The notes under the pieces: model-generated
The model's database searches: none
Seen by the model: the letters and a program-made list of their open reading frames with translations, nothing else
Told to the model about the DNA's origin: nothing
NCBI GenBank assembly: GCA_001657385.1
Contig: LYSZ01000005.1
Span: 1 to 64,000 of the forward strand
Direction of reading: 5' to 3'
DNA from: Parvularcula sp. BBD 1991-13
GTDB taxonomy: Bacteria > Pseudomonadota > Alphaproteobacteria > Caulobacterales > Parvularculaceae
Length of the DNA stretch: 64,000 nt
Program-made: the position numbers and the translations under genes
Shown: one piece after another, positions 1-64,000 of the stretch
Position numbering within the stretch: position 1 is the first letter of the stretch
Layout: each line of letters opens with the position of its first letter

Positions 1-2
1 AC

Positions 3-686
3 GACCCCGTCATCGGAAGGTTCCTCTCCAACGATCCGGTGGGGTTTGCCCCGCAGAGGCCGCAGTACTTTAATCGGTATGCTTATGTCCATAATGATCC
101 TATAAATATGACCGATCCAGACGGTCAAAGGGCAATCGCCTGGTCCGTTCGGCTCGTGAAAGGCGGGGTCAAAAGGGTAAAAGCATTTGCCGATAAAAAG
201 CATGCAATTCAGGCAAGGCAACGCGGTGAGAACGTCCAAGCTAGTTCTCGGCAAATGGCGGGGCACATCGAACGTGGCGCGGCACGAAATCCGAACGATG
301 TGATGCGCCATTCTGGTCACGAATTGAAGGATGGGAGCGGAAAAACAGGCCTTCCCCATTTCCAGACTGATGGGCAAACAGGGCACACATTCTGGTCAGT
401 CGCATCGGCCGTTTTGGGAACTTCGATTGCAGTTTTGGAAGTTGCAGAGCAGCTTGACCCGATCAACCTGATTTCGGGGGGATGCGCGCCTGGCTCGCCA
501 GGATGTGTAGGACCTCAGCAATCATCCAGCGAAAACAATCAGTCGCAGGGAGCAAACTCGTCTTCCGACAACAACAATTCGGAATCTCAGGACTCCCAGC
601 AGTCGGATTCGTCTAGCTATTGGTCGATTGACGGCGATACGATAACAGGCACCCGTTGCACGGGCAGGCTTGATTGCGGAGGTTGA
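3..686 (+). CDS. Rhs-family polymorphic toxin, C-terminal end (5' truncated by window)
   Basis: The frame is already open at the window edge, so only the last ~227 residues are visible. It begins in the conserved end of an Rhs shell: DPVIGRFLSNDP, then RYAYVHNDPINMTDPDG. In this family, what follows that core motif is a variable toxin tip delivered into rival cells. Here the tip has a basic stretch (VKGGVKRVKAF), a His/Gly-rich block HELKDGSGKTGLPHFQTDG ending in GHTFW, a hydrophobic stretch (about ALGTSIAVLEVA) and a Ser/Asn/Gln-rich tail. The His-rich block suggests a nuclease or other hydrolase, but I cannot name the toxin class. The Shine-Dalgarno for the next gene lies in its last codons, consistent with a toxin-immunity pair. 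Base composition is less GC-rich than the core genes further right. Confidence 0.85.
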   Translation, partial: DPVIGRFLSNDPVGFAPQRPQYFNRYAYVHNDPINMTDPDGQRAIAWSVRLVKGGVKRVKAFADKKHAIQARQRGENVQASSRQMAGHIERGAARNPNDVMRHSGHELKDGSGKTGLPHFQTDGQTGHTFWSVASAVLGTSIAVLEVAEQLDPINLISGGCAPGSPGCVGPQQSSSENNQSQGANSSSDNNNSESQDSQQSDSSSYWSIDGDTITGTRCTGRLDCGG

Positions 687-691
687 TTTAG

Positions 692-982
692 ATGCCGTCG
701 TTCGTAGTTGTCGTTGAAGGCACGGGGATCAAAGTGCCCTCGGTTCCCGAACCGATTATCGGGTTTATGACGACCCGGCGAGTGACAGCCGCCGATGAAG
801 ATTCGGCAGTCGACAAAGCCAAGCGTATGATCCTTGATGACTGGCAATCAAGCGAATACGGGACCGCAAATATCGGCGATACGCCCACCTTGAAAATCGA
901 TAGCATCCGATCCCAGGGACTGCTTGAGCGCGTGTTCTCACTTGTCCCGACGAAGGGTTACACGTTTTACAGTCAAGAATAG
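692..982 (+). CDS. Small protein, candidate immunity protein for the Rhs toxin
   Basis: A 96-residue protein starting 5 bp after the Rhs stop; a GGAGG sits at about 679-683 inside the end of the Rhs gene, well placed for this ATG. The product (MPSFVVVVEGTGIKVP at the N-terminus) has no signal peptide or membrane segment and is mildly acidic. I do not recognise a named family. Position directly behind a polymorphic toxin tip, small size and tight coupling are what is known of cognate immunity genes, so the role is inferred from context only. Confidence 0.6.
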   Translation: MPSFVVVVEGTGIKVPSVPEPIIGFMTTRRVTAADEDSAVDKAKRMILDDWQSSEYGTANIGDTPTLKIDSIRSQGLLERVFSLVPTKGYTFYSQE

Positions 983-1117
983 GGTCAAGCTTTGTGACGG
1001 CGCCTAATTTTGAGGAAACGCAAGATAAAGCGAACATCGGATTTGCCGCCAAATCCTCGTAACGCACTGTCTGCACACTGTTTTTTTGGTGCATAGGGAG
1101 CACCCCCTGAGGGTTGA

Positions 1118-1393
1118 GTTGACCGCACGACTCCCGGAGAGAAAACAAAAGGTCGGATTAAGAACCGAGAGGCAACTGGCGGGATTGACCAAGCCAACGA
1201 TGATTTTGATAGCATCGTTGATCCTGACACTGTTGAAGACCGTGGCGATGGTCTTCGGACAGGACAGACACCAGATGGAAGAAACGTCAACGTCCGCCCG
1301 AACAGCTCCGACGGACGGCCGACAATCGAAATCCAAGACGGTAAGAACAAGACGAAAATCCGCTATAACGACCCGGAGGTGAGAGACCAGTGA
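1118..1393 (+). pseudogene. Orphan Rhs C-terminal toxin tip lacking a start codon
   Basis: From 1118 to the TGA at 1391-1393 one frame is open for 91 codons after an upstream in-frame TGA at 1115-1117. It reads as coding: DDFDSIVDPDTVEDRGDG, then PDGRNVNVRPNSSDGRPTIE and KTKIRYNDPEVRDQ. The NVNVRPNSSDGRPT-type ending is typical of tips found at the C-terminus of Rhs and related polymorphic toxins (from memory of the families). No ATG, GTG or TTG start lies in the usable part of the frame and no Rhs core precedes it, so it is unlikely to be made alone. Its stop overlaps the ATG of the next gene as TGATG. It is best read as a displaced toxin tip kept with its immunity gene. Confidence 0.65.
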
Positions 1394-1782
1394 TGGCGAA
1401 GGACTTTCACGCTCAGTACGGCATCCACCCACCGTTCAGAGTGCTCCGGCTTGTGGATGATGAGAACGGATTGGTTGTCCTGATCAAGGGAACCGGAGAA
1501 AACCAGCAGACCCACGAACTCCTCTTCGATGGCCCTTACGGCTACCGAAACTTTGATGAAGGCGACACGCATAAGTATCGCGAGCGGCATGGCATATCTT
1601 CGTCAGGGTGCTTCGAGCTGTCTTCGTCTGAGTTCCTCGATTGGGCTGCAAAAGAAAACCTCCATGACGAACTTCCAGAGGGGGTAAAGCACTATGCTCT
1701 TGTCTCTTCGGATGACGTTATCGAAGTGCTTGCTTTCGACCCGCCGGAAGTTCGGAAGGCCGACAAGAACGGGGGTGCGTAA
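1393..1782 (+). CDS. Candidate immunity protein of the orphan Rhs tip
   Basis: 129 residues from ATG 1393; a GTG at 1390 would add one residue. The start overlaps the stop of the orphan toxin tip by one base, and GGAGGTGAGAG lies just upstream as ribosome binding site, so translation would be coupled to the tip if that were in a full-length Rhs gene. The protein is acidic (many Glu/Asp, e.g. LVDDENGLVVLIKGTGEN, SSSEFLDWAAKENLHDELPEG), soluble, with no signal peptide. No named family recognised. Acidity, size and position fit an immunity protein against a basic nuclease-type tip; function is inference. Confidence 0.6.
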   Translation: MAKDFHAQYGIHPPFRVLRLVDDENGLVVLIKGTGENQQTHELLFDGPYGYRNFDEGDTHKYRERHGISSSGCFELSSSEFLDWAAKENLHDELPEGVKHYALVSSDDVIEVLAFDPPEVRKADKNGGA

Positions 1783-2096
1783 CGAACTTTGCTCCGCTCC
1801 CCAACTTGCCCTCGCCGGCGGGTAGAGTTTTCCGGCTTCGTCACGTTGGCGGGCTGGCGGCGCCGACGTGATTGGTGAGCGTTATCGGCGTCGCGAAGGG
1901 GTCAAACCGGTCACTGTCAACAGCGAGACCGGCATCCTAAATGTCGCCTTCGGCTGCATCGGCTTTGCCATAAAGACTTCGACTTGCGAACAATAAGTGA
2001 ATGCCGGCTGGCAATATTTGGCGACGGAACCTATCGTTCGCGTTTGGTTATGGCGCTTGGGATTTCGTTAGGGCGCTGATATTACTTAGATTATAG
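1783..2096. other. Gene-poor junction between Rhs island and tRNA-Val
   Basis: No convincing intact gene. One plus-strand frame is open from 1826 to a TAA near 1975 and reads partly like protein (VTVNSETGILNVAFGCIGFA) but has no start signal and no recognisable family; it may be a gene scrap. The last 100 bases are AT-richer than the rest. No integrase or obvious copy of the tRNA 3' end was found here. Confidence 0.4.
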
Positions 2097-2171
<75 letters not shown>

Positions 2172-2362
2172 GATCGGCCGGCGGAACAGCCGGCGTTTCG
2201 AAGCATCGGTCTCTAGCGGCAAAAATCGCCCGAGGCAAGACTTGCCGCGCGCCGGGGCGCAAAAAATCGCCCGTCTCGCGCCCGTCTTGCGATCCCCCGT
2301 CTTGCGACTGTCCCGCTTTCGCCCGGCGCCCGTCCCTCAGCGAGACGGCGCGCGCGGCGCGG

Positions 2363-2722
2363 TTACGCCGCGATGACGCGGTCGACTTCCTGCACCAGGT
2401 CTTTCAGGTGGAACGGCTTGGACAGAACCTTGGCGTCTTCCGGCGCCTGATTGGCCGCGTTCAGGGCGACGGCGGCGAAGCCGGTGATGAACATGATCTT
2501 CATTTCCGGATCGATTTCCGCGGCGCGACGCGCCAGTTCGATGCCGTCCATGACCGGCATGACGATGTCCGTCAGCAGCAGGTCGAATTCGCGCAGTTGC
2601 AGTTCCGTCAGCGCCTCGTCCCCCTGGCCGGCGTCGATGACCGCGTGGCCGGCCCGCTCCAGCGCCTTCTTGAGAAACCGGCGCATGGATTCATCATCTT
2701 CCGCCAACAGTATCGCCGCCAT
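2363..2722 (-). CDS. cpdR: CpdR-type single-domain response regulator
   Basis: 119 residues making one receiver domain with no output domain. The acidic pocket AEDDE (residues 7-11), phospho-acceptor Asp52 (LLLTDIVMPVMDG), Thr80 (MFITGFAAVAL) and Lys102 (LSKPFHL) are all present. CpdR in alphaproteobacteria, when unphosphorylated, helps bring substrates such as cell-cycle regulators to the ClpXP protease; phosphorylation through the CckA-ChpT relay switches it off. The FITGFAAVAL stretch is characteristic of CpdR among receivers. It lies divergent to N-formylglutamate amidohydrolase and next to tRNA-Val, an arrangement I recall from related genomes. ATG 2722 is the only sensible start. Confidence 0.88.
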   Translation of the reverse strand: MAAILLAEDDESMRRFLKKALERAGHAVIDAGQGDEALTELQLREFDLLLTDIVMPVMDGIELARRAAEIDPEMKIMFITGFAAVALNAANQAPEDAKVLSKPFHLKDLVQEVDRVIAA

Positions 2723-2874
2723 GATCAGATCACCCTTATCGTTTCAAAATCGTTCTGAAAGTGGCGCGTTACGCGCCAATCCCGGTTTTTTGATCGGGGG
2801 GATGCAAAAAACGCTCCGCCGGAAACATGCTATTAAGTCGGCAGTCTTAACGAAACCTGCAACTTCACGCTAAC

Positions 2875-3834
2875 ATGACCGATGTCGTCATGAATGCAAG
2901 ACTGGGGTCTTCAATGTCCGGACACAGCGGGGCTGAAGATAATGCGAAAAGCGCCGGCGCCGCGAAGCGCCGCGTCATCGAGGAGCTGTCGCCGAGCCTG
3001 CTGACGACGCCGGTGATTTTCGCCTCGCCCCATTCCGGGCGGGACTATCCCCAGGACCTCCTGCGTCACTCGCGCCTGGACCAGCACGCCCTGCGCCAGT
3101 CCGAGGACAGCTATGTCGATCTCCTGTTCGACGAGGCGCCGCGGTTCGGCGCGCCGCTGCTGCGCGCGCTGTTTCCCCGGGCTTATGTCGACGTGAACCG
3201 CGCCCGGGACGAACTGGACCCGCGCATGTTCGCCGACACTCTGCCGAAAGGCGCCGACACGCGCTCCAGCCGGGTGATCGCCGGGCTCGGCGTCATCCCG
3301 CGCATCGTCGCGGACGGCCAGGACATCTACGGGCGCAAGCTCTATTATCTGGATGCGCGCCGGCGGTTGTCGGCCTATTACGACCCCTACCATCAGGCGC
3401 TGTCGAAACTCATCGAGACGGCCCGGCGGCGTTTCGGCGGGGCCATCGTCTTCGACTGTCATTCCATGCCGTCTGCCGGGGGTGCGCCCATGAGGGCGGG
3501 GGAGCGGCGTATCGATTTCGTACTCGGCGACCGGTTTGGCTCGTCCTGCGCCCCGTCGATCACCCTGCTCGCCGAGCAGACCCTCGCCGGGATGGATTAC
3601 GAGGTGGCGCGCAACACGCCCTATGCGGGCGGTTACGTCGCTTCCGCCTACGGCCGGCCGAAAAACGGCGTGCACGTCCTGCAGATCGAAATCAACAGGG
3701 CGCTATATCTCGACGAGCGCCGCATCGCGCGCACGGACGGTTTCGATCGTTTGCGCGAGAGCATGTTGATTTTGATCGAAAAATTGTCTGCGTTGCGTTT
3801 AGACCACTTGTGGACGCCGCAGGCTGCGGAGTAA
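2875..3834 (+). CDS. N-formylglutamate amidohydrolase family protein
   Basis: 319 residues, near the usual family length. Family signatures seen in order: FASPHSGRDYP, QSEDSYVDLLFDEAP, YVDVNRARDELDPRMF, VFDCHSMPS, DFVLGDRFGSSC and LQIEINRALYLDE. His and Glu/Asp residues in HSG, SEDSYVD, DCHSMP and EINR fit a Zn-dependent hydrolase fold. In histidine degradation such enzymes convert N-formylglutamate to glutamate and formate, but this stand-alone copy is not beside hut genes, so the physiological substrate is uncertain. The first ~40 residues are poorly conserved-looking and internal ATGs at 2890 and 2914 are possible starts. Confidence 0.85.
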   Translation: MTDVVMNARLGSSMSGHSGAEDNAKSAGAAKRRVIEELSPSLLTTPVIFASPHSGRDYPQDLLRHSRLDQHALRQSEDSYVDLLFDEAPRFGAPLLRALFPRAYVDVNRARDELDPRMFADTLPKGADTRSSRVIAGLGVIPRIVADGQDIYGRKLYYLDARRRLSAYYDPYHQALSKLIETARRRFGGAIVFDCHSMPSAGGAPMRAGERRIDFVLGDRFGSSCAPSITLLAEQTLAGMDYEVARNTPYAGGYVASAYGRPKNGVHVLQIEINRALYLDERRIARTDGFDRLRESMLILIEKLSALRLDHLWTPQAAE

Positions 3835-3844
3835 TATCACGCAC

Positions 3845-3927
3845 AAAAAAAAGCCGCGGGACGTACCCGCGGCCAAGTCATAGGGAGGAAACGCCCAAAA
3901 ATGGGCAGCAGCGTCAACGACGCCGCA
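3845..3927 (-). ncRNA. Candidate trans-acting small RNA with anti-Shine-Dalgarno motif (alpha-r14/CcsR-like)
   Basis: On the minus strand, ~83 nt fold into three stem-loops: an 8-bp stem GCGGCGTC/GACGCTGC with loop GTT (3908-3926), a short stem GCCCA/TGGGC (about 3892-3906), and a strong terminator GCCGCGGG/CCCGCGGC with loop TACGT (3853-3873) followed by eight T (3845-3852). Between stems 2 and 3 lies unpaired GTTTCCTCCCTATGA, which is complementary to an AGGGAGGAAA-type ribosome binding site. That architecture, anti-SD between hairpins and a terminator, is what I know of the alphaproteobacterial alpha-r14/CcsR (Cuckoo) small RNAs. A promoter is placed exactly to start transcription at about 3926-3927. 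No ORF of note lies within. Family membership is by memory, not by covariance model. Confidence 0.65.
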
Positions 3928-3932
3928 CATAA

Positions 3933-3961
3933 ACCATAGACCCCTCGATGCTGCGTCGCAA
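3933..3961 (-). promoter_or_regulatory. Sigma70-type promoter of the small RNA
   Basis: Reading the minus strand: TTGCGA (3956-3961), exactly 17 bases, then TATGGT (3933-3938). The predicted start, 6-7 bases on, is the first base of stem-loop 1 of the small RNA. The -35 element lies inside the inverted repeat 3947-3984. Confidence 0.5.
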
Positions 3962-3984
3962 TAATTTTTTTGCAGCGCAGCATC
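3947..3984. repeat. Imperfect inverted repeat over the small RNA -35 region
   Basis: Arms GATGCTGCGTCGCAA (3947-3961) and TTGCAGCGCAGCATC (3970-3984) are near-perfect reverse complements separated by an AT-rich spacer. The arms overlap the -35 hexamer of the small RNA, a position suited to a repressor or activator site. TGC-N6-GCA half-sites resemble those I recall for the PHB regulator PhaR, but this is a weak match. Confidence 0.5.
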
Positions 3985-4127
3985 TTTTTTTGGGCGTCAA
4001 GGCTGTTTTTTCCCCGGTTGCCGCCCTCTTTTTAGTCCGGAAACCGAGACTATTTGTGCTTTCAACGGCTTTGCAGTAGGCCAGCGGCAATGCGCCGTAT
4101 CGCGGCCATCATTTCGGACAACTGGAC

Positions 4128-5300
4128 ATGCACGATCAGGCTTCACCGTCGGAGAAGAAAAAAAGCGCCCTGCGCCGCCTCGGCTCCGGCGTTGGTAGGC
4201 TGACAAAGCCAAGGAAACGTTTTGACATGCCGAACGGAGACAGCGGCCTGAAAATCGTCATCGCCACCGACGCCTGGAAACCGCAGCTTAACGGGGTGGT
4301 GCGCACGCTCGACACTCTCGGCCGCATCCTGACCGATTTCGGCAATGAGGTGCTCTATATCACGCCGAACGAGTTCAAGTCCGTGCCGTTGCCGTCCTAT
4401 CCGGAAATCCGCCTGTCGCTGATGCCGAACCGGAAGGTCGCCAAGACCATTAACGAGTTCAAGCCGGACGCCATCCATATCGCCACCGAGGGGCCGATCG
4501 GGCGCGCCGCCCGGCGCTTTTGCAAGCGGCGCGGCTATCCCTTCACCACCAGTTTTCACACCCGCTTCGCCGAATACGCCAATGAACGCTGGAAGGTGCC
4601 GACGACGTGGGGCTACGCGGTCCTGAAGGATTTTCACAAGGACGGCGAGACCATGATGGTTGCAACGCCAGGCCTGGTCGAGGAACTGGGCGGGCGCGGT
4701 TTCCAGAACATGAAGCTGTGGGCGCGCGGGGTCGATCTGGAGCAGTTCGTTCCCGGCGACCGCTCGCCCCTGGACCAGTATGCGCGCCCGATTTTCCTCT
4801 ATGTCGGCCGGCTTGCGGTGGAAAAGAGCATCGAGGATTTCGTCGAGCTTGACCTTCCGGGCACGAAGATACTGGTCGGCGACGGGCCGCAGCGCGCCGA
4901 GCTGGAAGAAAAATACCCCGATGCGGTGTTTGTCGGCCCGAAATACGGCGACGACCTGACGCGGTATTATCAGGCCTCTGACGTTTTCGTCTTTCCGTCC
5001 CGCACCGATACGTTCGGCCTCGTCAATGTCGAGGCGCTCGCCTGCGGCGTCCCGGTCGCCGCCTATCCCGTGCGCGGGCCGCTGGAAATCCTCAACGGCG
5101 CGCCGCCCGAATGCGGCGCCATGAACGAGGATCTGAAAGCCGCCTGCCTGGCCGCCTATGAGCACGGCGACCGGGACGCCTGCCGCGCCTGGGCGGAAAA
5201 CTTCTCATGGGAGGCGGCGTCGCGGCAGTTCATCGCCAATCTTGAGATCCCCGGCTTCGATGAGGAGTTCTGGCTGCGCTCGGCGAAAATGATCGACTGA
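4128..5300 (+). CDS. GT4-family glycosyltransferase (GDP-mannose-dependent alpha-mannosyltransferase-like)
   Basis: 390 residues from ATG 4128; conserved sequence starts at the internal Met at 4227 (MPNGDSGLKIVIATDAW), so a 357-residue form is possible. GT-B architecture: N-terminal acceptor domain with TDAWKPQLNGVVRTL and SFHTRFAEYANER, C-terminal nucleotide-sugar domain with FLYVGRLAVEKSIEDF, VGDGPQRAELE and VFPSRTDTFGLVNVEALACG, where Asp stands at the first position of the usual E-x7-E pair, as is common in the SqdX/MgtA-like subgroup. Such enzymes glycosylate diacylglycerol, phosphatidylinositol or related lipids at the cytoplasmic membrane face. Monocistronic by position; donor and acceptor are not resolvable from sequence. 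Confidence 0.82.
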   Translation: MHDQASPSEKKKSALRRLGSGVGRLTKPRKRFDMPNGDSGLKIVIATDAWKPQLNGVVRTLDTLGRILTDFGNEVLYITPNEFKSVPLPSYPEIRLSLMPNRKVAKTINEFKPDAIHIATEGPIGRAARRFCKRRGYPFTTSFHTRFAEYANERWKVPTTWGYAVLKDFHKDGETMMVATPGLVEELGGRGFQNMKLWARGVDLEQFVPGDRSPLDQYARPIFLYVGRLAVEKSIEDFVELDLPGTKILVGDGPQRAELEEKYPDAVFVGPKYGDDLTRYYQASDVFVFPSRTDTFGLVNVEALACGVPVAAYPVRGPLEILNGAPPECGAMNEDLKAACLAAYEHGDRDACRAWAENFSWEAASRQFIANLEIPGFDEEFWLRSAKMID

Positions 5301-5586
5301 GCGGGGCGTCGGTACGCCGGGGGCGGGACAATCTGTTTCGAAACGGCGCAGCGGCCGCGCACCAGCGGGGCGACGGCCTTTTAAAGTGCAACGGGCTTGT
5401 GCAATAAAACTGGTCGTTGTGACGGTCCGGCTGTGTGTTTGTTTTTCAGGATTTCTAAATTTCCCCTAAAAAACAGTGTCTTGTCGAAATTCTGGGTGTT
5501 TCGGCACAACCCTTGCGTTTTGTCGTCGCAGGTTGTGTCGCGGAAAAGGCGTTCGCCGGCTCCGCAAGAACTCTGGAGGAATGACG
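5301..5586. other. Intergenic region upstream of XRE regulator
   Basis: No gene seen. The right half is AT-richer than surroundings and probably holds the promoter of the regulator. An inverted repeat TGTCGAAA (5482-5489) and TTTCGGCA (5499-5506) with a 9-bp gap, one mismatch, could be an operator, perhaps for the regulator itself. Confidence 0.3.
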
Positions 5587-5994
5587 ATGCCTCATCCTAT
5601 CGATATTCATGTCGGGCGACGGTTGCGCCAACGGCGGCGGTTGCTCGGTCTGACGCAGGAGAAGCTTGCGCATGCCGTTGAAATCCGCTTTCAGCAAATC
5701 CAGAAATACGAAAGCGGCGCCAACCGCATTTCCGCCTCGCGGCTGTGGTCGCTGGCCAAGGCGCTGGACGTTTCCGTCGCCTATTTCTTCGAGGGGCTGA
5801 ACGGCAATGGCGCCGGCGCCGAACCGGACGCCGGCTTTGCGCCGCGGCGGGCTTACGGGTTCGCTGACGCGCCGGCCGAAACCGTGCTCGAGGACAAGGA
5901 AACCATCGACCTCGTGCGCTATTACTACCAGTTGAACGAGGAGCCGCGCCGCCGCCTTCTCGATCTCGCCCGGGCGCTTTCCGGCGACGACTGA
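5587..5994 (+). CDS. XRE-family transcriptional regulator
   Basis: 135 residues from ATG 5587, six bases after a GGAGGA; the ATG at 5581 abuts that site and is less likely. An N-terminal Cro/CI-type HTH spans roughly residues 8-65: HVGRRLRQRRRLLGLTQEKL, VEIRFQQIQKYESGANRIS and LWSLAKALDVSVAYFFEGL. The remaining half is acidic and may oligomerise or sense a ligand. Similar HTH proteins are common in Caulobacter and rhizobia as one-domain regulators. Target genes unknown; the inverted repeat about 90 bp upstream could be an autoregulatory site. Confidence 0.85.
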   Translation: MPHPIDIHVGRRLRQRRRLLGLTQEKLAHAVEIRFQQIQKYESGANRISASRLWSLAKALDVSVAYFFEGLNGNGAGAEPDAGFAPRRAYGFADAPAETVLEDKETIDLVRYYYQLNEEPRRRLLDLARALSGDD

Positions 5995-6054
5995 CGCCGG
6001 CGCCGCAAGGCCCGGCCCTTGCCTTTTGCGCGACGATCGCCATGATCTCGCGCA

Positions 6055-6864
6055 ATGTCGTTATCGCATCCCGCTTTATCGGAATACGCATCCTTCGCGC
6101 GCCGGCTCGCCGCCGCCGCGCGGCTTGAAACCCTGCCGCGCTTTCGCGGCGGCGGAGACGTGTTCGCCAAGGACGGTCCGCAATACGATCCCGTCACCGA
6201 CGCCGACCGCGAGGCCGAACGGGTCATGCGCGCCATGATCGCGCAGGCGCATCCCGATCATGGCGTTATCGGCGAGGAGTTCGGCGCCGAGCGCGCCGAG
6301 GCCGAGTGGCGCTGGATCCTCGACCCGGTCGACGGGACGCGCGCTTTCGTCTGCGGCGCGGCGTCCTGGGCGACGCTGATCGCGCTGGAGCGGGGGGCGG
6401 CGCCCGTGCTCGGCCTGATCGATCAGCCGTTTACGGACGAATGCTGGATCGCCGCCGAAGGCCGCACGGAATATGTCCGCCACGGCAAAGCGGCGCCCTG
6501 CCGGACCAGCGGCGAAACGGCGCTCGCCGATGCGCGCATTTCAACTACGGACCCCCGTCCGGCCGTCGCCTATTTCAACGAGGAGGAGGCCGCCGCCTTC
6601 GACCGGATCGCCCATGCAACGCGCGTCGCCCGGTTCAGTTTCGACGCCTACGCCTATGGCCTCCTGGCGATCGGCGCCCTCGACCTTGTCGTGGAGACAG
6701 GGCTTCAGCACCATGATTACGCCGCGCTCGCCCCGGTCGTGGAAGGCGCCGGCGGCGTCGTCACCAACTGGCGCGGCGATCCTTTGGGTACGGACGACCG
6801 CGGGGAAATCCTCGCCGCTGCGACGCCGGCCCTGCACGAGGCCGCGCTCAAGCTGCTGTCGTAG
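6055..6864 (+). CDS. hisN: Histidinol-phosphatase, inositol monophosphatase family
   Basis: 269 residues, the usual length for the IMPase-type histidinol-phosphatase. Mg2+/Li+-sensitive phosphatase motifs are present: YDPVTDADREAE, GEEFGAE, ILDPVDGTRAFVCG and HHDYAALAPVVEGAGG. The DPVDGTRAF variant, rather than DPLDGTTNF seen in the SuhB-like protein at 12069-12857, marks the HisN branch, which dephosphorylates L-histidinol phosphate in histidine synthesis. No other his gene is nearby. Broader sugar-phosphate activity cannot be excluded. Confidence 0.8.
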   Translation: MSLSHPALSEYASFARRLAAAARLETLPRFRGGGDVFAKDGPQYDPVTDADREAERVMRAMIAQAHPDHGVIGEEFGAERAEAEWRWILDPVDGTRAFVCGAASWATLIALERGAAPVLGLIDQPFTDECWIAAEGRTEYVRHGKAAPCRTSGETALADARISTTDPRPAVAYFNEEEAAAFDRIAHATRVARFSFDAYAYGLLAIGALDLVVETGLQHHDYAALAPVVEGAGGVVTNWRGDPLGTDDRGEILAAATPALHEAALKLLS

Positions 6865-6909
6865 TCTTTGCCGCCCCTGTCGGCGCCTGAGTCCGCCGGT
6901 TTCCGGGGG

Positions 6910-7908
6910 TTACCAGGCTTTCACCGCCATCACGTCGCAAGGCGGGTGGTTGATAAACCGCTCCGCGACGCTGCCAAGGACGGCGTGAGCGATGCCGACC
7001 CGGCCGTGGGTGCCGAGCACCAGAAGGTCAGGCGAAAGGCTCTCGATTTCCTCCATCAGCACGGTGTTGACGTCTCCATGGCGGACGATGCAGCGGCAGC
7101 GCTCTTCGAGGGGGCGGGGCGCGCCGCCTTTCGGCTCTTGCGGGCTTTCCGGCGCGCCGAGGGTCGAGGCGATCAGCGCGTCCATTTCCTCGCGGATGAC
7201 GGCGGCGAGCGCTTCCTCGCGGCCTTCGCGCACTTCCTGGCGGATTTCGCGGCTGGTCTGGAAGCCCGCGAAGGGGACAATAAAGGCGTGTACGAAGTAA
7301 AATTCCGCCTCCGGCGCCAGGGCGACCGCGTTGCGGATGGCGAACCGGGAGTAGACGGAAAAATCGACGGCGACGACGATTTTCCCGTAGGCGCCCCTGA
7401 CCTCATCGGCGACCACGAGCACCGGCCATGCGCCCTTGCGGATGACGCGCTCCATGGTCGAGCCGGAAACCGCGCGCAGTCCTGTTTCGGTGCGGTGAAC
7501 GCCGGTAACGATGAGGTCTGCGCCCTTTGCTTCGGCAACGCGCAGGATATCCTGATAATCCTTGCCGGGAACGACCTCGATGGAGACGTCGAGCCCGTCC
7601 GGGCGCCCGATCCTGGCGATATGGTCTCCGATTTCCTCGCGCGCGGCGTCCGCGACGCGCTCGCGCGCCGTCGCCGGCAGATCCTCGTCCAGAACATGCA
7701 GAACGGTCAGGCGCGCCTGGCGCGCCGCGGCGCGCTCCATCGCGCGGGCAAGCGCGTTCGCCGACCGCGGGGACAAATCCGTCGCCATCAGCATGGTGTC
7801 GATGGTCCGGCCCGATGCGGTCGTCCGGCCCGGTGCGGACGCGGGCGCCGCCGCGCCGGAGGAGGCCGCCTGTTTCTTGCCGCCGGAAGAGGGCCAGGAC
7901 AGTTTCAT
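6910..7908 (-). CDS. Tandem-domain universal stress protein (UspA)
   Basis: 332 residues with a ~36-residue basic, Ser/Ala-rich N-terminal extension then two UspA folds. Domain 1 begins IDTMLMATDLSPRSANALAR and ends in GVHRTETGLRAVSGSTMERV; domain 2 begins GKIVVAVDFSVYSRFAIRNA and ends GTHGRVGIAHAVLGSVAERF. The G-2x-G-9x-G-S/T pattern in the second domain indicates possible ATP binding; the first domain is a degenerate version. Convergent to hisN. Cytoplasmic stress role is known only at family level. Confidence 0.88.
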   Translation of the reverse strand: MKLSWPSSGGKKQAASSGAAAPASAPGRTTASGRTIDTMLMATDLSPRSANALARAMERAAARQARLTVLHVLDEDLPATARERVADAAREEIGDHIARIGRPDGLDVSIEVVPGKDYQDILRVAEAKGADLIVTGVHRTETGLRAVSGSTMERVIRKGAWPVLVVADEVRGAYGKIVVAVDFSVYSRFAIRNAVALAPEAEFYFVHAFIVPFAGFQTSREIRQEVREGREEALAAVIREEMDALIASTLGAPESPQEPKGGAPRPLEERCRCIVRHGDVNTVLMEEIESLSPDLLVLGTHGRVGIAHAVLGSVAERFINHPPCDVMAVKAW

Positions 7909-8150
7909 GAAAAGACGCCTTTCACATTAGGGCCGGTCGCGTTCGGGCCGGCGTCGCCGCTGTCGCCATTCGAAGTGGGGATGCGCGCCGGCGCGTTTCA
8001 ACGCCGCGGGCGATTGTAAATTCCTATTGAATAACACCTGTTTCGAAAAAGGACGGCGGGTGCGGAAAACGCCGATGACAGATCACCGCATGGGCGCCGC
8101 GCCGATCGGCCTGTACTGTCCTCGCATTGATTGAGCGGGACACGGACACA

Positions 8151-8474
8151 ATGCCGAAATTGCTGACCTTCTTGTTCAGGCACGCCGTGGTCGGGTTCGT
8201 CCTGGCCGCGCTGTTCGTCGGCGTTCTGCTGCTGAGCGATGTCAGCGGAATCGCCAGCCTCGCCGCCCGTGACAGCGCCGGCGCATTCGCCATCGCCGTT
8301 CTCACCTTCTTTATCGGCCTGACCTTCTCAAGCGCGCAGATGGGGTTCGCGGTGATGCTGGCCCGCGAAGGAGACGACGAGCCGGGGCGGGGCGGCGGGC
8401 CGGGCGTGCGCCTGCCGGTGTTCGACGCCTGGTTCGTGGAGCCCGCCCGCGCCCTCGTCAGGGTCAGGCGCTAG
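8151..8474 (+). CDS. Small two-helix membrane protein, unknown function
   Basis: 107 residues from ATG 8151. Two predicted membrane helices: HAVVGFVLAALFVGVLLLSD (about 10-30) and a second around AFAIAVLTFFIGLTFSSAQM (about 43-65), then a Gly-rich linker and a C-terminal tail with FDAWFVEPARALVRVRR. No family recognised by name, though short inner-membrane proteins of this build are common in alphaproteobacteria. Its TAG stop overlaps the stop of the convergent hydrolase gene by three bases. Confidence 0.6.
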   Translation: MPKLLTFLFRHAVVGFVLAALFVGVLLLSDVSGIASLAARDSAGAFAIAVLTFFIGLTFSSAQMGFAVMLAREGDDEPGRGGGPGVRLPVFDAWFVEPARALVRVRR

Positions 8475-9490
8475 GCCCGCGCCGCGCCGTTTGCGGCGGC
8501 AAGGGCGAAGACCGGTTCGATGAAGCGGTCGAAATGCGCCCAATACGCCGTTCGGAAGTTGTCCTCTTCCATCAGGATTTCGTGCAGCGCGCGGGGGACG
8601 GTCACGTTCTCGATCAGTTCGTAAGACGCCGCCAGCGCCTCGTGCGCGGTCGAACTGACCAGGCGGTCGTTCTCGGCGGAAACGATCAGCACCGGTGTTT
8701 TCAGTCCGGCGAGCCGGCCGGGTTTGAAGAGATCGTCCATGGCCGTCATCGCCGCGTTTAGCCAGCCATAGGTGGGCGCGGCGACGCAGGCGCGGGGCGC
8801 GGCTTCCTGCAGCAGCCGGAAGCGCTCGTGACGCGCGCGATCGGCCGTCAGCACGTTGCCCTCGAATTCCCGGGAGTCCTCCTTGACGCCGGCGATCGCC
8901 ATGCCGCCCGCGCCGGCGGCCGTCATGGTCGCCGAGGCGGCGCGGGCGAAAAGCTGCAACGCGGCGGGCATGGCGAGGCGCAGCATCGGCGCGCACAGGA
9001 CCGCGCGCTCGAATCCCTCATACCCCTCGGCGAGAAGGCGCAGCGTCGGCAGCCCGCCCATGGAATGGGTCATGACAAGCCGCGGCCCGTCCGTGAATCG
9101 CGGCGCGGCCTCGGTCTCGATGAACAGGCGCAAATCCTCCGTGTAGGTTTGAAAGTCGTCGATATGGCCGCGAAGGGGGTCGTCCAGCATGCGCGCCGAC
9201 AGGCCCTGTCCGCGCCAGTCCATCGTCGCGACGTTCAGGCCGCGCCCGCGCAGATCCTCGATCACCTCGAAATATTTCTCGATGAATTCGCATCGTCCGT
9301 TAAGCAGAACGACGTTGCCGCGCGGCGCGGGCGCGGGGAAGAATGCGCCGCGAAGCCTTGCCGCCTCTTTTTCCGCCCCTTTCGCCGTCGCATGCCGGCC
9401 CGCGGGGGGCGCGGTAAAATGGAAAACTTCCGCATGCGGCGGAACAGGGTTTTGCGCGATGCGGATAAAGTCTGCGGTCAAGGCGTTCAC
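8471..9490 (-). CDS. Alpha/beta hydrolase, lysophospholipase/monoacylglycerol lipase-like
   Basis: 339 residues. Serine-hydrolase catalytic set: nucleophile elbow THSMGGLP, acid in VSAENDRLVSS, and His in PRALHEIL near the C-terminus. The N-terminal NVVLLNGRCEFIEKYFEV and TMDWRGQGLS match the PldB/monoacylglycerol lipase group, where GRCE replaces the more usual HG oxyanion motif. GTG start at 9490, overlapping the upstream SCP2 gene's stop by 4 bp (GTGA), so the two are translationally coupled. Likely acts on lysophospholipids or monoacylglycerols; true substrate unknown. Confidence 0.85.
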   Translation of the reverse strand: MNALTADFIRIAQNPVPPHAEVFHFTAPPAGRHATAKGAEKEAARLRGAFFPAPAPRGNVVLLNGRCEFIEKYFEVIEDLRGRGLNVATMDWRGQGLSARMLDDPLRGHIDDFQTYTEDLRLFIETEAAPRFTDGPRLVMTHSMGGLPTLRLLAEGYEGFERAVLCAPMLRLAMPAALQLFARAASATMTAAGAGGMAIAGVKEDSREFEGNVLTADRARHERFRLLQEAAPRACVAAPTYGWLNAAMTAMDDLFKPGRLAGLKTPVLIVSAENDRLVSSTAHEALAASYELIENVTVPRALHEILMEEDNFRTAYWAHFDRFIEPVFALAAANGAARA

Positions 9491-9885
9491 CGTCCGCCTT
9501 CGAGGGCGAGGCGCGCCATGAGGCTCATATCCCCGGACACGGCGATGCGCCCCGAGACAAAGGCGCTCTCAAAAGCGCGCTCGCCGGCGAGGGCGCGGAT
9601 GAGGGACTCGCGCGCGCCGCGCCAGACGCAAAGCGCTGCGTCTTCTCGGTCGCCCGGCGCGTCGTTCGTGTCAGACTGGTCCTTGGGCCGGCCCTTCGCC
9701 GCCGGCGCTGGACTGGGCGCCTCAGGCGAAACCGCCGGCCGCGCGCCGCGCCCGTCCACCCACAGGGCCGGTCCCTGGTCGGGCGCCAGTTTCAGAACGC
9801 CGCCGAAGGGCGATCCGAACGCTTTTTCCGCCGCGCGCGCCAGTGCGTCGGTTGACTGGCCGCTGTTGTCGTCCGCCGCCGGCAT
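9487..9885 (-). CDS. SCP2 sterol-binding domain protein
   Basis: 132 residues. The outline of an SCP2 lipid-binding domain is visible: FGGVLKLAPDQGPALWVDG, a Pro/Ala-rich insertion, then ALCVWRGARESLIRALAGER and FVSGRIAVSGDMSLMARLAL. SCP2 domains bind hydrophobic molecules such as acyl chains. Coupling to the lysophospholipase-like gene by a 4-bp overlap suggests a shared lipid role, as inference. The gene follows the methyltransferase-like lipoprotein gene by about 10 bp, so all three may form one minus-strand operon. Confidence 0.72.
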   Translation of the reverse strand: MPAADDNSGQSTDALARAAEKAFGSPFGGVLKLAPDQGPALWVDGRGARPAVSPEAPSPAPAAKGRPKDQSDTNDAPGDREDAALCVWRGARESLIRALAGERAFESAFVSGRIAVSGDMSLMARLALEGGR

Positions 9886-9895
9886 GGGCTCTCTC

Positions 9896-10843
9896 CTATT
9901 CCAGAAGCGCGCCGTCCACGCTGATCGGCTTGACGAATTTCAGCGTCATGCGGTCGCTTTCGCCGATCGCGTCATAGGCGCTGCGGTCGAAGTCCGGATC
10001 TTCCTCGCCGCGCACGGCCGAGGAGCGCCGCGTCGGCGGCAGCGTCCATACGCCGAAAGGATGGTTCTTTGAGTCCTTCGGATTGGCGTTGATCTCCGAG
10101 CGTTCGGCCAGTTCGAACCCGGCCGCGACGGCGAGCGCGATGACGTCCGCTTCCAGCACATAGCCCGCCGAGCCGTCCTCGTAGACGAAGTCGGACGCAT
10201 CGTCCCCGTCCGGCGCGCCGTCGGCGCGGTGGTCGACCACGCCGAGCACGCCGCCGGGCTTCAGCGCGCGATGGAACTTCGCGAAATATTCCGCCGCCGA
10301 GCCGCGCCCGATCCAGTTGTGGACGTTGCGGAAAGTCAGGACCACGTCCGCCGATCCGTCCGGGGCGATGGCGTCGCCGCCGAGGGCGGTCATGTTGATC
10401 TCGCCGTAGATTTCAGGCTTGTCCGCATAGGCTTCGCGAAAGGCGGCGAGGCCCGCCTGGACCCGCTCGCTGTCGCTCTCCGGATCGAAGCTCGCGGCGT
10501 AATAGGTCCCGCCGCCGGCTTTCAGATAGGGGGCGATCACCTGGGTGTACCAGCCGCCGCCGGGCCAGACCTCGACCACGGTCATGTCCGGTTCGACGCC
10601 GAAAAACAGGAGCGTTTCCGCCGGGTTGCGATACCGGTCGCGGGCCCGCTCCGCCTCGGTGCGGTGGTCGCCGGCGAGCACGGCGGCGAGCATCTCCTCG
10701 CGGCTTGGCGCGGCGGCGTCTTCCTGAGGGGCGGCGTCCGGGGCCGTCTCGCCGCCGCATGCGGCGAGGAAGAGGGCGGCGACGCCGGCCAGGAAAGGGG
10801 CGACGGCAGAGCCGGGGGCGTTGATCATTCGTGCATCTCCCAT
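9896..10843 (-). CDS. Lipoprotein with class I methyltransferase-like fold (COG4798 type)
   Basis: 315 residues; the start could also be the Met at 10828. A signal peptide ends in a lipobox, ALFLAACGG, so the product should be a lipoprotein outside the cytoplasm. The mature part reads as a methyltransferase fold: TVVEVWPGGGWYTQVIAPYL (motif I-like), DGSADVVLTFRNVHNWIGRG and ALKPGGVLGVVDHR. COG4798-type predicted methyltransferases often carry a signal peptide; a SAM-dependent role outside the cytoplasm is hard to explain, so activity may have been lost or changed. Heads the minus-strand group with the SCP2 and hydrolase genes. Confidence 0.8.
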   Translation of the reverse strand: MGDARMINAPGSAVAPFLAGVAALFLAACGGETAPDAAPQEDAAAPSREEMLAAVLAGDHRTEAERARDRYRNPAETLLFFGVEPDMTVVEVWPGGGWYTQVIAPYLKAGGGTYYAASFDPESDSERVQAGLAAFREAYADKPEIYGEINMTALGGDAIAPDGSADVVLTFRNVHNWIGRGSAAEYFAKFHRALKPGGVLGVVDHRADGAPDGDDASDFVYEDGSAGYVLEADVIALAVAAGFELAERSEINANPKDSKNHPFGVWTLPPTRRSSAVRGEEDPDFDRSAYDAIGESDRMTLKFVKPISVDGALLE

Positions 10844-10910
10844 AAGAACCGGCAGGTTTTATCATGGTTTACGCCAGGGTCTATCGATGACGCGTCGCCG
10901 CTCGCGAAAG

Positions 10911-10938
10911 CTTGAAACCGCGTCCGCGCATCCTATGT
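10911..10938 (+). promoter_or_regulatory. RpoH (sigma32)-type promoter of hsp20
   Basis: CTTGAA (10911-10916), 16 bases, CTATGT (10933-10938): a good fit to alphaproteobacterial sigma32 promoters as I recall them. It lies about 105 bp before the Hsp20 start, leaving a long structured leader. Confidence 0.6.
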
Positions 10939-11022
10939 CTCGACTGTCGGAGGCCATTGCGGCTTCGACGGCGCCGGTCCGGCCATGACGGCGGACTGCA
11001 TGGCGTCATCGTTAACAACCTC

Positions 11023-11039
11023 GCTTTTCAAGGAGGAGC
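11023..11039 (+). promoter_or_regulatory. Possible fourU-like RNA thermometer at the hsp20 ribosome binding site
   Basis: In the leader RNA, GCUUUUC (11023-11029) can pair over seven positions, two G-U, with GAGGAGC (11033-11039) across a 3-nt loop. Four consecutive U lie opposite the Shine-Dalgarno GGAGGAG. Such weak masking is known from fourU and ROSE-type thermometers of small heat-shock genes. The larger leader may add further stems. Confidence 0.45.
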
Positions 11040-11044
11040 AATCC

Positions 11045-11506
11045 ATGCGTACATTCGACCTGACCCCCCTTTATCGTTCGACCGTCGGTTTCGACCGGAT
11101 GTTCGACCTGCTCGACGCCGCCGGAAAGACCGACAGCGGCGGTTATCCGCCTTACAATATCGAGCGTCTGGACGAGAACGACTACCGCATTACCCTGGCC
11201 GTCGCCGGCTTCGCCGAGGAAGACCTTGACGTGGAGTTGCGCGAGAACACCCTCACCATTACCGGCGAGCGAAGCGACGCGGACGCAAACCGCAGCTTTC
11301 TTTACCAGGGCATCGCCGGGCGATCCTTCGAGCGGCGCTTCCAGCTTGCGGAGCATGTGAAGGTCAGCGGCGCGTCGCTGGTCAACGGCCTGCTCAACAT
11401 CGAGCTTCAGCGGGAAATCCCCGAAACCAAAAAACCGCGTAAAATCAGCATCAACGGCGCCGCCGCCGGCAATGTCAAAGTCCTGAAGGACGCCGACGCC
11501 GCCTAG
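11045..11506 (+). CDS. Small heat-shock protein, Hsp20/IbpA family
   Basis: 153 residues from ATG 11045 preceded by AAGGAGGAGC. Typical IbpA-like N-terminus (MRTFDLTPLYRSTVGFDRMF), then an alpha-crystallin domain: YNIERLDENDYRITLAVAGF, LRENTLTITGER and GIAGRSFERRFQLAEHVKV, ending with a short C-terminal arm PRKISING whose I-x-I motif would cap neighbouring subunits. ATP-independent holdase that binds unfolding proteins in the cytoplasm. Regulation by RpoH and probably by an RNA thermometer is visible upstream. Confidence 0.93.
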   Translation: MRTFDLTPLYRSTVGFDRMFDLLDAAGKTDSGGYPPYNIERLDENDYRITLAVAGFAEEDLDVELRENTLTITGERSDADANRSFLYQGIAGRSFERRFQLAEHVKVSGASLVNGLLNIELQREIPETKKPRKISINGAAAGNVKVLKDADAA

Positions 11507-11614
11507 TGCGCCATACTCCGGCGCGCCTGACCTCGGCGCGCCGGAAAAAAGAAACAAAAACAAATCATTACGCCGGTAAAGGCGTTCGCTTCATACGCGC
11601 AAAATAAGCGCAAA

Positions 11615-11645
11615 GGGCGCGGTCTTCCCCGCCGCGCCCTTTTTT
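11615..11645 (+). terminator. Rho-independent terminator after hsp20
   Basis: Stem GGGCGCGG/CCGCGCCC (11615-11622, 11632-11639), 9-nt loop, followed by six T (11640-11645). A longer GC hairpin CCGGCGCGCC/GGCGCGCCGG at about 11519-11545 lies between it and the gene but lacks a T run. Confidence 0.75.
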
Positions 11646-11725
11646 CGCGCCTCGCCTGTTCTCATCGCCCGTCTGTTGCTAGCCTGCCCCCTTACGCCGG
11701 CCTGGCGAGGGCGTTGCCGCCTGGT

Positions 11726-11755
11726 GTTCGGGACAGGAGCGTTCGGGACAGGAGC
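11726..11755. repeat. Two tandem copies of a 15-bp unit
   Basis: GTTCGGGACAGGAGC occurs at 11726-11740 and again at 11741-11755, followed by decayed GTTCTGG partial copies to about 11778, just before the small lipoprotein gene. Likely slippage; no function evident. Confidence 0.6.
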
Positions 11756-11801
11756 GTTCTGGAAAGCGGCGTTCTGGCGGGCGGTATCGAAAGTGGGGCT
11801 T

Positions 11802-12068
11802 ATGATCGTTGAGACCAGAAACACAGCGCTCGCCGCGCTCCTGGCGGCCGCCGCCGCGCTGGCGGGCTGCGCCAGCGACGACGGGTACCGCGCCGGCACG
11901 GAGCCGTCGATCTCGATCCCTTACGATCCTTACGATTTCGATCCCGACGAATTACTCGCCGAGGCGCAATCCCATTGCGGGGCCTACGGCCTCAGGGCCG
12001 TCTTCGACGGCGAGACCGTGGACAGGCAGTCCGTGCGCTGGCGCTATCGCCATTATCGCTGCGTGTGA
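11802..12068 (+). CDS. Small lipoprotein, unknown function
   Basis: 88 residues from ATG 11802. Signal peptide with Ala/Leu core ending in lipobox LAGCASDD, so mature length is about 68. The mature part has an acidic Tyr/Asp stretch (SIPYDPYDFDPDELLAEAQ) and a C-terminal WRYRHYRC with two Cys that may pair (HCGAYG and HYRCV). No family name known to me. It abuts the convergent IMPase gene without a gap. Confidence 0.65.
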   Translation: MIVETRNTALAALLAAAAALAGCASDDGYRAGTEPSISIPYDPYDFDPDELLAEAQSHCGAYGLRAVFDGETVDRQSVRWRYRHYRCV

Positions 12069-12857
12069 TCAGCCGAGCACCAGGCGCCGCGCCTGGTCGT
12101 AGAGTTCCGAATTCGCCGCCAGGATCGATCCCGCGGTGAGGAATTTCGGGCCGCCCTCGATTTCGCTGACCATGCCGCCGGCTTCGCGCACGATGATCGC
12201 GCCGGCCGCCACGTCCCAGCTGTTGAGCCCCCGCTCCCAGTAGGCGTCGTAGCGCCCGGCGGCGACGAAGGCGAGGTCGAGGGCCGCCGCGCCGAACCGC
12301 CTGACCCCGGCCGTTTTTTCCAGCACCCGGTCCGTCTCCGCCAGGGCGTCGGCCCGGCCCGGCCGTCCGGCGAAGGGCAGCCCGCAGGCGAACAGGCATT
12401 CGCTCAAGTCCCGCCGGCTCGATACGCGGATGCGGCGGTCGTTGAGATAGGCGCCTTCCCCCTTTTCGGCCCAGAACAACTCGTCCGTCACCGGATTATA
12501 GACGACGCCCGCATAGGGCTGGCGGTCGCGTTCAAGGGCGATGGAGATGGCGAAATGCGGCAGGCCGTGAAGGAAATTGGTGGTGCCGTCGAGCGGGTCG
12601 ACGATCCAGCGGTTGGAGTTGTCCGCGCCCTCGATTTCGCCGCGCTCTTCCATCACGAAGCCGTATTTGGGGCGCGCCGCGGAAAGCGCCTCGAAAATCG
12701 TCTGCTCTGCGGCGAGGTCGGCGCGGCTGACGAAATCCGCCGCCCCTTTCCGCGAGACCTGCAACGCTTCCACCTCGCCGAAGTCGCGCGCCATGGGGCG
12801 CGCCGCCTTGCGCGCGGCGTTGATCATGATCGAGACAAGGGTGGGCGTGTGCGGCAT
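12069..12857 (-). CDS. suhB: Inositol monophosphatase family protein (SuhB-like)
   Basis: 262 residues, the standard IMPase size. Motifs: FVSRADLAAEQTI, EERGEIEG, WIVDPLDGTTNFLHGLPHF and SWDVAAGAIIVREAGG give the full metal and phosphate site. The DPLDGTTNF form is that of SuhB/inositol-1-monophosphatase rather than HisN. In proteobacteria SuhB also influences rRNA transcription, but enzyme activity on inositol phosphates is the safest call. Start could be the Met at 12827 (MINAARKAARPM). Confidence 0.85.
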   Translation of the reverse strand: MPHTPTLVSIMINAARKAARPMARDFGEVEALQVSRKGAADFVSRADLAAEQTIFEALSAARPKYGFVMEERGEIEGADNSNRWIVDPLDGTTNFLHGLPHFAISIALERDRQPYAGVVYNPVTDELFWAEKGEGAYLNDRRIRVSSRRDLSECLFACGLPFAGRPGRADALAETDRVLEKTAGVRRFGAAALDLAFVAAGRYDAYWERGLNSWDVAAGAIIVREAGGMVSEIEGGPKFLTAGSILAANSELYDQARRLVLG

Positions 12858-13148
12858 CGGAAAATACAGTCAGCTTGATCGGACGGGCGAAGGACGGCGG
12901 CGCACCATACGCGCGCGCGCCGAGAGCGCAAGCCTTGTGCGTCGGGAACCGCGCCCCCCTGGCGCGATCCCGACGCGCCTGGCCTGTCCGGACGCGTCTG
13001 TCCGAAAACGAAACGCGCCGGTTCGACTGCGCCGGGCTATTTCTTGCCGCGCTTGTCTCGGCTATCACTATACCAAAACAACTACTTGTTTCCGAACGCC
13101 ATTCGCTCTGCAAGACATGCGCGGGGCAGATAAGGGAAGAACGCCGCC
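12858..13148. other. Divergent promoter region with AAACAA/TTGTTT palindrome
   Basis: Between the SuhB-like gene and the acyl-CoA ligase. A palindrome AAACAA-CTAC-TTGTTT lies at 13076-13091, about 58 bp before the ligase start, directly downstream of a TATACC (-10-like) at 13070-13075. This is a good place for an operator of a TetR or GntR-type regulator of acyl-CoA catabolism, but the regulator is not in the window. Confidence 0.35.
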
Positions 13149-14864
13149 ATGAGTCGTGACGCCGCGCCGCTCGATCCGGCCAAGCTGGCCGCCGCCGCCT
13201 TCAAGCTCCTGACGGAAGACCCGAAATTCAAGGTGGGAGAGGCGCAAATCCGCGGCAACACCTATAGGGTGTTCGAGAACGCGCCCCCCAACCTGCCGGC
13301 GCTCTTCACCGTCGGCGCGATGATGAACGGCGAGAAGGAGTTCCTTTACTACGAGGGCGAGCGCATGAGCTTCGCCGAGACGTGGCGGCGCGCCTGCCGT
13401 CTCGCCCACGCCTTGAGGGAGGAACTGGGCGTCGGGCAGGGCGACCATGTGGCCCTCGCCATGCGCAATTATCCCGAATGGTGCGTGAGCTACATGGCGG
13501 TGATCGCGCTCGGCGCGGTGGTGGTGCCGTTAAACGCCTGGTGGAAGGCGGACGAGCTGAAGTTCGGCCTTGAGGACTCGGGCGCAAAAACCGTCATCGC
13601 CGACGGCCGCCGGCTTGAGTATATTCTACCGTACAAGGAGGAGCTTGGCCTGACGCTGGTGCTTGCGCGCGACGAGGGGGCCGGCGCCGACCATACCTAT
13701 GACGCGCTGCTTGAAGGCGCGAGCGAGGACGTGCCGCCCTCGGTCGAGATCGCCCCGGACGACGATTTCTGCATCGTCTACACCTCCGGCTCCACAGGCA
13801 ACCCGAAGGGCGTTGTTCTCACTCATCGCAGTTGTATCTCGACGCTCATGTCGTGGGGTTTTATCGCTACGGTGCTGAAGGAGGCGCGCGGCGGCGTCAG
13901 CATGTTCGGCGACGATCCCGGCGTCCTGCTCGCGGTGCCGTTGTTTCACGTCACCGGCTCTCACTCGATTTTTCTCCTGTCCTATCTCGTCGGCCGGCGG
14001 ATCGCGATGATGTATCGCTGGGACCCGGCCGCGGCGGTGGCCCTCATCAACCAGGAAAAGCTCACCAATTTCGTCGGCGTGCCCAGCCAGTCCTTCGAAT
14101 TGATGCAGGCGGCGGGGGAGGGCGGCATGCCCAGCCTGCTCGATATCGGCTCCGGCGGCGCCAAGCGCCCGGCCGAGCATGTGAAAAAGCTCGCCGAGAC
14201 GTTCAAGCAGGCGCGTCCGTCCTCCGGCTACGGACTGTCCGAGACCAATGCCCTCGGCTGCGTGATCTCGCTCGACGATTACCAGAAGCGCCCGGACTCC
14301 ACCGGCCGTCCGGTGCCGCCGCTCACCGACATCAAGATCATGAACGACGACGGCGTGGAATGCCCTCGCGGAACCGTGGGCGAGGTGTGGATCCGCAGCC
14401 CGGCCAATTTCCGCGGCTATCTCAACCTGCCGGACGACACCGCCAGGGCGCTGACGCCGGAGGGCTGGTTCCGCACCGGCGATCTCGGCCGCATGGACGG
14501 GGAGGATTTTCTCTATATTGTCGATCGCATCAAGGACCTGATCATCCGGGGCGGCGAGAATATCTCCTGCCTTGAGGTGGAAAACCGCGTTTACCAGCAC
14601 GAGGCGGTCGCGGAAGCCTCCGTCTTTTCCGTTCCCGACGAGGTGCTGGGCGAACGCGTGGGCCTGGTCGTCTATCCAAAGGACGGGGCGCGAATCGACG
14701 CGCAGGCCCTGCGCGCGTTCCTGGCCGAGGATCTGGCGGCCTTCAAGGTGCCCGAGCGGATCTGGGTCTCGCCGGGCGCGCTGCCGCGGCTCGGCACGGC
14801 CAAGTTCGACAAGATCACCATTCGCAAGACCGCGCTGCAGCACAAGCCGACGCTGTCGGTCTAG
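13149..14864 (+). CDS. AMP-dependent acyl-CoA synthetase
   Basis: 571 residues. Adenylate-forming enzyme motifs in order: YTSGSTGNPKGVVLTH (P-loop-like A3), SSGYGLSETNALG (A5), GWFRTGDLGRMD (A7), DRIKDLIIRGGENISCLEVE (A8), and RLGTAKFDKITIRK with the catalytic Lys (A10). It should activate a carboxylic acid to its acyl-CoA via an acyl-AMP. It heads a plus-strand run including two acyl-CoA dehydrogenases, MaoC, SDR and thiolase, suggesting it primes that degradation route. Chain length is not predictable here. Confidence 0.9.
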   Translation: MSRDAAPLDPAKLAAAAFKLLTEDPKFKVGEAQIRGNTYRVFENAPPNLPALFTVGAMMNGEKEFLYYEGERMSFAETWRRACRLAHALREELGVGQGDHVALAMRNYPEWCVSYMAVIALGAVVVPLNAWWKADELKFGLEDSGAKTVIADGRRLEYILPYKEELGLTLVLARDEGAGADHTYDALLEGASEDVPPSVEIAPDDDFCIVYTSGSTGNPKGVVLTHRSCISTLMSWGFIATVLKEARGGVSMFGDDPGVLLAVPLFHVTGSHSIFLLSYLVGRRIAMMYRWDPAAAVALINQEKLTNFVGVPSQSFELMQAAGEGGMPSLLDIGSGGAKRPAEHVKKLAETFKQARPSSGYGLSETNALGCVISLDDYQKRPDSTGRPVPPLTDIKIMNDDGVECPRGTVGEVWIRSPANFRGYLNLPDDTARALTPEGWFRTGDLGRMDGEDFLYIVDRIKDLIIRGGENISCLEVENRVYQHEAVAEASVFSVPDEVLGERVGLVVYPKDGARIDAQALRAFLAEDLAAFKVPERIWVSPGALPRLGTAKFDKITIRKTALQHKPTLSV

Positions 14865-15035
14865 GCGGTCTCGCCGGGCCTGACAGCCGCAAGCCGTCCG
14901 GGCGGTCTGCGTTAACCGGACGCGCCGGGCGGTCCGGCGCGGGACGCGCCGCCTGGGGTGCGCCGCCACTGCATGAAGGGCTTGCGTCGCGCGTGAAAGA
15001 GGCTGACATATCGGGGCGACCAAGACGGAGTTTCG

Positions 15036-15344
15036 ATGCTTCAACTGCGACCCAATTGCGAGCTATGCGACGCCGATCTGCCGCCCGACTCGCAGGATGC
15101 GCGCATCTGCAGCTATGAGTGCACGTTTTGCGCCGACTGCGTCGAAACAACGCTGCACAATGTCTGCCCCAACTGCGGCGGCGGCTTCGCGCCGCGGCCG
15201 ATCCGTCCCGCCCGCGAATACCGCACCGGACTGGGGCTCATCCACCATCCGGCGTCGGAGAAGCGGGTGCGGTCGGTCTACGGCGCCCGCGACATCGCCG
15301 CGTTCGTCAACAACGTGAAGCCCATTCCGCCCGAGCAACGCTGA
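15036..15344 (+). CDS. DUF1272 zinc-ribbon-like protein
   Basis: 102 residues. The N-terminal half carries the family's Cys pattern: NCELCDADLPPDSQDARIC, YECTFCADCVE and NVCPNCGGGF, seven or more Cys likely binding one or two Zn ions. The C-terminal half has no motif. DUF1272 function is unknown. It sits between the ligase and the first acyl-CoA dehydrogenase, but with its own spacing, so participation in the pathway is not implied. Confidence 0.88.
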   Translation: MLQLRPNCELCDADLPPDSQDARICSYECTFCADCVETTLHNVCPNCGGGFAPRPIRPAREYRTGLGLIHHPASEKRVRSVYGARDIAAFVNNVKPIPPEQR

Positions 15345-15385
15345 CCGGCGCCGCTGCGTCAGCGACTAACACAGAGGTCTGACCC

Positions 15386-16588
15386 ATGAGCGATCTTAAA
15401 ACATTCCGTAACGAGACGAAGGCGTGGCTGCTTGAGAACTGCCCGGAGGAAATGCGCGACAATCTCGGCGGCGAGGAGAATATCTGCTGGGGCGGCCGCA
15501 ATTGGACTTTCCAGTCCGACGCCCAGAAAGTCTGGCTGGAACGCATGGCGGAAAAGGGCTGGACCGTGCCGACCTGGCCGAAGGAATATGGCGGCGGCGG
15601 GCTTTCCAAGGAGGAGGCGAAGATCCTGAAAGCCGAGATGCGCGCGATCGGCGCGCGCTCGCCGCTGGAAAGTTTCGGCATCTGGATGCTTGGGCCGGCG
15701 CTCCTGAAATATGGTACGCATGAACAGAAGCTGCACTTCCTGCCGCCCATCGCCCGCGGCGAGATCCGCTGGTGCCAGGGCTATTCCGAGCCCAACGCCG
15801 GTTCCGACCTCGCCTCGCTGCAGTGCAAATGCGAGGACAAGAAAGACAGTTGGCTGGTGAACGGCCAGAAGATCTGGACGTCATACGCGGATCAATCGGA
15901 CTGGATTTTCGTCCTGGTGCGGACCGATCCGTCGGCGACGAAGCATAACGGCATCAGCTTCATCCTGATCGACATGGCGAGCAAGGGCGTGACGACCAAG
16001 CCGATCAAGCTGATTTCCGGCAAGTCGCCCTTCTGCGAGACATTCTTCGACGATGTCGAGGTTCCCAAGGCATATGCGCCGGGCGTCAGCGCCGTGGTGG
16101 GCGAGATCAACCGCGGCTGGGACGTGGCGAAATATCTCCTCACCCATGAGCGCGAAATGATCTCGGCGGGCGGCGGCGGTCTTCTCGGCGGGCGCGGCAT
16201 GGGCGAGGTCGCGGCGCAGGATATCGGTCTGGAGCACGGCCGGCTGGCCGATCCGATGCTGCGGGCGAAGATCGCCCAGGCCGAAATCGACGGCTGGGCG
16301 TTCCTGTTGACCCTGGAGCGCATGAAGGACGAGGCCAAGGCCGGGCAGGGGGTCGGCGCCAATTCCTCGATGCTGAAATATTACGGGACCGAGTTCAACA
16401 AGCGCCGTTACGAGTTGATGATGGATACGGGCGGTTCGGACGAACTGGAGTGGGAGGGCGAGCGCACCAAGGACGGCAAGCTCGCCCGAAGCTGGCTGCG
16501 CACCAAGGCCAACTCCATCGAAGGCGGCACCTCGGAAGTGCAGCTCAACATCATCGCCAAGCGCATTCTCGAACTGCCTGGCGCTTAA
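15386..16588 (+). CDS. Acyl-CoA dehydrogenase (probable catalytic subunit of a pair)
   Basis: 400 residues, three-part ACAD fold. The FAD/acyl motif is intact, GYSEPNAGSDLASLQC, followed by VNGQKIWTSYADQSDWIFV, and the C-terminus has the IEGGTSEVQLNIIAKRIL signature of the FAD-dimer interface. It oxidises an acyl-CoA to the trans-2-enoyl-CoA. The next gene, 10 bp on, is a second ACAD lacking the EPxAGSD motif; tandem pairs of this kind form alpha2-beta2 dehydrogenases in actinobacterial sterol side-chain degradation. Whether the pair is heteromeric here is inference. Confidence 0.9.
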   Translation: MSDLKTFRNETKAWLLENCPEEMRDNLGGEENICWGGRNWTFQSDAQKVWLERMAEKGWTVPTWPKEYGGGGLSKEEAKILKAEMRAIGARSPLESFGIWMLGPALLKYGTHEQKLHFLPPIARGEIRWCQGYSEPNAGSDLASLQCKCEDKKDSWLVNGQKIWTSYADQSDWIFVLVRTDPSATKHNGISFILIDMASKGVTTKPIKLISGKSPFCETFFDDVEVPKAYAPGVSAVVGEINRGWDVAKYLLTHEREMISAGGGGLLGGRGMGEVAAQDIGLEHGRLADPMLRAKIAQAEIDGWAFLLTLERMKDEAKAGQGVGANSSMLKYYGTEFNKRRYELMMDTGGSDELEWEGERTKDGKLARSWLRTKANSIEGGTSEVQLNIIAKRILELPGA

Positions 16589-16598
16589 GGAGGTTTCG

Positions 16599-17738
16599 AT
16601 GCCGCTGGTCCTTACCGAAGAACAGGAAATGCTGCGCGACTCCGCGCGCGGTTTTCTCGATGAAAAAGCCCCCGTCAGCGCGCTGCGAAAGCTGCGCGAT
16701 GCGAATGACGAAACCGGCTTCGACCGCGGCCTCTGGAAGGAGATGGCCGAGATGGGCTGGGCCGGCATCCTGGTGGACGAGGAATATGGCGGCGCGGATT
16801 TCGGTTTCGTCGGCGCCGGCGTCCTCGCCGAGGAAATGGGCCGCACCCTGACGGCCTCGCCGTTTCTGTCGACCTCCGTTCTCGCCGCCGCCGCGCTGAA
16901 AAAGCTCGCCGGCGACGCCCACAAACAGGAGTTCCTGCCCGGGATCGCGGCGGGCGAGACGCTGTTCGCCCTCGCCGTCGACGAGACCCGAAAGCACGGC
17001 CCGGCAAAAACCGCGATGGCCGCGGAAAGGGCCGGGAACGGGTTCAAGCTTTCCGGCGACAAAACCTTCGTCGCCGACGGCCATGTCGCCGACAAGATCA
17101 TTGTCGCCGCCCGCACCGCCGGCGCGCCCGGCGAGGAGGACGGCCTGACCCTGTTTCTGGTCGATTCAAAGGCGAAAGGCGTCCGCGTCGAGCGGACGAT
17201 CATGGTCGACAGCCGCAACGCCGCGCGCATCGCCTTCGACGGGGTCGAGGCCACGGGCGAGGACGTCATCGGCGAGGTCGACGGCGGTTACGCGGCCCTC
17301 GAAGGGGTCCTCAACGCCGGTCGCGCCGGCCTGGCGGCGGAAATGTCCGGCGCCGCGCAGGCCGCCTTCAAGATGACCACGGACTATCTGAAAGAGCGCA
17401 AGCAGTTCGGAACCGAAATCGGGTCCTTCCAGGCGCTCCAGCATCGCGCGGCGCATCTTTATTCCGAAATCGAACTGATGAAGTCGGCGGTCCTGAAAGC
17501 GCTTCAGGACCTCGACGCGCATTACGGCATGGCGGGGCCGATCTGCGCGCTCGCCAAGGCCAAGGCGGGCGAGGTCGCCAAGCTCGCCAGCCAGGAATCG
17601 GTGCAGATGCATGGCGGCATCGGCATGACCGACGAGTACGACATCGGTTTTTACATGAAACGCATCCGCGTCGCGCAGGAGATGTTCGGCGACGCCGCTT
17701 TCCACAGCGACCGTCTTGCGCAGTTGCGCGGGTACTGA
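16599..17738 (+). CDS. Acyl-CoA dehydrogenase (second, divergent member of a pair)
   Basis: 379 residues. ACAD fold recognisable from MLRDSARGFLDEKAPVSALR, GWAGILVDEEYGGADFGFVG, LKERKQFGTEIGSFQALQHR and MHGGIGMTDEYDIGFYMKRI. The middle region where the canonical EPxAGSD motif should lie reads LAVDETRKHGPAKTAM, i.e. it is missing. That is the usual state of the non-canonical subunit in heteromeric ACADs. Start ATG 16599 preceded by AAGGAGG. Same strand and close spacing with its partner indicates co-transcription. Confidence 0.88.
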   Translation: MPLVLTEEQEMLRDSARGFLDEKAPVSALRKLRDANDETGFDRGLWKEMAEMGWAGILVDEEYGGADFGFVGAGVLAEEMGRTLTASPFLSTSVLAAAALKKLAGDAHKQEFLPGIAAGETLFALAVDETRKHGPAKTAMAAERAGNGFKLSGDKTFVADGHVADKIIVAARTAGAPGEEDGLTLFLVDSKAKGVRVERTIMVDSRNAARIAFDGVEATGEDVIGEVDGGYAALEGVLNAGRAGLAAEMSGAAQAAFKMTTDYLKERKQFGTEIGSFQALQHRAAHLYSEIELMKSAVLKALQDLDAHYGMAGPICALAKAKAGEVAKLASQESVQMHGGIGMTDEYDIGFYMKRIRVAQEMFGDAAFHSDRLAQLRGY

Positions 17739-17763
17739 TGCGCAGGCTGAGGAGTTCGATTCC

Positions 17764-18219
17764 ATGCTGACAGCGAGCCCTGAAACGGCGTCCGAGCTAG
17801 TGGGACGGGAAACCGGCGTTTCGGACTGGATCACGATCGACCAGGACCGGATCAACCTTTTCGCCGACGTGACCGAGGATCACCAGTTCATCCATGTCGA
17901 TCCGGACGCGGCGAAAGCGACGCCTTTCGGGTCTACGATCGCGCACGGTTTTTTGAGCCTTTCCATGCTCTCCAGGCTTGCGGCCGGCTGCGTCGTGGTG
18001 CTGGACGGCGTGAAGATGGGCGTCAATTACGGTTTCGACAAGGTTCGTTTCTCCGCTCCCGTCAAATCCGGCAAGCGCATTCGCGGCCGGTTCAAGCTGA
18101 TGTCGGCGGACCAGAAGATACCGGGGCAGTGGACGTTCAAATATGCTGTCAGGGTCGAAATCGAAGGCGAGGACAAGCCGGCGCTCGTAGCCGAATGGCT
18201 GACCATGCAGTTTGTTTAA
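17764..18219 (+). CDS. MaoC/NodN-like (R)-enoyl-CoA hydratase family protein
   Basis: 151 residues from ATG 17764. Hot-dog-fold hydratase motif: FADVTEDHQFIHVDPDAAKA, then TPFGSTIAHGFLSLSMLSRL, with the Asp/His catalytic pair of (R)-hydratase 2. NVGFDKVRF-like GVNYGFDKVRFSAPV follows. It would hydrate trans-2-enoyl-CoA to (R)-3-hydroxyacyl-CoA, upstream of the SDR at 18244. NodN-like members can have other roles, so the substrate is uncertain. Confidence 0.82.
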   Translation: MLTASPETASELVGRETGVSDWITIDQDRINLFADVTEDHQFIHVDPDAAKATPFGSTIAHGFLSLSMLSRLAAGCVVVLDGVKMGVNYGFDKVRFSAPVKSGKRIRGRFKLMSADQKIPGQWTFKYAVRVEIEGEDKPALVAEWLTMQFV

Positions 18220-18243
18220 AAAGATTGGCGTAAGGACAGAAAC

Positions 18244-19161
18244 ATGACCATCAGATATGACGGCAAAGTCGCTATCGTCACCGGCGCCGGCAACGGCCTC
18301 GGGCGGGCGCACGCGATCGCGCTCGCCGCGCGCGGCGCGAAAGTGGTGGTGAACGATCTTGGCGGCGCGCGGGACGGCACGGGCGGCTCGATCTCCGCCG
18401 CGGAAGAGGTCGTCAACCATATCAACGCGGCCGGCGGCGAGGCGATCGCCGACGGAGCGAATGTCGCCGACGAGGCCGAGGTCGACGCGATGGTGAAGGC
18501 GGCCACGGACAAATGGGGCCGCGTCGACATCCTGGTCAACAATGCCGGCATTCTCCGTGACAAGACGTTTCACAAGATGGACTTCGCCGATTACCGCGCG
18601 GTGATCGACGTGCACCTGATCGGCACGGCGCTCGTCACCCACAAGGTCTGGCCGGTGATGCGCGAACAGCAATATGGGCGGATCGTGTGCACGTCCTCGC
18701 CCTCGGGCCTGCACGGCATTTTCGGACAGGCGAATTACGGCGCCGCCAAGGCCGGCATGATCGGCCTGATGAACGCGCTGCATCTGGAAGGCGCGAAATA
18801 CAACATCCGCACCAACCTCCTGTCGCCCTCCGCCCGCACGCGCATGACCGAGGATATCGGCATTCCCGAGCCTGTGCTCGAACAGATGACGCCTGAGGCG
18901 ATCACGGCGGCGATGCTGTTTCTCGTCGCCGAGGACGCGCCGAGCCGGGCGATTATCAGTTGCGCCGGCGGCGGTTATGCGCGAGCCTATGTGGTGGAGA
19001 CCGATGGCGTGTACCTGCCGCCCGACGAGCAGACCCCGGAGAACATCGCTGCGAAGTGGGATGTCATTTCGTCCACGGATCATGTCAATTATTACGAGAA
19101 CAGTTCCGGTCCGATGGCGAATTTCATGTCCCGGGCGAAAGCCTTCGCGGAAGGTAACTAA
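18244..19161 (+). CDS. SDR oxidoreductase, (3R)-hydroxyacyl-CoA dehydrogenase-like (HSD17B4 N-domain type)
   Basis: 305 residues. Rossmann motif [17 protein letters not shown] with the RAHA following TGxxxGxG that marks the peroxisomal MFE-2 type; [20 protein letters not shown] and the catalytic [20 protein letters not shown] (Ser, Tyr, Lys). A C-terminal ~60-residue extension is typical for the group. It would oxidise (R)-3-hydroxyacyl-CoA to 3-ketoacyl-CoA with NAD+. Between MaoC and thiolase genes this placement completes a beta-oxidation turn. Confidence 0.87.
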
Positions 19162-19172
19162 AGGAGCGTTCC

Positions 19173-20369
19173 ATGAGAGAAGCCGTTATCGTTTCAACCG
19201 CGCGCACGCCGATCGGCAAGGCGTATCGCGGCGCCTTCAACGCCACGACGGCGCCGGCGCTCGGAGCCCATGCGCTCAAGCATGCGGCGGAGCGCGCCGG
19301 CGTCGGCGCCGAGGACGTCGAGGATGTCGTCATGGGCTGCGCCCTGCAACAGGGCACCGCGTTTCAGAACGTCGCGCGCCAGGCGGCCCTGCGCGCCGGT
19401 TTTCCCATCGGCGTGTCGGGCATGTCCGTTGATCGTCAGTGTGCGTCCGGCATGATGGCGATCGCCATCGCGGCCAAGCAGGTGGTTATGGACAACATGC
19501 AGGTCGCCGTCGGCGCGGGCGTCGATTCGATTTCGACGAACCAGACGAGCGACATGTTCGTGCGGCCGGACCCGTGGCTTCTGGAAAACCTTCCGGCGAC
19601 GTACATGCAGATGATCGAAACGGCGGAGATCGTCGCCGACCGCTACGGCGTGTCCCGCGAGGCGCAGGACGAATACGCCCTGCGGTCGCAACAGCGCACC
19701 CACGCCGCGCAACAGGCGGGCAAGTTCGACGACGAGATCGTTCCCTTGCCGTCGGTCATGAAGTTCAAGAACAAGGAAACCGGAGAGGTTTCCGACGTCG
19801 AGACCCGTCTGGAAAAAGACGAGGGCAATCGTCCGGAAACGACGCTTGAGGGCCTTGCCGGGCTGAAGCCCGTTTTCCAGGGCGGTCAGGTCGTCAAACA
19901 AGGCGAATATATCACTGCCGGCAACGCCTCGCAGCTCTCGGACGGCGCCTCGGCCGCCGTGGTGATGGAGGCGAAGGAAGCCGAGAAGCGCGGCCTTTCC
20001 CCGCTCGGGATCTATCGCGGCATGGCGGTCGCCGGAACGCACCCGGACGAAATGGGCGTCGGACCGGTTTACGCCGTGCCGAAACTGCTGGAGAAGTTCA
20101 GCCTCAAGATGGACGATATCGGTCTGTGGGAGCTGAACGAGGCGTTCGCGGTGCAGGTGATTTACTGCCGCGACAAGCTCGGCATCCCCGACGAGTTGTT
20201 AAACGTCAACGGCGGCGCCATCTCCATCGGCCATCCTTACGGCATGTCCGGCGCGCGCATGGTCGGCCACGCCTTGATCGAGGGCAAGCGTCGCGGCGCG
20301 AAATACGTCGTCTGCACCATGTGCGTCGGCGGCGGCATGGGCGCCGCCGGTTTGTTCGAAGTCGCGTAG
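19173..20369 (+). CDS. Thiolase, acetyl-CoA acyltransferase
   Basis: 398 residues, standard thiolase length. Nucleophilic Cys in [16 protein letters not shown] (about residue 90), [18 protein letters not shown] with the catalytic His, and the second Cys in [16 protein letters not shown]. Cleaves 3-ketoacyl-CoA with CoA to acetyl-CoA and a shortened acyl-CoA. Preceded by AAGGAGC 6 bp before ATG. Its last codons and TAG form the left arm of a long palindrome (20347-20387). Confidence 0.92.
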
Positions 20370-20387
20370 CGATTTCGAACAAACCGG
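20347..20387. repeat. 41-bp palindrome over the thiolase stop codon
   Basis: CCGGTTTGTTCGAAGTCGC (20347-20365), a 3-bp centre, then its near-perfect complement ending AACAAACCGG at 20387; one mismatch in 19 pairs. The left arm is the end of the thiolase reading frame including its stop codon. Confidence 0.75.
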
Positions 20388-20391
20388 AAAA

Positions 20392-20459
20392 CGGCGCCCA
20401 TCATCTTCTTGACAGTTGAAATCGCTCCTGCGATTTCAACGGGGCGCCGCCGGTTTTTT
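20392..20459. terminator. Nested-hairpin bidirectional terminator between thiolase and adenine deaminase
   Basis: Outer stem CGGCGCCC (20392-20399) with GGGCGCCG (20442-20449); inside it a perfect 11-bp stem GTTGAAATCGC/GCGATTTCAAC (20415-20440). A T run 20454-20459 follows on the plus strand, and AAAA at 20388-20391 gives TTTT on the minus strand, fitting termination of both convergent genes. Confidence 0.6.
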
Positions 20460-20506
20460 GGAAGTCGCATAGCGACTGTCGAGTAAACCGGACAAGAGCG
20501 CCGGCT

Positions 20507-21532
20507 TTATCTGACGGCGTCGATCGCGGCCATGTGCGCGCGTTTTTCGTTCTCCGTCAGGAACGAGCCGGCGAAGCTGTTTTTCGCAAGCGTTCGAATA
20601 TCGTCCCTGGTCAGATCGAGTGCGTCGATGACGGCGGCGAAATTGTCCATCACGTAACCGCCGAAATAGGACGGGTCGTCCGAATTGACGGTGGCGCGAA
20701 GGCCGAGATCGAGCATGCGCTTCAACGGATGCGCGGCCATGTCGTCGACGACGCAGAGTTTCAGGTTCGACAGGGGGCAGACGGTGAGCGTCACGCCGGC
20801 TTCGACAAGCCGCTGCGTCAACGCCGCGTCCTCCAGCGAGCGGTTGCCGTGATCGATGCGGTCGACCTTCAGGATGTCGAGCGCGTTGCGGACATATTCC
20901 GGCGGCCCTTCCTCGCCCGCATGGGCGACGCGCTTCAGGCCGCGTTCGGCGGCGGCCCCGAACACGCGCTTGAAGGCCTCCGGGGGGTGGCCGGCCTCGG
21001 CGGAGTCAAGCCCGACCCCTTCAATCCGGTCCAGCCACGGTTCGGCGTGTTTCAGGGTTTCGAAGGCGTCGTCCTCTGGCAAGTGGCGCAGAAAGCACAT
21101 GATCAGCTTTGACGTGACGCCGAACTGCGCCTTGCTCAGGCCGAGAGCGGTCAGGATCCCGCTGATCGCCGTGTCGAAGGAAACGCCCCGGCCGGTGTGG
21201 CCTTGCGGATCGAAAAAGATCTCCACATGGCGCACATTGTCGGCGCGCACGCGATTGAGATAGGCCATGGTCAGATCGAAGAAATCTTCCTCAGTCTGCA
21301 GAACGTTCATGCCCTGGTAATAGATGTCGAGAAAATCCTGCAGGCTGGAGAACCGATAGGCGGCGCGAACGTCGTCCACCGACCTGAACGGGATCTCGAC
21401 GCCGTTGCGCGCGGCGAGCGAGAACAGCATCTCCGGCTCGAGGCTGCCTTCTATATGCAGGTGAAGCTCCGCCTTGGGCAGGGCCAGGGCGAAGGCTTTC
21501 AACGCGTCTTTGCTGGGTGCGGCGTCGGACAT
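20507..21532 (-). CDS. Adenine deaminase (adenosine deaminase superfamily, Aah1-type)
   Basis: 341 residues. Metal and catalytic motifs of the ADA fold: KAELHLHIEGSLEPEMLF, RVAHAGEEGPPEYVRNA, DRIDHGNRSLED, CPLSNLKLCVV and TVNSDDPSYFGGYV. The EEGPPEY and DDPxYFGGY forms are those I know from the fungal Aah1 / Pseudomonas adenine deaminase branch, rather than true adenosine deaminase. It would convert adenine to hypoxanthine in purine salvage. Automatic annotation often calls this family adenosine deaminase. Monocistronic, convergent to the thiolase cluster. Confidence 0.82.
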   Translation of the reverse strand: MSDAAPSKDALKAFALALPKAELHLHIEGSLEPEMLFSLAARNGVEIPFRSVDDVRAAYRFSSLQDFLDIYYQGMNVLQTEEDFFDLTMAYLNRVRADNVRHVEIFFDPQGHTGRGVSFDTAISGILTALGLSKAQFGVTSKLIMCFLRHLPEDDAFETLKHAEPWLDRIEGVGLDSAEAGHPPEAFKRVFGAAAERGLKRVAHAGEEGPPEYVRNALDILKVDRIDHGNRSLEDAALTQRLVEAGVTLTVCPLSNLKLCVVDDMAAHPLKRMLDLGLRATVNSDDPSYFGGYVMDNFAAVIDALDLTRDDIRTLAKNSFAGSFLTENEKRAHMAAIDAVR

Positions 21533-21596
21533 GGCGCCAGCATAAACAGGGCGGCGCCGGCGCGCCAGCCGGCGCCGGCGCTTTTCCGCGGCGGCG

Positions 21597-23333
21597 TCAG
21601 TAGACCGCCCGCTGCTTCATCGACAGGCCTTGCGTCCCGACGATTTTCGCCGTCCCGCCGCTTTTGGCGACGTCGAACGCGGCCTTGCGGAAGGCGTTGT
21701 AGCGGCGGGTCTCGATCGTATCGACGGCCATGAACTCGGCGCGTGCGCCGTCGCGGGCGATGTCGAGCCTGATAAAGCCGTGGTTCTTTCCAGAGAGATA
21801 GCGCACCCCTTCGTTCCGCCGCGTGGCGAGCAGCGCGTAATCGTCGCCGCGGCCGCCGAGGAAGCTGTCGCCGAAGGGCGAGGGGGAGGTGACGGAATGC
21901 GTTCCGAACTCGACCCCCATCTGCTCCCCGCCGCGGGCGAACAGCTCGTTCGCCCACCAGGTGTGGGTGTCGCCGGTGACGACGATCAGGCCGTCGTCGC
22001 CGGCGTTCCGCGCCATCGCGTAGAACCGCTCGCGCGCCGCCGGATAGCCGTCCCAGGCGTCGAAGTTCATCGGCAGTTCGAGGGCGGACATTTGCACGAA
22101 CGCCCGGGCCTGGTCCCATTGTCGTTCAAGGTCGACGATGTCTTCCTCGCTGACATAGCTCGTCAGATCCGGAGCGATCACCTCCGCCATGATGATCTGG
22201 TTGGCGACGAGCCGCCAGGGCTGTCCCTGGCCGACGGAGGTGCGAAACGCCCGGTCGAGATAATCGATCTGGGCCGCGCCCAGCATCTCGCGGGTTTGGT
22301 CCTGGAGAATGTTGGCGCGGAAGTGCTCGATGTCTTCCGGTGTTTTCAGGGTCGGCAGGATGTCGGCGTGTTCAAGCTGGCGGTCGCGCGCGAAAAGGCG
22401 GGTTTCAATGGCCGCAAGGGTCAACAGATCGCCATAGGAATAGCTGCGGAAAAAAGCTTCCGGCCCCCGCGACGGTTCGCGCACCGGCATCCATTCGTAA
22501 TAGGCCTGAAGCGCGGCGCGCTTGCGCGCGGCCCAGTCGCCCTCGGTTTCCGGCTGGTGATTTTGCGCGCCGTCCTTCCACGAATTATTGGCGGATTCAT
22601 GGTCGTCCCAGATCGGGATCAGCGGATGGGCGGCGTGCATCGCCTGGCTCGCGGGATCGGCCTTGTACTGAGCGTGGCGCGTGCGGTAGTCGGCGAGGGT
22701 CACGGTCTCGCGCGCCGGCGCATGGGCCCGGCCGAGCCGCGCGCCGGTCTCGCCGCCATACCCGTCGGGGCCGTATTCGTAGAAATAGTCGCCGAGATGC
22801 AGGACCGCGTCCACGTCCTCCTCCCGCGCAATCAGGTCGTAGACGTTGAAATAGCCGAACGGGTAGTTCGAGCACGAGATGACCGCGAAGCGCGCGCTTT
22901 CCAGCGCCCCGGCGGGCAGTGTGCGCGTGCGGCCCACGGGCGAGACGGCGGCGCCCGCCCGGAACCGGTAGTAATAGCGCTGACCGGGCGCGAGGCCGGC
23001 CGCGACCACCTTCACGGTCCAGTCGCGCGAAGCCGCGGCGACGGCGTCGCCTCTCCCGCGCAGGTCGGTGAACGCCTCGTCCGCGGCGATCTCCCAGGAA
23101 ACGGGAACGGTCATGGCGGGCGCGTCGAGGCTCACCCGGGTCCACAGGATGACGCTGTTGCCGGCGGGATCGCCGCTGGCGACGCCGTGGGCGAACACTT
23201 CGCTCTCGCGGCCGCTGACCGAGACGTAAGGCGTCAGTTGCGGTTGCGGCGCGCATGAGGCCGCGCCGGCCGCGATCCCGCCCGTTAGCGCCATGCGCCG
23301 CGTTATGGTCCGTGTCATTGAGCTGTCTCCCAT
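21597..23333 (-). CDS. phoD: PhoD-like alkaline phosphatase/phosphodiesterase
   Basis: 578 residues (or from Met 23318, MTRTITRRMALTGG). Twin-arginine-like signal TRRMALTGGIAAGAASCAP; the Cys after ASC could also make it a lipoprotein. PhoD domains: N-terminal Ig-like segment with GVASGDPAGNSVILWTRVS, then a metallophosphatase core with FAVISCSNYPFGYFNVYD, HLGDYFYEYG, WDDHESANNSW, ANQIIMAEV and VVTGDTHTWW. Ca2+/Fe3+-dependent secreted enzyme releasing phosphate from esters. No clear Pho box was identified upstream. Confidence 0.9.
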   Translation of the reverse strand: MGDSSMTRTITRRMALTGGIAAGAASCAPQPQLTPYVSVSGRESEVFAHGVASGDPAGNSVILWTRVSLDAPAMTVPVSWEIAADEAFTDLRGRGDAVAAASRDWTVKVVAAGLAPGQRYYYRFRAGAAVSPVGRTRTLPAGALESARFAVISCSNYPFGYFNVYDLIAREEDVDAVLHLGDYFYEYGPDGYGGETGARLGRAHAPARETVTLADYRTRHAQYKADPASQAMHAAHPLIPIWDDHESANNSWKDGAQNHQPETEGDWAARKRAALQAYYEWMPVREPSRGPEAFFRSYSYGDLLTLAAIETRLFARDRQLEHADILPTLKTPEDIEHFRANILQDQTREMLGAAQIDYLDRAFRTSVGQGQPWRLVANQIIMAEVIAPDLTSYVSEEDIVDLERQWDQARAFVQMSALELPMNFDAWDGYPAARERFYAMARNAGDDGLIVVTGDTHTWWANELFARGGEQMGVEFGTHSVTSPSPFGDSFLGGRGDDYALLATRRNEGVRYLSGKNHGFIRLDIARDGARAEFMAVDTIETRRYNAFRKAAFDVAKSGGTAKIVGTQGLSMKQRAVY

Positions 23334-23487
23334 TTCCCAAGCTTCAAACGGTCAACCGGTTCGCGCGTCCCGCACAGCCGCGCGCGACCCGGTTTTGAGC
23401 TAATCATATGACACAACGATGATTTCAGGCCAAAAAGATACCTGGCGACAACGAAAGGGGACAACCCTGTGTTGATGGGCCGGATGG

Positions 23488-23841
23488 GGCAAGGCGGGCC
23501 TTTGCGCCGCGCTCGCCGCGCTGGGATTGAGCGCCCGCGCCGAGCCGCGGGCGGGCGGCGCGGGGGCGGCCTCGCGCGCTGAAGACGGCGAGGCGGGACC
23601 GGCGCGGCCGAACCCGAGACCCTTACCCCTCCACATACGCCCCCTATCCGTCCGAGACGGCGCCCATCGCCGGGGCCGTCGTTCTGACCGGGACTGGCGA
23701 GCGGATCGAGAACGGCGCCGTCCTGGAGCTGACGACGCGGCTGGAGGCGGCGTTCATCGACGGCAAGGCCCAGGGCTCAGCCATCGCCTGAAGATGGCGT
23801 GCGAGCGCTACCGCGACCTCTCGCGCGGCGAGATCCCCTGA
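23488..23841 (+). pseudogene. Remnant of an amidohydrolase-family (imidazolonepropionase-like) gene
   Basis: Pieces of one protein are spread over shifted frames. Frame A shows a signal-peptide-like CAALAALGLSARAEP; a second frame has YAPYPSETAPIAGAVVLTGT then GERIENGAVL, the usual beginning of two-domain amidohydrolases after the signal peptide; it then runs straight into LTTRLEAAFIDGKAQ, which resembles the far end of such proteins, and after one more shift gives RLKMACERYRDLSRGEIP. The several-hundred-residue catalytic core is missing, so this is an internal deletion plus frameshifts. Not functional. Confidence 0.55.
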
Positions 23842-23903
23842 CGCCGATCGCGGCGGCGAGTTGCCTCTGCCGGTCCCGCTGCTTCTAACGAGCCCGCCGC
23901 TTG

Positions 23904-25625
23904 TTACGAGTCCGCCGCCGGGGCGGCGCCCCGGCGCCCGATAGGGCCCCCCGCCAGGCTCAGGAGCGTTGCGGGGATCAGGCTGACGCCGATCAGGATC
24001 AGCGCCGCGGGCGCGGCGTCGCCGAGCCGTTCGTCCGACGCCAGACGATAGATATGTGTGCTGAGGGTTTCGAAGTTGAAAGGCCGCAGCAACAGCGTCG
24101 CGGGCAGTTCCTTGGCGATGTCGATGGCGACAATCGCCGCGCCGGCGAGAACGGCGCCGCGCGCCAGCGGCCAGTGCAGCGACAGAAGAATGCGTCCCGC
24201 GCCGGCCCCGAGCGACTTTGCGGCGGCGTCCGTCTGCGGATCGATCTGCGCGAGCCCGCCGGCGGCGGTGTTGTAGCCCGCGGTCAGGAACCGCGCCACA
24301 TAGGCGTAGAGAAGAACGCCGATCCCCCCGGCCCCGCTTATCCAGACGGCGCCGGGCGCGCGCGCCAGTCCGGCCGTCAGCGCCAGCACGCCGATTGCGA
24401 TCACCGCGCCCGGAACGGCGTAGCCGAAGGTGGCGATCCGCAGGAACAGTTTCGCCGCGCCGCCCCTCGCCGTCCGTCCCGCATAGGCGAGAACGAGCGC
24501 GGCCAGCGTCGCCGCCGCGGCCCCGGCGAGGGCGACGGCGCCGGTGTTCAGCGCCGCCGCGCCGAGGCCCCGCGCCGCGCCGAGGGACGAACCGGGCTCC
24601 ATCGCGGCCAGCAGCACGCCGACCGGAACTGCAAAACCAAGCGTCACGGGTGCGGCGCAGGCGAGGATGGCGAGCGCGGCGTGCGCCGGCGACAGGCGCA
24701 GTCTCCTGCGGGCGCGGTGCGTGCGCGCGGCGTCGGCCGCCCCGCCGCGTCGCCCGGCCTCCTCCATCACCACCAGCAACAGCACCGCGAGGAACAGCCC
24801 GGCGGCGAGCTGCGTCGCCGCGGCGAGGTCGCCCAGCCCGTACCAGGTGCGAAAGATTCCCACGCTGAGGGTCGGGACGCCGAAATAGTCGGCGACGCCG
24901 TAATCGGCCGCAGTCTCCATCAGCGCCAGCGCCAGTCCCCCGACCAGGGCGGGACGTCCGGCGGCGAGAAGAATGCGCAGCGACGCCGAGAGCGGCGCGG
25001 CGCCGAGGCTTCTGGCCGCTTCCAGATAGGCGCCCGACCGCGCCGACAGGGAGGCGCGCATGGCGAGGTAGACGTAAGGATAGCTCGCCAGGGCGAGGAC
25101 GAAGGCCGCGCCCGGCAGGGACCGGATCTCCGGCAGGGCGCCCGCGCGAACCAGTTCCGGACCGAGCAGCGCGGCGATGGGGCCGAAAGGGCCGAAGACA
25201 TCGCCATAGGCGTAAGCGGCGACATAAGCCGGAATGGCGAAGGGCAGGGCGAGCGCGACGGCGAAGATCCGGCGTCCCGGAAAGTCCGTCAGCGCGACGA
25301 GCAGCGCGGCGCCGGCGCCGATTACCGTCGCGCCGACCGCGACGAGAAGGCACAGGGAGATGGTTGCCGTCAGGTAACGCGGTCCGTTGACGGACCAGAC
25401 GTGGCGCTGCGTCGCCGCTGACGTCTCGCCGAGCGCTTCGCCGAAGGGCGCGACGGCGCCGGCGAAGACCGCGATGATTGGCGCGGCGACGAGAAGCGCC
25501 AGGACGGCCAGCGCGCTCGGCGCCCACGCAGCGCCGCCCCGCGGCGCGGTTCGGCGCACGCGCCCCATGGCGTCTTGAATGCCGCCCCGCATGCCTGCTT
25601 GTTCGCCGTGCCGGCCTTCGCCCAT
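23904..25625 (-). CDS. fbpB: Iron(III)-type ABC transporter, fused permease (FbpB-like)
   Basis: About 573 residues from Met 25625; longer (25727) or shorter (25592, 25568) starts are possible and none has a clear ribosome site. Two permease halves in one chain, each with about six membrane helices and an EAA-type cytoplasmic loop: EAARSLGAAPLSASLRILLA in the first and TDAAAKSLGAGAGRILLSLH in the second. This fusion is the FbpB/ThiP/AfuB pattern. Divergent to the ATPase gene and near a periplasmic Fe-binding protein, so ferric iron uptake is the likely role. Confidence 0.85.
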   Translation of the reverse strand: MGEGRHGEQAGMRGGIQDAMGRVRRTAPRGGAAWAPSALAVLALLVAAPIIAVFAGAVAPFGEALGETSAATQRHVWSVNGPRYLTATISLCLLVAVGATVIGAGAALLVALTDFPGRRIFAVALALPFAIPAYVAAYAYGDVFGPFGPIAALLGPELVRAGALPEIRSLPGAAFVLALASYPYVYLAMRASLSARSGAYLEAARSLGAAPLSASLRILLAAGRPALVGGLALALMETAADYGVADYFGVPTLSVGIFRTWYGLGDLAAATQLAAGLFLAVLLLVVMEEAGRRGGAADAARTHRARRRLRLSPAHAALAILACAAPVTLGFAVPVGVLLAAMEPGSSLGAARGLGAAALNTGAVALAGAAAATLAALVLAYAGRTARGGAAKLFLRIATFGYAVPGAVIAIGVLALTAGLARAPGAVWISGAGGIGVLLYAYVARFLTAGYNTAAGGLAQIDPQTDAAAKSLGAGAGRILLSLHWPLARGAVLAGAAIVAIDIAKELPATLLLRPFNFETLSTHIYRLASDERLGDAAPAALILIGVSLIPATLLSLAGGPIGRRGAAPAADS

Positions 25626-25739
25626 GGATTGCGCGCCCTTGTTCCGTCGTGCCCTGCATCCGCGCCGTCGGCGGCGCAGGCGTCGACATCTAGGCGAAAG
25701 TGCGGCATTTCCAAAGGCCGACATCATGCGTGTTGCCCG

Positions 25740-26756
25740 ATGAGTTTGATCCTGGAAGACATTTCATGCCGTTTCGGCGCGGTCGCCGCGGTGCGCGACG
25801 CCGCCGTCGAGGTCGCGCCGGGAGAAATCCTGTGCCTGTTCGGCCATTCCGGCTCCGGCAAGACGACCCTGTTGCGCATCGCCGCGGGGTTCGAACCGGT
25901 GCAGGCGGGCAGGGTCGAACTGGGCGGCGAGACGCTGGCGCAACCGGGCGCGGAAATTCCGCCGGAGCGCCGCCCCATCGGCTTCGTGTTCCAGGATTAC
26001 GCCTTGTTTCCGCACATGACCGTGGCGCGGAACGTTGCGTTCGGCCTTCGCGGCGCGCGCGACGTCAAGGCCCGGGTCGCCGCCGAGCTGGACGCGCTGC
26101 GCATCGGCGATCTCGGCCATCGCTATCCGCATGAGCTTTCCGGCGGCCAGCAGCAGCGCGCCGCGCTCGCCCGCGCCCTGGCGCGCCGGCCGGAGGCGCT
26201 GCTGATGGACGAGCCCTTCGCCAGCATCGACGTCGCGCTGCGCCGCCGCCTGCGCGAAGAGTTGCGCCGTATTCTGAAGGAACGCAATGTCGCCGTCATG
26301 CTCGTCACCCACGATCCGGAGGAGGCGCTGGCCCTGGGCGACCGCATCGCTTTCATGCGCGGTGGGCGGATTATCGAGACGGGTGCGCCGCAGACGCTTT
26401 TTGCGGCGCCGCAAACGCCGGAGGGCGCATCGATCTTCCCCGGTTGTCAGCGGCTTGACGGGCGCATCGCCGCCGGCGTCCTGCACACCGCCGCAGGAGC
26501 GATTCCCGCGAGAGGCCGCGCCGACGGGCCTGGCCTCGCCATCTTGCGCGAGGGGGCGCTGGCGGCGGTTCCGGACCGGGACGGCGCGTTTCGCGTCGCC
26601 GACGCGCGGTTCGTCGGCCCGGACTGGCGCGTCTGTCTGGAAGGCGTCGCCGATCCGGCCATGCTTGCCGTGCGGATGGAAACCGCGCCGGCCATCGGCG
26701 CCCTGATGACCCTTGTCGCCGACCTTTCGCGCACGTTCGTTTTCAGCGGCGAATAA
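25740..26756 (+). CDS. fbpC: ABC transporter ATP-binding protein, FbpC-like
   Basis: 338 residues from ATG 25740. Nucleotide-binding domain: Walker A LFGHSGSGKTTLLRI, Q-loop VFQDYALFPHMTV, signature HELSGGQQQRAALARAL, Walker B ALLMDEPFASID and switch His VTHDPEEALAL. A C-terminal ~110-residue TOBE-like regulatory domain follows, as in FbpC/PotA. Energises the two-domain permease encoded divergently. The TonB-dependent receptor gene begins 79 bp downstream on the same strand. Confidence 0.9.
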   Translation: MSLILEDISCRFGAVAAVRDAAVEVAPGEILCLFGHSGSGKTTLLRIAAGFEPVQAGRVELGGETLAQPGAEIPPERRPIGFVFQDYALFPHMTVARNVAFGLRGARDVKARVAAELDALRIGDLGHRYPHELSGGQQQRAALARALARRPEALLMDEPFASIDVALRRRLREELRRILKERNVAVMLVTHDPEEALALGDRIAFMRGGRIIETGAPQTLFAAPQTPEGASIFPGCQRLDGRIAAGVLHTAAGAIPARGRADGPGLAILREGALAAVPDRDGAFRVADARFVGPDWRVCLEGVADPAMLAVRMETAPAIGALMTLVADLSRTFVFSGE

Positions 26757-26835
26757 ACGCGATTTCAGCTTGACCTTGAACTTGCGCCTGAGTTGCGTAG
26801 AACGGCCCTGAGGCTTGGGACGATCAAGGGGGCGC

Positions 26836-28956
26836 ATGGTTATCGGTATCGTGAGTATTGCAACGGTGTTTGTCGCATATGGCGCCGCGCCCGGCGACGC
26901 GCGCGTTGGTCCCGGAACGGACGAGACGGCGCGCACGCCCGCCGCCGCGGCGGACGCCCCCCTGAAACGCGAGGACTGTTCCCGAAGCGCCTGCATCATT
27001 GCTTACGACGCGAGATTTTTCGACCGATACAATCCGGTTACGGCGCTTGACATGCTGCGCAACCTGCCGGGCTTCCAGATCGACGACGGCGACAACTCGC
27101 GCGGCTTCGGCGGGTCGGCGGGCAACGTGCTGATCAATGGCGAGCGCATCGCCGCGAAAAGCGAAACCCCTTCCGACGTCCTCGCCAGAACCGCCGTCAG
27201 CGCCGTTGAGCGCATCGATTTAATCCGTGGGCAGACGGGTGGTCTCGACCTGCGCGGGCAGAGCGTTGTTGCGAACGTGGTGCTGCGCGCGGACGCCGGC
27301 GGCGCCGCCGCCTGGGAGATTCGCAACACCGTCAACCTGCCCTCGCCGGGGGTCGTGTTTCCCTTCGGGCGGCTGTCCTACAGCGACAGGGCGGGGCGCA
27401 TCTCCTACACCGTCGGGGCCGAGGCGGAGCGCACCCAGTATCGCTCCGAAGGCGTTGAAGAGCTGATCGGCGGCGACGGCGCGCTCGCCGAGTTGCGGCG
27501 CGAGGTCTTCGAGAATGAGGGTTTCCGCGGCGCGGCCAGCTTCAATGCGGAACTGTCCCTCGGGCGCGGGGCCGTCCGCCTGAACGGCGCGGTCAGCTAC
27601 GCCGACGATGACGGCGGGGAACGCTCCGAACGCGCGCCCGTTGCCGGCGACCCGGCCTTTTTTGTTTTGCAAGGAGACGCGGACGAGGAATTCTCGGCGG
27701 AAATCGGCGGCGATATCGAACGTCCGCTGGGGAATGAATTCGTCGTCAAGCTGATCGGTCTTTATCGCCGTGAGGACGAGACCAATTACGGCGATCTCGC
27801 GGAAGGGCCGACGGTCGAGGCGGCGCGGCTTGAAACCGTATCGATCTCCGATACGCTCGATACGGAATCGATCCTGCGCCTCGAACTCGATTACAGCGGC
27901 GTTTCCGGCCACCTCATCGAAATCGCGGCGGAAGGCGCCGTCAATCGTCTCGACAGCGCGTTCACCCTGCTGGAGGACGACGGCGCGGGGCTTGCGCTTC
28001 AGGACGTGCCCGGCGCGGTGACGCAGGTGCGCGAGACGCGCGGCGACTTCTCCCTTTCGGATTCCTGGTCGGTCGGGCCTGTAGGGCTCGACGGCGTTTT
28101 CGCCGCCGAAACCTCGCATATCGAACAGACCGGCGGGTTCGCGTCTGAACGGTCGTTTTTCTTCGTCAAGCCGAGCCTGACGGCGACCTATGCGCCGGAC
28201 GACGAGACCCAGTTGCGCCTGCGGGGGGTGCGCGAGATCGGGCAGCTCGATTTTTTCGACTTCGTCAGCTCCACCGATCTCGGCGATGAGGAACTGTCGC
28301 TCGGCAATCCCGATCTCGCGCCGGAAACCGCCTGGACGGTGGACGCCAGCCTGGAGCGGCGATTCGGCGAGGTCGGCGTTCTCACGGTGACGGCGTTCCA
28401 CGACTGGATCGCCGACGTCGCGGACGTGGCGCCCATCGGCGCGGGCCTGGAGGCGCCGGGCAATATCGGCGACGGGGTGCGCTACGGGTTCAGCGGCGAG
28501 GGCGCCGCCCCCCTGGACGGGCTTGGCCTTGCCGGCGGCCGGCTCGACTTTTTCGGCCGGTACCAGGTCTCGCAGGTCACGGATCCGGTGACGGGACAGG
28601 AGCGCCGGCTTTCCAACGAGCGCCCCTGGCGCGCACGGTTCGAGTTTCGCCAGGACATCACCGTGCAGCAATGGAGCTGGGGCTGGGATATCAACTTTTT
28701 CGGTCCGCGGCGCTTTTTCGGCCTGGATGAGGACAACCGCTCCCAGAGCCGCCCGGATCTCGATTTCTTCGTCGAAACCACCCGATTCGCCAAACTGCGG
28801 GTCCGTCTGGGGCTCGACAACGCCCTCAATCAGGGCGCGGACCGCGACCGCCAGGTATTCGCCGCGGCGCGCGGCCTCTCGCCGTTGGATTTTCGGGAAC
28901 GGCGCGAGCGCGACACCGGCCGCGAGATCGCCCTTTCCGTCAGCGGCGCTTTCTGA
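26836..28956 (+). CDS. TonB-dependent outer-membrane receptor
   Basis: 706 residues from ATG 26836, with AAGGGGG just upstream; an upstream TTG at 26815 is less likely. Hydrophobic N-terminus (MVIGIVSIATVFVAYGAAPG) is a signal peptide. Plug domain: ALDMLRNLPGFQIDDGDNSR, NVLINGERIAAKSETPSDVL and AVERIDLIRGQTGGLDLRGQ. The rest is a Tyr/Asp-rich beta-barrel ending in the aromatic C-terminus SVSGAF, required for outer-membrane assembly. No obvious TonB box before the plug. Located between the ATPase and the iron-binding protein, it probably imports a ferric chelate, though the ligand is unknown. Confidence 0.85.
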   Translation: MVIGIVSIATVFVAYGAAPGDARVGPGTDETARTPAAAADAPLKREDCSRSACIIAYDARFFDRYNPVTALDMLRNLPGFQIDDGDNSRGFGGSAGNVLINGERIAAKSETPSDVLARTAVSAVERIDLIRGQTGGLDLRGQSVVANVVLRADAGGAAAWEIRNTVNLPSPGVVFPFGRLSYSDRAGRISYTVGAEAERTQYRSEGVEELIGGDGALAELRREVFENEGFRGAASFNAELSLGRGAVRLNGAVSYADDDGGERSERAPVAGDPAFFVLQGDADEEFSAEIGGDIERPLGNEFVVKLIGLYRREDETNYGDLAEGPTVEAARLETVSISDTLDTESILRLELDYSGVSGHLIEIAAEGAVNRLDSAFTLLEDDGAGLALQDVPGAVTQVRETRGDFSLSDSWSVGPVGLDGVFAAETSHIEQTGGFASERSFFFVKPSLTATYAPDDETQLRLRGVREIGQLDFFDFVSSTDLGDEELSLGNPDLAPETAWTVDASLERRFGEVGVLTVTAFHDWIADVADVAPIGAGLEAPGNIGDGVRYGFSGEGAAPLDGLGLAGGRLDFFGRYQVSQVTDPVTGQERRLSNERPWRARFEFRQDITVQQWSWGWDINFFGPRRFFGLDEDNRSQSRPDLDFFVETTRFAKLRVRLGLDNALNQGADRDRQVFAAARGLSPLDFRERRERDTGREIALSVSGAF

Positions 28957-29025
28957 CCGTATTGACCGTCTTGCGGCGTCGCGGGCCTTGCATTTCGCTG
29001 GCGGATCGCCGATTGTCAGTGAAGT

Positions 29026-29044
29026 TGAGAATGATTTTCATTTA
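29026..29044 (+). promoter_or_regulatory. Fur box upstream of fbpA
   Basis: TTGAGAATGATTTTCATTT fits the classical Fur 19-mer at about 13 of 19 positions when GAGAATGAT is aligned with GATAATGAT. It lies 17 bp before the start of the iron-binding protein gene, a position for iron-dependent repression. Confidence 0.6.
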
Positions 29045-29060
29045 AGGCTCGGGAGGTTTT

Positions 29061-30176
29061 ATGGGGGCGATCGCGGGATTGCTGAATAAGGGATTGCTGA
29101 ACAGGGCGGTCGTCGCGGCGTCGTCGATTTTCGCGGCGTTGCTTCTGGCGGCGTGCGGCGGCGCAGGCGACGAGCAGGCGGCCTCGCAAGGGGCGACCGC
29201 CTCGCCCGGCGCAGACGAAAACGCGGGCGTCGTCAATGTCTACTCCGGCCGCCATTACGATTCCGACATCGCGATTTTTGACGCCTTCACTGCGGAAACC
29301 GGCATCGAAGTCAATGTGATCGAAGCGGGCGGCGACGCCCTGATCGAGCGCATCGCCCAGGAAGGCGAGGCGAGCCCCGCCGATCTGTTCATCACCGCCG
29401 ACGCCGGCATGCTCTGGCGCGCCGATCAGCGCGGGCTGTTCCGCGCGACGGACGACGCGGCGCTGGCGGCGCGCGTGCCGGACAAGTTTCGCCACCCGGA
29501 GGGCAAGTGGTTCGGTCTCGCCAAGCGCGCGCGGGTGATCGTCTACAACCGCGAGGCGGGTCTGCCGGCGGGCCTTGAGCGCTACGCCGATCTCGCCGAC
29601 CCGGCCTATGACGATATGATTTGTGTGCGGTCGTCCTCGAACATCTACAACCAGTCGCTGCTGGCGTCGATCATCGCCCATCGCGGCGAAGAGGCGGCGG
29701 AAGCCTGGGCGCGCGGCGTGGTCGAGAATTTCGCGCGCCGCCCGCAGGGCAACGACACCGCCCAGATCGAGGCCGTGGCGGCGGGCCTGTGCCGCCTCGC
29801 CATTGTCAACAGCTACTACGTGGCCCGGTTCGTCGATACCGATGACGCGGACAAGGCCGCCATCGGCGAGGCCGTGGGCGTTCTGTACCCGAACCAGAAC
29901 GGCGTCGGGACCCACGTCAACATTTCCGGCGCCGGCGTCATGGCGCATGCGCCGAACCCGGACAATGCGGAACGCCTGCTGGCGTTTTTGCTGCGCGACG
30001 ACACCCAGGGCGCGTTCGCCCTCGGCAACAACGAATATCCGATCGTTCCCGGCGTTGCGGCCCAAGGACCGATCGCCGCGCTGGGCGCGTTTCGCGAAGA
30101 CGATCTCGCCGTGACGGCGCTGGGCGAAAATCAGCCCGCCGCGGTGCGCGTGTTCGACCGCGCCGGCTGGCCCTGA
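29061..30176 (+). CDS. fbpA: Fe(III) ABC transporter substrate-binding lipoprotein, FbpA-like
   Basis: 371 residues. Signal peptide with lipobox LLLAACGGAGDE, so anchored as lipoprotein rather than freely periplasmic. Family motifs: VVNVYSGRHYDSDIAIFDAF, DLFITADAGMLWRADQRGLF, MICVRSSSNIYNQSLLA and the iron-coordinating Tyr pair in IVNSYYVARF. Binds Fe3+ and hands it to the FbpB/FbpC transporter encoded just upstream. Its own Fur box suggests separate iron-dependent control. Preceded by GGGAGG. Confidence 0.9.
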   Translation: MGAIAGLLNKGLLNRAVVAASSIFAALLLAACGGAGDEQAASQGATASPGADENAGVVNVYSGRHYDSDIAIFDAFTAETGIEVNVIEAGGDALIERIAQEGEASPADLFITADAGMLWRADQRGLFRATDDAALAARVPDKFRHPEGKWFGLAKRARVIVYNREAGLPAGLERYADLADPAYDDMICVRSSSNIYNQSLLASIIAHRGEEAAEAWARGVVENFARRPQGNDTAQIEAVAAGLCRLAIVNSYYVARFVDTDDADKAAIGEAVGVLYPNQNGVGTHVNISGAGVMAHAPNPDNAERLLAFLLRDDTQGAFALGNNEYPIVPGVAAQGPIAALGAFREDDLAVTALGENQPAAVRVFDRAGWP

Positions 30177-30255
30177 GCGCCCGCGTTGCGGCCCCCGCGC
30201 CTGCCTGCGCCCGCGCATGTCTTGCGTCGGAAAATGCAACCTATGGGGTTTCGCG

Positions 30256-30275
30256 TGATATAACGCTGATATAAC
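30256..30275 (+). promoter_or_regulatory. Tandem TGATATAAC repeats, candidate Zur operator
   Basis: TGATATAAC occurs at 30256-30264 and 30267-30275, one helical turn apart, containing TATAAC that can serve as a -10 element. Zur sites known to me contain GATATAATATAAC-like sequence. It lies ~28 bp before the Fur/Zur-family gene, suggesting autoregulation. Confidence 0.45.
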
Positions 30276-30302
30276 ATCTTCCCTCGCCGAGGAGGGAAGA
30301 GC

Positions 30303-30734
30303 ATGACTGACGAAGCGAGTACGGCGTCCGACGCCGCCGCCCCGCGCGAGCGCCCGAGCGGTCTTTCGAAAAACGAAACGCTTGTCTGGACGGCCATGGC
30401 CGCGGCGGACGGGCCGCTGAAGGCGTATGAAATCCTCGACACCCTCAAAGGACAGGGCGTGCGCGCGCCGATGACGGTCTACCGCGCCCTGGACGGGCTT
30501 GAGGCGAAGGGAATCATTCACAAACTCGAAGGGCTTAACGCGTTCCTCCTGTGCAACCATGAAGGCCCGCATTCGGTGCAGACGTTCCTGGTGTGCGAAC
30601 GCTGCTCCAGGGTCGAGGAGCTGGAGGCCGTCTCGGTCGAGACCGAGATCGCCCCCGCGCTCAAAGCGTCTGCCTTCAAGATGCGCACGGCGCGGCTGGA
30701 AATCAAAGGTGCATGCATGGACTGCGCGGCGTGA
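30303..30734 (+). CDS. zur: Fur-family metalloregulator, probably Zur
   Basis: 143 residues. Winged-helix N-terminal half with LKAYEILDTLKGQGVRAPMT and VYRALDGLEAKGIIHKLEGL; C-terminal metal/dimer half with LCNHEGPHSVQTFLVCERCS and KGACMDCAA, the paired CxxC knuckle that holds structural Zn. The VCERCSRVEEL sequence is closer to Zur than to ferric Fur. It would repress zinc uptake genes when Zn is sufficient. Candidate operator repeats lie in its own promoter. Next to the iron locus but transcribed separately. Confidence 0.82.
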   Translation: MTDEASTASDAAAPRERPSGLSKNETLVWTAMAAADGPLKAYEILDTLKGQGVRAPMTVYRALDGLEAKGIIHKLEGLNAFLLCNHEGPHSVQTFLVCERCSRVEELEAVSVETEIAPALKASAFKMRTARLEIKGACMDCAA

Positions 30735-30763
30735 CGCCGCCGCCGGGCGCGCGCCGAACCTGT

Positions 30764-30791
30764 TTGACTCAGATACGACCTCGATTATTCT
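30764..30791 (+). promoter_or_regulatory. Promoter of the gcv operon
   Basis: TTGACT (30764-30769), 16-bp spacer, TATTCT (30786-30791): a sigma70-type promoter placed to start transcription just before the glycine riboswitch. Confidence 0.5.
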
Positions 30792-30831
30792 GACTGGCGG
30801 TCGCAAGAAAGATTTGCTAGATGCGGCCGGT

Positions 30832-31072
30832 CCCCAAGCGGGAGAGATTCGGACCGTCGGTCGACAGCGTCGAGCGACGACGGGCCGAGCGCCGAAGGAG
30901 CAACCGCCCCGGAAACTCTCAGGCAAATGGACCGCAAGGGGGAGACGAAAGGCTGGAAAGCGGATGGCCGCAAGGCCCTCCCGCCGAAGGAGTAAGCGGG
31001 CGGATGCGCGTTTTCGGACACGGCGCATGACCCGTGAAATCTCTCAGGCGCCCATGACAGCCGGGGCGGCCG
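30832..31072 (+). promoter_or_regulatory. Tandem glycine riboswitch
   Basis: Two aptamers are visible. Aptamer 1: CGGGAGAG near 30839, GCCGAAGGAGCAACC at 30891-30905, CCGGAAACTCTCAGGCAAAT at 30910-30929 and GACCGCAAGGGGGAGAC after it. Aptamer 2: CTGGAAAGCGG at 30953-30963, CCGCCGAAGGAGTAAGCGG at 30981-30999 and AATCTCTCAGGCGCCCATGA at 31038-31057. The CCGAAGGAG and CTCTCAGG blocks are the hallmark of gcvT-type aptamers. In the family, glycine binding turns on the glycine cleavage operon. The RNA ends ~37 bp before gcvT. Confidence 0.9.
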
Positions 31073-31108
31073 CGCGAAGCGCGGCGGTTGCAGTCATGGG
31101 ACACGCGA

Positions 31109-32227
31109 ATGACCGATATTTTGAAAAAAACGCCCCTGCATGCTTTGCATACGGAGCTGGGCGCGAAGATGACGCCTTTCGCCGGTTACGACATGCCGGT
31201 GCACTATCCGCCGGGCGTGCTGAAAGAACACCTGCATACCCGCGACAAGGCGGGCCTGTTCGACGTCTCCCATATGGGCCAGGCGACGCTTGCCGGTCCT
31301 GACCACGAAACCACGGCGCGCGCCCTGGAGGCCCTGGTTCCCGGCGAAATGCTGAAACTCGGCGTCGGCCGCCAGCGCTACACCGTGCTCCTGAACGACG
31401 CCGGCGGGATTGTCGACGACCTCATGGTGTCGCGCCCCGATGCGGACGGCCGGTTGAAACTCGTGGTCAACGCCGCCTGCAAGGACAAGGATTACGCGCT
31501 CATGCGCGCGCGCCTGCCGCGGGGCGTTACGCTTGAAACCCACGAAGACCGTGCGCTGCTGGCCTTGCAGGGGCCGCGCGCGGCCGCCGTGCTCGCGGAC
31601 CATGCGCCCGCTGCGGCGGACATGAAGTTCATGTCCTTCGCCGAGATGCAGGTCGGCCCCGTCGCCGCCGTGGTCAGTCGTTCCGGCTATACCGGCGAGG
31701 ACGGGTACGAGATTTCCGTGGCGGGGAGCGACGCCGAGACGCTGGCGCGGCTTCTCCTGGCCCACCCGGACGCGGCGCCCATCGGCCTCGGCGCGCGCGA
31801 CTCCCTCCGGCTGGAGGCGGGGCTGTGCCTTTACGGGCACGACCTCGACGAAGAGACCTCGCCGATCGAGGGCGCCATCAAATTCGCGACCGGCAAGCGC
31901 CGCCGCGAGGAAGGCGGCTTCCCCGGCGCGGCGCGCATCCGGCGCGAGGCGGCGGAAGGCCCGTCCCGCCTGCGCGTCGGGTTCGCGTTCGAAGGGCGCG
32001 CGCCGGCGCGGGAAGGCGCGGAAATTCAGTCAACGGACGGCGAAACCATCGGCAAGATCACCTCGGGCGGCTTCGGCCCAAGCGTCGGCGCGCCCGTCGC
32101 CATGGGCTATGTCGAGGCGGCCTACGCCGAGACGGGAACCCCGGTGCGCGTCATCGTGCGCGGCAAGCCGCTGGCCGCCCGCGTCGCGGACATGCCTTTC
32201 GCGCCGCATCGCTACTTCCGGGGGTGA
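31109..32227 (+). CDS. gcvT: Aminomethyltransferase, glycine cleavage T-protein
   Basis: 372 residues from ATG 31109. Folate-binding GcvT domain: [72 protein letters not shown] and [20 protein letters not shown], followed by the C-terminal barrel with [20 protein letters not shown]. Transfers the methylene of glycine-bound lipoyl-H to tetrahydrofolate, releasing ammonia. First gene of gcvT-H-PA-PB, controlled by the tandem riboswitch. Confidence 0.95.
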
Positions 32228-32301
32228 GCCGGGCTTACATCGAAACGGGCGTCATGACGGCGCCGGGAGGGCGCCGGAAGGGGCCGCAGGGAAGGACAGA
32301 C

Positions 32302-32676
32302 ATGACCGTGAAATTCACCAAGGACCACGAATGGACGCAAGCCGCCGGCGACGGCGTTTACACGGTGGGCATTTCGACGCACGCCGCCGAGCAGCTCGGC
32401 GACGTCGTTTTCGTCGAATTGCCCGAAATCGGCGCGACGTACGCGCAAGGGGACGACATGGCGGTCGTCGAATCGGTGAAAGCGGCGTCCGACGTCTACG
32501 CGCCGATTTCCGGCGAAGTGATCGAAGTCAATCAGTCCATCGTAGACAACCCGGCGAAGGTCAATGACGACCCGCAGGGCGCGGCCTGGTTCGTCAAGCT
32601 GAAAGCGTCGAAGCCGGAGGAGCTGGACGCGATGATGGATGACGCTGCGTATAAAGAGTTTGTGGAGAATGGTTAA
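32302..32676 (+). CDS. gcvH: Glycine cleavage H-protein
   Basis: 124 residues from ATG 32302 (AAGGACAG upstream). Lipoyl-carrier fold with [40 protein letters not shown] and the lipoylated Lys in [20 protein letters not shown]. It shuttles the aminomethyl group between P and T proteins. Spaced 74 bp after gcvT and 3 bp before gcvPA. Confidence 0.96.
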
Positions 32677-32679
32677 CCC

Positions 32680-34023
32680 ATGCGCTATCTGCCGCTAGAC
32701 GACGCCGACCGCCGCGCCATGCTTGACGTCATCGGCGTCAAGGCGATCGACGATCTTTTCACGGACGTTCCGCCGGACGCGCTGAACGCCGATATCGACC
32801 TTCCGGGCCACCTGGGAGAGCTGGACGTCGAGCGCGCCCTCGGCGCGATGGCGGCGAAAAACCGCGCCGCGGGCGCGGGGCCCTTTTTCATCGGTTGCGG
32901 CGCCTACAAGCATCATGTGCCGGCGACGGTCGATCACATCATTCAGCGTTCGGAATTCCTGACCTCCTACACGCCCTATCAGCCGGAGATTGCGCAGGGC
33001 ACCCTGCAATATCTGTTCGAGTTCCAGACCCAGGTCGCGGCGCTTACCGGCATGGAGGTGGCCAACGCCTCCATGTATGACGGATCGACCGCCTGCGCGG
33101 AAGCGGCGCTGATGGCGCGCCGGGTGACCAGGCGCGGCAAGGCGATCCTGTCCGGCGGTCTGCACCCTCATTACGCGGCCGTGACGCGCACCAATCTCGG
33201 CCTGCACAAGGACAGGGTGGTCGAGGCGCCGATAGACATTTCGGGCGAGGAAGACCTCGCCGCGATGATCGACGACGAGACCTCCTGCGTCATCGTTCAG
33301 ACGCCGGACGTTTTCGGAAACCTGCGCGACCTGGCGCCGATCGCCGACGCCGCGCACGCCAAAGGCGCGCTCCTGATCGCGGTCGTCACGGAAGTCGTCT
33401 CCCTGGGCGCGGTGAAAAGCCCGGGCGAGATGGGCGCCGACATCGTCGTCGGCGAGGGGCAGTCCATCGGCAACGGTCTTATCTTCGGCGGGCCTTATGT
33501 GGGCCTTTTCGCCACCCGTCAGAAATATCTGCGCCAGGCGCCGGGCCGGCTCTGCGGCGAAACGACGGATGCGCAGGGCAAGCGCGGTTTCGTGCTGACC
33601 CTGTCCACCCGCGAGCAGCATATCCGCCGGGACAAGGCGACGTCCAACATCTGCACCAATTCGGGCCTGTGCGCGCTGGCGTTCACCGTGCACATGACCC
33701 TTCTGGGCGAGGCGGGTCTGCGCCGCCTGGCCATGCTGAACCACGAAGCCGCGTGCAGGACGGCCGACGCGCTTGGGGCCGTACCCGGCGTCGAGGTCAT
33801 CAACGCCGCCTATTTCAATGAGTTCACCCTGCGCCTGCCGAAACCCGCCGCGCCCGTCGTCGACGCGCTGGCCGAGGACGGCGTTCTCGCCGGCGTCCCG
33901 GGCGGCCGCCTCTGGCCCGGCGTTCCGCAGGCGGAGAACCTGCTGATCGTCGCCGCAACCGAGTGCGTGCGCGACGCCGATATCGATGCGTTTACCGGCC
34001 GTCTGAAAGGAGCGTTGTCATGA
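32680..34023 (+). CDS. gcvPA: Glycine dehydrogenase (decarboxylating) subunit 1
   Basis: 447 residues, the N-terminal half of the P-protein in genomes with a split enzyme. [60 protein letters not shown] and [19 protein letters not shown] are family-typical. It forms the alpha2-beta2 PLP enzyme with GcvPB that decarboxylates glycine and passes aminomethyl to GcvH. Stop overlaps gcvPB start as ATGA. Confidence 0.95.
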
Positions 34024-35621
34024 GCATGAACTCGCAAGGACGCCCCACGCGCGCCGTTGCCGACGCCGCTAAAGACGCCGCGCCGACGCTCACCGGGAAC
34101 AGGGCGCTTCAGATCGAGGAGCCGTTGATCTTCGAATTCGGCCATTTCTCCGGCGCCGGCGTCGATTTGCCCGAACCCAGGGGCGAGGTCGCGCCCGGCG
34201 AGAGGGACCGCCTCGGCGGTCTGGGCCGCGCCGGCGACATTGGCCTGCCGGGGCTGTCAGAGCCGGAGGCGATGCGCCATTTCGTGCGGCTCAGCCAGAA
34301 AAACTACGCTATCGACATGGGGCCGTTTCCACTCGGCTCCTGCACCATGAAACACAATCCGCGTCTCAACGAAAAGATGGCGCGGTTGCCCGGTTTCGCC
34401 GATCTTCACCCCCTGACGCCGCAGGTCGCCGCGCAGGGCGCGCTGGAGCTGATCGACACGCTGGCCTGGTGGCTGAAGGAACTGACGGGCATGCCCGCCG
34501 TGGCGATGTCGCCGAAGGCGGGCGCTCATGGCGAGCTTTGCGGCATGATGTCGATCCGCGCGGCCATCGACGCGCGCGGGGAGGGCGATACGCGCACCCG
34601 CGTCCTGGCGCCGGAATCCGCCCACGGAACAAACCCCGCGACTGCCGTGCAGTGCGGCTTCAAGGTCGAGGGCATCCCCGCCGACGCCTCCGGCCGGGTC
34701 GATCTTGAGGCGTTCCGCGCGAAGCTCGGCCCCGACATCGCCGGCATCATGGTCACGAACCCCAACACCTGCGGCCTGTTCGAGCGCGACATCCGCTCCA
34801 TCGCCGACGCGGTGCACGAAGCGGGCGGGTATTTTTATTGCGACGGCGCCAATTTCAACGCCATCGCCGGCAAGGTGCGTCCCGGCGATCTCGGCGTCGA
34901 CGCCATGCATATCAATCTTCACAAGACCTTTTCCACGCCCCATGGCGGCGGCGGTCCGGGCTCCGGGCCGACGGTGCTTTCCGCGGCGCTCGCGCCTTAT
35001 GCGCCGATCCCCCATGTCGTCGTTGAAGACGGCGTCTATCATCTCGTCGAGACCCGCCGCGCGGCGAAAGCGGAAGGCGGCGACAGCGTGGAAAGCTTCG
35101 GCCGGTTGACTGCGTTTCACGGGCAGATGGGCATGTTCGTCCGTGCGCTGAGCTATATGATGAGCCACGGCGTCGACGGCGTTCGTCAGGCGGCGGAGGA
35201 CGCCGTTCTCAACGCGAATTACGTGTTGGCGCGGCTCAAGACGGAGATGACCGCGGCGTTTGACGGCTATTGCATGCATGAGGCCCTGTTCGACGACCGC
35301 TTCCTGAAAGGGACGGGCGTTGAAACCATCGATTTCGCCAAGGCGATGATCGACGAGGGCTATCATCCGATGACCATGTATTTCCCGCTGGTGGTTCACG
35401 GCGCCATGCTGATCGAGCCGACGGAATCGGAATCCAGGCGCGAGCTTGATCTGTTTTGCGACGCGCTCCTGTCGCTGGCGCGCCGCGCCAAGGCGGGCGA
35501 GGTCGACGGCTTCAAGGCCGCGCCGGTGTTCGCGCCGCGACGGCGGCTGGACGAAACCGCGGCGGCCCGCAAGCCGGTCTTGCGCTGGACGCCGCCGGCG
35601 CCCCGCCAGGCGGCCGAATAG
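34020..35621 (+). CDS. gcvPB: Glycine dehydrogenase (decarboxylating) subunit 2
   Basis: 533 residues from ATG 34020, 4-bp overlap with gcvPA. The PLP-binding half: [60 protein letters not shown] and the Schiff-base Lys in [20 protein letters not shown]. About 30 residues at the N-terminus are unlike the family and the real start may be slightly later (Met 34026). Completes the operon; the next gene lies ~178 bp on. Confidence 0.95.
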
Positions 35622-35798
35622 CGTCGCGCCCGCCGGGGCGGGCGGACTTAAGAGGACGCGGCGAGCGCCGGCGTCTTGCGAGGCGCCGCAGCCGTCCGAC
35701 CGGGCCGCGATCACGATTGCCGGGTCGCCCTTTTCCGGCGCGCGTAAACGCGCTTAAGCTTTCGCTCCAGCGAAAAGGCTGTTGTCAGGGGGCGCTCG

Positions 35799-37316
35799 AT
35801 GGAATTCATCACCGAGGTTACGATCAGGGGGCTTGGCGTCCTCTCAACGGTCTTCATCGTCATCGTCGGGATCGGCGCGCTCAGCGTTATCCTGATGTTC
35901 CTGGCCGACGTTACGCAGTCGAAAGACGCGATCCGCCATAACTATCCGGTCGTCGGCCGTTTCCGGGAGCTGTTTACCCGGCTCGGCGAATTTTTCCGGC
36001 AGTATTTCTTCGCCCTTGATCGCGAGGAAATGCCGTTCAACCGCGCCGAGCGGGACTGGATCTACAAATCCGCGGAGGGCCGCAACAACACCGCGCCCTT
36101 CGGGTCGACGCGCAACCTCAATCTCGTCGGCACGCCGATCTTCGTCAATTGCCCGTTTCCGCGTCTCGACGAGGAGGCGTCGGACCCGCCGCCTGTGGAA
36201 TTCGGTCCGTATACGCCGAACCCGTATCTCGTCTCCTCGATCATCAACGTATCGGGCATGAGCTACGGGTCCCTGTCCAAGCCGGCGATCCGCGCCCTGT
36301 CGAGGGGCGCCGCGCTCGCCGGCTGTTACATGAACACAGGGGAAGGCGGCCTGTCGCCCTATCACCTTGAGGGAGGATGCGACGTTGTCTTCCAGATCGG
36401 CACGGCGAAATACGGCGTGCGCAACGCGGAGGGCGGGCTGGACGATGCGAAGCTGGCGAAACTCGCCGCCCAGCCGCAGGTGAAGATGGTCGAGATCAAG
36501 CTCGCCCAGGGGGCGAAGCCCGGCAAGGGCGGCATCCTGCCGGCCTCGAAGGTGACGCGCGAGATCGCCGGCATTCGCGGCATTCCGCGGGGCGAGGCGT
36601 CCGTTTCGCCGAACCGCCATCCGGAAATCGACAATGTCGAGGAGCTGCTGGATTTCATCAATCACGTGCGCGACGTTTCCAAGCTGCCGACCGGCTTCAA
36701 AACCGTGCTCGGCGCCTATGGCTGGCTCGACGAGTTTTGCGACGCCATCGAGCGGCGCGGCGTCGAAGCGGCGCCGGATTTCATCACCCTTGACGGCGGC
36801 GACGGCGGGACGGGCGCCGCGCCCATGTCGCTGATGGACAATGTCGGCCTGCCGCTGAAATCGGCGCTCCCCATGCTGACGGATGTGCTGGAGCGTCGCG
36901 GCCTGCGCGATCGCATTCGCATCATCGCCTCGGGCAAGCTCGCCACCCCGGCGGACGTCGCCTGGGCCTATTGCGCCGGCGCCGACGTCGTCAACACGGG
37001 CAGGGGCTTCATGTTCTCCATCGGCTGCATCCAGGCGCTTCGTTGCCACACGAACAATTGCCCGACGGGGGTGACGACGCACAAGAAACATCTCCAGGGC
37101 GGTCTCGACCCGAAAGTGAAATCCGTGCGGGCGGCGAGCTATGTGGAGAAGATGCGCAAGGACGTGGCGATGATCGCGCATTCCTGCGGCGCGGCCCACG
37201 CCAGGGGCCTGAAACGCTTTCACGTTCGGATCGTCCAGGAGGACGGAACGTCCCTGCCGCTGGACGAGTTGCTCGCCCTGAAACGGCCGAAGGCGCCCCA
37301 CGAATACGTGCGCTGA
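35799..37316 (+). CDS. FMN-binding glutamate synthase family protein (GltB2-like), membrane-anchored
   Basis: 505 residues. N-terminal membrane segment VLSTVFIVIVGIGALSVILM then the glutamate-synthase central/FMN domain: SGMSYGSLSKPAIRALSRGA, MNTGEGGLSPYHLEGGCDVV, KLAQGAKPGKGGILPASKV, FITLDGGDGGTGAAPMSLMD, IASGKLATPADVAWAYCAGA and a Cys-rich CHTNNCPTGVTTH that would hold a 3Fe-4S centre. The amidotransferase domain of GltB is absent, so it is not a full glutamate synthase; ammonia-dependent or other activity is possible. It follows the glycine cleavage genes but has its own leader region. Confidence 0.88.
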   Translation: MEFITEVTIRGLGVLSTVFIVIVGIGALSVILMFLADVTQSKDAIRHNYPVVGRFRELFTRLGEFFRQYFFALDREEMPFNRAERDWIYKSAEGRNNTAPFGSTRNLNLVGTPIFVNCPFPRLDEEASDPPPVEFGPYTPNPYLVSSIINVSGMSYGSLSKPAIRALSRGAALAGCYMNTGEGGLSPYHLEGGCDVVFQIGTAKYGVRNAEGGLDDAKLAKLAAQPQVKMVEIKLAQGAKPGKGGILPASKVTREIAGIRGIPRGEASVSPNRHPEIDNVEELLDFINHVRDVSKLPTGFKTVLGAYGWLDEFCDAIERRGVEAAPDFITLDGGDGGTGAAPMSLMDNVGLPLKSALPMLTDVLERRGLRDRIRIIASGKLATPADVAWAYCAGADVVNTGRGFMFSIGCIQALRCHTNNCPTGVTTHKKHLQGGLDPKVKSVRAASYVEKMRKDVAMIAHSCGAAHARGLKRFHVRIVQEDGTSLPLDELLALKRPKAPHEYVR

Positions 37317-37681
37317 ACGCGGGCGCGCGGGGCCGTTGAGCCGGTCGCGAGAAGGCTGCTTGGACGGGGAAGCGTCGTCCTGGAAGGCGCGTTTAACGGC
37401 GGTTTTCCGCAACGCGCCAAATAGATGCGGCGGCGGGTGCGCCGAACACACGCGCCCGAATGACGCCGTTCTTTCATTTTTGTCAACACAAGACTTTTCT
37501 CGCCCCCGAGGGGCCGACGCCGGGGCGGAAGAGGAAAAGAGATTGGCCTGCCTGAAAGGCGAAGCGTGTTCAGGGAGGCGAGAGCCAGTCGCGTTTAACG
37601 CGATTTACGATCGGCTCCGGATTCTTGAGTGGCGCGTGTTGGAACCGTAAAGCCGGCGGTCCGATTTTGCCGCTGCGCGCT
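37317..37681. other. Gene-free convergent region between GltB2-like gene and atpF
   Basis: 365 bases with no supported gene. A short perfect palindrome TCGCGTTTAACGCGA lies at about 37588-37602. No clear T-tailed terminator for either flanking gene was found. The AT-rich patch at 37470-37500 contains a TTGACA on the minus strand without a convincing -10 or a gene to serve. Confidence 0.4.
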
Positions 37682-38254
37682 CTAGTTGGCCTGCTGGCGA
37701 ATGCCGGCGATCGCCTTGTCGATGAACGCAGCCTGCGCGCCGGCGTCCATGCGTTCACGGATGATTTCCCCGGCGGCGGCGGCGGCGAGGTCCGCGGCCT
37801 GGCTGCGCACTTCGGCGAGCGCCTGGGCTTCGGCGCGGGCGATCTTGTCTTCCGCCGCCTTGGCGCGGCGTTCGGTCTGGGCCTGGATTTTTTCGTGCGC
37901 CTCGGCGGCCATGCGCTTGGCGTCTTTCTTGGCCTGTTCGATGATGGCGGCGGCTTCTTCCTCCGCTTCGCGCTGGCGACGCTGATAGGCGGCGAGCAGT
38001 TCCTGCGCCTCCTCGCGCATCTTGCGCGCCTCGTTGATCTCGTCGGCGATGCCCCGCGCGCGCTTGTCAAGTCCCTGGCTCATCGCCTTGTGAACCCCCG
38101 CCCGGGCCAGGAGCGCCGCCGCCGCCAGGAATGCAAGCAGCACCCAGAGCGAGGTGTCCTGCAAAACGCCGCCCTCGGACGGTCCGGCGGCGACATAAAC
38201 GACGTCGGAAGCGCGGGCGGCGGCGTCGGCGGCGAGGCTGGCGATGGCGGTCAT
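37682..38254 (-). CDS. atpF: ATP synthase Fo subunit b
   Basis: 190 residues. One N-terminal membrane helix (LWVLLAFLAAAALLARAGVH, about 36-55), then a long charged coiled coil rich in Ala, Glu, Arg and Lys (NEARKMREEAQELLAAYQRR onwards) that forms the peripheral stalk, ending with FIDKAIAGIRQQAN. Last of the minus-strand atpI-B-E-F'-F group. Alphaproteobacteria carry two different b-type genes, b and b', and keep F1 genes elsewhere, as here. Confidence 0.92.
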   Translation of the reverse strand: MTAIASLAADAAARASDVVYVAAGPSEGGVLQDTSLWVLLAFLAAAALLARAGVHKAMSQGLDKRARGIADEINEARKMREEAQELLAAYQRRQREAEEEAAAIIEQAKKDAKRMAAEAHEKIQAQTERRAKAAEDKIARAEAQALAEVRSQAADLAAAAAGEIIRERMDAGAQAAFIDKAIAGIRQQAN

Positions 38255-38266
38255 GAATGGGCGTCC

Positions 38267-38848
38267 TTAAAGCGAGGGTTGGTCGGCGTCGGCGACCTTG
38301 GCGATGGCGCGGGACACGGCGTCGCTGGTCGGCGCTTCGTCGATGAGGGTTTCGACGATGGCGCCCGCGGCGTCGCTCGCGGCTTCGCGGACCTTGGCCG
38401 CGGCCTGGGCCTTCATGTCGGCGATGCGCGCTTCCGCGGCGGCGATCTGCGCGTCAAGCGCCTTGCCGGTTTCGGCCTGCATCGCGACGATTTCCTTGTC
38501 CACCTCGGCCCTCGTGTCCGCGGCGATGGACTGGGCGCGGGCCTTGGCGTCGGACAGGGACTTGTTGTAGGCGGCCTCCGCCTCCTCGGCCTGGCGCTTG
38601 AACTCGCTCGCCTGGTCGAGGTCGTCGGCGATGCGGTCGCGCCGCTCCTCAATGGCAGCGCCGAGCGCCGGCAGGAATTTCGCCGACATCAGCCAGTAGA
38701 GGAAACCGAACGTGACGGCGAGCCAGAACAGCTGGCTCGGCCACCAGGTCGGATCAAGCTGCGGCAGGCCGGACGCCGCCCCGGCGGTGTCATGCGCGTT
38801 GTCGGCGACGTCGGCGGCGGCCATGGTGATGATCGTAAGCACGGACAA
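38267..38848 (-). CDS. atpF': ATP synthase Fo subunit b'
   Basis: 193 residues if begun at TTG 38848, 7 bp after GGAGGGG; the GTG at 38842 or ATG at 38824 are alternatives. Before the helix it has GLPQLDPTWWPSQLFWLAVT, the b'-type signature, then FGFLYWLMSAKFLPALGAAI and a coiled coil beginning EERRDRIADDLDQASEFKRQ. Pairs with AtpF to form the stator heterodimer. Directly upstream (in transcription) of atpF. Confidence 0.92.
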   Translation of the reverse strand: MSVLTIITMAAADVADNAHDTAGAASGLPQLDPTWWPSQLFWLAVTFGFLYWLMSAKFLPALGAAIEERRDRIADDLDQASEFKRQAEEAEAAYNKSLSDAKARAQSIAADTRAEVDKEIVAMQAETGKALDAQIAAAEARIADMKAQAAAKVREAASDAAGAIVETLIDEAPTSDAVSRAIAKVADADQPSL

Positions 38849-38897
38849 CGATCCCCTCCTTCAGTCAAAGATCAAGGGCGCTTGAAAAGCGCCGATC

Positions 38898-39128
38898 TCA
38901 GAAAATGTTGAGGAGGATGAGGATCGCGATCACGAAGCCGAGCAGGCCGGTGAATTCCGTCAGGGCGAAGGCCAGCAGCATGGTCGGCTGGTTCTGGGCC
39001 GCGGCCGACGGGTTGCGGAACGCGCCCGACAGGAAGTTCGAGAAGATCAGGCCGAGGCCGATCGCGGCGCCCGCAAGGGGGAAAGAGGCCAGGCCTGCGC
39101 CAATCAGTTTCGCTGCATCTGCTTCCAT
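38898..39128 (-). CDS. atpE: ATP synthase Fo subunit c
   Basis: 76 residues from ATG 39128, standard c-subunit length. Hairpin of two helices: AAKLIGAGLASFPLAGAAIG with the Gly-rich core, polar loop SGAFRNPSAAAQNQP, and second helix ALTEFTGLLGFVIAILILL whose Glu is the ion-carrying carboxylate. The rest of the site lacks the extra polar residues of Na+-type rings, so H+ coupling is likely. Confidence 0.96.
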   Translation of the reverse strand: MEADAAKLIGAGLASFPLAGAAIGLGLIFSNFLSGAFRNPSAAAQNQPTMLLAFALTEFTGLLGFVIAILILLNIF

Positions 39129-39216
39129 TGTAGTGCTCCTAAGTTGTTCTTTGTCGCTTGAGCCGGTGATCCCAATGCCGCGGATGGCTCCTGAAACCCG
39201 CGTGGGAAAGTCGTCG

Positions 39217-40008
39217 TCAGTGGTCCGCCGCGTGCGCCGCGTCGCTGAGGTAAATGCAGGTGAGGATCGCGAACACATAAGCCTGCAGCGCGGCGATCAG
39301 GAATTCCAGAAGAGTGACGGCGAGAATGCCGAGAAACGGGAAAACGCCGATCAGCGCGTAGGCGCCGCCCGCGCCGAACAGCGAAACGACAAACCCGGCG
39401 AACACCTTCAGAATGATGTGCCCGGCGAACATGTTGGCGAACAGACGAATGGCGAGGGACAGGGGCCGCGACAGGAAGGACACAAGCTCGACCGGCACGA
39501 GGATGACGTACATCGGCAGGGGCTGACCCGACGGCGCGAACAGGCGCAGGAAGCCGAGGCCGTTTTTCCAGAAGCCGTAAACGACGACGATGGTGATTGT
39601 CAGCATGGCGAGGGCGAAGGTGACGATCAGGTGGCTGGTGGTCGTGAAGGTGTGAAACTCTTTGGGCAGGCCGGGGATCGAAGGGATCATGCCAAAGAAA
39701 TTCGCGACCAGGATGAAAATGAACAGCGTAAAGACGTAGGGAAAGAACTTGCGGCCCTCGGCGCCGACGGTGTCGCGAACAAGGTCGAAGATGAATTCGT
39801 AAAGAACCTCGGCCGCGCCCTGCATGCGGTTCGGGATCATTGAGGCCCGGCGGGTCGCGGCGAAGAAAAACGCGACGATGGCGGCGACGCCGATGAGCAT
39901 CCAAAGCGCTGAATTCGTCAGGGAAATGTCGGTTCCCCCGAAACTCAGATTGACGATCGGATGAATTTGAAACTGGTCGAGCGGCCCGGCGGCTTTCATT
40001 CCGTACAT
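39217..40008 (-). CDS. atpB: ATP synthase Fo subunit a
   Basis: 263 residues (start at 40008 or Met 39999). Alternating membrane helices with the key residues: in helix 4 LVSFLSRPLSLAIRLFANMF carries the essential Arg and RLFANM motif, and TLLEFLIAALQAYVFAILTC forms the last helix. Proton half-channels together with the c ring. Follows atpI and precedes atpE. Confidence 0.96.
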   Translation of the reverse strand: MYGMKAAGPLDQFQIHPIVNLSFGGTDISLTNSALWMLIGVAAIVAFFFAATRRASMIPNRMQGAAEVLYEFIFDLVRDTVGAEGRKFFPYVFTLFIFILVANFFGMIPSIPGLPKEFHTFTTTSHLIVTFALAMLTITIVVVYGFWKNGLGFLRLFAPSGQPLPMYVILVPVELVSFLSRPLSLAIRLFANMFAGHIILKVFAGFVVSLFGAGGAYALIGVFPFLGILAVTLLEFLIAALQAYVFAILTCIYLSDAAHAADH

Positions 40009-40014
40009 GTCTTT

Positions 40015-40338
40015 TTATTCCGTTCCCGTCTCGTTATCCTTGTTCAGCATGCGGGCGGTGTTGCGCACCCCCGCGGCGAAGCCGACGCCGATCCCGGCGA
40101 GCAGAAACCACGGCGAGGTTTCCAAAAGCCGGTCAAGGCCGTATCCAAGCGCGCCCCCGACCAACAGTCCGGCGAGCAGTTCCGAGGACAGGCGCAACGC
40201 CTGTCCAAGACCCGCCCCGGCGCCGGAAGGCTTCTCCTTTTCAGGCTCGCCGCGCATTGCGCCGAGCCGCTGAGAGAAATCCTCAAGCGAGGGCGGCGTG
40301 TCTCTGCCGGCGCCGTCCTCATCGAGATCGTTCGCCAT
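40015..40338 (-). CDS. atpI: ATP synthase assembly protein AtpI
   Basis: 107 residues from ATG 40338. Acidic N-terminal half, then two membrane helices, SSELLAGLLVGGALGYGLDR and SPWFLLAGIGVGFAAGVRNT, the AtpI/DUF AtpZ-like build. AtpI-type proteins assist c-ring assembly. First gene of the Fo operon. Confidence 0.9.
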   Translation of the reverse strand: MANDLDEDGAGRDTPPSLEDFSQRLGAMRGEPEKEKPSGAGAGLGQALRLSSELLAGLLVGGALGYGLDRLLETSPWFLLAGIGVGFAAGVRNTARMLNKDNETGTE

Positions 40339-40399
40339 GAGCATGCCCGAAAACAAAGCGTCCGCGAGGACCGCAGAACGCCTCTAGAAATCGCGGCGG

Positions 40400-40428
40400 A
40401 CCATATAGGCGCCGCATCGCACCGTCAA
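40400..40428 (-). promoter_or_regulatory. Promoter of the ATP synthase Fo operon
   Basis: Minus strand: TTGACG (40423-40428), 17-bp spacer, TATGGT (40400-40405), about 60 bp before the atpI start. The hexamers and spacing are near consensus for sigma70. Confidence 0.6.
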
Positions 40429-40538
40429 GCAAGGGTTTTCCCAGGTAAATCACTGAAAATAAAGAGAGAAAAAGAGCGCGGCGAGAAAGCGCAGCATCCG
40501 GCGGCGGCAATGCGCTGACGCGGACGGTGTTTTTCGAC

Positions 40539-40955
40539 TCAGGCGAGCGCGTCGCGCAGAAACAGCCCCCACATGGCGGCGAGGGCGAGGAAGTTCACCG
40601 TGAAGACATTGCCGCGCAAGCCGACATCCGGGCTCAGGATATGGACGAAGGCGTGGGCGATGCGCCCGGCGACGAAGACCCAGGCGAGAAACACCTGGAT
40701 CGAAGCCACGGCGCCGGAGTGATAAAGGATCGCGGCCAGCACGTAAAACAGGAGCGGCAGTTCGAACTGGTTGGCGAGGTTGTTGGCGATCAGGCGCGCG
40801 CGCAGGGGCTCGCGCTCGTAAAGGCGGTAATCGCTCATATGCGCATCGCCCCGCCGGACGGCGGCCTTGCGCTCCAGCGTCAGCCATCCGTAAAGGGCGA
40901 AGATCAACGCAAGATGCGCCGCGACCGGCCAGAGGATCGCCGCGGGCGCATGCAC
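40539..40955 (-). CDS. MAPEG family membrane protein
   Basis: 138 residues, four membrane helices: PVAAHLALIFALYGWLTLER, FELPLLFYVLAAILYHSG, VFLAWVFVAGRIAHAFVHI and TVNFLALAAMWGLFLRDAL. The loop with ARLIANNLANQFELP and the GRIAHAFVH motif mark the MAPEG superfamily, whose known members bind glutathione or eicosanoids. Bacterial members are mostly uncharacterised. Starts directly after smc in the same direction. Confidence 0.85.
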   Translation of the reverse strand: MHAPAAILWPVAAHLALIFALYGWLTLERKAAVRRGDAHMSDYRLYEREPLRARLIANNLANQFELPLLFYVLAAILYHSGAVASIQVFLAWVFVAGRIAHAFVHILSPDVGLRGNVFTVNFLALAAMWGLFLRDALA

Positions 40956-40958
40956 CGG

Positions 40959-43900
40959 CTACTCCGCCGCCGCAAGTTGTTCGGCCTTGGAAAGATCCAC
41001 CGAGACCAGTTGCGAGACGCCGCGCTCGATCATGGTCACGCCGAACAGGCGGTTCATGCGCGACATGGAGAGCGCATGGTGGGTGATGATGATGAAGCGC
41101 GTCTCGGTTTCCTCCGCCATCTGGTGCAGCAGGCGGCAGAAGCGCTCCACATTGGCGTCGTCGAGCGGCGCGTCGACCTCGTCGAGAACGCAGACCGGCG
41201 CCGGGTTCGCCATGAAGACCGCAAAGATGAGGGCCGTCGCGGTCAGCGCCTGTTCGCCCCCGGACATCAGCGAAAGGGAAGCGAGCTTCTTGCCCGGCGG
41301 GGAGGCGAAAATCTCCAGCCCCGCTTCGAGCGGATCGTCGGATTCGATCAGGCGCAGTTCCGCCTGGCCGCCGTTGAAAAGACGGGTAAAGAGCGTTGCG
41401 AAATTCGAGTTGACGGTCTCGAACGCCTCCATGAGGCGCTGGCGGGCTTCGCGGTTAAGCCCGCCGATGGCGGTGCGCAGCTTGCGCGTCGCCGCTTCGC
41501 AGTCTTCCCGCTCGACGGCGAGCTGTTCCAGGCGCTCGGCCACTTCCTGCATTTCTTCGTCCGCACGCAGATTGACGCCGCCGAGATTTTCGCGCTCGCG
41601 CTTGTAACGCTCAAGCTTGCGCTCCATGTCGTCGCGCGCGGGCAGCGGCTTGTCGTCCTTGTGCTCGGCCATGGCGAGAAGAGCGTCCGGCTCGCATTCG
41701 CAGGTCTCGTGGGTAAGCGCGACCGCCTCGGTCACGCGCTCGGCGGCCGCTTCGCCCTGGGCTTCGAGCCGCGCGCGCTCCTCGCGCGCTTCGCCGGCTT
41801 CGGTTTCGGCGGCTCGCGCGGTCTTGTCCGCTTCCTGCGCCGTCGTCACCGCCTGCGCCAGGGCGTCGGCGGCGTTGTTGCGCCGGGTCTCCGCCTCGGC
41901 GATCTGGTCGAGCAGGGCCTTGCGCTTTTCCTCAAGGCGCGCGGGCGCGTCCTTGGCCGCCCCATGCGCCTCGCGCGTCTGGACAAGCCGGCCTTCAAGT
42001 TCGGCGATGCGCGCCGCCGCCGCGTCGCGGCGGCCGGTCCACATCTCGCTCTCGCGCCCGATCGCCGCGAGACGCTGGGCGCGCGCCTGGGCCTCGCGTT
42101 CGAGGGAGGCGTGCGCGGCGCGGGCGTCGCTCGCTGCGGCGCGCGCCTCGGCGACCTGTTCGCGCGCGGCGGCGACCCCCGCGGCGATGGCGTCGGCGTC
42201 GGGAAGCGCGCCCCGGTCTTCGAGCAGCCGGTCATGGCGCTCGCGCGTATCGGTTTCTTCCTCCGCGAGACGCGCGAGGTTTTCATCGATCGACGTCAGG
42301 CGCGAGGCCGCGCGTTCGTGCTTGCGTTCAAGGTCCGTCAGGGCGTTTCGGGCGCCGTCGAGGGCGCGGCGCGCGTCGGCGAAGAGCGCGCGCGCTTCCT
42401 TTTCGAAGCGCTGCTTTTCCTTCAGCGTTTCGGCGGCCGCCTCGTGGCGCGCGCGCGCGGCGTCGGCGTCGCGGGCGACGGCGTCGTATTGCGCATCCAG
42501 TTCGGCCAGGCGGTTTCGCTGCTCCAGGCGGATGGCGGCGGCGGTCTTGGCGTCGGCGCGCGAGGCGAACCCGTCCCAACGCCACAGATCGCCGTCGCGC
42601 GAGACGAGCCGCTGTCCGGATTTAAGCTGTGCGCGGAGCGCATCCCCGTTCCCGGCCCCGCCTTCGATCCCGCCGTCGATCGCGTCTTCGATCACGCCGA
42701 TTGCGGCGAGGCGCCGGTTCAGGACCGCCGGCGCCCGCACGAAGCGGCTGAGCGGCGCGGTCCCCGGCGGCAGTTCGGCGGGAACGAGGTTTTCTCCGAG
42801 GGCGGACCAGTGGCTCGGCGCGTCCTCGTCTATGGCGGCGCCGAGATCGTCGCCAAGGGCGGCGGCGAGGGCGTTTTCATAGCCCGGCTCGACCTCGATC
42901 AGCTCGATCAGGGCCGGCCAGTCCTCGGCGTCGTTGGCGGCGAGGACCCGCCCGAGGGCCTCGCGCTCGGCGTCGATCCTGCTTCGGCGCTCCTCCGCGT
43001 CGCGCAGGGGCGCGCGCAGCGCGGTTTCCTCGTCCTCCGCCGCGCCGCGCTCTTCCTCCGCACGCTGATAGGCGGTCTCGGCGGCGCGGGCCGCTTCTTC
43101 CGCCGCGGCGAAGCGCGCGTCGGCGTCCTCCAGGGCGCGGGCCTGTTCCGGCGTCGGCGCGATGGCGTCGCGTTCCTCGCGGAAGCGGCTGGCCTCGCCG
43201 GCGATTTTCTCCAGCCGCCGGGCGGCGTCGGCAAGGCCGCCGTCGACGGTCTTGCGCCTGGCGTCGATCGCCGCCGCTTCGCCGCTCCTGCGGTCGTACT
43301 CGGCCTCGACGGCCTCAAGGGTCTCGGCGGCGGCGGCGAGGGCGGCGTTCGCCTGTTCCACGCGCTCGCTTTCGCTGGTCTGGCCGGCGGACAGGGCGTC
43401 GCGTTCGCCGGCAAGGGCGCCGGCGGCGTCCTCGGCCTCGCTCAAAAGGCCTTTTTCCCGCGACAGGTCGGTTTCAAGCTGCTCCAGTTCCGCGTCGAGG
43501 CGGGCGAGTTCCGCTTCCGCCCGGCGCGCTTCATCGTCGAGGTTTTCGCGCGCCACCGTCAGCCGGTGCAGGGCCGCGGCGGCCTCCGCCTCCGCCATGC
43601 GCAAGGGGTCGAGGGCTTCGTGGGCGTTCGACTGGGCGGTCGCGGCGGCGGCGGCGGCGCGGGTCGTCTCTGCGATCAGCCCGGAGATCTCGGCAAGGCC
43701 GGCGGCGGCTTTTTCCTGCGCCTCCACCGCTTCGCGCCAGCGCAGGTAGCAGAGCATCGCTTCGGTGCGGCGGATATCGCCCGAGACATTGCGGTACCGG
43801 GTCGCCTGGCGCGCCTGCCGGGCGAGGGCGGCCTTTTGCGTTTCCAGCTCGCCGATGACGTCGTCGAGCCGTTCCAGGTTCTGTTCGGTCGCGCGCAGGC

Positions 43901-44456
43901 GCAGTTCCGCCTCGTGGCGGCGCGAGTGCAGGCCGGTGACGCCGGCGGCCTCTTCCAGAAGGCGGCGGCGGTTCTGCGGCTTGGCGTTGATCAGTTCGGC
44001 GACCTGGCCCTGGCGCACCAGCGCCGGGGAGTTCGCCCCGGTCGAGGCGTCCGCGAACAGGAGCTGGACGTCCCGGGCCCGAACCTCCTTGGAATTGATG
44101 CGGTAGATCGACTGGGTGCCCTCTTCCTTGCGGATGATGCGGCGGGAGACCTCCAGCGTGTCGTGCTCGTTGTACTCCGCCGGGGCGGTGCGGTCGGAAT
44201 TGTCGAGGGTGAGAATGACCTCCGCCCAGTTGCGCGCCGGCCGCATGGAGGTGCCTGCGAAGATCACCGCGTCCATGCCGTCGCCGCGCAGGGCCTTGGC
44301 GGACGTCGCCCCCATCACCCAGCGCAGGGCTTCGAGCAGGTTGGACTTGCCGCACCCGTTGGGGCCGACGATCCCGGTCAGGCCGTCTCTGATTTCGAAG
44401 TCGGTCGGTTCGACGAAGGACTTGAACCCGACCAGTCGGACATTGGTGAATTTCAC
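40959..44456 (-). CDS. smc: Chromosome segregation ATPase SMC
   Basis: 1165 residues from GTG 44456 (VKFTNVRLVGFKSFVEPTDF), preferable to an ATG upstream that adds 12 unrelated residues. Head: Walker A GIVGPNGCGKSNLLEAL (about 32-38), then two long coiled-coil arms around a hinge near residues 510-650 (EVEPGYENALAAALGDDLGA), and C-terminal head with signature LSLMSGGEQALTATAL and Walker B PVCVLDEVDAPLDDANV. Organises and segregates the chromosome. The antisense strand is open for most of its length but is a GC-bias shadow. Confidence 0.96.
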   Translation of the reverse strand: MKFTNVRLVGFKSFVEPTDFEIRDGLTGIVGPNGCGKSNLLEALRWVMGATSAKALRGDGMDAVIFAGTSMRPARNWAEVILTLDNSDRTAPAEYNEHDTLEVSRRIIRKEEGTQSIYRINSKEVRARDVQLLFADASTGANSPALVRQGQVAELINAKPQNRRRLLEEAAGVTGLHSRRHEAELRLRATEQNLERLDDVIGELETQKAALARQARQATRYRNVSGDIRRTEAMLCYLRWREAVEAQEKAAAGLAEISGLIAETTRAAAAAATAQSNAHEALDPLRMAEAEAAAALHRLTVARENLDDEARRAEAELARLDAELEQLETDLSREKGLLSEAEDAAGALAGERDALSAGQTSESERVEQANAALAAAAETLEAVEAEYDRRSGEAAAIDARRKTVDGGLADAARRLEKIAGEASRFREERDAIAPTPEQARALEDADARFAAAEEAARAAETAYQRAEEERGAAEDEETALRAPLRDAEERRSRIDAEREALGRVLAANDAEDWPALIELIEVEPGYENALAAALGDDLGAAIDEDAPSHWSALGENLVPAELPPGTAPLSRFVRAPAVLNRRLAAIGVIEDAIDGGIEGGAGNGDALRAQLKSGQRLVSRDGDLWRWDGFASRADAKTAAAIRLEQRNRLAELDAQYDAVARDADAARARHEAAAETLKEKQRFEKEARALFADARRALDGARNALTDLERKHERAASRLTSIDENLARLAEEETDTRERHDRLLEDRGALPDADAIAAGVAAAREQVAEARAAASDARAAHASLEREAQARAQRLAAIGRESEMWTGRRDAAAARIAELEGRLVQTREAHGAAKDAPARLEEKRKALLDQIAEAETRRNNAADALAQAVTTAQEADKTARAAETEAGEAREERARLEAQGEAAAERVTEAVALTHETCECEPDALLAMAEHKDDKPLPARDDMERKLERYKRERENLGGVNLRADEEMQEVAERLEQLAVEREDCEAATRKLRTAIGGLNREARQRLMEAFETVNSNFATLFTRLFNGGQAELRLIESDDPLEAGLEIFASPPGKKLASLSLMSGGEQALTATALIFAVFMANPAPVCVLDEVDAPLDDANVERFCRLLHQMAEETETRFIIITHHALSMSRMNRLFGVTMIERGVSQLVSVDLSKAEQLAAAE

Positions 44457-44558
44457 GCGTCTTTTCCCGGCAATGGCGGCCCCGAGGCCCACATCCAGGG
44501 AGCCGCCCGTTTAAACCTTAATGATCGCCGATTCTGACGCGAGGCCAAGGGCGCGGGG

Positions 44559-45272
44559 TTACTCCGCGCCGGCTTTTTCGAGCGCTTCGTCGATGGCGCC
44601 GGAAAAGTCTTCAACGGTTGAAAAATGGCGCAGATCGCCGTTGACGATGAAGCTCGGCGTCGACCTGACGTCATACCGGTTGCGCGCGTCGTTGACGTTG
44701 CCGTTGATCAGGTCGAGCAATTCCTCCCGTTTCATGCAGGCGTCGAAAGCCGCCTCGTCCATGCCGGTCTGGTTGGCCACCTTGATCAGTTCGGCCCGCG
44801 GGGAATCGCCGGTGATCCACGCCCGCTGGGTCTTGAACAGCGAGCCCAGCACCAGGAAATACGCATCCTGGCCGCCCTTGTCCGCGGCGCAGCGCGCCAG
44901 CATGGAGGCGGCGATGGAAAGCTCCGCCGGGGCGGTCGGGAATTCCCGGAAGATAAAGCGGACCTTCCCGGTGTCGACGTATTTCTCCTTGATCTCGGGA
45001 TAGATGGTCTCGTGGAACGTCGCGCAGTGCGGGCAGGTCAGGGACGCGTATTCGATCACCGTCACCGCCGCGTCCTCGTCGCCCACGGCCATCTCCGCCA
45101 GCGCGCCGACGCCGTCGGACGCGCCGGCCCCGGCCTCGGGCGATGACGCCGCCGCTTCAGAGCCGGTCGCGCCGGACGACGACGCGCCGTCGCAGGCGGC
45201 GAGAGCCAGGGCCATGGCGCCGGGCAGAAGGGCGGACCGCAGAGCGGCGGACAGTGAGATCATCGATAACAT
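44559..45272 (-). CDS. DsbA-family thioredoxin-fold lipoprotein
   Basis: 237 residues (or from Met 45260, MISLSAALRS). Signal peptide and lipobox ALALAACDGASSS, a Ser/Ala/Gly linker, then DsbA fold with active site SLTCPHCATFHETI (CPHC) and cis-Pro segment VRSTPSFIVNGDL. A helical insert lies between. Probably a periplasmic thiol oxidoreductase of the DsbA/DsbG-like kind. In related alphaproteobacteria this gene sits between smc and the DUF721 gene as here. Confidence 0.88.
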   Translation of the reverse strand: MLSMISLSAALRSALLPGAMALALAACDGASSSGATGSEAAASSPEAGAGASDGVGALAEMAVGDEDAAVTVIEYASLTCPHCATFHETIYPEIKEKYVDTGKVRFIFREFPTAPAELSIAASMLARCAADKGGQDAYFLVLGSLFKTQRAWITGDSPRAELIKVANQTGMDEAAFDACMKREELLDLINGNVNDARNRYDVRSTPSFIVNGDLRHFSTVEDFSGAIDEALEKAGAE

Positions 45273-45460
45273 CCTTTCCTAGTATTCCTGGGCGCCCTTT
45301 GAAGCGTGGCGCAATGAACCGCCCGCTGGGTTGGGGCGGTCGGAATGATTGCTGAAACCGTCAAGCCCTTAAAATCGCGCAACCCCTTGCGGAGCGCAAG
45401 TCTTCACGAAAGGGAATCCCGGTCTTCCGCCGGGCGCCCGCTTTCCCGGCGCCGGTCCGT

Positions 45461-45973
45461 TCAAGGCGCGCCGTTGCGCCGGGCGACGGCGCTGCGGAAC
45501 GACGACAGCGCCTTGCCGAGGGGCGAGGATGGCCCCTCGGACGGGCCGCCGGCCTGGCCGCCGCGCGCTGATGCGCCCGCGCGCGCGCCATGTTGCCGGA
45601 TGACGAGGCGGTTCACGGCCCCGGGGCCGAGAAAGCGGTTTACCCTGATCAACAGGTCGTCCGCGCGCATCTGCGTCTCGGCGGCGGCGCCGCCGCTTTC
45701 CACGATCACCTCCAGGGTGCGGCCCGTCTTCGTCCCCGTGATCCGGCCCGGACGGCAGAGCGCCGCCAGCGGTTTGCCGGCGATGGTCGGCCAGTGGCCC
45801 ACCAGTTCCGGATCGGCGTATTTCGTCTTTCGGGCGAGAGCCGCGAACACTTTCGCCGCCGCGGCCCCTGCGGTCGGGGCCGCGCGCCGGGCCGCCCTTG
45901 TCTGGATCGCGGCCGCCGGCGACGGCGGCAGGGGACGCGACGGGGATTTGGCGTAGGGGCGGGGCATGGTCAT
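45461..45973 (-). CDS. DUF721/DciA-family protein
   Basis: 170 residues (start 45973 or Met 45967). The conserved part spans about residues 35-125: RKTKYADPELVGHWPTIAGK, GRTLEVIVESGGAAAETQM and LLIRVNRFLGPGAVNRLVIR. DciA-type DUF721 proteins load the replicative helicase in bacteria without DnaC. The N-terminal 30 residues are Pro/Arg-rich and probably disordered. Divergent from mutY across a ~70-bp promoter region. Confidence 0.85.
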   Translation of the reverse strand: MTMPRPYAKSPSRPLPPSPAAAIQTRAARRAAPTAGAAAAKVFAALARKTKYADPELVGHWPTIAGKPLAALCRPGRITGTKTGRTLEVIVESGGAAAETQMRADDLLIRVNRFLGPGAVNRLVIRQHGARAGASARGGQAGGPSEGPSSPLGKALSSFRSAVARRNGAP

Positions 45974-46043
45974 GCGGCCTTGCGCCGGGCTTGATGGCCG
46001 GGCGGGTCTGGGTTTTCAGGAAAACACATCATAAACATATGCG

Positions 46044-47144
46044 ATGGCTTACGAAACGCGCGAGACGAAAAAGCTTTCCCCGGTCGCATCGGCCCTGCTC
46101 GCCTGGTACGACGCGAATGCGCGCGACCTGCCCTGGCGGATCGGTCCGGCCGAGCGCAAGGCCGGCCGGACCCCCGACCCCTACCGCGTATGGCTTTCCG
46201 AGATCATGCTGCAGCAGACGACCGTGGCGACGGTGCTGCCGCGCTATGAGGCTTTTCTGGAGCGCTGGCCGGATGTGGCGGCCATGGCCGCCGCGCCGCA
46301 GGCGGATGTTCTGGGCCAGTGGGCGGGCCTTGGCTATTATGCGCGCGCGCGCAACCTGCATCGATGCGCGCGCGCGGTGGTCGAGGATCACGGCGGCGAT
46401 TTTCCCGACACGGAAGAAGGCTTGCGCGCATTGCCGGGCGTCGGCGATTACACGGCGGCGGCCGTGGCGGCGATTGCCTTCGACCGGCGCGCCGTCGTCG
46501 TCGACGGCAATATCGAGCGCGTCGTCGCCCGCCTTTTTGCGATCGGCGCGCCGCTGCCCAGCGCCAAGGCGGAGATAAAGCGGCGCGCCGGCGAAATCTG
46601 GCCCCGGCGCCGGTCCGGGGATTTCGCGCAAGGGCTGATGGATCTGGGCGCCGGGATATGCAGGCCGAAAGCGCCGATGTGTCTTCTTTGCCCTATTTCC
46701 TCAGCCTGCGAAGCGTATGCGAAGGGGGCGGGCGAGGATTATCCGAAAAAGGCGCCGAGAAAGCCCAAGCCGTCGCGCCGCGGGGCCGTCTACGCGATGG
46801 TCAACGCGAAGGGCGAGATGCTGTTCGAGCGGCGGCCGGAAAAGGGCTTGCTCGGGGGCATGCTGGGGCTGCCCGGAACACCGTGGACGGACGAAAACGC
46901 CGGCGCGCCGCCGGCGGAAAGCGCGCCCGGCGGGCGGCTGAGGCCGGCGGACTGGGGCCGCGCCGGCGCGGTGGAGCACGTGTTCACCCATTTCCGCCTG
47001 ACGCTCGACGTCTTCGTGGCGCGGGCGCCGAAAGGCTTTCGCCGCAGGGCGGGTCAGGAATGGATCGCGCCGCGCGATGCGAAACTGCCGACGGTGATGA
47101 AAAAGGCGGTGAACGCGGCCTTGTCCTTTCCGCTGTCCGATTAA
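46044..47144 (+). CDS. mutY: A/G-specific adenine glycosylase
   Basis: 366 residues. HhH-GPD fold: SEIMLQQTTVATVLPRYEAF with catalytic Glu, LPGVGDYTAAAVAAIAFDRR with the hairpin and Asp in VVVDGNIERVVARL. Four Cys ligands of the 4Fe-4S cluster in CRPKAPMCLLCPISSAC. A C-terminal NUDIX-like domain (VEHVFTHFRLTLDVFV) recognises 8-oxoG. Removes adenine mispaired with 8-oxoguanine. Confidence 0.95.
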   Translation: MAYETRETKKLSPVASALLAWYDANARDLPWRIGPAERKAGRTPDPYRVWLSEIMLQQTTVATVLPRYEAFLERWPDVAAMAAAPQADVLGQWAGLGYYARARNLHRCARAVVEDHGGDFPDTEEGLRALPGVGDYTAAAVAAIAFDRRAVVVDGNIERVVARLFAIGAPLPSAKAEIKRRAGEIWPRRRSGDFAQGLMDLGAGICRPKAPMCLLCPISSACEAYAKGAGEDYPKKAPRKPKPSRRGAVYAMVNAKGEMLFERRPEKGLLGGMLGLPGTPWTDENAGAPPAESAPGGRLRPADWGRAGAVEHVFTHFRLTLDVFVARAPKGFRRRAGQEWIAPRDAKLPTVMKKAVNAALSFPLSD

Positions 47145-47350
47145 TTGTAGCGTCGGCGTTTAACCCTTGGGGGGTAAACATTTCTTGACGGTCAGGCGCC
47201 GGGATAGCCCGCGTCATGGATGCGCTCGGCGCAATCGCGCGGGTTCCATTCGTCAAAAAATTTTTATGCTGATTATGCAGCGTCTTTCCATCTCGCGCGG
47301 CGCCTGCCCGTCGGGGGTCTCGGTGCGCGCGGTCGTTGACGCCGTGCGGT

Positions 47351-48574
<1,224 letters not shown>

Positions 48575-48681
48575 TTACAATTCGTCCGCTTGCGTCGCGT
48601 CCGGACCACAAGATGTTGTGACTGGACCTCTCCCCCGCCGGGCCTACCTTTTCAGAAAACAACGGAAAGGACGCGGCGCGC

Positions 48682-49311
48682 ATGCAACATTTCGGCGACA
48701 TCATGTTTACCGACGCGGTCAAGGCCGAGCAGGTCCGGCGCGGCTCGCGCGAAGGCTACGCCGCGATGACCGCACGCCCGGCGCCGGATGGGCTGGGCGA
48801 GCGCGAGGCGGCGTTCATCGCGGCGCGCGACAGCTTCTACATGGCGAGCGTGACGGAAACCGGCTGGCCCTATGTTCAGCATCGCGGCGGGCCGGCGGGG
48901 TTTTTAAGGCCGCTCGACCGGACGACGCTGGCCATGGCTGATTATCGCGGCAACAGGCAGTATGTCTCCACCGGCAATCTGAAACGGGACAATCGCGTCG
49001 CTCTGTTCCTGATGGATTACCCCAACCGGGCGCGGCTGAAGATCCTTGCCCGGGCCGACGTCGTCGAGGCGGCGGACGATCCCGACCGCGCGGCGCATCT
49101 TGGCGGCGACGGCGCGGGCCGGGTCGAGCGGCTGTTCACGTTCCGGGTCGAGGCTTTCGACTGGAACTGCCCGCAGTTCATCACGCCGCGCTTTACCGAG
49201 GACGAGGTGCGCGCCGCGCTCGCGCCCCACATGGAAAAGCTGGCGGCCGCGGAGGCGGAAAATCGCGCCTTGCGCCAACGTATCGCCGAACTGGAAGGCC
49301 GGGGCGCGTAA
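48682..49311 (+). CDS. Pyridoxamine 5'-phosphate oxidase family FMN-binding protein
   Basis: 209 residues. Split-barrel flavin-binding fold: FIAARDSFYMASVTETGWPY, VQHRGGPAGFLRPLDRTTLA, NRQYVSTGNLKRDNRVALFL and MDYPNRARLKILARADVVEA. A C-terminal coiled-coil-like stretch (MEKLAAAEAENRALRQRIAE) is added. General flavin reductase/oxidase family; the substrate is unknown. Divergent from ccrM, sharing its regulatory region. Confidence 0.8.
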   Translation: MQHFGDIMFTDAVKAEQVRRGSREGYAAMTARPAPDGLGEREAAFIAARDSFYMASVTETGWPYVQHRGGPAGFLRPLDRTTLAMADYRGNRQYVSTGNLKRDNRVALFLMDYPNRARLKILARADVVEAADDPDRAAHLGGDGAGRVERLFTFRVEAFDWNCPQFITPRFTEDEVRAALAPHMEKLAAAEAENRALRQRIAELEGRGA

Positions 49312-49339
49312 ACCGAAAACGGTTTCACGCGGCGCCGCG

Positions 49340-49960
49340 TTATGCGCGTCCGGCGCCGACGAGATCGGCGATCGGCCTGAAGCTTTTGCGGTGATGGGGC
49401 GTCGGGCCGTGGCGAGCGATCGCGTCGAGATGGGCCTTCGCGCCATAGCCCTTGTTTTTCTCCCAGGCATACTCGGGATAAAGCCTCGCCAGATCGCGCA
49501 TGATGCGGTCGCGCGTCACCTTCGCGACGATCGACGCGGCGGCGATGGAATGGCTTTTGGCGTCGCCCTTGACCACCAGATGCGTCGCCGCCTTCAGCGG
49601 CGGGCGGGCGTTCCCGTCCACGAGGCAGGCGTCGGGCGGAAAGGGCAGGGCCGCCTCGGCCCGGGCCATGGCCGCAAGCGTCGCCTGCAGGATATTGATC
49701 CGATCGATTTCCTCGACCTCGGCGACGCCGACGCCGACGGCGGCGCATTCCATGAGCGCGTCGGCGAGCGCCTCCCGGCGTTTTTCCGTCAGGGTTTTGG
49801 AATCGCGCAAGCCCGCCGGCATGGTCGCGGGATCAAGCACGACCGCCGCCGCCACCACCGGCCCGGCGAGGGGGCCGCGCCCCGCCTCGTCAATCCCGGC
49901 GATGCGGCCCGGCCGGCCAGGCAAGGCGTTTTCAAGGTCGAAGCTCGGCGTTTCGGGCAT
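49340..49960 (-). CDS. rnhB: Ribonuclease HII
   Basis: 206 residues. Catalytic DEDD set in IAGIDEAGRGPLAGPVVAAA, RDSKTLTEKRREALADALME, CLVDGNARPPLKAATHLVVK and KSHSIAAASIVAKVTRDRIM. Cleaves single ribonucleotides and RNA-DNA hybrids in DNA. Lies in the ccrM-rnhB-radical SAM gene neighbourhood seen in relatives; on the minus strand after the radical SAM gene. Confidence 0.94.
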   Translation of the reverse strand: MPETPSFDLENALPGRPGRIAGIDEAGRGPLAGPVVAAAVVLDPATMPAGLRDSKTLTEKRREALADALMECAAVGVGVAEVEEIDRINILQATLAAMARAEAALPFPPDACLVDGNARPPLKAATHLVVKGDAKSHSIAAASIVAKVTRDRIMRDLARLYPEYAWEKNKGYGAKAHLDAIARHGPTPHHRKSFRPIADLVGAGRA

Positions 49961-50084
49961 GGGGTCCGTTGCTGGCGCGGGGCGGGGGCTCGAATTTTTT
50001 ATTTTTTCGATCCTCCCGCGAGTCGCCCGGGCCGTTCAATCCGCCGCAAGGCTTCTAGTCCGCCGCGAGGCTTCAGGGCGGCTT

Positions 50085-51260
50085 TCACGCCTCGAAAAGA
50101 TCGTACTGCCCCGACGCCTGCGACGGCACGCGAAATTGCGACAGGTCCAGCGGCGCGTTTTCCCGGTCGAAGCCGAGCCGGGCGCGGGCGACCGCGTTGC
50201 GTTGATCGATAAGGCGCGCATAGGGCGTGGAGATCTCGCGGCCGCGCGACCAGTGCGGATCGTAGTCGCGCCCCCCGTTCATCTCGCGGATATGGCGCAG
50301 GATGCGCGCCGCCCGGTTCGGGGCGAAGGTCTCCAGCCATTCCTGGAACAGGGGCGAGACCTCCAGCGGCAGGCGCAGTATGGTGTGGGCGGAAAACGTC
50401 GCGCCGAGATCCGCGGCCCGTTCCATGATCGCCTCCATCTCGCTGTCGTTGAGGCCGGGGATCATCGGGCCGGTCATGATCCCAACCGGCACGCCGGCGT
50501 CGGCGAGCGTCTTGACGGCGTCAAACCGCCGCCCGGGCGCGGAGGCCCGCGGCTCCATCGACCGGGCGAGCTTTCTGTCCTCGGTCGTGATCGAGATCAT
50601 GGCCCGGGTCAGGTTCTTCGCCGCCATCGGCGCCAGGATGTCGACGTCGCGGGTGATCAGATGCCCCTTGGTGAGGACCGTCACCGGATGGTTGAAGCGT
50701 GAAAAGACGGACAGGACGCCGCGCATGATCTGGAACCGGCGTTCGACCGGCTGATAGGGGTCGGTATTCGTGCCCATGGCGACGACGCGCGGCTTGTAGC
50801 GCGGGTCCGCCAGTTCCTTTTCCAACAGTTTTTGGGCGGAGGGTTTGGCGAACAGGCGGGTTTCGAAATCAAGCCCCGGCGACAGCCCCATATAGGCGTG
50901 GCTGGGCCGCGCGAAGCAGTAGATGCAGCCATGCTCGCAGCCGCGATAGGGGTTGATGGACCGGTCGAAGCCCACATAAGGCGACTTGTTGTAGGTGATG
51001 ATCCGGCGCGGGGTCTCCAGCGTGACCTCCGTGCGCAGGGGCGGCAATTCCTCGCCGTCGTTGAAGCGCCCCGCTTCTTCCGCGTCGCGCCAGCCGTCGT
51101 CGGCGACCTCGCGCTTTTCGTTTTCGTAACGGCCGCTTTCATTGGAGCGCGCGCCGCGCCCCGTCTCCCTGGGTGACGGACCCCCCGGGTTTTTGGGGGC
51201 GTCCTCGGAGGGGCGGTGAGGACGGAAGGAGAGGGGTGCGGCGCGCGCCATGACTTGCAT
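50085..51260 (-). CDS. Radical SAM protein, PA0069 family (SplB-related)
   Basis: 391 residues from ATG 51260 (or 51251). The N-terminal ~75 residues are charged and variable. Then TPRRIITYNKSPYVGFDRSI, the cluster motif YRGCEHGCIYCFARPSHAYM (CxxxCxxC), PRVVAMGTNTDPYQPVERRF, VTVLTKGHLITRDVDILAPM and MTGPMIPGLNDSEMEAIMER. This is the PA0069 family, distantly similar to spore photoproduct lyase; substrate unknown. A LexA-like direct repeat lies 16 bp upstream, hinting at DNA-damage control. Confidence 0.88.
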   Translation of the reverse strand: MQVMARAAPLSFRPHRPSEDAPKNPGGPSPRETGRGARSNESGRYENEKREVADDGWRDAEEAGRFNDGEELPPLRTEVTLETPRRIITYNKSPYVGFDRSINPYRGCEHGCIYCFARPSHAYMGLSPGLDFETRLFAKPSAQKLLEKELADPRYKPRVVAMGTNTDPYQPVERRFQIMRGVLSVFSRFNHPVTVLTKGHLITRDVDILAPMAAKNLTRAMISITTEDRKLARSMEPRASAPGRRFDAVKTLADAGVPVGIMTGPMIPGLNDSEMEAIMERAADLGATFSAHTILRLPLEVSPLFQEWLETFAPNRAARILRHIREMNGGRDYDPHWSRGREISTPYARLIDQRNAVARARLGFDRENAPLDLSQFRVPSQASGQYDLFEA

Positions 51261-51629
51261 GTATCAAACAAATCAGAACAAAACAAGAACATTTTTTCCT
51301 CAAGCCGCGCCGGCGAAATCCGGCGCAGCCGGCGGCTGGGAACAGGCGACCGACAAACTCGTCGCCGTCGCGGCGAAGCGTCCGGACCAGCGCCTTGCGG
51401 TCGCGGCTTGATCCGGGAGTTTTGCGCCGGCGCAACGGCGGGGCTGCGGCGAACGGGCGGCCCTTGCCGGCCCGCGCGCCCGCATCCCCAGGCCAGGCGA
51501 TTTCGCCAACCCCCGTGCAGGCGGCCCCTATGTAGGCGGCTCCCGTGCGAAAAAAGGCGAGGCAAAAAGGCGAGAGCGCCCCGTTTTCGCTCTTGCCGCC
51601 TCCGCTCTGCGCATTATGCAAGTGCGGCT
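51261..51629. other. Intergenic region between radical SAM gene and the GT2 gene
   Basis: 369 bases. The left ~40 hold the radical SAM promoter and LexA-like box; the rest is GC-rich with several ribosome-site-like runs but no gene that I can support. Small frames here overlap each other on both strands and look like shadows. Confidence 0.4.
51276..51290 (-). promoter_or_regulatory. LexA-like box (direct repeat) upstream of the radical SAM gene
   Basis: GAAC (51276-51279), seven bases, GAAC (51287-51290), i.e. GTTC-N7-GTTC on the coding strand, the alphaproteobacterial SOS box. It lies 16 bp before the start codon. Eight fixed bases occur by chance about once per window, so the location is the main support. 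Confidence 0.5.
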
Positions 51630-52379
51630 ATGAGCTTTGACGCCGCCCTGGAATTGTCCGACGCGACGCATCCGGCCCCGGTTCGACCGGCGCCGGCCTC
51701 CGTCGTGATCCCCGCTCTCAATGCGGCGGCGCGCCTGCCGGCCGCGCTTGAGGCCCTGGCGGCGGGAAGCCTCGCCGGGCTGCTGCGCGAGGCGATCGTC
51801 GTCGACGGGGGCTCGCGGGACGAGACCGCGGCCATCGCCGACGCCTTCGGGGCGCGGGTGCTCCACGCGCCGCCGGGGCGCGGCGGTCAGCTCAAAACCG
51901 GCGCCGCTGCGGCGCGCGGCGCATGGCTGCTCTTTCTCCATGCCGACACCGTGCTCGAACCGGGCTGGCTCGATGAGGCGGCCGCGTTCATGCGGAACGG
52001 GGAGGACCGCGCCGCGGTCTTCACCCTTGCGTTCGACGCGCGCGGTCTCGCCCCGCGCATGGTCGCCGCCGGCGCCATGGCGCGCACCCGGCTCCTGAAA
52101 AGTCCATATGGCGATCAGGGGCTCCTGATCCCCCGCCGCCTTTACGACGCCATCGGCGGGTTCAGCGACATGCCGCTGTTCGAGGATGTCGACATCATCG
52201 CGCGGCTTATCCGTCACGGCGGACGCGGGGCGCTTCATGTTTTCAAGGCGCGGGCCGTCACCGCCGCCGACCGCTATGAGCGCGACGGCTACGCCGCGCG
52301 GGTGTTGAGAAATCTCTGGCTGCGGGCGCAGTACCACGCCGGCGTATCGCCGCAAAAACTGGCGAAGCGGTATCGCTGA
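51630..52379 (+). CDS. TIGR04283-like GT2 glycosyltransferase
   Basis: 249 residues from ATG 51630. GT-A type 2 fold: SVVIPALNAAARLPAALEAL, EAIVVDGGSRDETAAIADAF and LLFLHADTVLEPGWLDEAAA with an HAD metal motif; KSPYGDQGLLIPRRLYDAIG and PLFEDVDIIARL follow. Members are annotated as arsenosugar-biosynthesis-type glycosyltransferases. Its TGA shares a base with the ATG of the next gene. No ars genes are near, so the pathway name may not apply. Confidence 0.82.
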   Translation: MSFDAALELSDATHPAPVRPAPASVVIPALNAAARLPAALEALAAGSLAGLLREAIVVDGGSRDETAAIADAFGARVLHAPPGRGGQLKTGAAAARGAWLLFLHADTVLEPGWLDEAAAFMRNGEDRAAVFTLAFDARGLAPRMVAAGAMARTRLLKSPYGDQGLLIPRRLYDAIGGFSDMPLFEDVDIIARLIRHGGRGALHVFKARAVTAADRYERDGYAARVLRNLWLRAQYHAGVSPQKLAKRYR

Positions 52380-52981
52380 TGCGTGGAACGCTGATCATTT
52401 TCGTCAAGGCGCCGGCGGCGGGAAGGGTCAAGACCCGGCTCGGCGCGGAGATCGGCATGGGCGCGGCCGCTGCGTTGTTCCGGACCATGACCATGCGCAC
52501 GGTCCTGGAGGCGGAAAAATCCGGGGCGCGCGTCGTACTGGCGGTCGATCCGGCCGCCGCCGTCGCCGGATGGGACAATGTCTGGCCGCCGCGCCTGCCG
52601 CGCCTGGCGCAGGGGCCGGGACCTCTCGGCGAGCGCATGCGCCGGGTGCTGGACGCGCTGCCGCGCGGACCCGTCGCGATCATCGGCGCCGATGCGCCGG
52701 GCTTTCGCGCCCGTCATGCGCGCGCTGCGTTCGCGGCCCTGCGCGGGGCCGACGCCGTTTTCGGCCCGGCGGCGGACGGCGGCTACTGGCTTGTCGGCCT
52801 TGCCCGCCGGCGCGCGGCGCCGGATCTCTTTCGCGGCGTGCGCTGGTCGACGCCCCGCGCCCTCGCCGATACTCAGGCGAGCCTGCCCGCCGGCTTCCGC
52901 ATGGCGCTGGTCGAGACTCTCGCCGATGTGGACGAAGCGGCGGATCTGGGCCATTTCGGCCCTCATGCGACGGCGCGTTGA
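52379..52981 (+). CDS. TIGR04282-like DUF2064 nucleotidyl/glycosyltransferase
   Basis: 200 residues. Signature KAPAAGRVKTRLGAEIGMG near the N-terminus (nucleotide-binding loop with KTRL), GPVAIIGADAPGFRARHARA and GPAADGGYWLVGLARRR. It resembles CofC/IspD-like nucleotidyltransferases. Paired with the preceding GT2 gene by a one-base overlap; together a conserved two-gene unit of uncertain sugar product. Confidence 0.82.
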   Translation: MRGTLIIFVKAPAAGRVKTRLGAEIGMGAAAALFRTMTMRTVLEAEKSGARVVLAVDPAAAVAGWDNVWPPRLPRLAQGPGPLGERMRRVLDALPRGPVAIIGADAPGFRARHARAAFAALRGADAVFGPAADGGYWLVGLARRRAAPDLFRGVRWSTPRALADTQASLPAGFRMALVETLADVDEAADLGHFGPHATAR

Positions 52982-53085
52982 CCACGCCCGCCGCGCGCGG
53001 GCACTATCCTCGCCGCGGAGGAAGGCTCGTCCTGAGCGGGGCGGGGACCGGGGGGACCGGGGGACTGGGAGAGGAGACGCCGGCG

Positions 53086-54249
53086 ATGCACAGAGCTGGA
53101 AAATGGTGGTTCGGCGGCGTCGCCGCCGCGCTGGCTGCAACCGGCGCGGCGCTCTTGTTCGTCGTCCTGCCGGCGCGCTACGACGCCCGGGAGAACGCGG
53201 TGCTGGGCCATGGCGGTATTGTCGTCGGCGAGGCGGCCCGAGCCCTTCATGCAACCATGCCGGTGGCGGACCTTCACGCGGACACGCTGTTGTGGATGCG
53301 CGATCCCTTGAAGCGCCATCGGCGCGGGCAGACCGATCTGCCACGGTTGCTCGAAGGCGGCGTGCGGCTGCAGGTGTTCACCGCCGTCACCAAATCCCCC
53401 CGGGGTCAGAACTACGAGCGCAACGCCGGCGACGACGACCAGCTGACGCTGCTGACGGTGGTGCAGCGCTGGCCCCGAAAAACCTGGGACAGCCTCTTTG
53501 AGCGCGCCGTGCACCAGGCGCGGCGTCTCGACCGCGCGGCGGCGCGCGCCGGCGGCGATCTCATCTTTGTACGGACGAAATCAGACCTCGACCGGGCGCT
53601 GGCGGCGAACGCCCTCGGCGGCGTGTTCGGCATTGAAGGCGCCCACGCCCTGGAGGGCGATCTCGACAAGCTCGACCGGCTGTATGACGAGGGCCTGCGC
53701 GTCGTCGGATTGCAGCATTTTTTCGACAATGAACTGGGCGGCTCGCTGCACGGGCTGTCCGGCGCGGGGCTGACCGAGTTCGGCCGGGCGGTCGTCCTGC
53801 GGGCGGCGGAAAAGCGGATGATCGTCGACGTCGCCCATTCCTCCGAGGCGGTGGTCCTGGAGACGCTGGCGCTCACGGACCGGCCCGTCATCATCTCGCA
53901 CACCGGGCTGAAGGGCCATTGCGATACGCCGCGCAACATATCCGACGCCACGATGAAGGCGATCGCCGCGCATGGCGGGCTCGTCGGCGTCGGTTTCTGG
54001 GACGCGGCGGTGTGCGCGCCGACGCCGCAGGCGATCGCCGGGGCGATCGTCTACGCCGTCGATCTTCTCGGGGCGGAACATGTGGCGCTCGGCTCGGATT
54101 TCGACGGTGCGGTGAAAACGCCCATCGACGCATCGCAGATGGCCGTCCTGACCCAGGCGCTAATGGACGCCGGGCTGGACGATGCGACCATCCGCGCCGT
54201 GATGGGGGAAAACGCGGTGCGGTTCTTTCGCGAGCATCTTCCCGAATAG
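53086..54249 (+). CDS. Membrane dipeptidase (M19 family)
   Basis: 387 residues from ATG 53086. A membrane/signal segment FGGVAAALAATGAALLFVVL at the N-terminus. Zn-site motifs: VADLHADTLLWMRDPL (HxD), GVFGIEGAHALEGDLDKL with catalytic Glu, IVDVAHSSEAVV, PVIISHTGLKGHCDTPRN and VALGSDFDGAVKTP. Renal-dipeptidase-type enzyme hydrolysing dipeptides, including D-residue ones, on the outer side of the membrane. Follows the GT2/DUF2064 pair with a ~105-bp gap, so co-transcription is uncertain. Confidence 0.9.
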   Translation: MHRAGKWWFGGVAAALAATGAALLFVVLPARYDARENAVLGHGGIVVGEAARALHATMPVADLHADTLLWMRDPLKRHRRGQTDLPRLLEGGVRLQVFTAVTKSPRGQNYERNAGDDDQLTLLTVVQRWPRKTWDSLFERAVHQARRLDRAAARAGGDLIFVRTKSDLDRALAANALGGVFGIEGAHALEGDLDKLDRLYDEGLRVVGLQHFFDNELGGSLHGLSGAGLTEFGRAVVLRAAEKRMIVDVAHSSEAVVLETLALTDRPVIISHTGLKGHCDTPRNISDATMKAIAAHGGLVGVGFWDAAVCAPTPQAIAGAIVYAVDLLGAEHVALGSDFDGAVKTPIDASQMAVLTQALMDAGLDDATIRAVMGENAVRFFREHLPE

Positions 54250-54412
54250 ACGAGACCGGATTATCGCTCAGAGGGCGGCGCAAACCTCGCGCGGCGCGTG
54301 GCATTCCTCGAAAATGCCGAATGTCAACGGTTGTACGCAAAAAGTGCGCCTTTCGGCGGCGCGGCGAAACATCCAAAGCCTTGACGCAGTTTTGTTTTCC
54401 TGCGTGGACCGC

Positions 54413-55198
54413 TTACTTTTTCGGCGCCGGCTGCGGGCGCGTAAACAGCCATGTCGTCTCGTCGGAGCCCTCGGGCCGGAAGCGGTAGCCGTCCGCGTCG
54501 AAGTCTTTCAGCCCCTGCGCGGTCTCGATGCGCCGCTCGACGGCCCAGCGGGCCATGGCGCCGCGGGCGCGCTTTGCATAATACATCAGGCTTTTCAGCC
54601 GCCCGTCCTTTTCCTCCTTGAAGACGGGCGTGACGACCGGGGCTTTCAGGGCGCTTCGGTCGACGGCGGAAAAATACTCGTTGGAGGCGAGGTTGACGAC
54701 GGTCGGGTCGTCATGGGCGCCCACCGCCTTGTCGATCGCCCTGGCGATCTTGTCGCCCCAGAACGCGTAGAGATTGTTCCCGCGCGGATTTTTCAGCCGC
54801 GAGCCCATCTCCAGACGGTAGGGCTGGATCGCGTCCAGGGGGCGCAAGAGGCCGTAAAGGCCGGAGAGAATGCGCAAGCGCTCCTGCGCGAAAGCGAGAT
54901 CGTCCGCATCGAGTGTGTTGGCGTCAAGTCCCTGATAGACGTCGCCGTTGAAGGCGAGGGCCGCCTGTTTCACGCTTGGCGCCTTGCCGTTCGCCGCGAA
55001 CGCCTGAAACCGCTCGTAATTGAGATCGGCGAGCTTGTCGGAAACGCCCATCAGGGTCTTGATCTTCGCGCGCGTCAGCTTGCGCGTCGTCTCGGACAAT
55101 TCGCCGGCCTCCTTCGCAAAGGCCGGGCGCGTCGCTTTCGGCGCGTGCGGCGCGGGATCGAAATTGAGGTTCTTGGCGGGGGACAGGAGGATCAGCAT
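54413..55198 (-). CDS. yaaA: YaaA family peroxide-stress protein
   Basis: 261 residues. MLILLSPAKNLNFDPAPHAP, AKIKTLMGVSDKLADLNYER, QGLDANTLDADDLAFAQERL, YGLLRPLDAIQPYRLEMGSR and NLYAFWGDKIARAI are the family's conserved blocks; the C-terminus carries LMYYAKRARGAMARWAVERR. YaaA lowers free iron and protects DNA during H2O2 stress in E. coli. Cytoplasmic, monocistronic-looking; precedes the FAD-oxidase gene's stop by 25 bp on the same strand. Confidence 0.92.
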   Translation of the reverse strand: MLILLSPAKNLNFDPAPHAPKATRPAFAKEAGELSETTRKLTRAKIKTLMGVSDKLADLNYERFQAFAANGKAPSVKQAALAFNGDVYQGLDANTLDADDLAFAQERLRILSGLYGLLRPLDAIQPYRLEMGSRLKNPRGNNLYAFWGDKIARAIDKAVGAHDDPTVVNLASNEYFSAVDRSALKAPVVTPVFKEEKDGRLKSLMYYAKRARGAMARWAVERRIETAQGLKDFDADGYRFRPEGSDETTWLFTRPQPAPKK

Positions 55199-55223
55199 GG
55201 GCGCGTTCGTCTTTCGTCTTGTG

Positions 55224-56648
55224 TCACGGGGACAGCATTTTGCCGGGGTTCATGATGCCTTTCGGGTCGAGGGCGCTCTTCACCGCGCGCATCATCGCCT
55301 GTTCGACCGGGCTTCTGAGGCGGGCGAGGTCGTCGCGGCGGGCGCGTCCGACGCCGTGTTCGGCCGAAATCGAGCCGCCAAAGGCGTCGACGACGTCATA
55401 GACCGCCGCTTCGATCGCCTCGCGCCGGTCGTCGAGGGCGTCTTTGGCCGCCCCGTCCGCGGGGATCGGATCGTAATGGACATTGCCGTCGCCGACATGG
55501 CCGAAGGCGACGACGCGCGCGCCCGGCGCGGCGCGCGCCACGGCGGCGTCGGCTTGTTCAAGAAACGCCGGGATGTCGCTGGTCGCCACGGAAACGTCAA
55601 GGCGTACGCCCTTGCCCTCGCCGTTCAGCGCCTCGGAGAGGGCGTGGCGGATGCGCCAGAACATTTGCGCCTGCGCCTCGCTGTCGGCGATGGCGGCGTC
55701 GCGCAGGAGGCCCTTTTCATAGGCTTCCGCCAGCATGGCCTCGGCGGCGGCGCGCAGGTTTGCGGCCTTGCCGGAGGAAAACTCCATCAGCACGCACCAG
55801 GGATGCGGCTGGTCCAGCGGATCGCGCGTACCCGGAATATGTTTCAGCACGAGGTCGAGGCCGAGGCGCGGGATCAGCTCGAAGCTCGTCGCCGCGCCGC
55901 CGGTCGCCGCCTGCGCATGCGACAGGAGAGCCACGGCGTCGGCGGGACTGGCGCAGCCGACAAAGGCGGTCGTTGTTTCCCGCGGGCGGGGGAACAGCTT
56001 CAGCACCGCGCCGGTGACGATGCCGAGTGTGCCTTCCCCGCCGATGAAAAGCTGTTTCAGGTCGTAGCCGGTGTTGTTCTTGCGCAGCCGCCTCAGCCCG
56101 TCCCAGATCTCTCCGTCGGGGGTCACCGCTTCCAGGCCGAGCACCAGTTCGCGCGTGTTGCCGTAACGCAGGACGTTGACGCCGCCGGCGTTGGTGGAGA
56201 CGACGCCGCCGATCTGGCAGGAGCCTTCCGAGCCGATGGACAGCGGAAACAGGCGGTCGGCGCTCTCCGCGGCGGCCTGCGCCTCGGCGAGGGTGAGGCC
56301 CGCGTCCACGGTCATGGTGTTGTTGAGGGGCGAGAGATCGCGGATCCGGCGCATGCGCTTCAGGGACAGAAGAATTTCGTTCCCGAACGGAATTTGTCCG
56401 CCGACGAGCCCGGTGTTGCCGCCCTGTGGCGTGATGGCGACGCCGTTGGCCGCGCAGATTCGCACCACCGCCGCGACTTCCCGCGTCGAGGCGGGGGCGA
56501 CGATCATCGGCGTCTCGCCGCGCCAGCGCCCGCGCCATTCGGTAAGATAAGCGGACGTATCGCCGCCGATCACGCCCCTGTCGCCGACGACGGCGCGAAT
56601 GGCGTCGAGGGCGCTTGGCGCCGGCGCGGTGAGGCTCGGATGCGTCAT
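55224..56648 (-). CDS. FAD-linked oxidase (GlcD/D-2-hydroxyacid dehydrogenase-like)
   Basis: 474 residues from ATG 56648; a longer reading upstream is Arg-rich and spurious. FAD-binding PCMH domain: CAANGVAITPQGGNTGLVGG, LFPLSIGSEGSCQIGGVVST, NAGGVNVLRYGNTRELVLGL and LFIGGEGTLGIVTGAVL. C-terminal domain with FGHVGDGNVHYDPIP and SISAEHGVGRARRDDLARL, the metal-binding His pair of D-lactate/D-2-hydroxyglutarate dehydrogenases. Oxidises a D-2-hydroxy acid. Downstream of tsaC/sua5 on the same strand, ~30 bp apart. Confidence 0.9.
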   Translation of the reverse strand: MTHPSLTAPAPSALDAIRAVVGDRGVIGGDTSAYLTEWRGRWRGETPMIVAPASTREVAAVVRICAANGVAITPQGGNTGLVGGQIPFGNEILLSLKRMRRIRDLSPLNNTMTVDAGLTLAEAQAAAESADRLFPLSIGSEGSCQIGGVVSTNAGGVNVLRYGNTRELVLGLEAVTPDGEIWDGLRRLRKNNTGYDLKQLFIGGEGTLGIVTGAVLKLFPRPRETTTAFVGCASPADAVALLSHAQAATGGAATSFELIPRLGLDLVLKHIPGTRDPLDQPHPWCVLMEFSSGKAANLRAAAEAMLAEAYEKGLLRDAAIADSEAQAQMFWRIRHALSEALNGEGKGVRLDVSVATSDIPAFLEQADAAVARAAPGARVVAFGHVGDGNVHYDPIPADGAAKDALDDRREAIEAAVYDVVDAFGGSISAEHGVGRARRDDLARLRSPVEQAMMRAVKSALDPKGIMNPGKMLSP

Positions 56649-56680
56649 GCGGTTAGGGATAAGCGCGGCCCGCGCGCACT

Positions 56681-57706
56681 TCAAGCTTTCGCCGGGTCTT
56701 CGGCGCCCCTGGCGTGTTCGGCGTCGAGGTCGGCGTCTCCGCCGTCGGCGCGATTCCTGGGCGCGGCCGCGCGAGCGAGGCGGTCGTTGATCGCCTCGCC
56801 GAGACCGTGCGCCGGAACCGGCGCCGCGGCGATGCCTGAAATCCCGCGGGCGGCGCACAGCGCGTCGAGCCGGCGCAGATGGGCGAACAGGTTCGCCGCC
56901 GCCTCGCGCATATCCCCGCCGGGACTGAGATTGAGAGCGTGCGGGCCGTCCGCCGACACCGCGCCGAAGCCGAGAAACGCTTCGTTCGCCGCCGGCGCTT
57001 GAGCGTTCAGGCGCAGCGCCGCGGCGGGCGCGTAGTGGCTCGTCAGCATGCCCGGCGCCTGCGGCCTGGGGGAGGCATGCGCCGCGGCCAGCGGCGCGCC
57101 GATGACGGCTTCGATCCCGGCGCGGGCGATCCCGCCGGGGCGCAGCAGCGTCGCGCGCGCGCCCTCGATCTTCACGATGGTCGATTCAACGCCTACGGAG
57201 CATGGACCGCCGTCGAGAACAATGTCGACCGCGTCGCCGAGGGACTGGCGCACATGAGCGGCGGCGGTGGGGCTGACCGATCCGGACCGGTTGGCGCTCG
57301 GCGCGGCGAGGGGGCGCCCGCTTGCCTTGATCAGCGCTTGCGCGATCGCATGGTCCGGCGCGCGCAGGGCGACGGTGTCGAGCCCGGCGCTGACCAGGAA
57401 GGACAGCCCCGTCCCGGCGCGGCGCGGCAGGACGAGGGTAAGCGGGCCCGGCCAGAACGCGCCGGCCAGGCGTTCGGCCATGGGGCTGAACGCCGCGTAG
57501 CGCGCAGCCATGGCGGCGTCCGCTACGTGAACGATGAGCGGATTGAAGCGCGGCCGGCCCTTCGCTTCGAAAATCCTGGCGACGGCGTCGTCGTTGCAGG
57601 CGTCCGCGGCGAGGCCGTAGACCGTTTCCGTCGGCATGGCGACAAGCCGCCCCGCGCGGATCGCCGCCGCGGCCGCCCCGATCGGCGCTTCGGAGATCGT
57701 ATTCAT
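56681..57706 (-). CDS. Threonylcarbamoyl-AMP synthase (Sua5-type)
   Basis: 341 residues. YrdC domain with AAIRAGRLVAMPTETVYGLA, AKGRPRFNPLIVHVADAAMA, FWPGPLTLVLPRRAGTGLSF and PLAAPSANRSGSVSPTAAAH, then the C-terminal Sua5 domain (GMLTSHYAPAAALRLNAQAP). It makes the threonylcarbamoyl adenylate used for t6A at position 37 of ANN-decoding tRNAs. The Sua5 extension separates it from the shorter TsaC. Slightly Arg/Asp-rich tail at the end. Confidence 0.93.
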   Translation of the reverse strand: MNTISEAPIGAAAAAIRAGRLVAMPTETVYGLAADACNDDAVARIFEAKGRPRFNPLIVHVADAAMAARYAAFSPMAERLAGAFWPGPLTLVLPRRAGTGLSFLVSAGLDTVALRAPDHAIAQALIKASGRPLAAPSANRSGSVSPTAAAHVRQSLGDAVDIVLDGGPCSVGVESTIVKIEGARATLLRPGGIARAGIEAVIGAPLAAAHASPRPQAPGMLTSHYAPAAALRLNAQAPAANEAFLGFGAVSADGPHALNLSPGGDMREAAANLFAHLRRLDALCAARGISGIAAAPVPAHGLGEAINDRLARAAAPRNRADGGDADLDAEHARGAEDPAKA

Positions 57707-57722
57707 GGTCGCGGCGCGGCGC

Positions 57723-58187
57723 TCACGTCCGGTCGTCCGAACGGTCCGGCGCGAAGGGGTCGGCGTCGAGGGCGTGCGCTTTCAGGGTGTCCAGCGGAAC
57801 GACGGCCAGCGCTTCCTCATGGGTGGCGGCGAGGACGATGGGCGGCGCGGCGCCGTCGTCGAGCGCCTGTTTCCAGCGGCTGAGGCATACGCACCATTTG
57901 TCCCCCGGCTGCAAGCCGGCGAAGCCGTATTCCGGTCGGGGCGTGACAAGATCGTTGCCGACGCGGAGCTGATGCGCCAGGAACGCCTCCGTCATTTCCG
58001 CGCAGACCACGTGCATGCCGCGGTCGTGGCCGTCCGTGTGGCAACAGCCGTCGCGAAACCACCCTGTCAGCGGATCGCGCGAACACACGGCAAGGGGGCC
58101 GCCGAGGACGTTGAGCGCCTGCGGACGGCCGTCGCCGTTGCGCGCGGCGCGCCCGTTCGGCGTGGTGTCGTCGGGGTCCTTGCTCAT
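57723..58187 (-). CDS. DUF2237 family protein
   Basis: 154 residues from ATG 58187. Family-wide blocks: NVLGGPLAVCSRDPLTGWFR, DGCCHTDGHDRGMHVVCAEM, FLAHQLRVGNDLVTPRPEYG and GDKWCVCLSRWKQAL, with several conserved Cys. Function unknown; no signal peptide. It lies 17 bp before tsaC/sua5 on the same strand, so a shared transcript is likely, though the functional link is not established. Confidence 0.88.
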   Translation of the reverse strand: MSKDPDDTTPNGRAARNGDGRPQALNVLGGPLAVCSRDPLTGWFRDGCCHTDGHDRGMHVVCAEMTEAFLAHQLRVGNDLVTPRPEYGFAGLQPGDKWCVCLSRWKQALDDGAAPPIVLAATHEEALAVVPLDTLKAHALDADPFAPDRSDDRT

Positions 58188-58282
58188 GGGGCTCGATCCT
58201 TGGGGCCGCGGTGGAAAAGGGCGTGTCTGATCCAAGTCATATGGGGCGCGCGTATCGATTTCAAACGTTGAACGAGGCTCCT

Positions 58283-58837
58283 ATGACCGCAAAATTCGCC
58301 GCGCCCGCGCTGATGCTCAGCCTGTTCTCCCTTCTCGGATGCGCCGGCCGCCCGCCGCTCCCGGCCGAAGCGGCCGACGGCGGCGGGTTCGTGCTCGAAC
58401 GCGACCTCGTGGGCAAAACCGTGGGGCGCGGCGTCTTCAGTGCGATCACCGGCGTCAACCGGCCTTTCACGGCGTATCTTGATGGCGCGTGGGACGGCGA
58501 AACGCTGACGCTGGTCGAGGATTTCAACTTCGACGACGGCGAAAAGGACCGCAAGACCTGGCGGCTCACCAAACAGGCGGACGGCACTTTCGTCGGCACG
58601 CGCGAGGACGTGGTCGGCGAGGCGGTCGGCTTCTATGACGAAGAGGGCTTCCGGCTGGAGTATTTCATCCGTCTCGGCGGCGAGAACGGCGAAGGCGGAC
58701 GCAGGGTGAAATTCCGCGACATTCTCTACAAACGCGCCGACGGGGTTGTCGTCAACAACGCGACTGTCGGTTATTGGGGCCTGCGCGTCGGCCGCGTGAG
58801 CCTCGAAATCAAGCAGGCCGAGGACGCCGACGCTTAG
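58283..58837 (+). CDS. DUF3833-like lipoprotein
   Basis: 184 residues from ATG 58283. Signal peptide with lipobox SLFSLLGCAGRPP. Mature part matches the DUF3833 outline: FVLERDLVGKTVGRGVFSAI, LTLVEDFNFDDGEKDRKTWR, GTREDVVGEAVGFYDEEG and KFRDILYKRADGVVVNN. Function unknown; outer-membrane or periplasm-facing lipoprotein. Divergent from the DUF2237 gene. Confidence 0.78.
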   Translation: MTAKFAAPALMLSLFSLLGCAGRPPLPAEAADGGGFVLERDLVGKTVGRGVFSAITGVNRPFTAYLDGAWDGETLTLVEDFNFDDGEKDRKTWRLTKQADGTFVGTREDVVGEAVGFYDEEGFRLEYFIRLGGENGEGGRRVKFRDILYKRADGVVVNNATVGYWGLRVGRVSLEIKQAEDADA

Positions 58838-59087
58838 CAGACGCCGGCGCTTAGCATTCGTCAGCGTTCTCCTGTCGCCTGGCGTCCTCTTGTTGAGGAC
58901 GCCGCGCCGCCGGGGGTTTGCTTACGGGGCCTTGCCTTTCCGCCCTTAACCCTGTTCGCCGGGCGCCGCTCCGGACGGCGCGGGACGCGCCGCGCGGATT
59001 TGACAGCTTTTCAAGCTGCTTGGAACCCTGTCGCCGGGCCGTCGAAGCGGCCATAATGCGCCGCGCCAGTTTCAGGAGAAGACACCC

Positions 59088-60887
59088 ATGACATTCGCAA
59101 CGCCTGTCCGCGACATGCGCTACGCGCTCGACCACATGGCGGGGTTTGACGCCCTCCAGCGCAGCGGCGCTTTTGAGGATCTTTCCGATGATCTCGTCTC
59201 GGCCATCCTCGAAGAACTCGGGAAATACTGCGACAACGCCGTGGCGCCGCTCAACTGGACCAGCGACCGGCAGGGCGCCGTTCTGGAGAACGGCGTCGTG
59301 CGCACGACGCCGGGCTTCGATGCGGCGTACCGGCAATATGTGGAAGGCGGCTGGAACTCCCTCGCCTTTCCCGAGGAGATCGGCGGGCAGGGATTGCCCG
59401 CGACGCTCGCCGTCGCGCTGGTCGACGCGCTGAACGGCGCGTGCATGTCGTTCGCCATCGGCACCACGCTGACCACCGGCGCGGTCAAGGCGCTTAAAGC
59501 CGTGGGCACGGACGAGCAAAAGCGGCTCTACCTTGGAAAGATGGTGTCCGGCGAATGGACCGGCACCATGAACCTCACCGAGCCGCAGGCCGGCTCCGAC
59601 CTGTCCGGGGTGCGCACCAAGGCCGAGCCCGTCGGCGACGGCCGTTACAGGATCAGCGGCCAGAAAATCTACATCACCTATGGCGAGCACGATCTCGCCG
59701 ACAACATCGTGCACCTCGTGCTTGCGCGCCTGCCTGACGCGCCGGAGGGGACCGCCGGCATCTCGATGTTCCTTGTGCCGAAGGTTCACGTCAACGAGGA
59801 CGGTTCGCTCGGCGAGCGCAACGACGTCGCCTGCGTCGGCCTTGAGGAGAAGATGGGCCTGCACGGCAGCCCGACCTGCGTCATGGCGTTCGGCGAGCGG
59901 GGCGAGTGTTACGGCACGCTTCTCGGCGAGGAGAACAAGGGCCTCAGGAACATGTTCATCATGATGAACTCCGCCCGCCTCGATGTCGGCGTGCAGGGGG
60001 TCGGCGTCGCCGAAGCGGCGTATCAGCGCGCGCTGGCCTACGCGCTCGATCGCCGCCAGGGCCGCGCGCCCGGCGTGAAGGCCGGCGAGCCGGTGGCGAT
60101 TTACGAACATCCGGACGTGCGCCGCATGCTGTACACGATGAAGTCCCTGGTCGAGGCCGCGCGCGGCGTCTGTTACGCCAACGCCGTCGCCTACGACCTG
60201 GCGCGCAACGCGCCGGACGAGGAAACCCGCAAGGAAGCCGCCGCGCTCGAAGGGCTGCTCACCCCCGTTTCGAAGGCTTGGTCCACTGATCGCGCCAACG
60301 AGGTCACGTCGATCGGCGTCCAGGTGCATGGCGGCATGGGCTATGTCGAGGAGACCGGCGCGGCGCAGCACATGCGCGATGCGCGCATCGCCGCGATCTA
60401 CGAAGGCACCAACGGCATTCAGGCGATGGACCTTGTCGGCCGCAAGCTGCAGGGGGACGGCGGCGCCGCGGCGCGGGCCTTTATCCAGAACGTGAAAGAG
60501 CAGGCGATTATCGCCAAGGCCGCCAGGCGCGACGACGTGACCGCCATCGGCGTGCGTCTCGAAGAGGCGGTCGCGGCGCTTGAGACGTCTACGGAATGGC
60601 TTCTGGAGACCGCCGGCAAGGGGCAGGAAGACGCCCTCGCCGCCGCGACGCCCTATCTCAAACAGTTCGGCAATGTGGCGGGCGGCTATTATCTCGCCCG
60701 CGGCGCCGTCGCTTCGGCCCTCGCCGCCAATGAAGGAACCGCCGATGCGGCCTATCACGAGGCGAAGATCGCCCTTGCCCATTTCTATGCGGACAATACC
60801 CTGACCGAGGCGGTCGGGCTCACCGCCGCGGTGACCGCCGGCGCGCGCGTCGTCGCGCGCCTCGATCCCGAACTGCTCACCGCGTGA
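59088..60887 (+). CDS. Acyl-CoA dehydrogenase, DmdC-like long form
   Basis: 599 residues, ~200 longer than a typical ACAD, with the C-terminal helical extension of the DmdC/FadE5 group. Motifs: GEWTGTMNLTEPQAGSDLSG, YRISGQKIYITYGEHDLADN, VQVHGGMGYVEETGAAQHMR and DARIAAIYEGTNGIQAMDLV. The extra tail includes LLETAGKGQEDALAAATPYL. DmdC oxidises 3-methylmercaptopropionyl-CoA in DMSP breakdown, but family members have wide substrate ranges and no dmd genes are near. Confidence 0.9.
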   Translation: MTFATPVRDMRYALDHMAGFDALQRSGAFEDLSDDLVSAILEELGKYCDNAVAPLNWTSDRQGAVLENGVVRTTPGFDAAYRQYVEGGWNSLAFPEEIGGQGLPATLAVALVDALNGACMSFAIGTTLTTGAVKALKAVGTDEQKRLYLGKMVSGEWTGTMNLTEPQAGSDLSGVRTKAEPVGDGRYRISGQKIYITYGEHDLADNIVHLVLARLPDAPEGTAGISMFLVPKVHVNEDGSLGERNDVACVGLEEKMGLHGSPTCVMAFGERGECYGTLLGEENKGLRNMFIMMNSARLDVGVQGVGVAEAAYQRALAYALDRRQGRAPGVKAGEPVAIYEHPDVRRMLYTMKSLVEAARGVCYANAVAYDLARNAPDEETRKEAAALEGLLTPVSKAWSTDRANEVTSIGVQVHGGMGYVEETGAAQHMRDARIAAIYEGTNGIQAMDLVGRKLQGDGGAAARAFIQNVKEQAIIAKAARRDDVTAIGVRLEEAVAALETSTEWLLETAGKGQEDALAAATPYLKQFGNVAGGYYLARGAVASALAANEGTADAAYHEAKIALAHFYADNTLTEAVGLTAAVTAGARVVARLDPELLTA

Positions 60888-60957
60888 TGCGCCTGTCCAC
60901 ATGCTGATGAAGCCCATAGACTGACGAATCCGGTAAGCTGATGAAGAGGAAAAAAGC

Positions 60958-62175
60958 GTGAAAGACGTCCTTGTCTCCCTGTCGGTGCTGGTTTGCGTTT
61001 CGCTCGCGGCGGCGGACGCCGCGGAGGGCGGCGTCTCCGAGCGCGCCAGGCGCATGGCGCAGGAATTCATCATCGTCGACGGCCATATCGACGCGCCGTC
61101 GGTCGTTGCAAACAGCGGCGCGAACCTCGCCACCGGGGAGAAGGCGCGGGACTTTGACTATCCGCGCGCCAGGGCCGGCGGTCTCGACGCGCCGTTCATG
61201 TCGATCTATGTGGCGCCGGCCTATGAGGACAAAGGCGGCGCCAAGGCGCGCGCGGACATTCTCATCGGCCTGATGGAGGGGATCGCGGCGCGGCGTCCGG
61301 ACAAGTTCGAGATCGCGCTGTCGCCGAAAGACGTCCGGCGCATTGCGTCGGAAGGCCGGATCGCGCTCCCGCTCGGGATGGAAAACGGTTCGCCGATCGA
61401 GGGCGATCTCGATAATCTCGAACATTTCTACGAGCGCGGCGTCCGCTACATCACCCTCGCCCATGGGCGGGTCAACCACATTTCCGATTCCTCCTATGAC
61501 GAGGAGGAGCGCTGGGACGGGCTGTCGCCTTTCGGTTTCGAACTCGTCCGCGCCATGAACGATATCGGCATGATCATCGACATCAGCCACCTGACCGACG
61601 CGGCGGCGCTGGACGTCCTGGAGACGACCCGCGCGCCGGTGATCGCCTCGCACTCGTCCCTGCGCCATTTCACGCCGGGCTGGCGCCGGAACATGCCCGA
61701 CGACCTGGTGCGCAAGGTCGGGGAAAACGGCGGCGTCGTGATGATCAACTACGGCTCGGCGTTCCTGACGGCGGCGGCCAACGCCTACGGCGCGCCCCGC
61801 GACGCGGCGCGCGCGGCGCGCGAGGCCGAGATGGGGCGCGCCATGACGGAGGCCGAAGAGGACGCTTTCAACGCCGCCTGGCGCGAAAAGAACCCCTATC
61901 CCTTCGCCACCCTCGACGACGTGCTCGACCATATCGACCGCGCGGTGGGCCTCGCCGGGGTCGATCATGTGGGCATCGGCTCCGATTACGACGGCGTGGG
62001 GGACACGCTGCCCGAAGGACTGAAGAATGCGTCCAGCTATCCGACGCTGGTGCAGGGCCTGATCGACCGCGGTTACGACGACGCGGCGATCGAGAAAATC
62101 CTGGGGCTGAACGCCCTGCGCGTCTGGGAGGACGTGGAGGCCGCGCGCAAGCGGCGTCGTAACCGCAGTCGATAA
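60958..62175 (+). CDS. Secreted membrane-dipeptidase-like protein (M19 family)
   Basis: 405 residues from GTG 60958 with GAAGAGG upstream. Signal peptide VLVSLSVLVCVSLAAADAAE. M19 motifs: FIIVDGHIDAPSVVANSG (HxD), LPLGMENGSPIEGDLDNLEH, IIDISHLTDAAALDVLE, VIASHSSLRHFTPGWRRNMP and VGIGSDYDGVGDTL. A second M19 enzyme beside that at 53086-54249; this one is soluble/periplasmic rather than membrane-anchored. Overlaps a short direct repeat GCTGATGAAG x2 in its leader (60903 and 60937). Confidence 0.88.
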   Translation: MKDVLVSLSVLVCVSLAAADAAEGGVSERARRMAQEFIIVDGHIDAPSVVANSGANLATGEKARDFDYPRARAGGLDAPFMSIYVAPAYEDKGGAKARADILIGLMEGIAARRPDKFEIALSPKDVRRIASEGRIALPLGMENGSPIEGDLDNLEHFYERGVRYITLAHGRVNHISDSSYDEEERWDGLSPFGFELVRAMNDIGMIIDISHLTDAAALDVLETTRAPVIASHSSLRHFTPGWRRNMPDDLVRKVGENGGVVMINYGSAFLTAAANAYGAPRDAARAAREAEMGRAMTEAEEDAFNAAWREKNPYPFATLDDVLDHIDRAVGLAGVDHVGIGSDYDGVGDTLPEGLKNASSYPTLVQGLIDRGYDDAAIEKILGLNALRVWEDVEAARKRRRNRSR

Positions 62176-62189
62176 AGGGAGAGGCCATC

Positions 62190-63074
62190 ATGACGACCCT
62201 CAAGGGAAAAACCCTGTTCATCACCGGCGCGTCGCGCGGGATCGGTCTCGCCATCGCCAGGCGCGCGGCGAAAGACGGCGCCAACGTCGCCGTGGCGGCG
62301 AAATCGGCGGAGCCGCACAAACATCTACCGGGGACGATCTATACCGCGGCGGAGGAGATCGAGGCGGCGGGCGGCCAGGCGTTGCCCATCGTCTGCGACA
62401 TCCGTTTCGAGGAGCAGGTGCGCGCGGCGGTCGACCGGACGGTGGAAAAATTCGGCGGCATCGACATCTGCGTCAACAACGCCTCGGCGATCAGCCTGAC
62501 GGGTTCGGAAGCCACGGAAATGAAGCGCTGGGACCTGATGCACCAGATCAATGCGCGCGGGACCTTCCTGACCTCGAAAACCTGCCTTCCGCACCTGAAA
62601 AAAGCCGAGAACCCGCACGTTCTCATGCTCTCCCCGCCGCTCGACATGAGCGCGAAATGGTTCGCCCCCCACGTCGCCTACACCATGGCGAAATACGGCA
62701 TGAGCCTGTGCGTCCTCGGCATGGCGCAGGAGTTCAAGGCCGAGGGGATCGCCTTCAACGCCCTGTGGCCGCGCACGGCCATCGCCACGGCGGCGGTGAA
62801 GTTCGCGCTGGGCGGCGACGCCATGATGCAGGCCTCGCGCACGCCGGAGATCCTGGCCGACGCGGCGCATCTGATCTTCACCAGGCCGTCGCGCGAATGC
62901 ACCGGGAATTTCTTCATCGACGACATCCTGCTTTACGAGAACGGCGTCACCGACTTCGAGCAATACCGCGTCGACCCGTCGAAAAAGCTGGCGCCGGACT
63001 TTTTCGTCCCGGACTGGGCGACGCCCCCGCCGGGCGTCGCCGAGACGATGATGCAGGGCATGCTCGACGGCTGA
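62190..63074 (+). CDS. SDR oxidoreductase, HSDL2-like
   Basis: 294 residues. TGASRGIGLAIARRAAKDGA (Rossmann), AVAAKSAEPHKHLPGTIYTA typical of HSDL2-like SDRs, CVNNASAISLTGSEATEMKR and the catalytic YTMAKYGMSLCVLGMAQEFK. Length and the PHxxLPG block separate it from the SDR at 18244. Probably acts on a hydrophobic alcohol or fatty substrate. 14 bp behind the dipeptidase gene, so probably co-transcribed. Confidence 0.85.
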   Translation: MTTLKGKTLFITGASRGIGLAIARRAAKDGANVAVAAKSAEPHKHLPGTIYTAAEEIEAAGGQALPIVCDIRFEEQVRAAVDRTVEKFGGIDICVNNASAISLTGSEATEMKRWDLMHQINARGTFLTSKTCLPHLKKAENPHVLMLSPPLDMSAKWFAPHVAYTMAKYGMSLCVLGMAQEFKAEGIAFNALWPRTAIATAAVKFALGGDAMMQASRTPEILADAAHLIFTRPSRECTGNFFIDDILLYENGVTDFEQYRVDPSKKLAPDFFVPDWATPPPGVAETMMQGMLDG

Positions 63075-63178
63075 GCCGGCGGCCCTGCGCTTTGCCCCTG
63101 CCGCTTGTTCGCCCCCTTGTTCGCTGAAGCGCGAGGGGGCTGATTTTCTTTGCCGGCCGGAACCGCTATATTGAAGGG

Positions 63179-64000
63179 ATGACAACGCTCCTCTTCGCGC
63201 ACCCGTCGTTCCAGCGTCACGAGACGCCGCCCGGCCATGTCGAGCATTCGGGGCGCTACGCGGCGGTTGAGAAGGCGCTGTCCCACGGGGATTTTGCCGG
63301 CCTTGAGCGGCGCGCGGCGCCGCTCGCCGACGACGCCGATCTCGACCGCGTTCACTCCGCCGCCTATCGCACCGTTATCGAGGAAAACGCCCCCCGCAGC
63401 GGTCTTGCGCAGTTCGACGCGGACACGTTCATGGGGCCGTCCTCGCTGGAGGCGGCGCTGCGCGGCGCTGGCGGGGCGATCGCCGCGGTCGACGCGGTCT
63501 GCGCCGGCGAGGCCGACAACGCCTTTGTCGCCGCCCGTCCCCCCGGCCACCACGCCGAGCCGGAACGGGCGATGGGGTTCTGCTTTTTCAATAACGCGGC
63601 GATCGCCGCCCTGCGCGCCCGCGCCCACGGGGCGGTTCGCGTCGCAGTGGTCGATTTCGACGTGCACCATGGCAACGGCACCGAGGCGGCGTTGTGGCAT
63701 GATGAAAACGCCTTTTTCGCCTCGTCCCACGAATGGCCGCAATATCCCGGCACCGGGCGCGCGAGCGACCGCGGGGCCTATGACAATATCTTCAACGCCC
63801 CCCTCACCACCGGCGAGGACGGCGATGCGTTCCGTCATGCCTGGGGAGACCGCCTGTTGCCGGCGCTGTCCGACTTCGACCCGGATTTCATCGTCATCTC
63901 GGCCGGGTTCGACGCCCACGCGGCCGACCCCCTGGGCGGGCTCAGCCTGCGGGAGGCGGATTTCGCCTGGATCACCGGGGAAGTCGCCGCCATCGCCCGC
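63179..64000 (+). CDS. Histone deacetylase-family protein (3' end cut by window)
   Basis: 274 residues visible from ATG 63179; the frame is open at the window edge. Zn-dependent deacetylase motifs: HVEHSGRYAAVEKALSHGDF, DLDRVHSAAYRTVIEENAP, VAARPPGHHAEPERAMGFCF, VAVVDFDVHHGNGTEAALW and IVISAGFDAHAADPLGGLS. Bacterial class II HDAC-like enzymes (AcuC or acetylpolyamine amidohydrolase types) deacetylate small or protein substrates. The C-terminal ~30-40 residues are expected to lie beyond the window. Confidence 0.9.
   Translation, partial: MTTLLFAHPSFQRHETPPGHVEHSGRYAAVEKALSHGDFAGLERRAAPLADDADLDRVHSAAYRTVIEENAPRSGLAQFDADTFMGPSSLEAALRGAGGAIAAVDAVCAGEADNAFVAARPPGHHAEPERAMGFCFFNNAAIAALRARAHGAVRVAVVDFDVHHGNGTEAALWHDENAFFASSHEWPQYPGTGRASDRGAYDNIFNAPLTTGEDGDAFRHAWGDRLLPALSDFDPDFIVISAGFDAHAADPLGGLSLREADFAWITGEVAAIAR

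Follow-up and report, generated by a model that had tools for sequence, protein, structure and literature searches.

Between two plus-strand genes, one for an N-formylglutamate amidohydrolase (FGase) and one for a glycosyltransferase, the window analysed here (the whole 64,000-nucleotide stretch of DNA from Parvularcula sp. BBD 1991-13) carries a minus-strand gene for a small RNA (sRNA) of about 82 nt, with its 5' end placed from the position of a presumed -10 element and its 3' end at the end of a T run (Table 1). The first-pass annotation had proposed such an sRNA-like gene in this position, with three stem-loops, a single-stranded anti-Shine-Dalgarno linker and an intrinsic terminator, and both its coordinates and its anatomy are borne out by the predicted fold and a terminator scan. 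The centroid structure of the minus strand from 3927 to 3837 contains three hairpins of 8, 6 and 9 bp and leaves TTTCCTCCCT unpaired; in the minimum-energy fold of the same 91-mer, nine of these ten bases stay free and the tenth is paired to the tail that follows the terminator. The fold energy of the sRNA, -42.2 kcal/mol, compares with a mean of -28.4 for dinucleotide shuffles (z -4.56), of which none in 200 is as stable. The consensus scan places the terminator stem and T run at 3874-3852, which is weak evidence taken alone, the region having two sites of this kind where 0.8 (sd 1.0) would be expected. A short plus-strand open reading frame following GGGAGGAAA (ATG near 3901) was also considered as a reading of the same bases. 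This reading was rejected on one relative (L036), which has no ATG there; the plus-strand string resembles a Shine-Dalgarno sequence simply by complementing the sRNA seed.

Table 1. Features of the small RNA locus and its neighbours, in window coordinates
Feature	Position	Strand	Basis or remark
N-formylglutamate amidohydrolase (FGase) gene	2875..3834	+	PF05013, 249 bits; convergent with the sRNA
alpha-r8 (MmgR/SisA/suhB) small RNA	3845..3926	-	RF00519 match and fold
Intrinsic terminator, 9-bp stem into U8	3845..3874	-	fold, consensus scan, covariation
Unpaired UUUCCUCCCU seed (anti-Shine-Dalgarno)	3882..3891	-	fold prediction
Second hairpin, UGCCCAUUUUUGGGCG, 6 bp in centroid	3892..3907	-	near-invariant stem
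5' hairpin, helix 1, 8 bp	3908..3926	-	fold; variable sequence with compensatory changes
Presumed promoter	3933..3961	-	-35 TTGCGA 3961-3956, -10 TATGGT 3938-3933, 17-nt spacer
PhaR/AniA operator-like site TGCGACGCAGCA	3949..3960	-	exact match to TGCRNYGCASMA; overlaps presumed -35
PhaR/AniA operator-like site TGCAGCGCAGCA	3971..3982	+	exact match to TGCRNYGCASMA
Glycosyltransferase gene	4128..5300	+	PF13692, PF13439; far side of the sRNA promoter

The family to which this RNA belongs can be read from its match to the covariance model RF00519 (suhB/mmgR), found by cmscan of the window on the minus strand at 3913-3837. The match scores 62.4 bits against a gathering threshold of 41, has an E value of 1.8e-10 for the whole window and covers model positions 1-77 of 77; helix 1 is absent from the pairs of this Rfam model. 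It is the one RF00519 match in the organism's own genome (36 contigs, 98% complete), and a search of 100 genomes, this one among them, gave a match at E<=0.001 in 85 and one over the cut-off in 80. RNAs of the alpha-r8 family are described as having a Rho-independent terminator and a single-stranded 5'-UUUCCUCCCU-3' downstream of a weak hairpin, most species having one copy that adjoins an FGase gene, an arrangement that is usual rather than universal (PMC12559287). The window RNA combines the model score with a predicted single-stranded UUUCCUCCCU after a hairpin, a terminator and an FGase neighbour; judged by sequence and predicted fold, it is a clear member of alpha-r8, also called MmgR, SisA or suhB.

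Comparison with the better known members of the family illustrates what is shared and what differs. MmgR of Sinorhizobium meliloti (alpha-r8, RF00519) has in common with it the covariance-model match, the single copy, UUUCCUCCCU, the terminator and a PhaR/AniA site in the promoter. SisA (alpha-R8) of Caulobacter crescentus, as described, likewise lies downstream of an FGase gene, bears the same 10-mer after a hairpin and ends in a terminator; the Caulobacter system is described as comprising four siblings (SisA-D) and the sponge CrfA, whereas the window genome has one RF00519 match. The anti-Shine-Dalgarno sRNAs AbcR1 and AbcR2 (alpha-r15) are described as partly homologous to SuhB but as 114-120 nt long with two CU-rich motifs (PMC7143759), whereas the model matched in the window is RF00519.

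How far these features have been retained can be followed in two sets of relatives. A search with the RNA model supplied 29 relative loci, its best-scoring matches with the window's own locus excluded, and several are near-duplicates of loci in the second set, the named relatives, which were found by their FGase protein and are mostly labelled Marinicaulis or Parvularculaceae. That the core would be kept in relatives was a test set beforehand, and TTCCTCCC is present in 29 of the 29 model-found loci. After removal of duplicates, 43 loci remain: the window, 21 named and 21 of the 29 model-found. All 43 contain GGGCGTTTCCTCCC, with the TTCCTCCC part of the core conserved by construction since the loci were chosen to contain it, and 38 contain the 10-mer UUUCCUCCCU; the 43 are mutually related, so that counts across them are not independent. 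In their predicted folds, the core is fully unpaired in 36, and the 5' hairpin, second hairpin and terminator are present in 42, 42 and 43, respectively. Changes on both sides of a pair occur at 14 of the 20 pairs of the alignment, a level reached by none of 500 shuffles, and every measure of covariation falls when pairing partners are slid. These changes lie in helix 1 (8 of 8 pairs) and helix 3 (6 of 8 pairs), while helix 2 varies so little that it is uninformative on covariation. Helix 1 is paired in 70.9% of alignment cells; we think this incompleteness arises because its variable loop aligns poorly.

The named relatives also reveal loci at which the RNA is missing. Two of the 33 end at the FGase gene without downstream sequence, and among the other 31 the sRNA lies downstream of the FGase gene in 21. 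The exact core was not found within 700 nt downstream of FGase in nine, and a chance match in one more (L061) brings to ten the number without an sRNA there by the exact core. In five of the named loci (L044, L045, L047, L051 and L058; four labelled Marinicaulis and one Alphaproteobacteria), the FGase gene is followed by a glycosyltransferase frame, with a TTGCRGCGCAGCA stretch remaining and no sRNA core, and the sRNA has possibly been lost at the FGase locus in these. A different situation is seen in L063, labelled Robiginitomaculum, in which a terminator-like stem with an A run lies some 90-130 bases past the FGase match and adjoins a plus-strand G run that is C-rich on the other strand; this locus may hold an alpha-r8 copy with a changed core.

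The sRNA would have a promoter to itself, and its intrinsic terminator would end transcription. Each of the two presumed hexamers agrees with the textbook consensus at 4 of 6 positions, and a sigma-70 consensus scan reported no minus-strand promoter. Nineteen of the 22 FGase-linked loci (the window and the 21 named relatives) were aligned here; in these, TTGC of the -35 is invariant, being also part of an overlapping palindrome, and conservation is 90% or more at two bases of the -10, its A and its last T. The promoter is weaker than was implied earlier, the scan being silent on it. An sRNA start near 3926 would fit the presumed -10.

Another feature of the promoter, the two operator-like palindromes, start 22 bp apart and follow a PhaR consensus of Bradyrhizobium that was deduced in PMC6201568 from footprints at three sites together with six other promoters. 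The 4.24-Mb genome has 62 exact boxes, compared with 42 matches to the reversed pattern, so that many single boxes must be due to chance. Only three places in the genome list have distinct exact palindromes whose starts lie within 70 bp: the sRNA promoter, C21:701938-701999 in front of a phasin gene, and C21:198595-198674. At the last of these (L108), three exact PhaR-type matches fall at two palindromes, upstream of a small open reading frame with a signal-peptide-like start.

Across the 43 promoters, boxes were recounted upstream of the presumed transcript only; in an earlier count the stretches had reached about 15 bases into the sRNA, with a mononucleotide-shuffle control that held the palindrome core in 3.4%. 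An exact box is present in 18 of the 43 promoters, compared with 3 of 4000 stretches drawn at random from these loci and 9 of 2150 dinucleotide shuffles, and a box with at most one mismatch in 39 (94 of 4000 and 134 of 2150, respectively). At least one loose core, YGCRNYGCR, occurs in 40 of 43 promoters (473 of 4000 stretches; 294 of 2150 shuffles), and at least two in 26 (44 of 4000; 19 of 2150). By neighbourhood, an exact box is present in nine of the 22 FGase-linked loci and one with at most one mismatch in all 22; for the 21 other loci the numbers are nine and 17. Two palindrome cores lie upstream in every FGase-linked locus but L053 (21 of 22), always at a spacing of 18-21 bp, and in 5 of the 21 others.

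Precedent for such control comes from S. meliloti, in which mmgR is reviewed as repressed by AniA and induced by NtrC (PMC7143759), and in which a PhaR motif is listed in the mmgR promoter and purified His6-PhaR shifts that promoter DNA, an interaction classed as 'Efficient' (PMC12542648). Regulation of mmgR by PhaR is therefore already known in that organism, and the two-site layout is the addition here: one PhaR-type site is listed for mmgR, whereas the window has two, one of them overlapping the -35. From the sites and their conservation, control of the window sRNA by PhaR appears probable.

A competing interpretation of the same palindromes is that they form a plus-strand terminator of the FGase gene rather than sites for a protein. 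In the window the pair can indeed fold into a single stem (-23.7 kcal/mol) with seven T after it. Such an arrangement is not conserved, as six or more T in the 12 bases after the pair are found in just 7 of the 21 loci that have a pair, and in some loci, such as L042 and L040, each box folds on itself and not with the other. With neither the T run nor the shared stem conserved, the palindromes were rejected as a conserved FGase terminator, and this interpretation is considered improbable.

Operators for PhaR are the preferred reading of the two palindromes, and the genome contains the components that this reading calls for. It encodes PhaR with both domains, three PhaC-type proteins (PHA synthases), four phasin matches and Hfq. 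PhaR is a regulator released from DNA once PHB granules form. It most likely sits on the two operators, over and upstream of the -35, and represses the sRNA, and we propose that the sRNA rises with polymer accumulation because PhaR would then be off the DNA; the promoter sites suggest a response of the sRNA to stored carbon polymer. Two of the four phasin genes are preceded by exact boxes, the second of these with one exact site (C5:356157); the stretch at the third phasin has no exact box, and none lies near the fourth. Around phaR and one phaC, the stretches inspected contain no box, even when one mismatch is allowed. Of the other two phaC genes, one has an exact box only within its frame, and one has two one-mismatch sites. 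A PhaR-type palindrome is also seen upstream of a gene for a P-II protein (PF00543) at L110 (G000:C20:95145-95159), a possible carbon-nitrogen link.

The mode of action is best approached through the sRNAs already studied. Those of alpha-r8 are thought to block the ribosome binding sites of mRNAs, and SisA represses an mRNA through the same 10-mer, with a point mutation in the sRNA abolishing repression in an E. coli reporter system carrying Caulobacter Hfq, as described in PMC12559287. On this precedent, the window RNA most likely binds Hfq, and its unpaired UUUCCUCCCU most likely pairs with the ribosome binding sites of several mRNAs, the translation of which would be lowered. That the RNA belongs to alpha-r8 and acts in trans through its seed can be held with high confidence, and the reading we favour as most likely is that of a PhaR-repressed, Hfq-dependent, trans-acting sRNA that would silence mRNAs at their ribosome binding sites.

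Prediction of the individual targets is more difficult. The start region of the first phasin pairs with the seed at -8.9, a value that 40 of the 47 window open reading frames equal or exceed in strength; the second pairs at -3.1 or -9.7 depending on the start chosen, the third of the four at -6.4, and that of phaR at -11.3 against a background median of -11.6, a background that takes the best of up to six starts per frame and is favoured by it. Phasin and phaR start regions were accordingly rejected as direct pairing targets, and the phasin link proposed in Sinorhizobium for MmgR is not reproduced by pairing in the window genome, in which the phasin start regions pair poorly with the seed. Strings of GGGAGGAAA are found 39 times in the genome against 11 for the reversed control; among the 30 of these 39 sites that were examined, six come before a start codon with an open frame, though some of these frames are probably spurious. 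Two genes, one of the acetyl-CoA synthetase type (-20.0 kcal/mol) and one for an Nramp transporter (-23.1), have an exact 9-mer complement of the seed just before their starts, the best pairing among the 47 window frames being -15.9; these two genes were picked for their complement and not independently, and as candidate targets they are only a lead. At the former gene (L137, G000:C21:704033), which lies about 2.5 kb from a phasin gene, GGGAGGAAA, the complement of nine seed bases, directly precedes the ATG.

The tail-to-tail arrangement with the FGase gene raises the further issue of a mainly cis-acting role, in which the sRNA would be antisense to the convergent FGase mRNA at its 3' end. In the window the FGase stop lies about 10 nt from the sRNA 3' end, which leaves no room for a separate FGase terminator, and at its 3' end the FGase mRNA probably crosses the sRNA in antisense. 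The convergence is moreover widespread, as tblastn finds FGase in 25 of the 29 model-found relatives, convergent with the sRNA in all 25. Both observations would suit a cis-acting RNA, but the four remaining relatives (L004, L010, L015 and L021) have no FGase within the stretch examined, and of 22 loci, three have 118-179 nt between FGase stop and core where the other 19 have 46-74 nt, leaving room in those three for an FGase terminator. Further against it, the seed is conserved, whereas the 5' stem varies freely with compensatory changes, as expected of a structured trans-acting RNA, and the published action of alpha-r8, as described, is in trans. Action mainly in cis is thus very unlikely, and a trans-acting RNA remains the preferred reading. 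A little less remote, yet still improbable, is the idea that the tail-to-tail pairing is functional in another way, with the 3' end of the FGase mRNA, which would carry a perfect complement of the seed, titrating the sRNA in the manner of the sponge CrfA. Breakdown of formylglutamate and histidine would in that case relieve silencing, PhaR at the two operators would set the supply of the sRNA by stored polymer, and nitrogen as well as carbon status would be sensed at a single locus.

The assignment made in the first-pass annotation, to the alpha-r14/CcsR (Cuckoo) sRNAs, has hardly any probability left. Three hairpins and an anti-Shine-Dalgarno stretch are indeed present, as is a sub-threshold likeness to the CCUCCC-bearing sRNAs SorY and SorX (20.3 and 20.2 bits vs 111 and 46.6), but the covariance-model check for alpha-r14/Cuckoo gave a full-length match to RF00519 instead; cmscan gave no alpha-r14 match in the window at gathering scores nor in 3700-4130 at E up to 10, and a genome search with ar14 (RF02344) gave zero matches, though its controls were also silent. 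The alpha-r14 RNAs are described as three hairpins each with CCUCCUCCC (PMC10746234), whereas the window sRNA has a single TTTCCTCCCT, in the linker. CcsR RNAs are described as co-transcribed with a DUF1127 gene (PMC10253847); no DUF1127 match was found in the six neighbouring genes or the three longest minus-strand open reading frames at the locus (48-71 aa). Thus NfeR1 (alpha-r14) and CcsR resemble the window RNA in being of the anti-Shine-Dalgarno type, NfeR1 also in its three hairpins, and differ from it, NfeR1 in its motif-bearing hairpins and its described independence of Hfq (PMC10746234), CcsR in its tie to DUF1127. On model scans, motif layout and the lacking DUF1127 match, alpha-r14/CcsR membership was rejected: the window sRNA is an ordinary, well-preserved member of alpha-r8 that had been mis-assigned, and its putatively polymer-sensing control region is coherent.

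The analysis assigns the locus to the alpha-r8 family. It further shows the PhaR/AniA operator known from mmgR of S. meliloti in two copies at the FGase-linked sRNA of Marinicaulis-like bacteria, and polymer-sensing control of the sRNA thereby becomes testable outside the rhizobia. The question with real novelty is why the sRNA is convergent with FGase in every relative in which FGase was found. Elsewhere in the window, a glycine riboswitch aptamer is matched at 30829-30944 on the plus strand (56.2 bits), and a tRNA gene lies at 2100-2171 on the minus strand.
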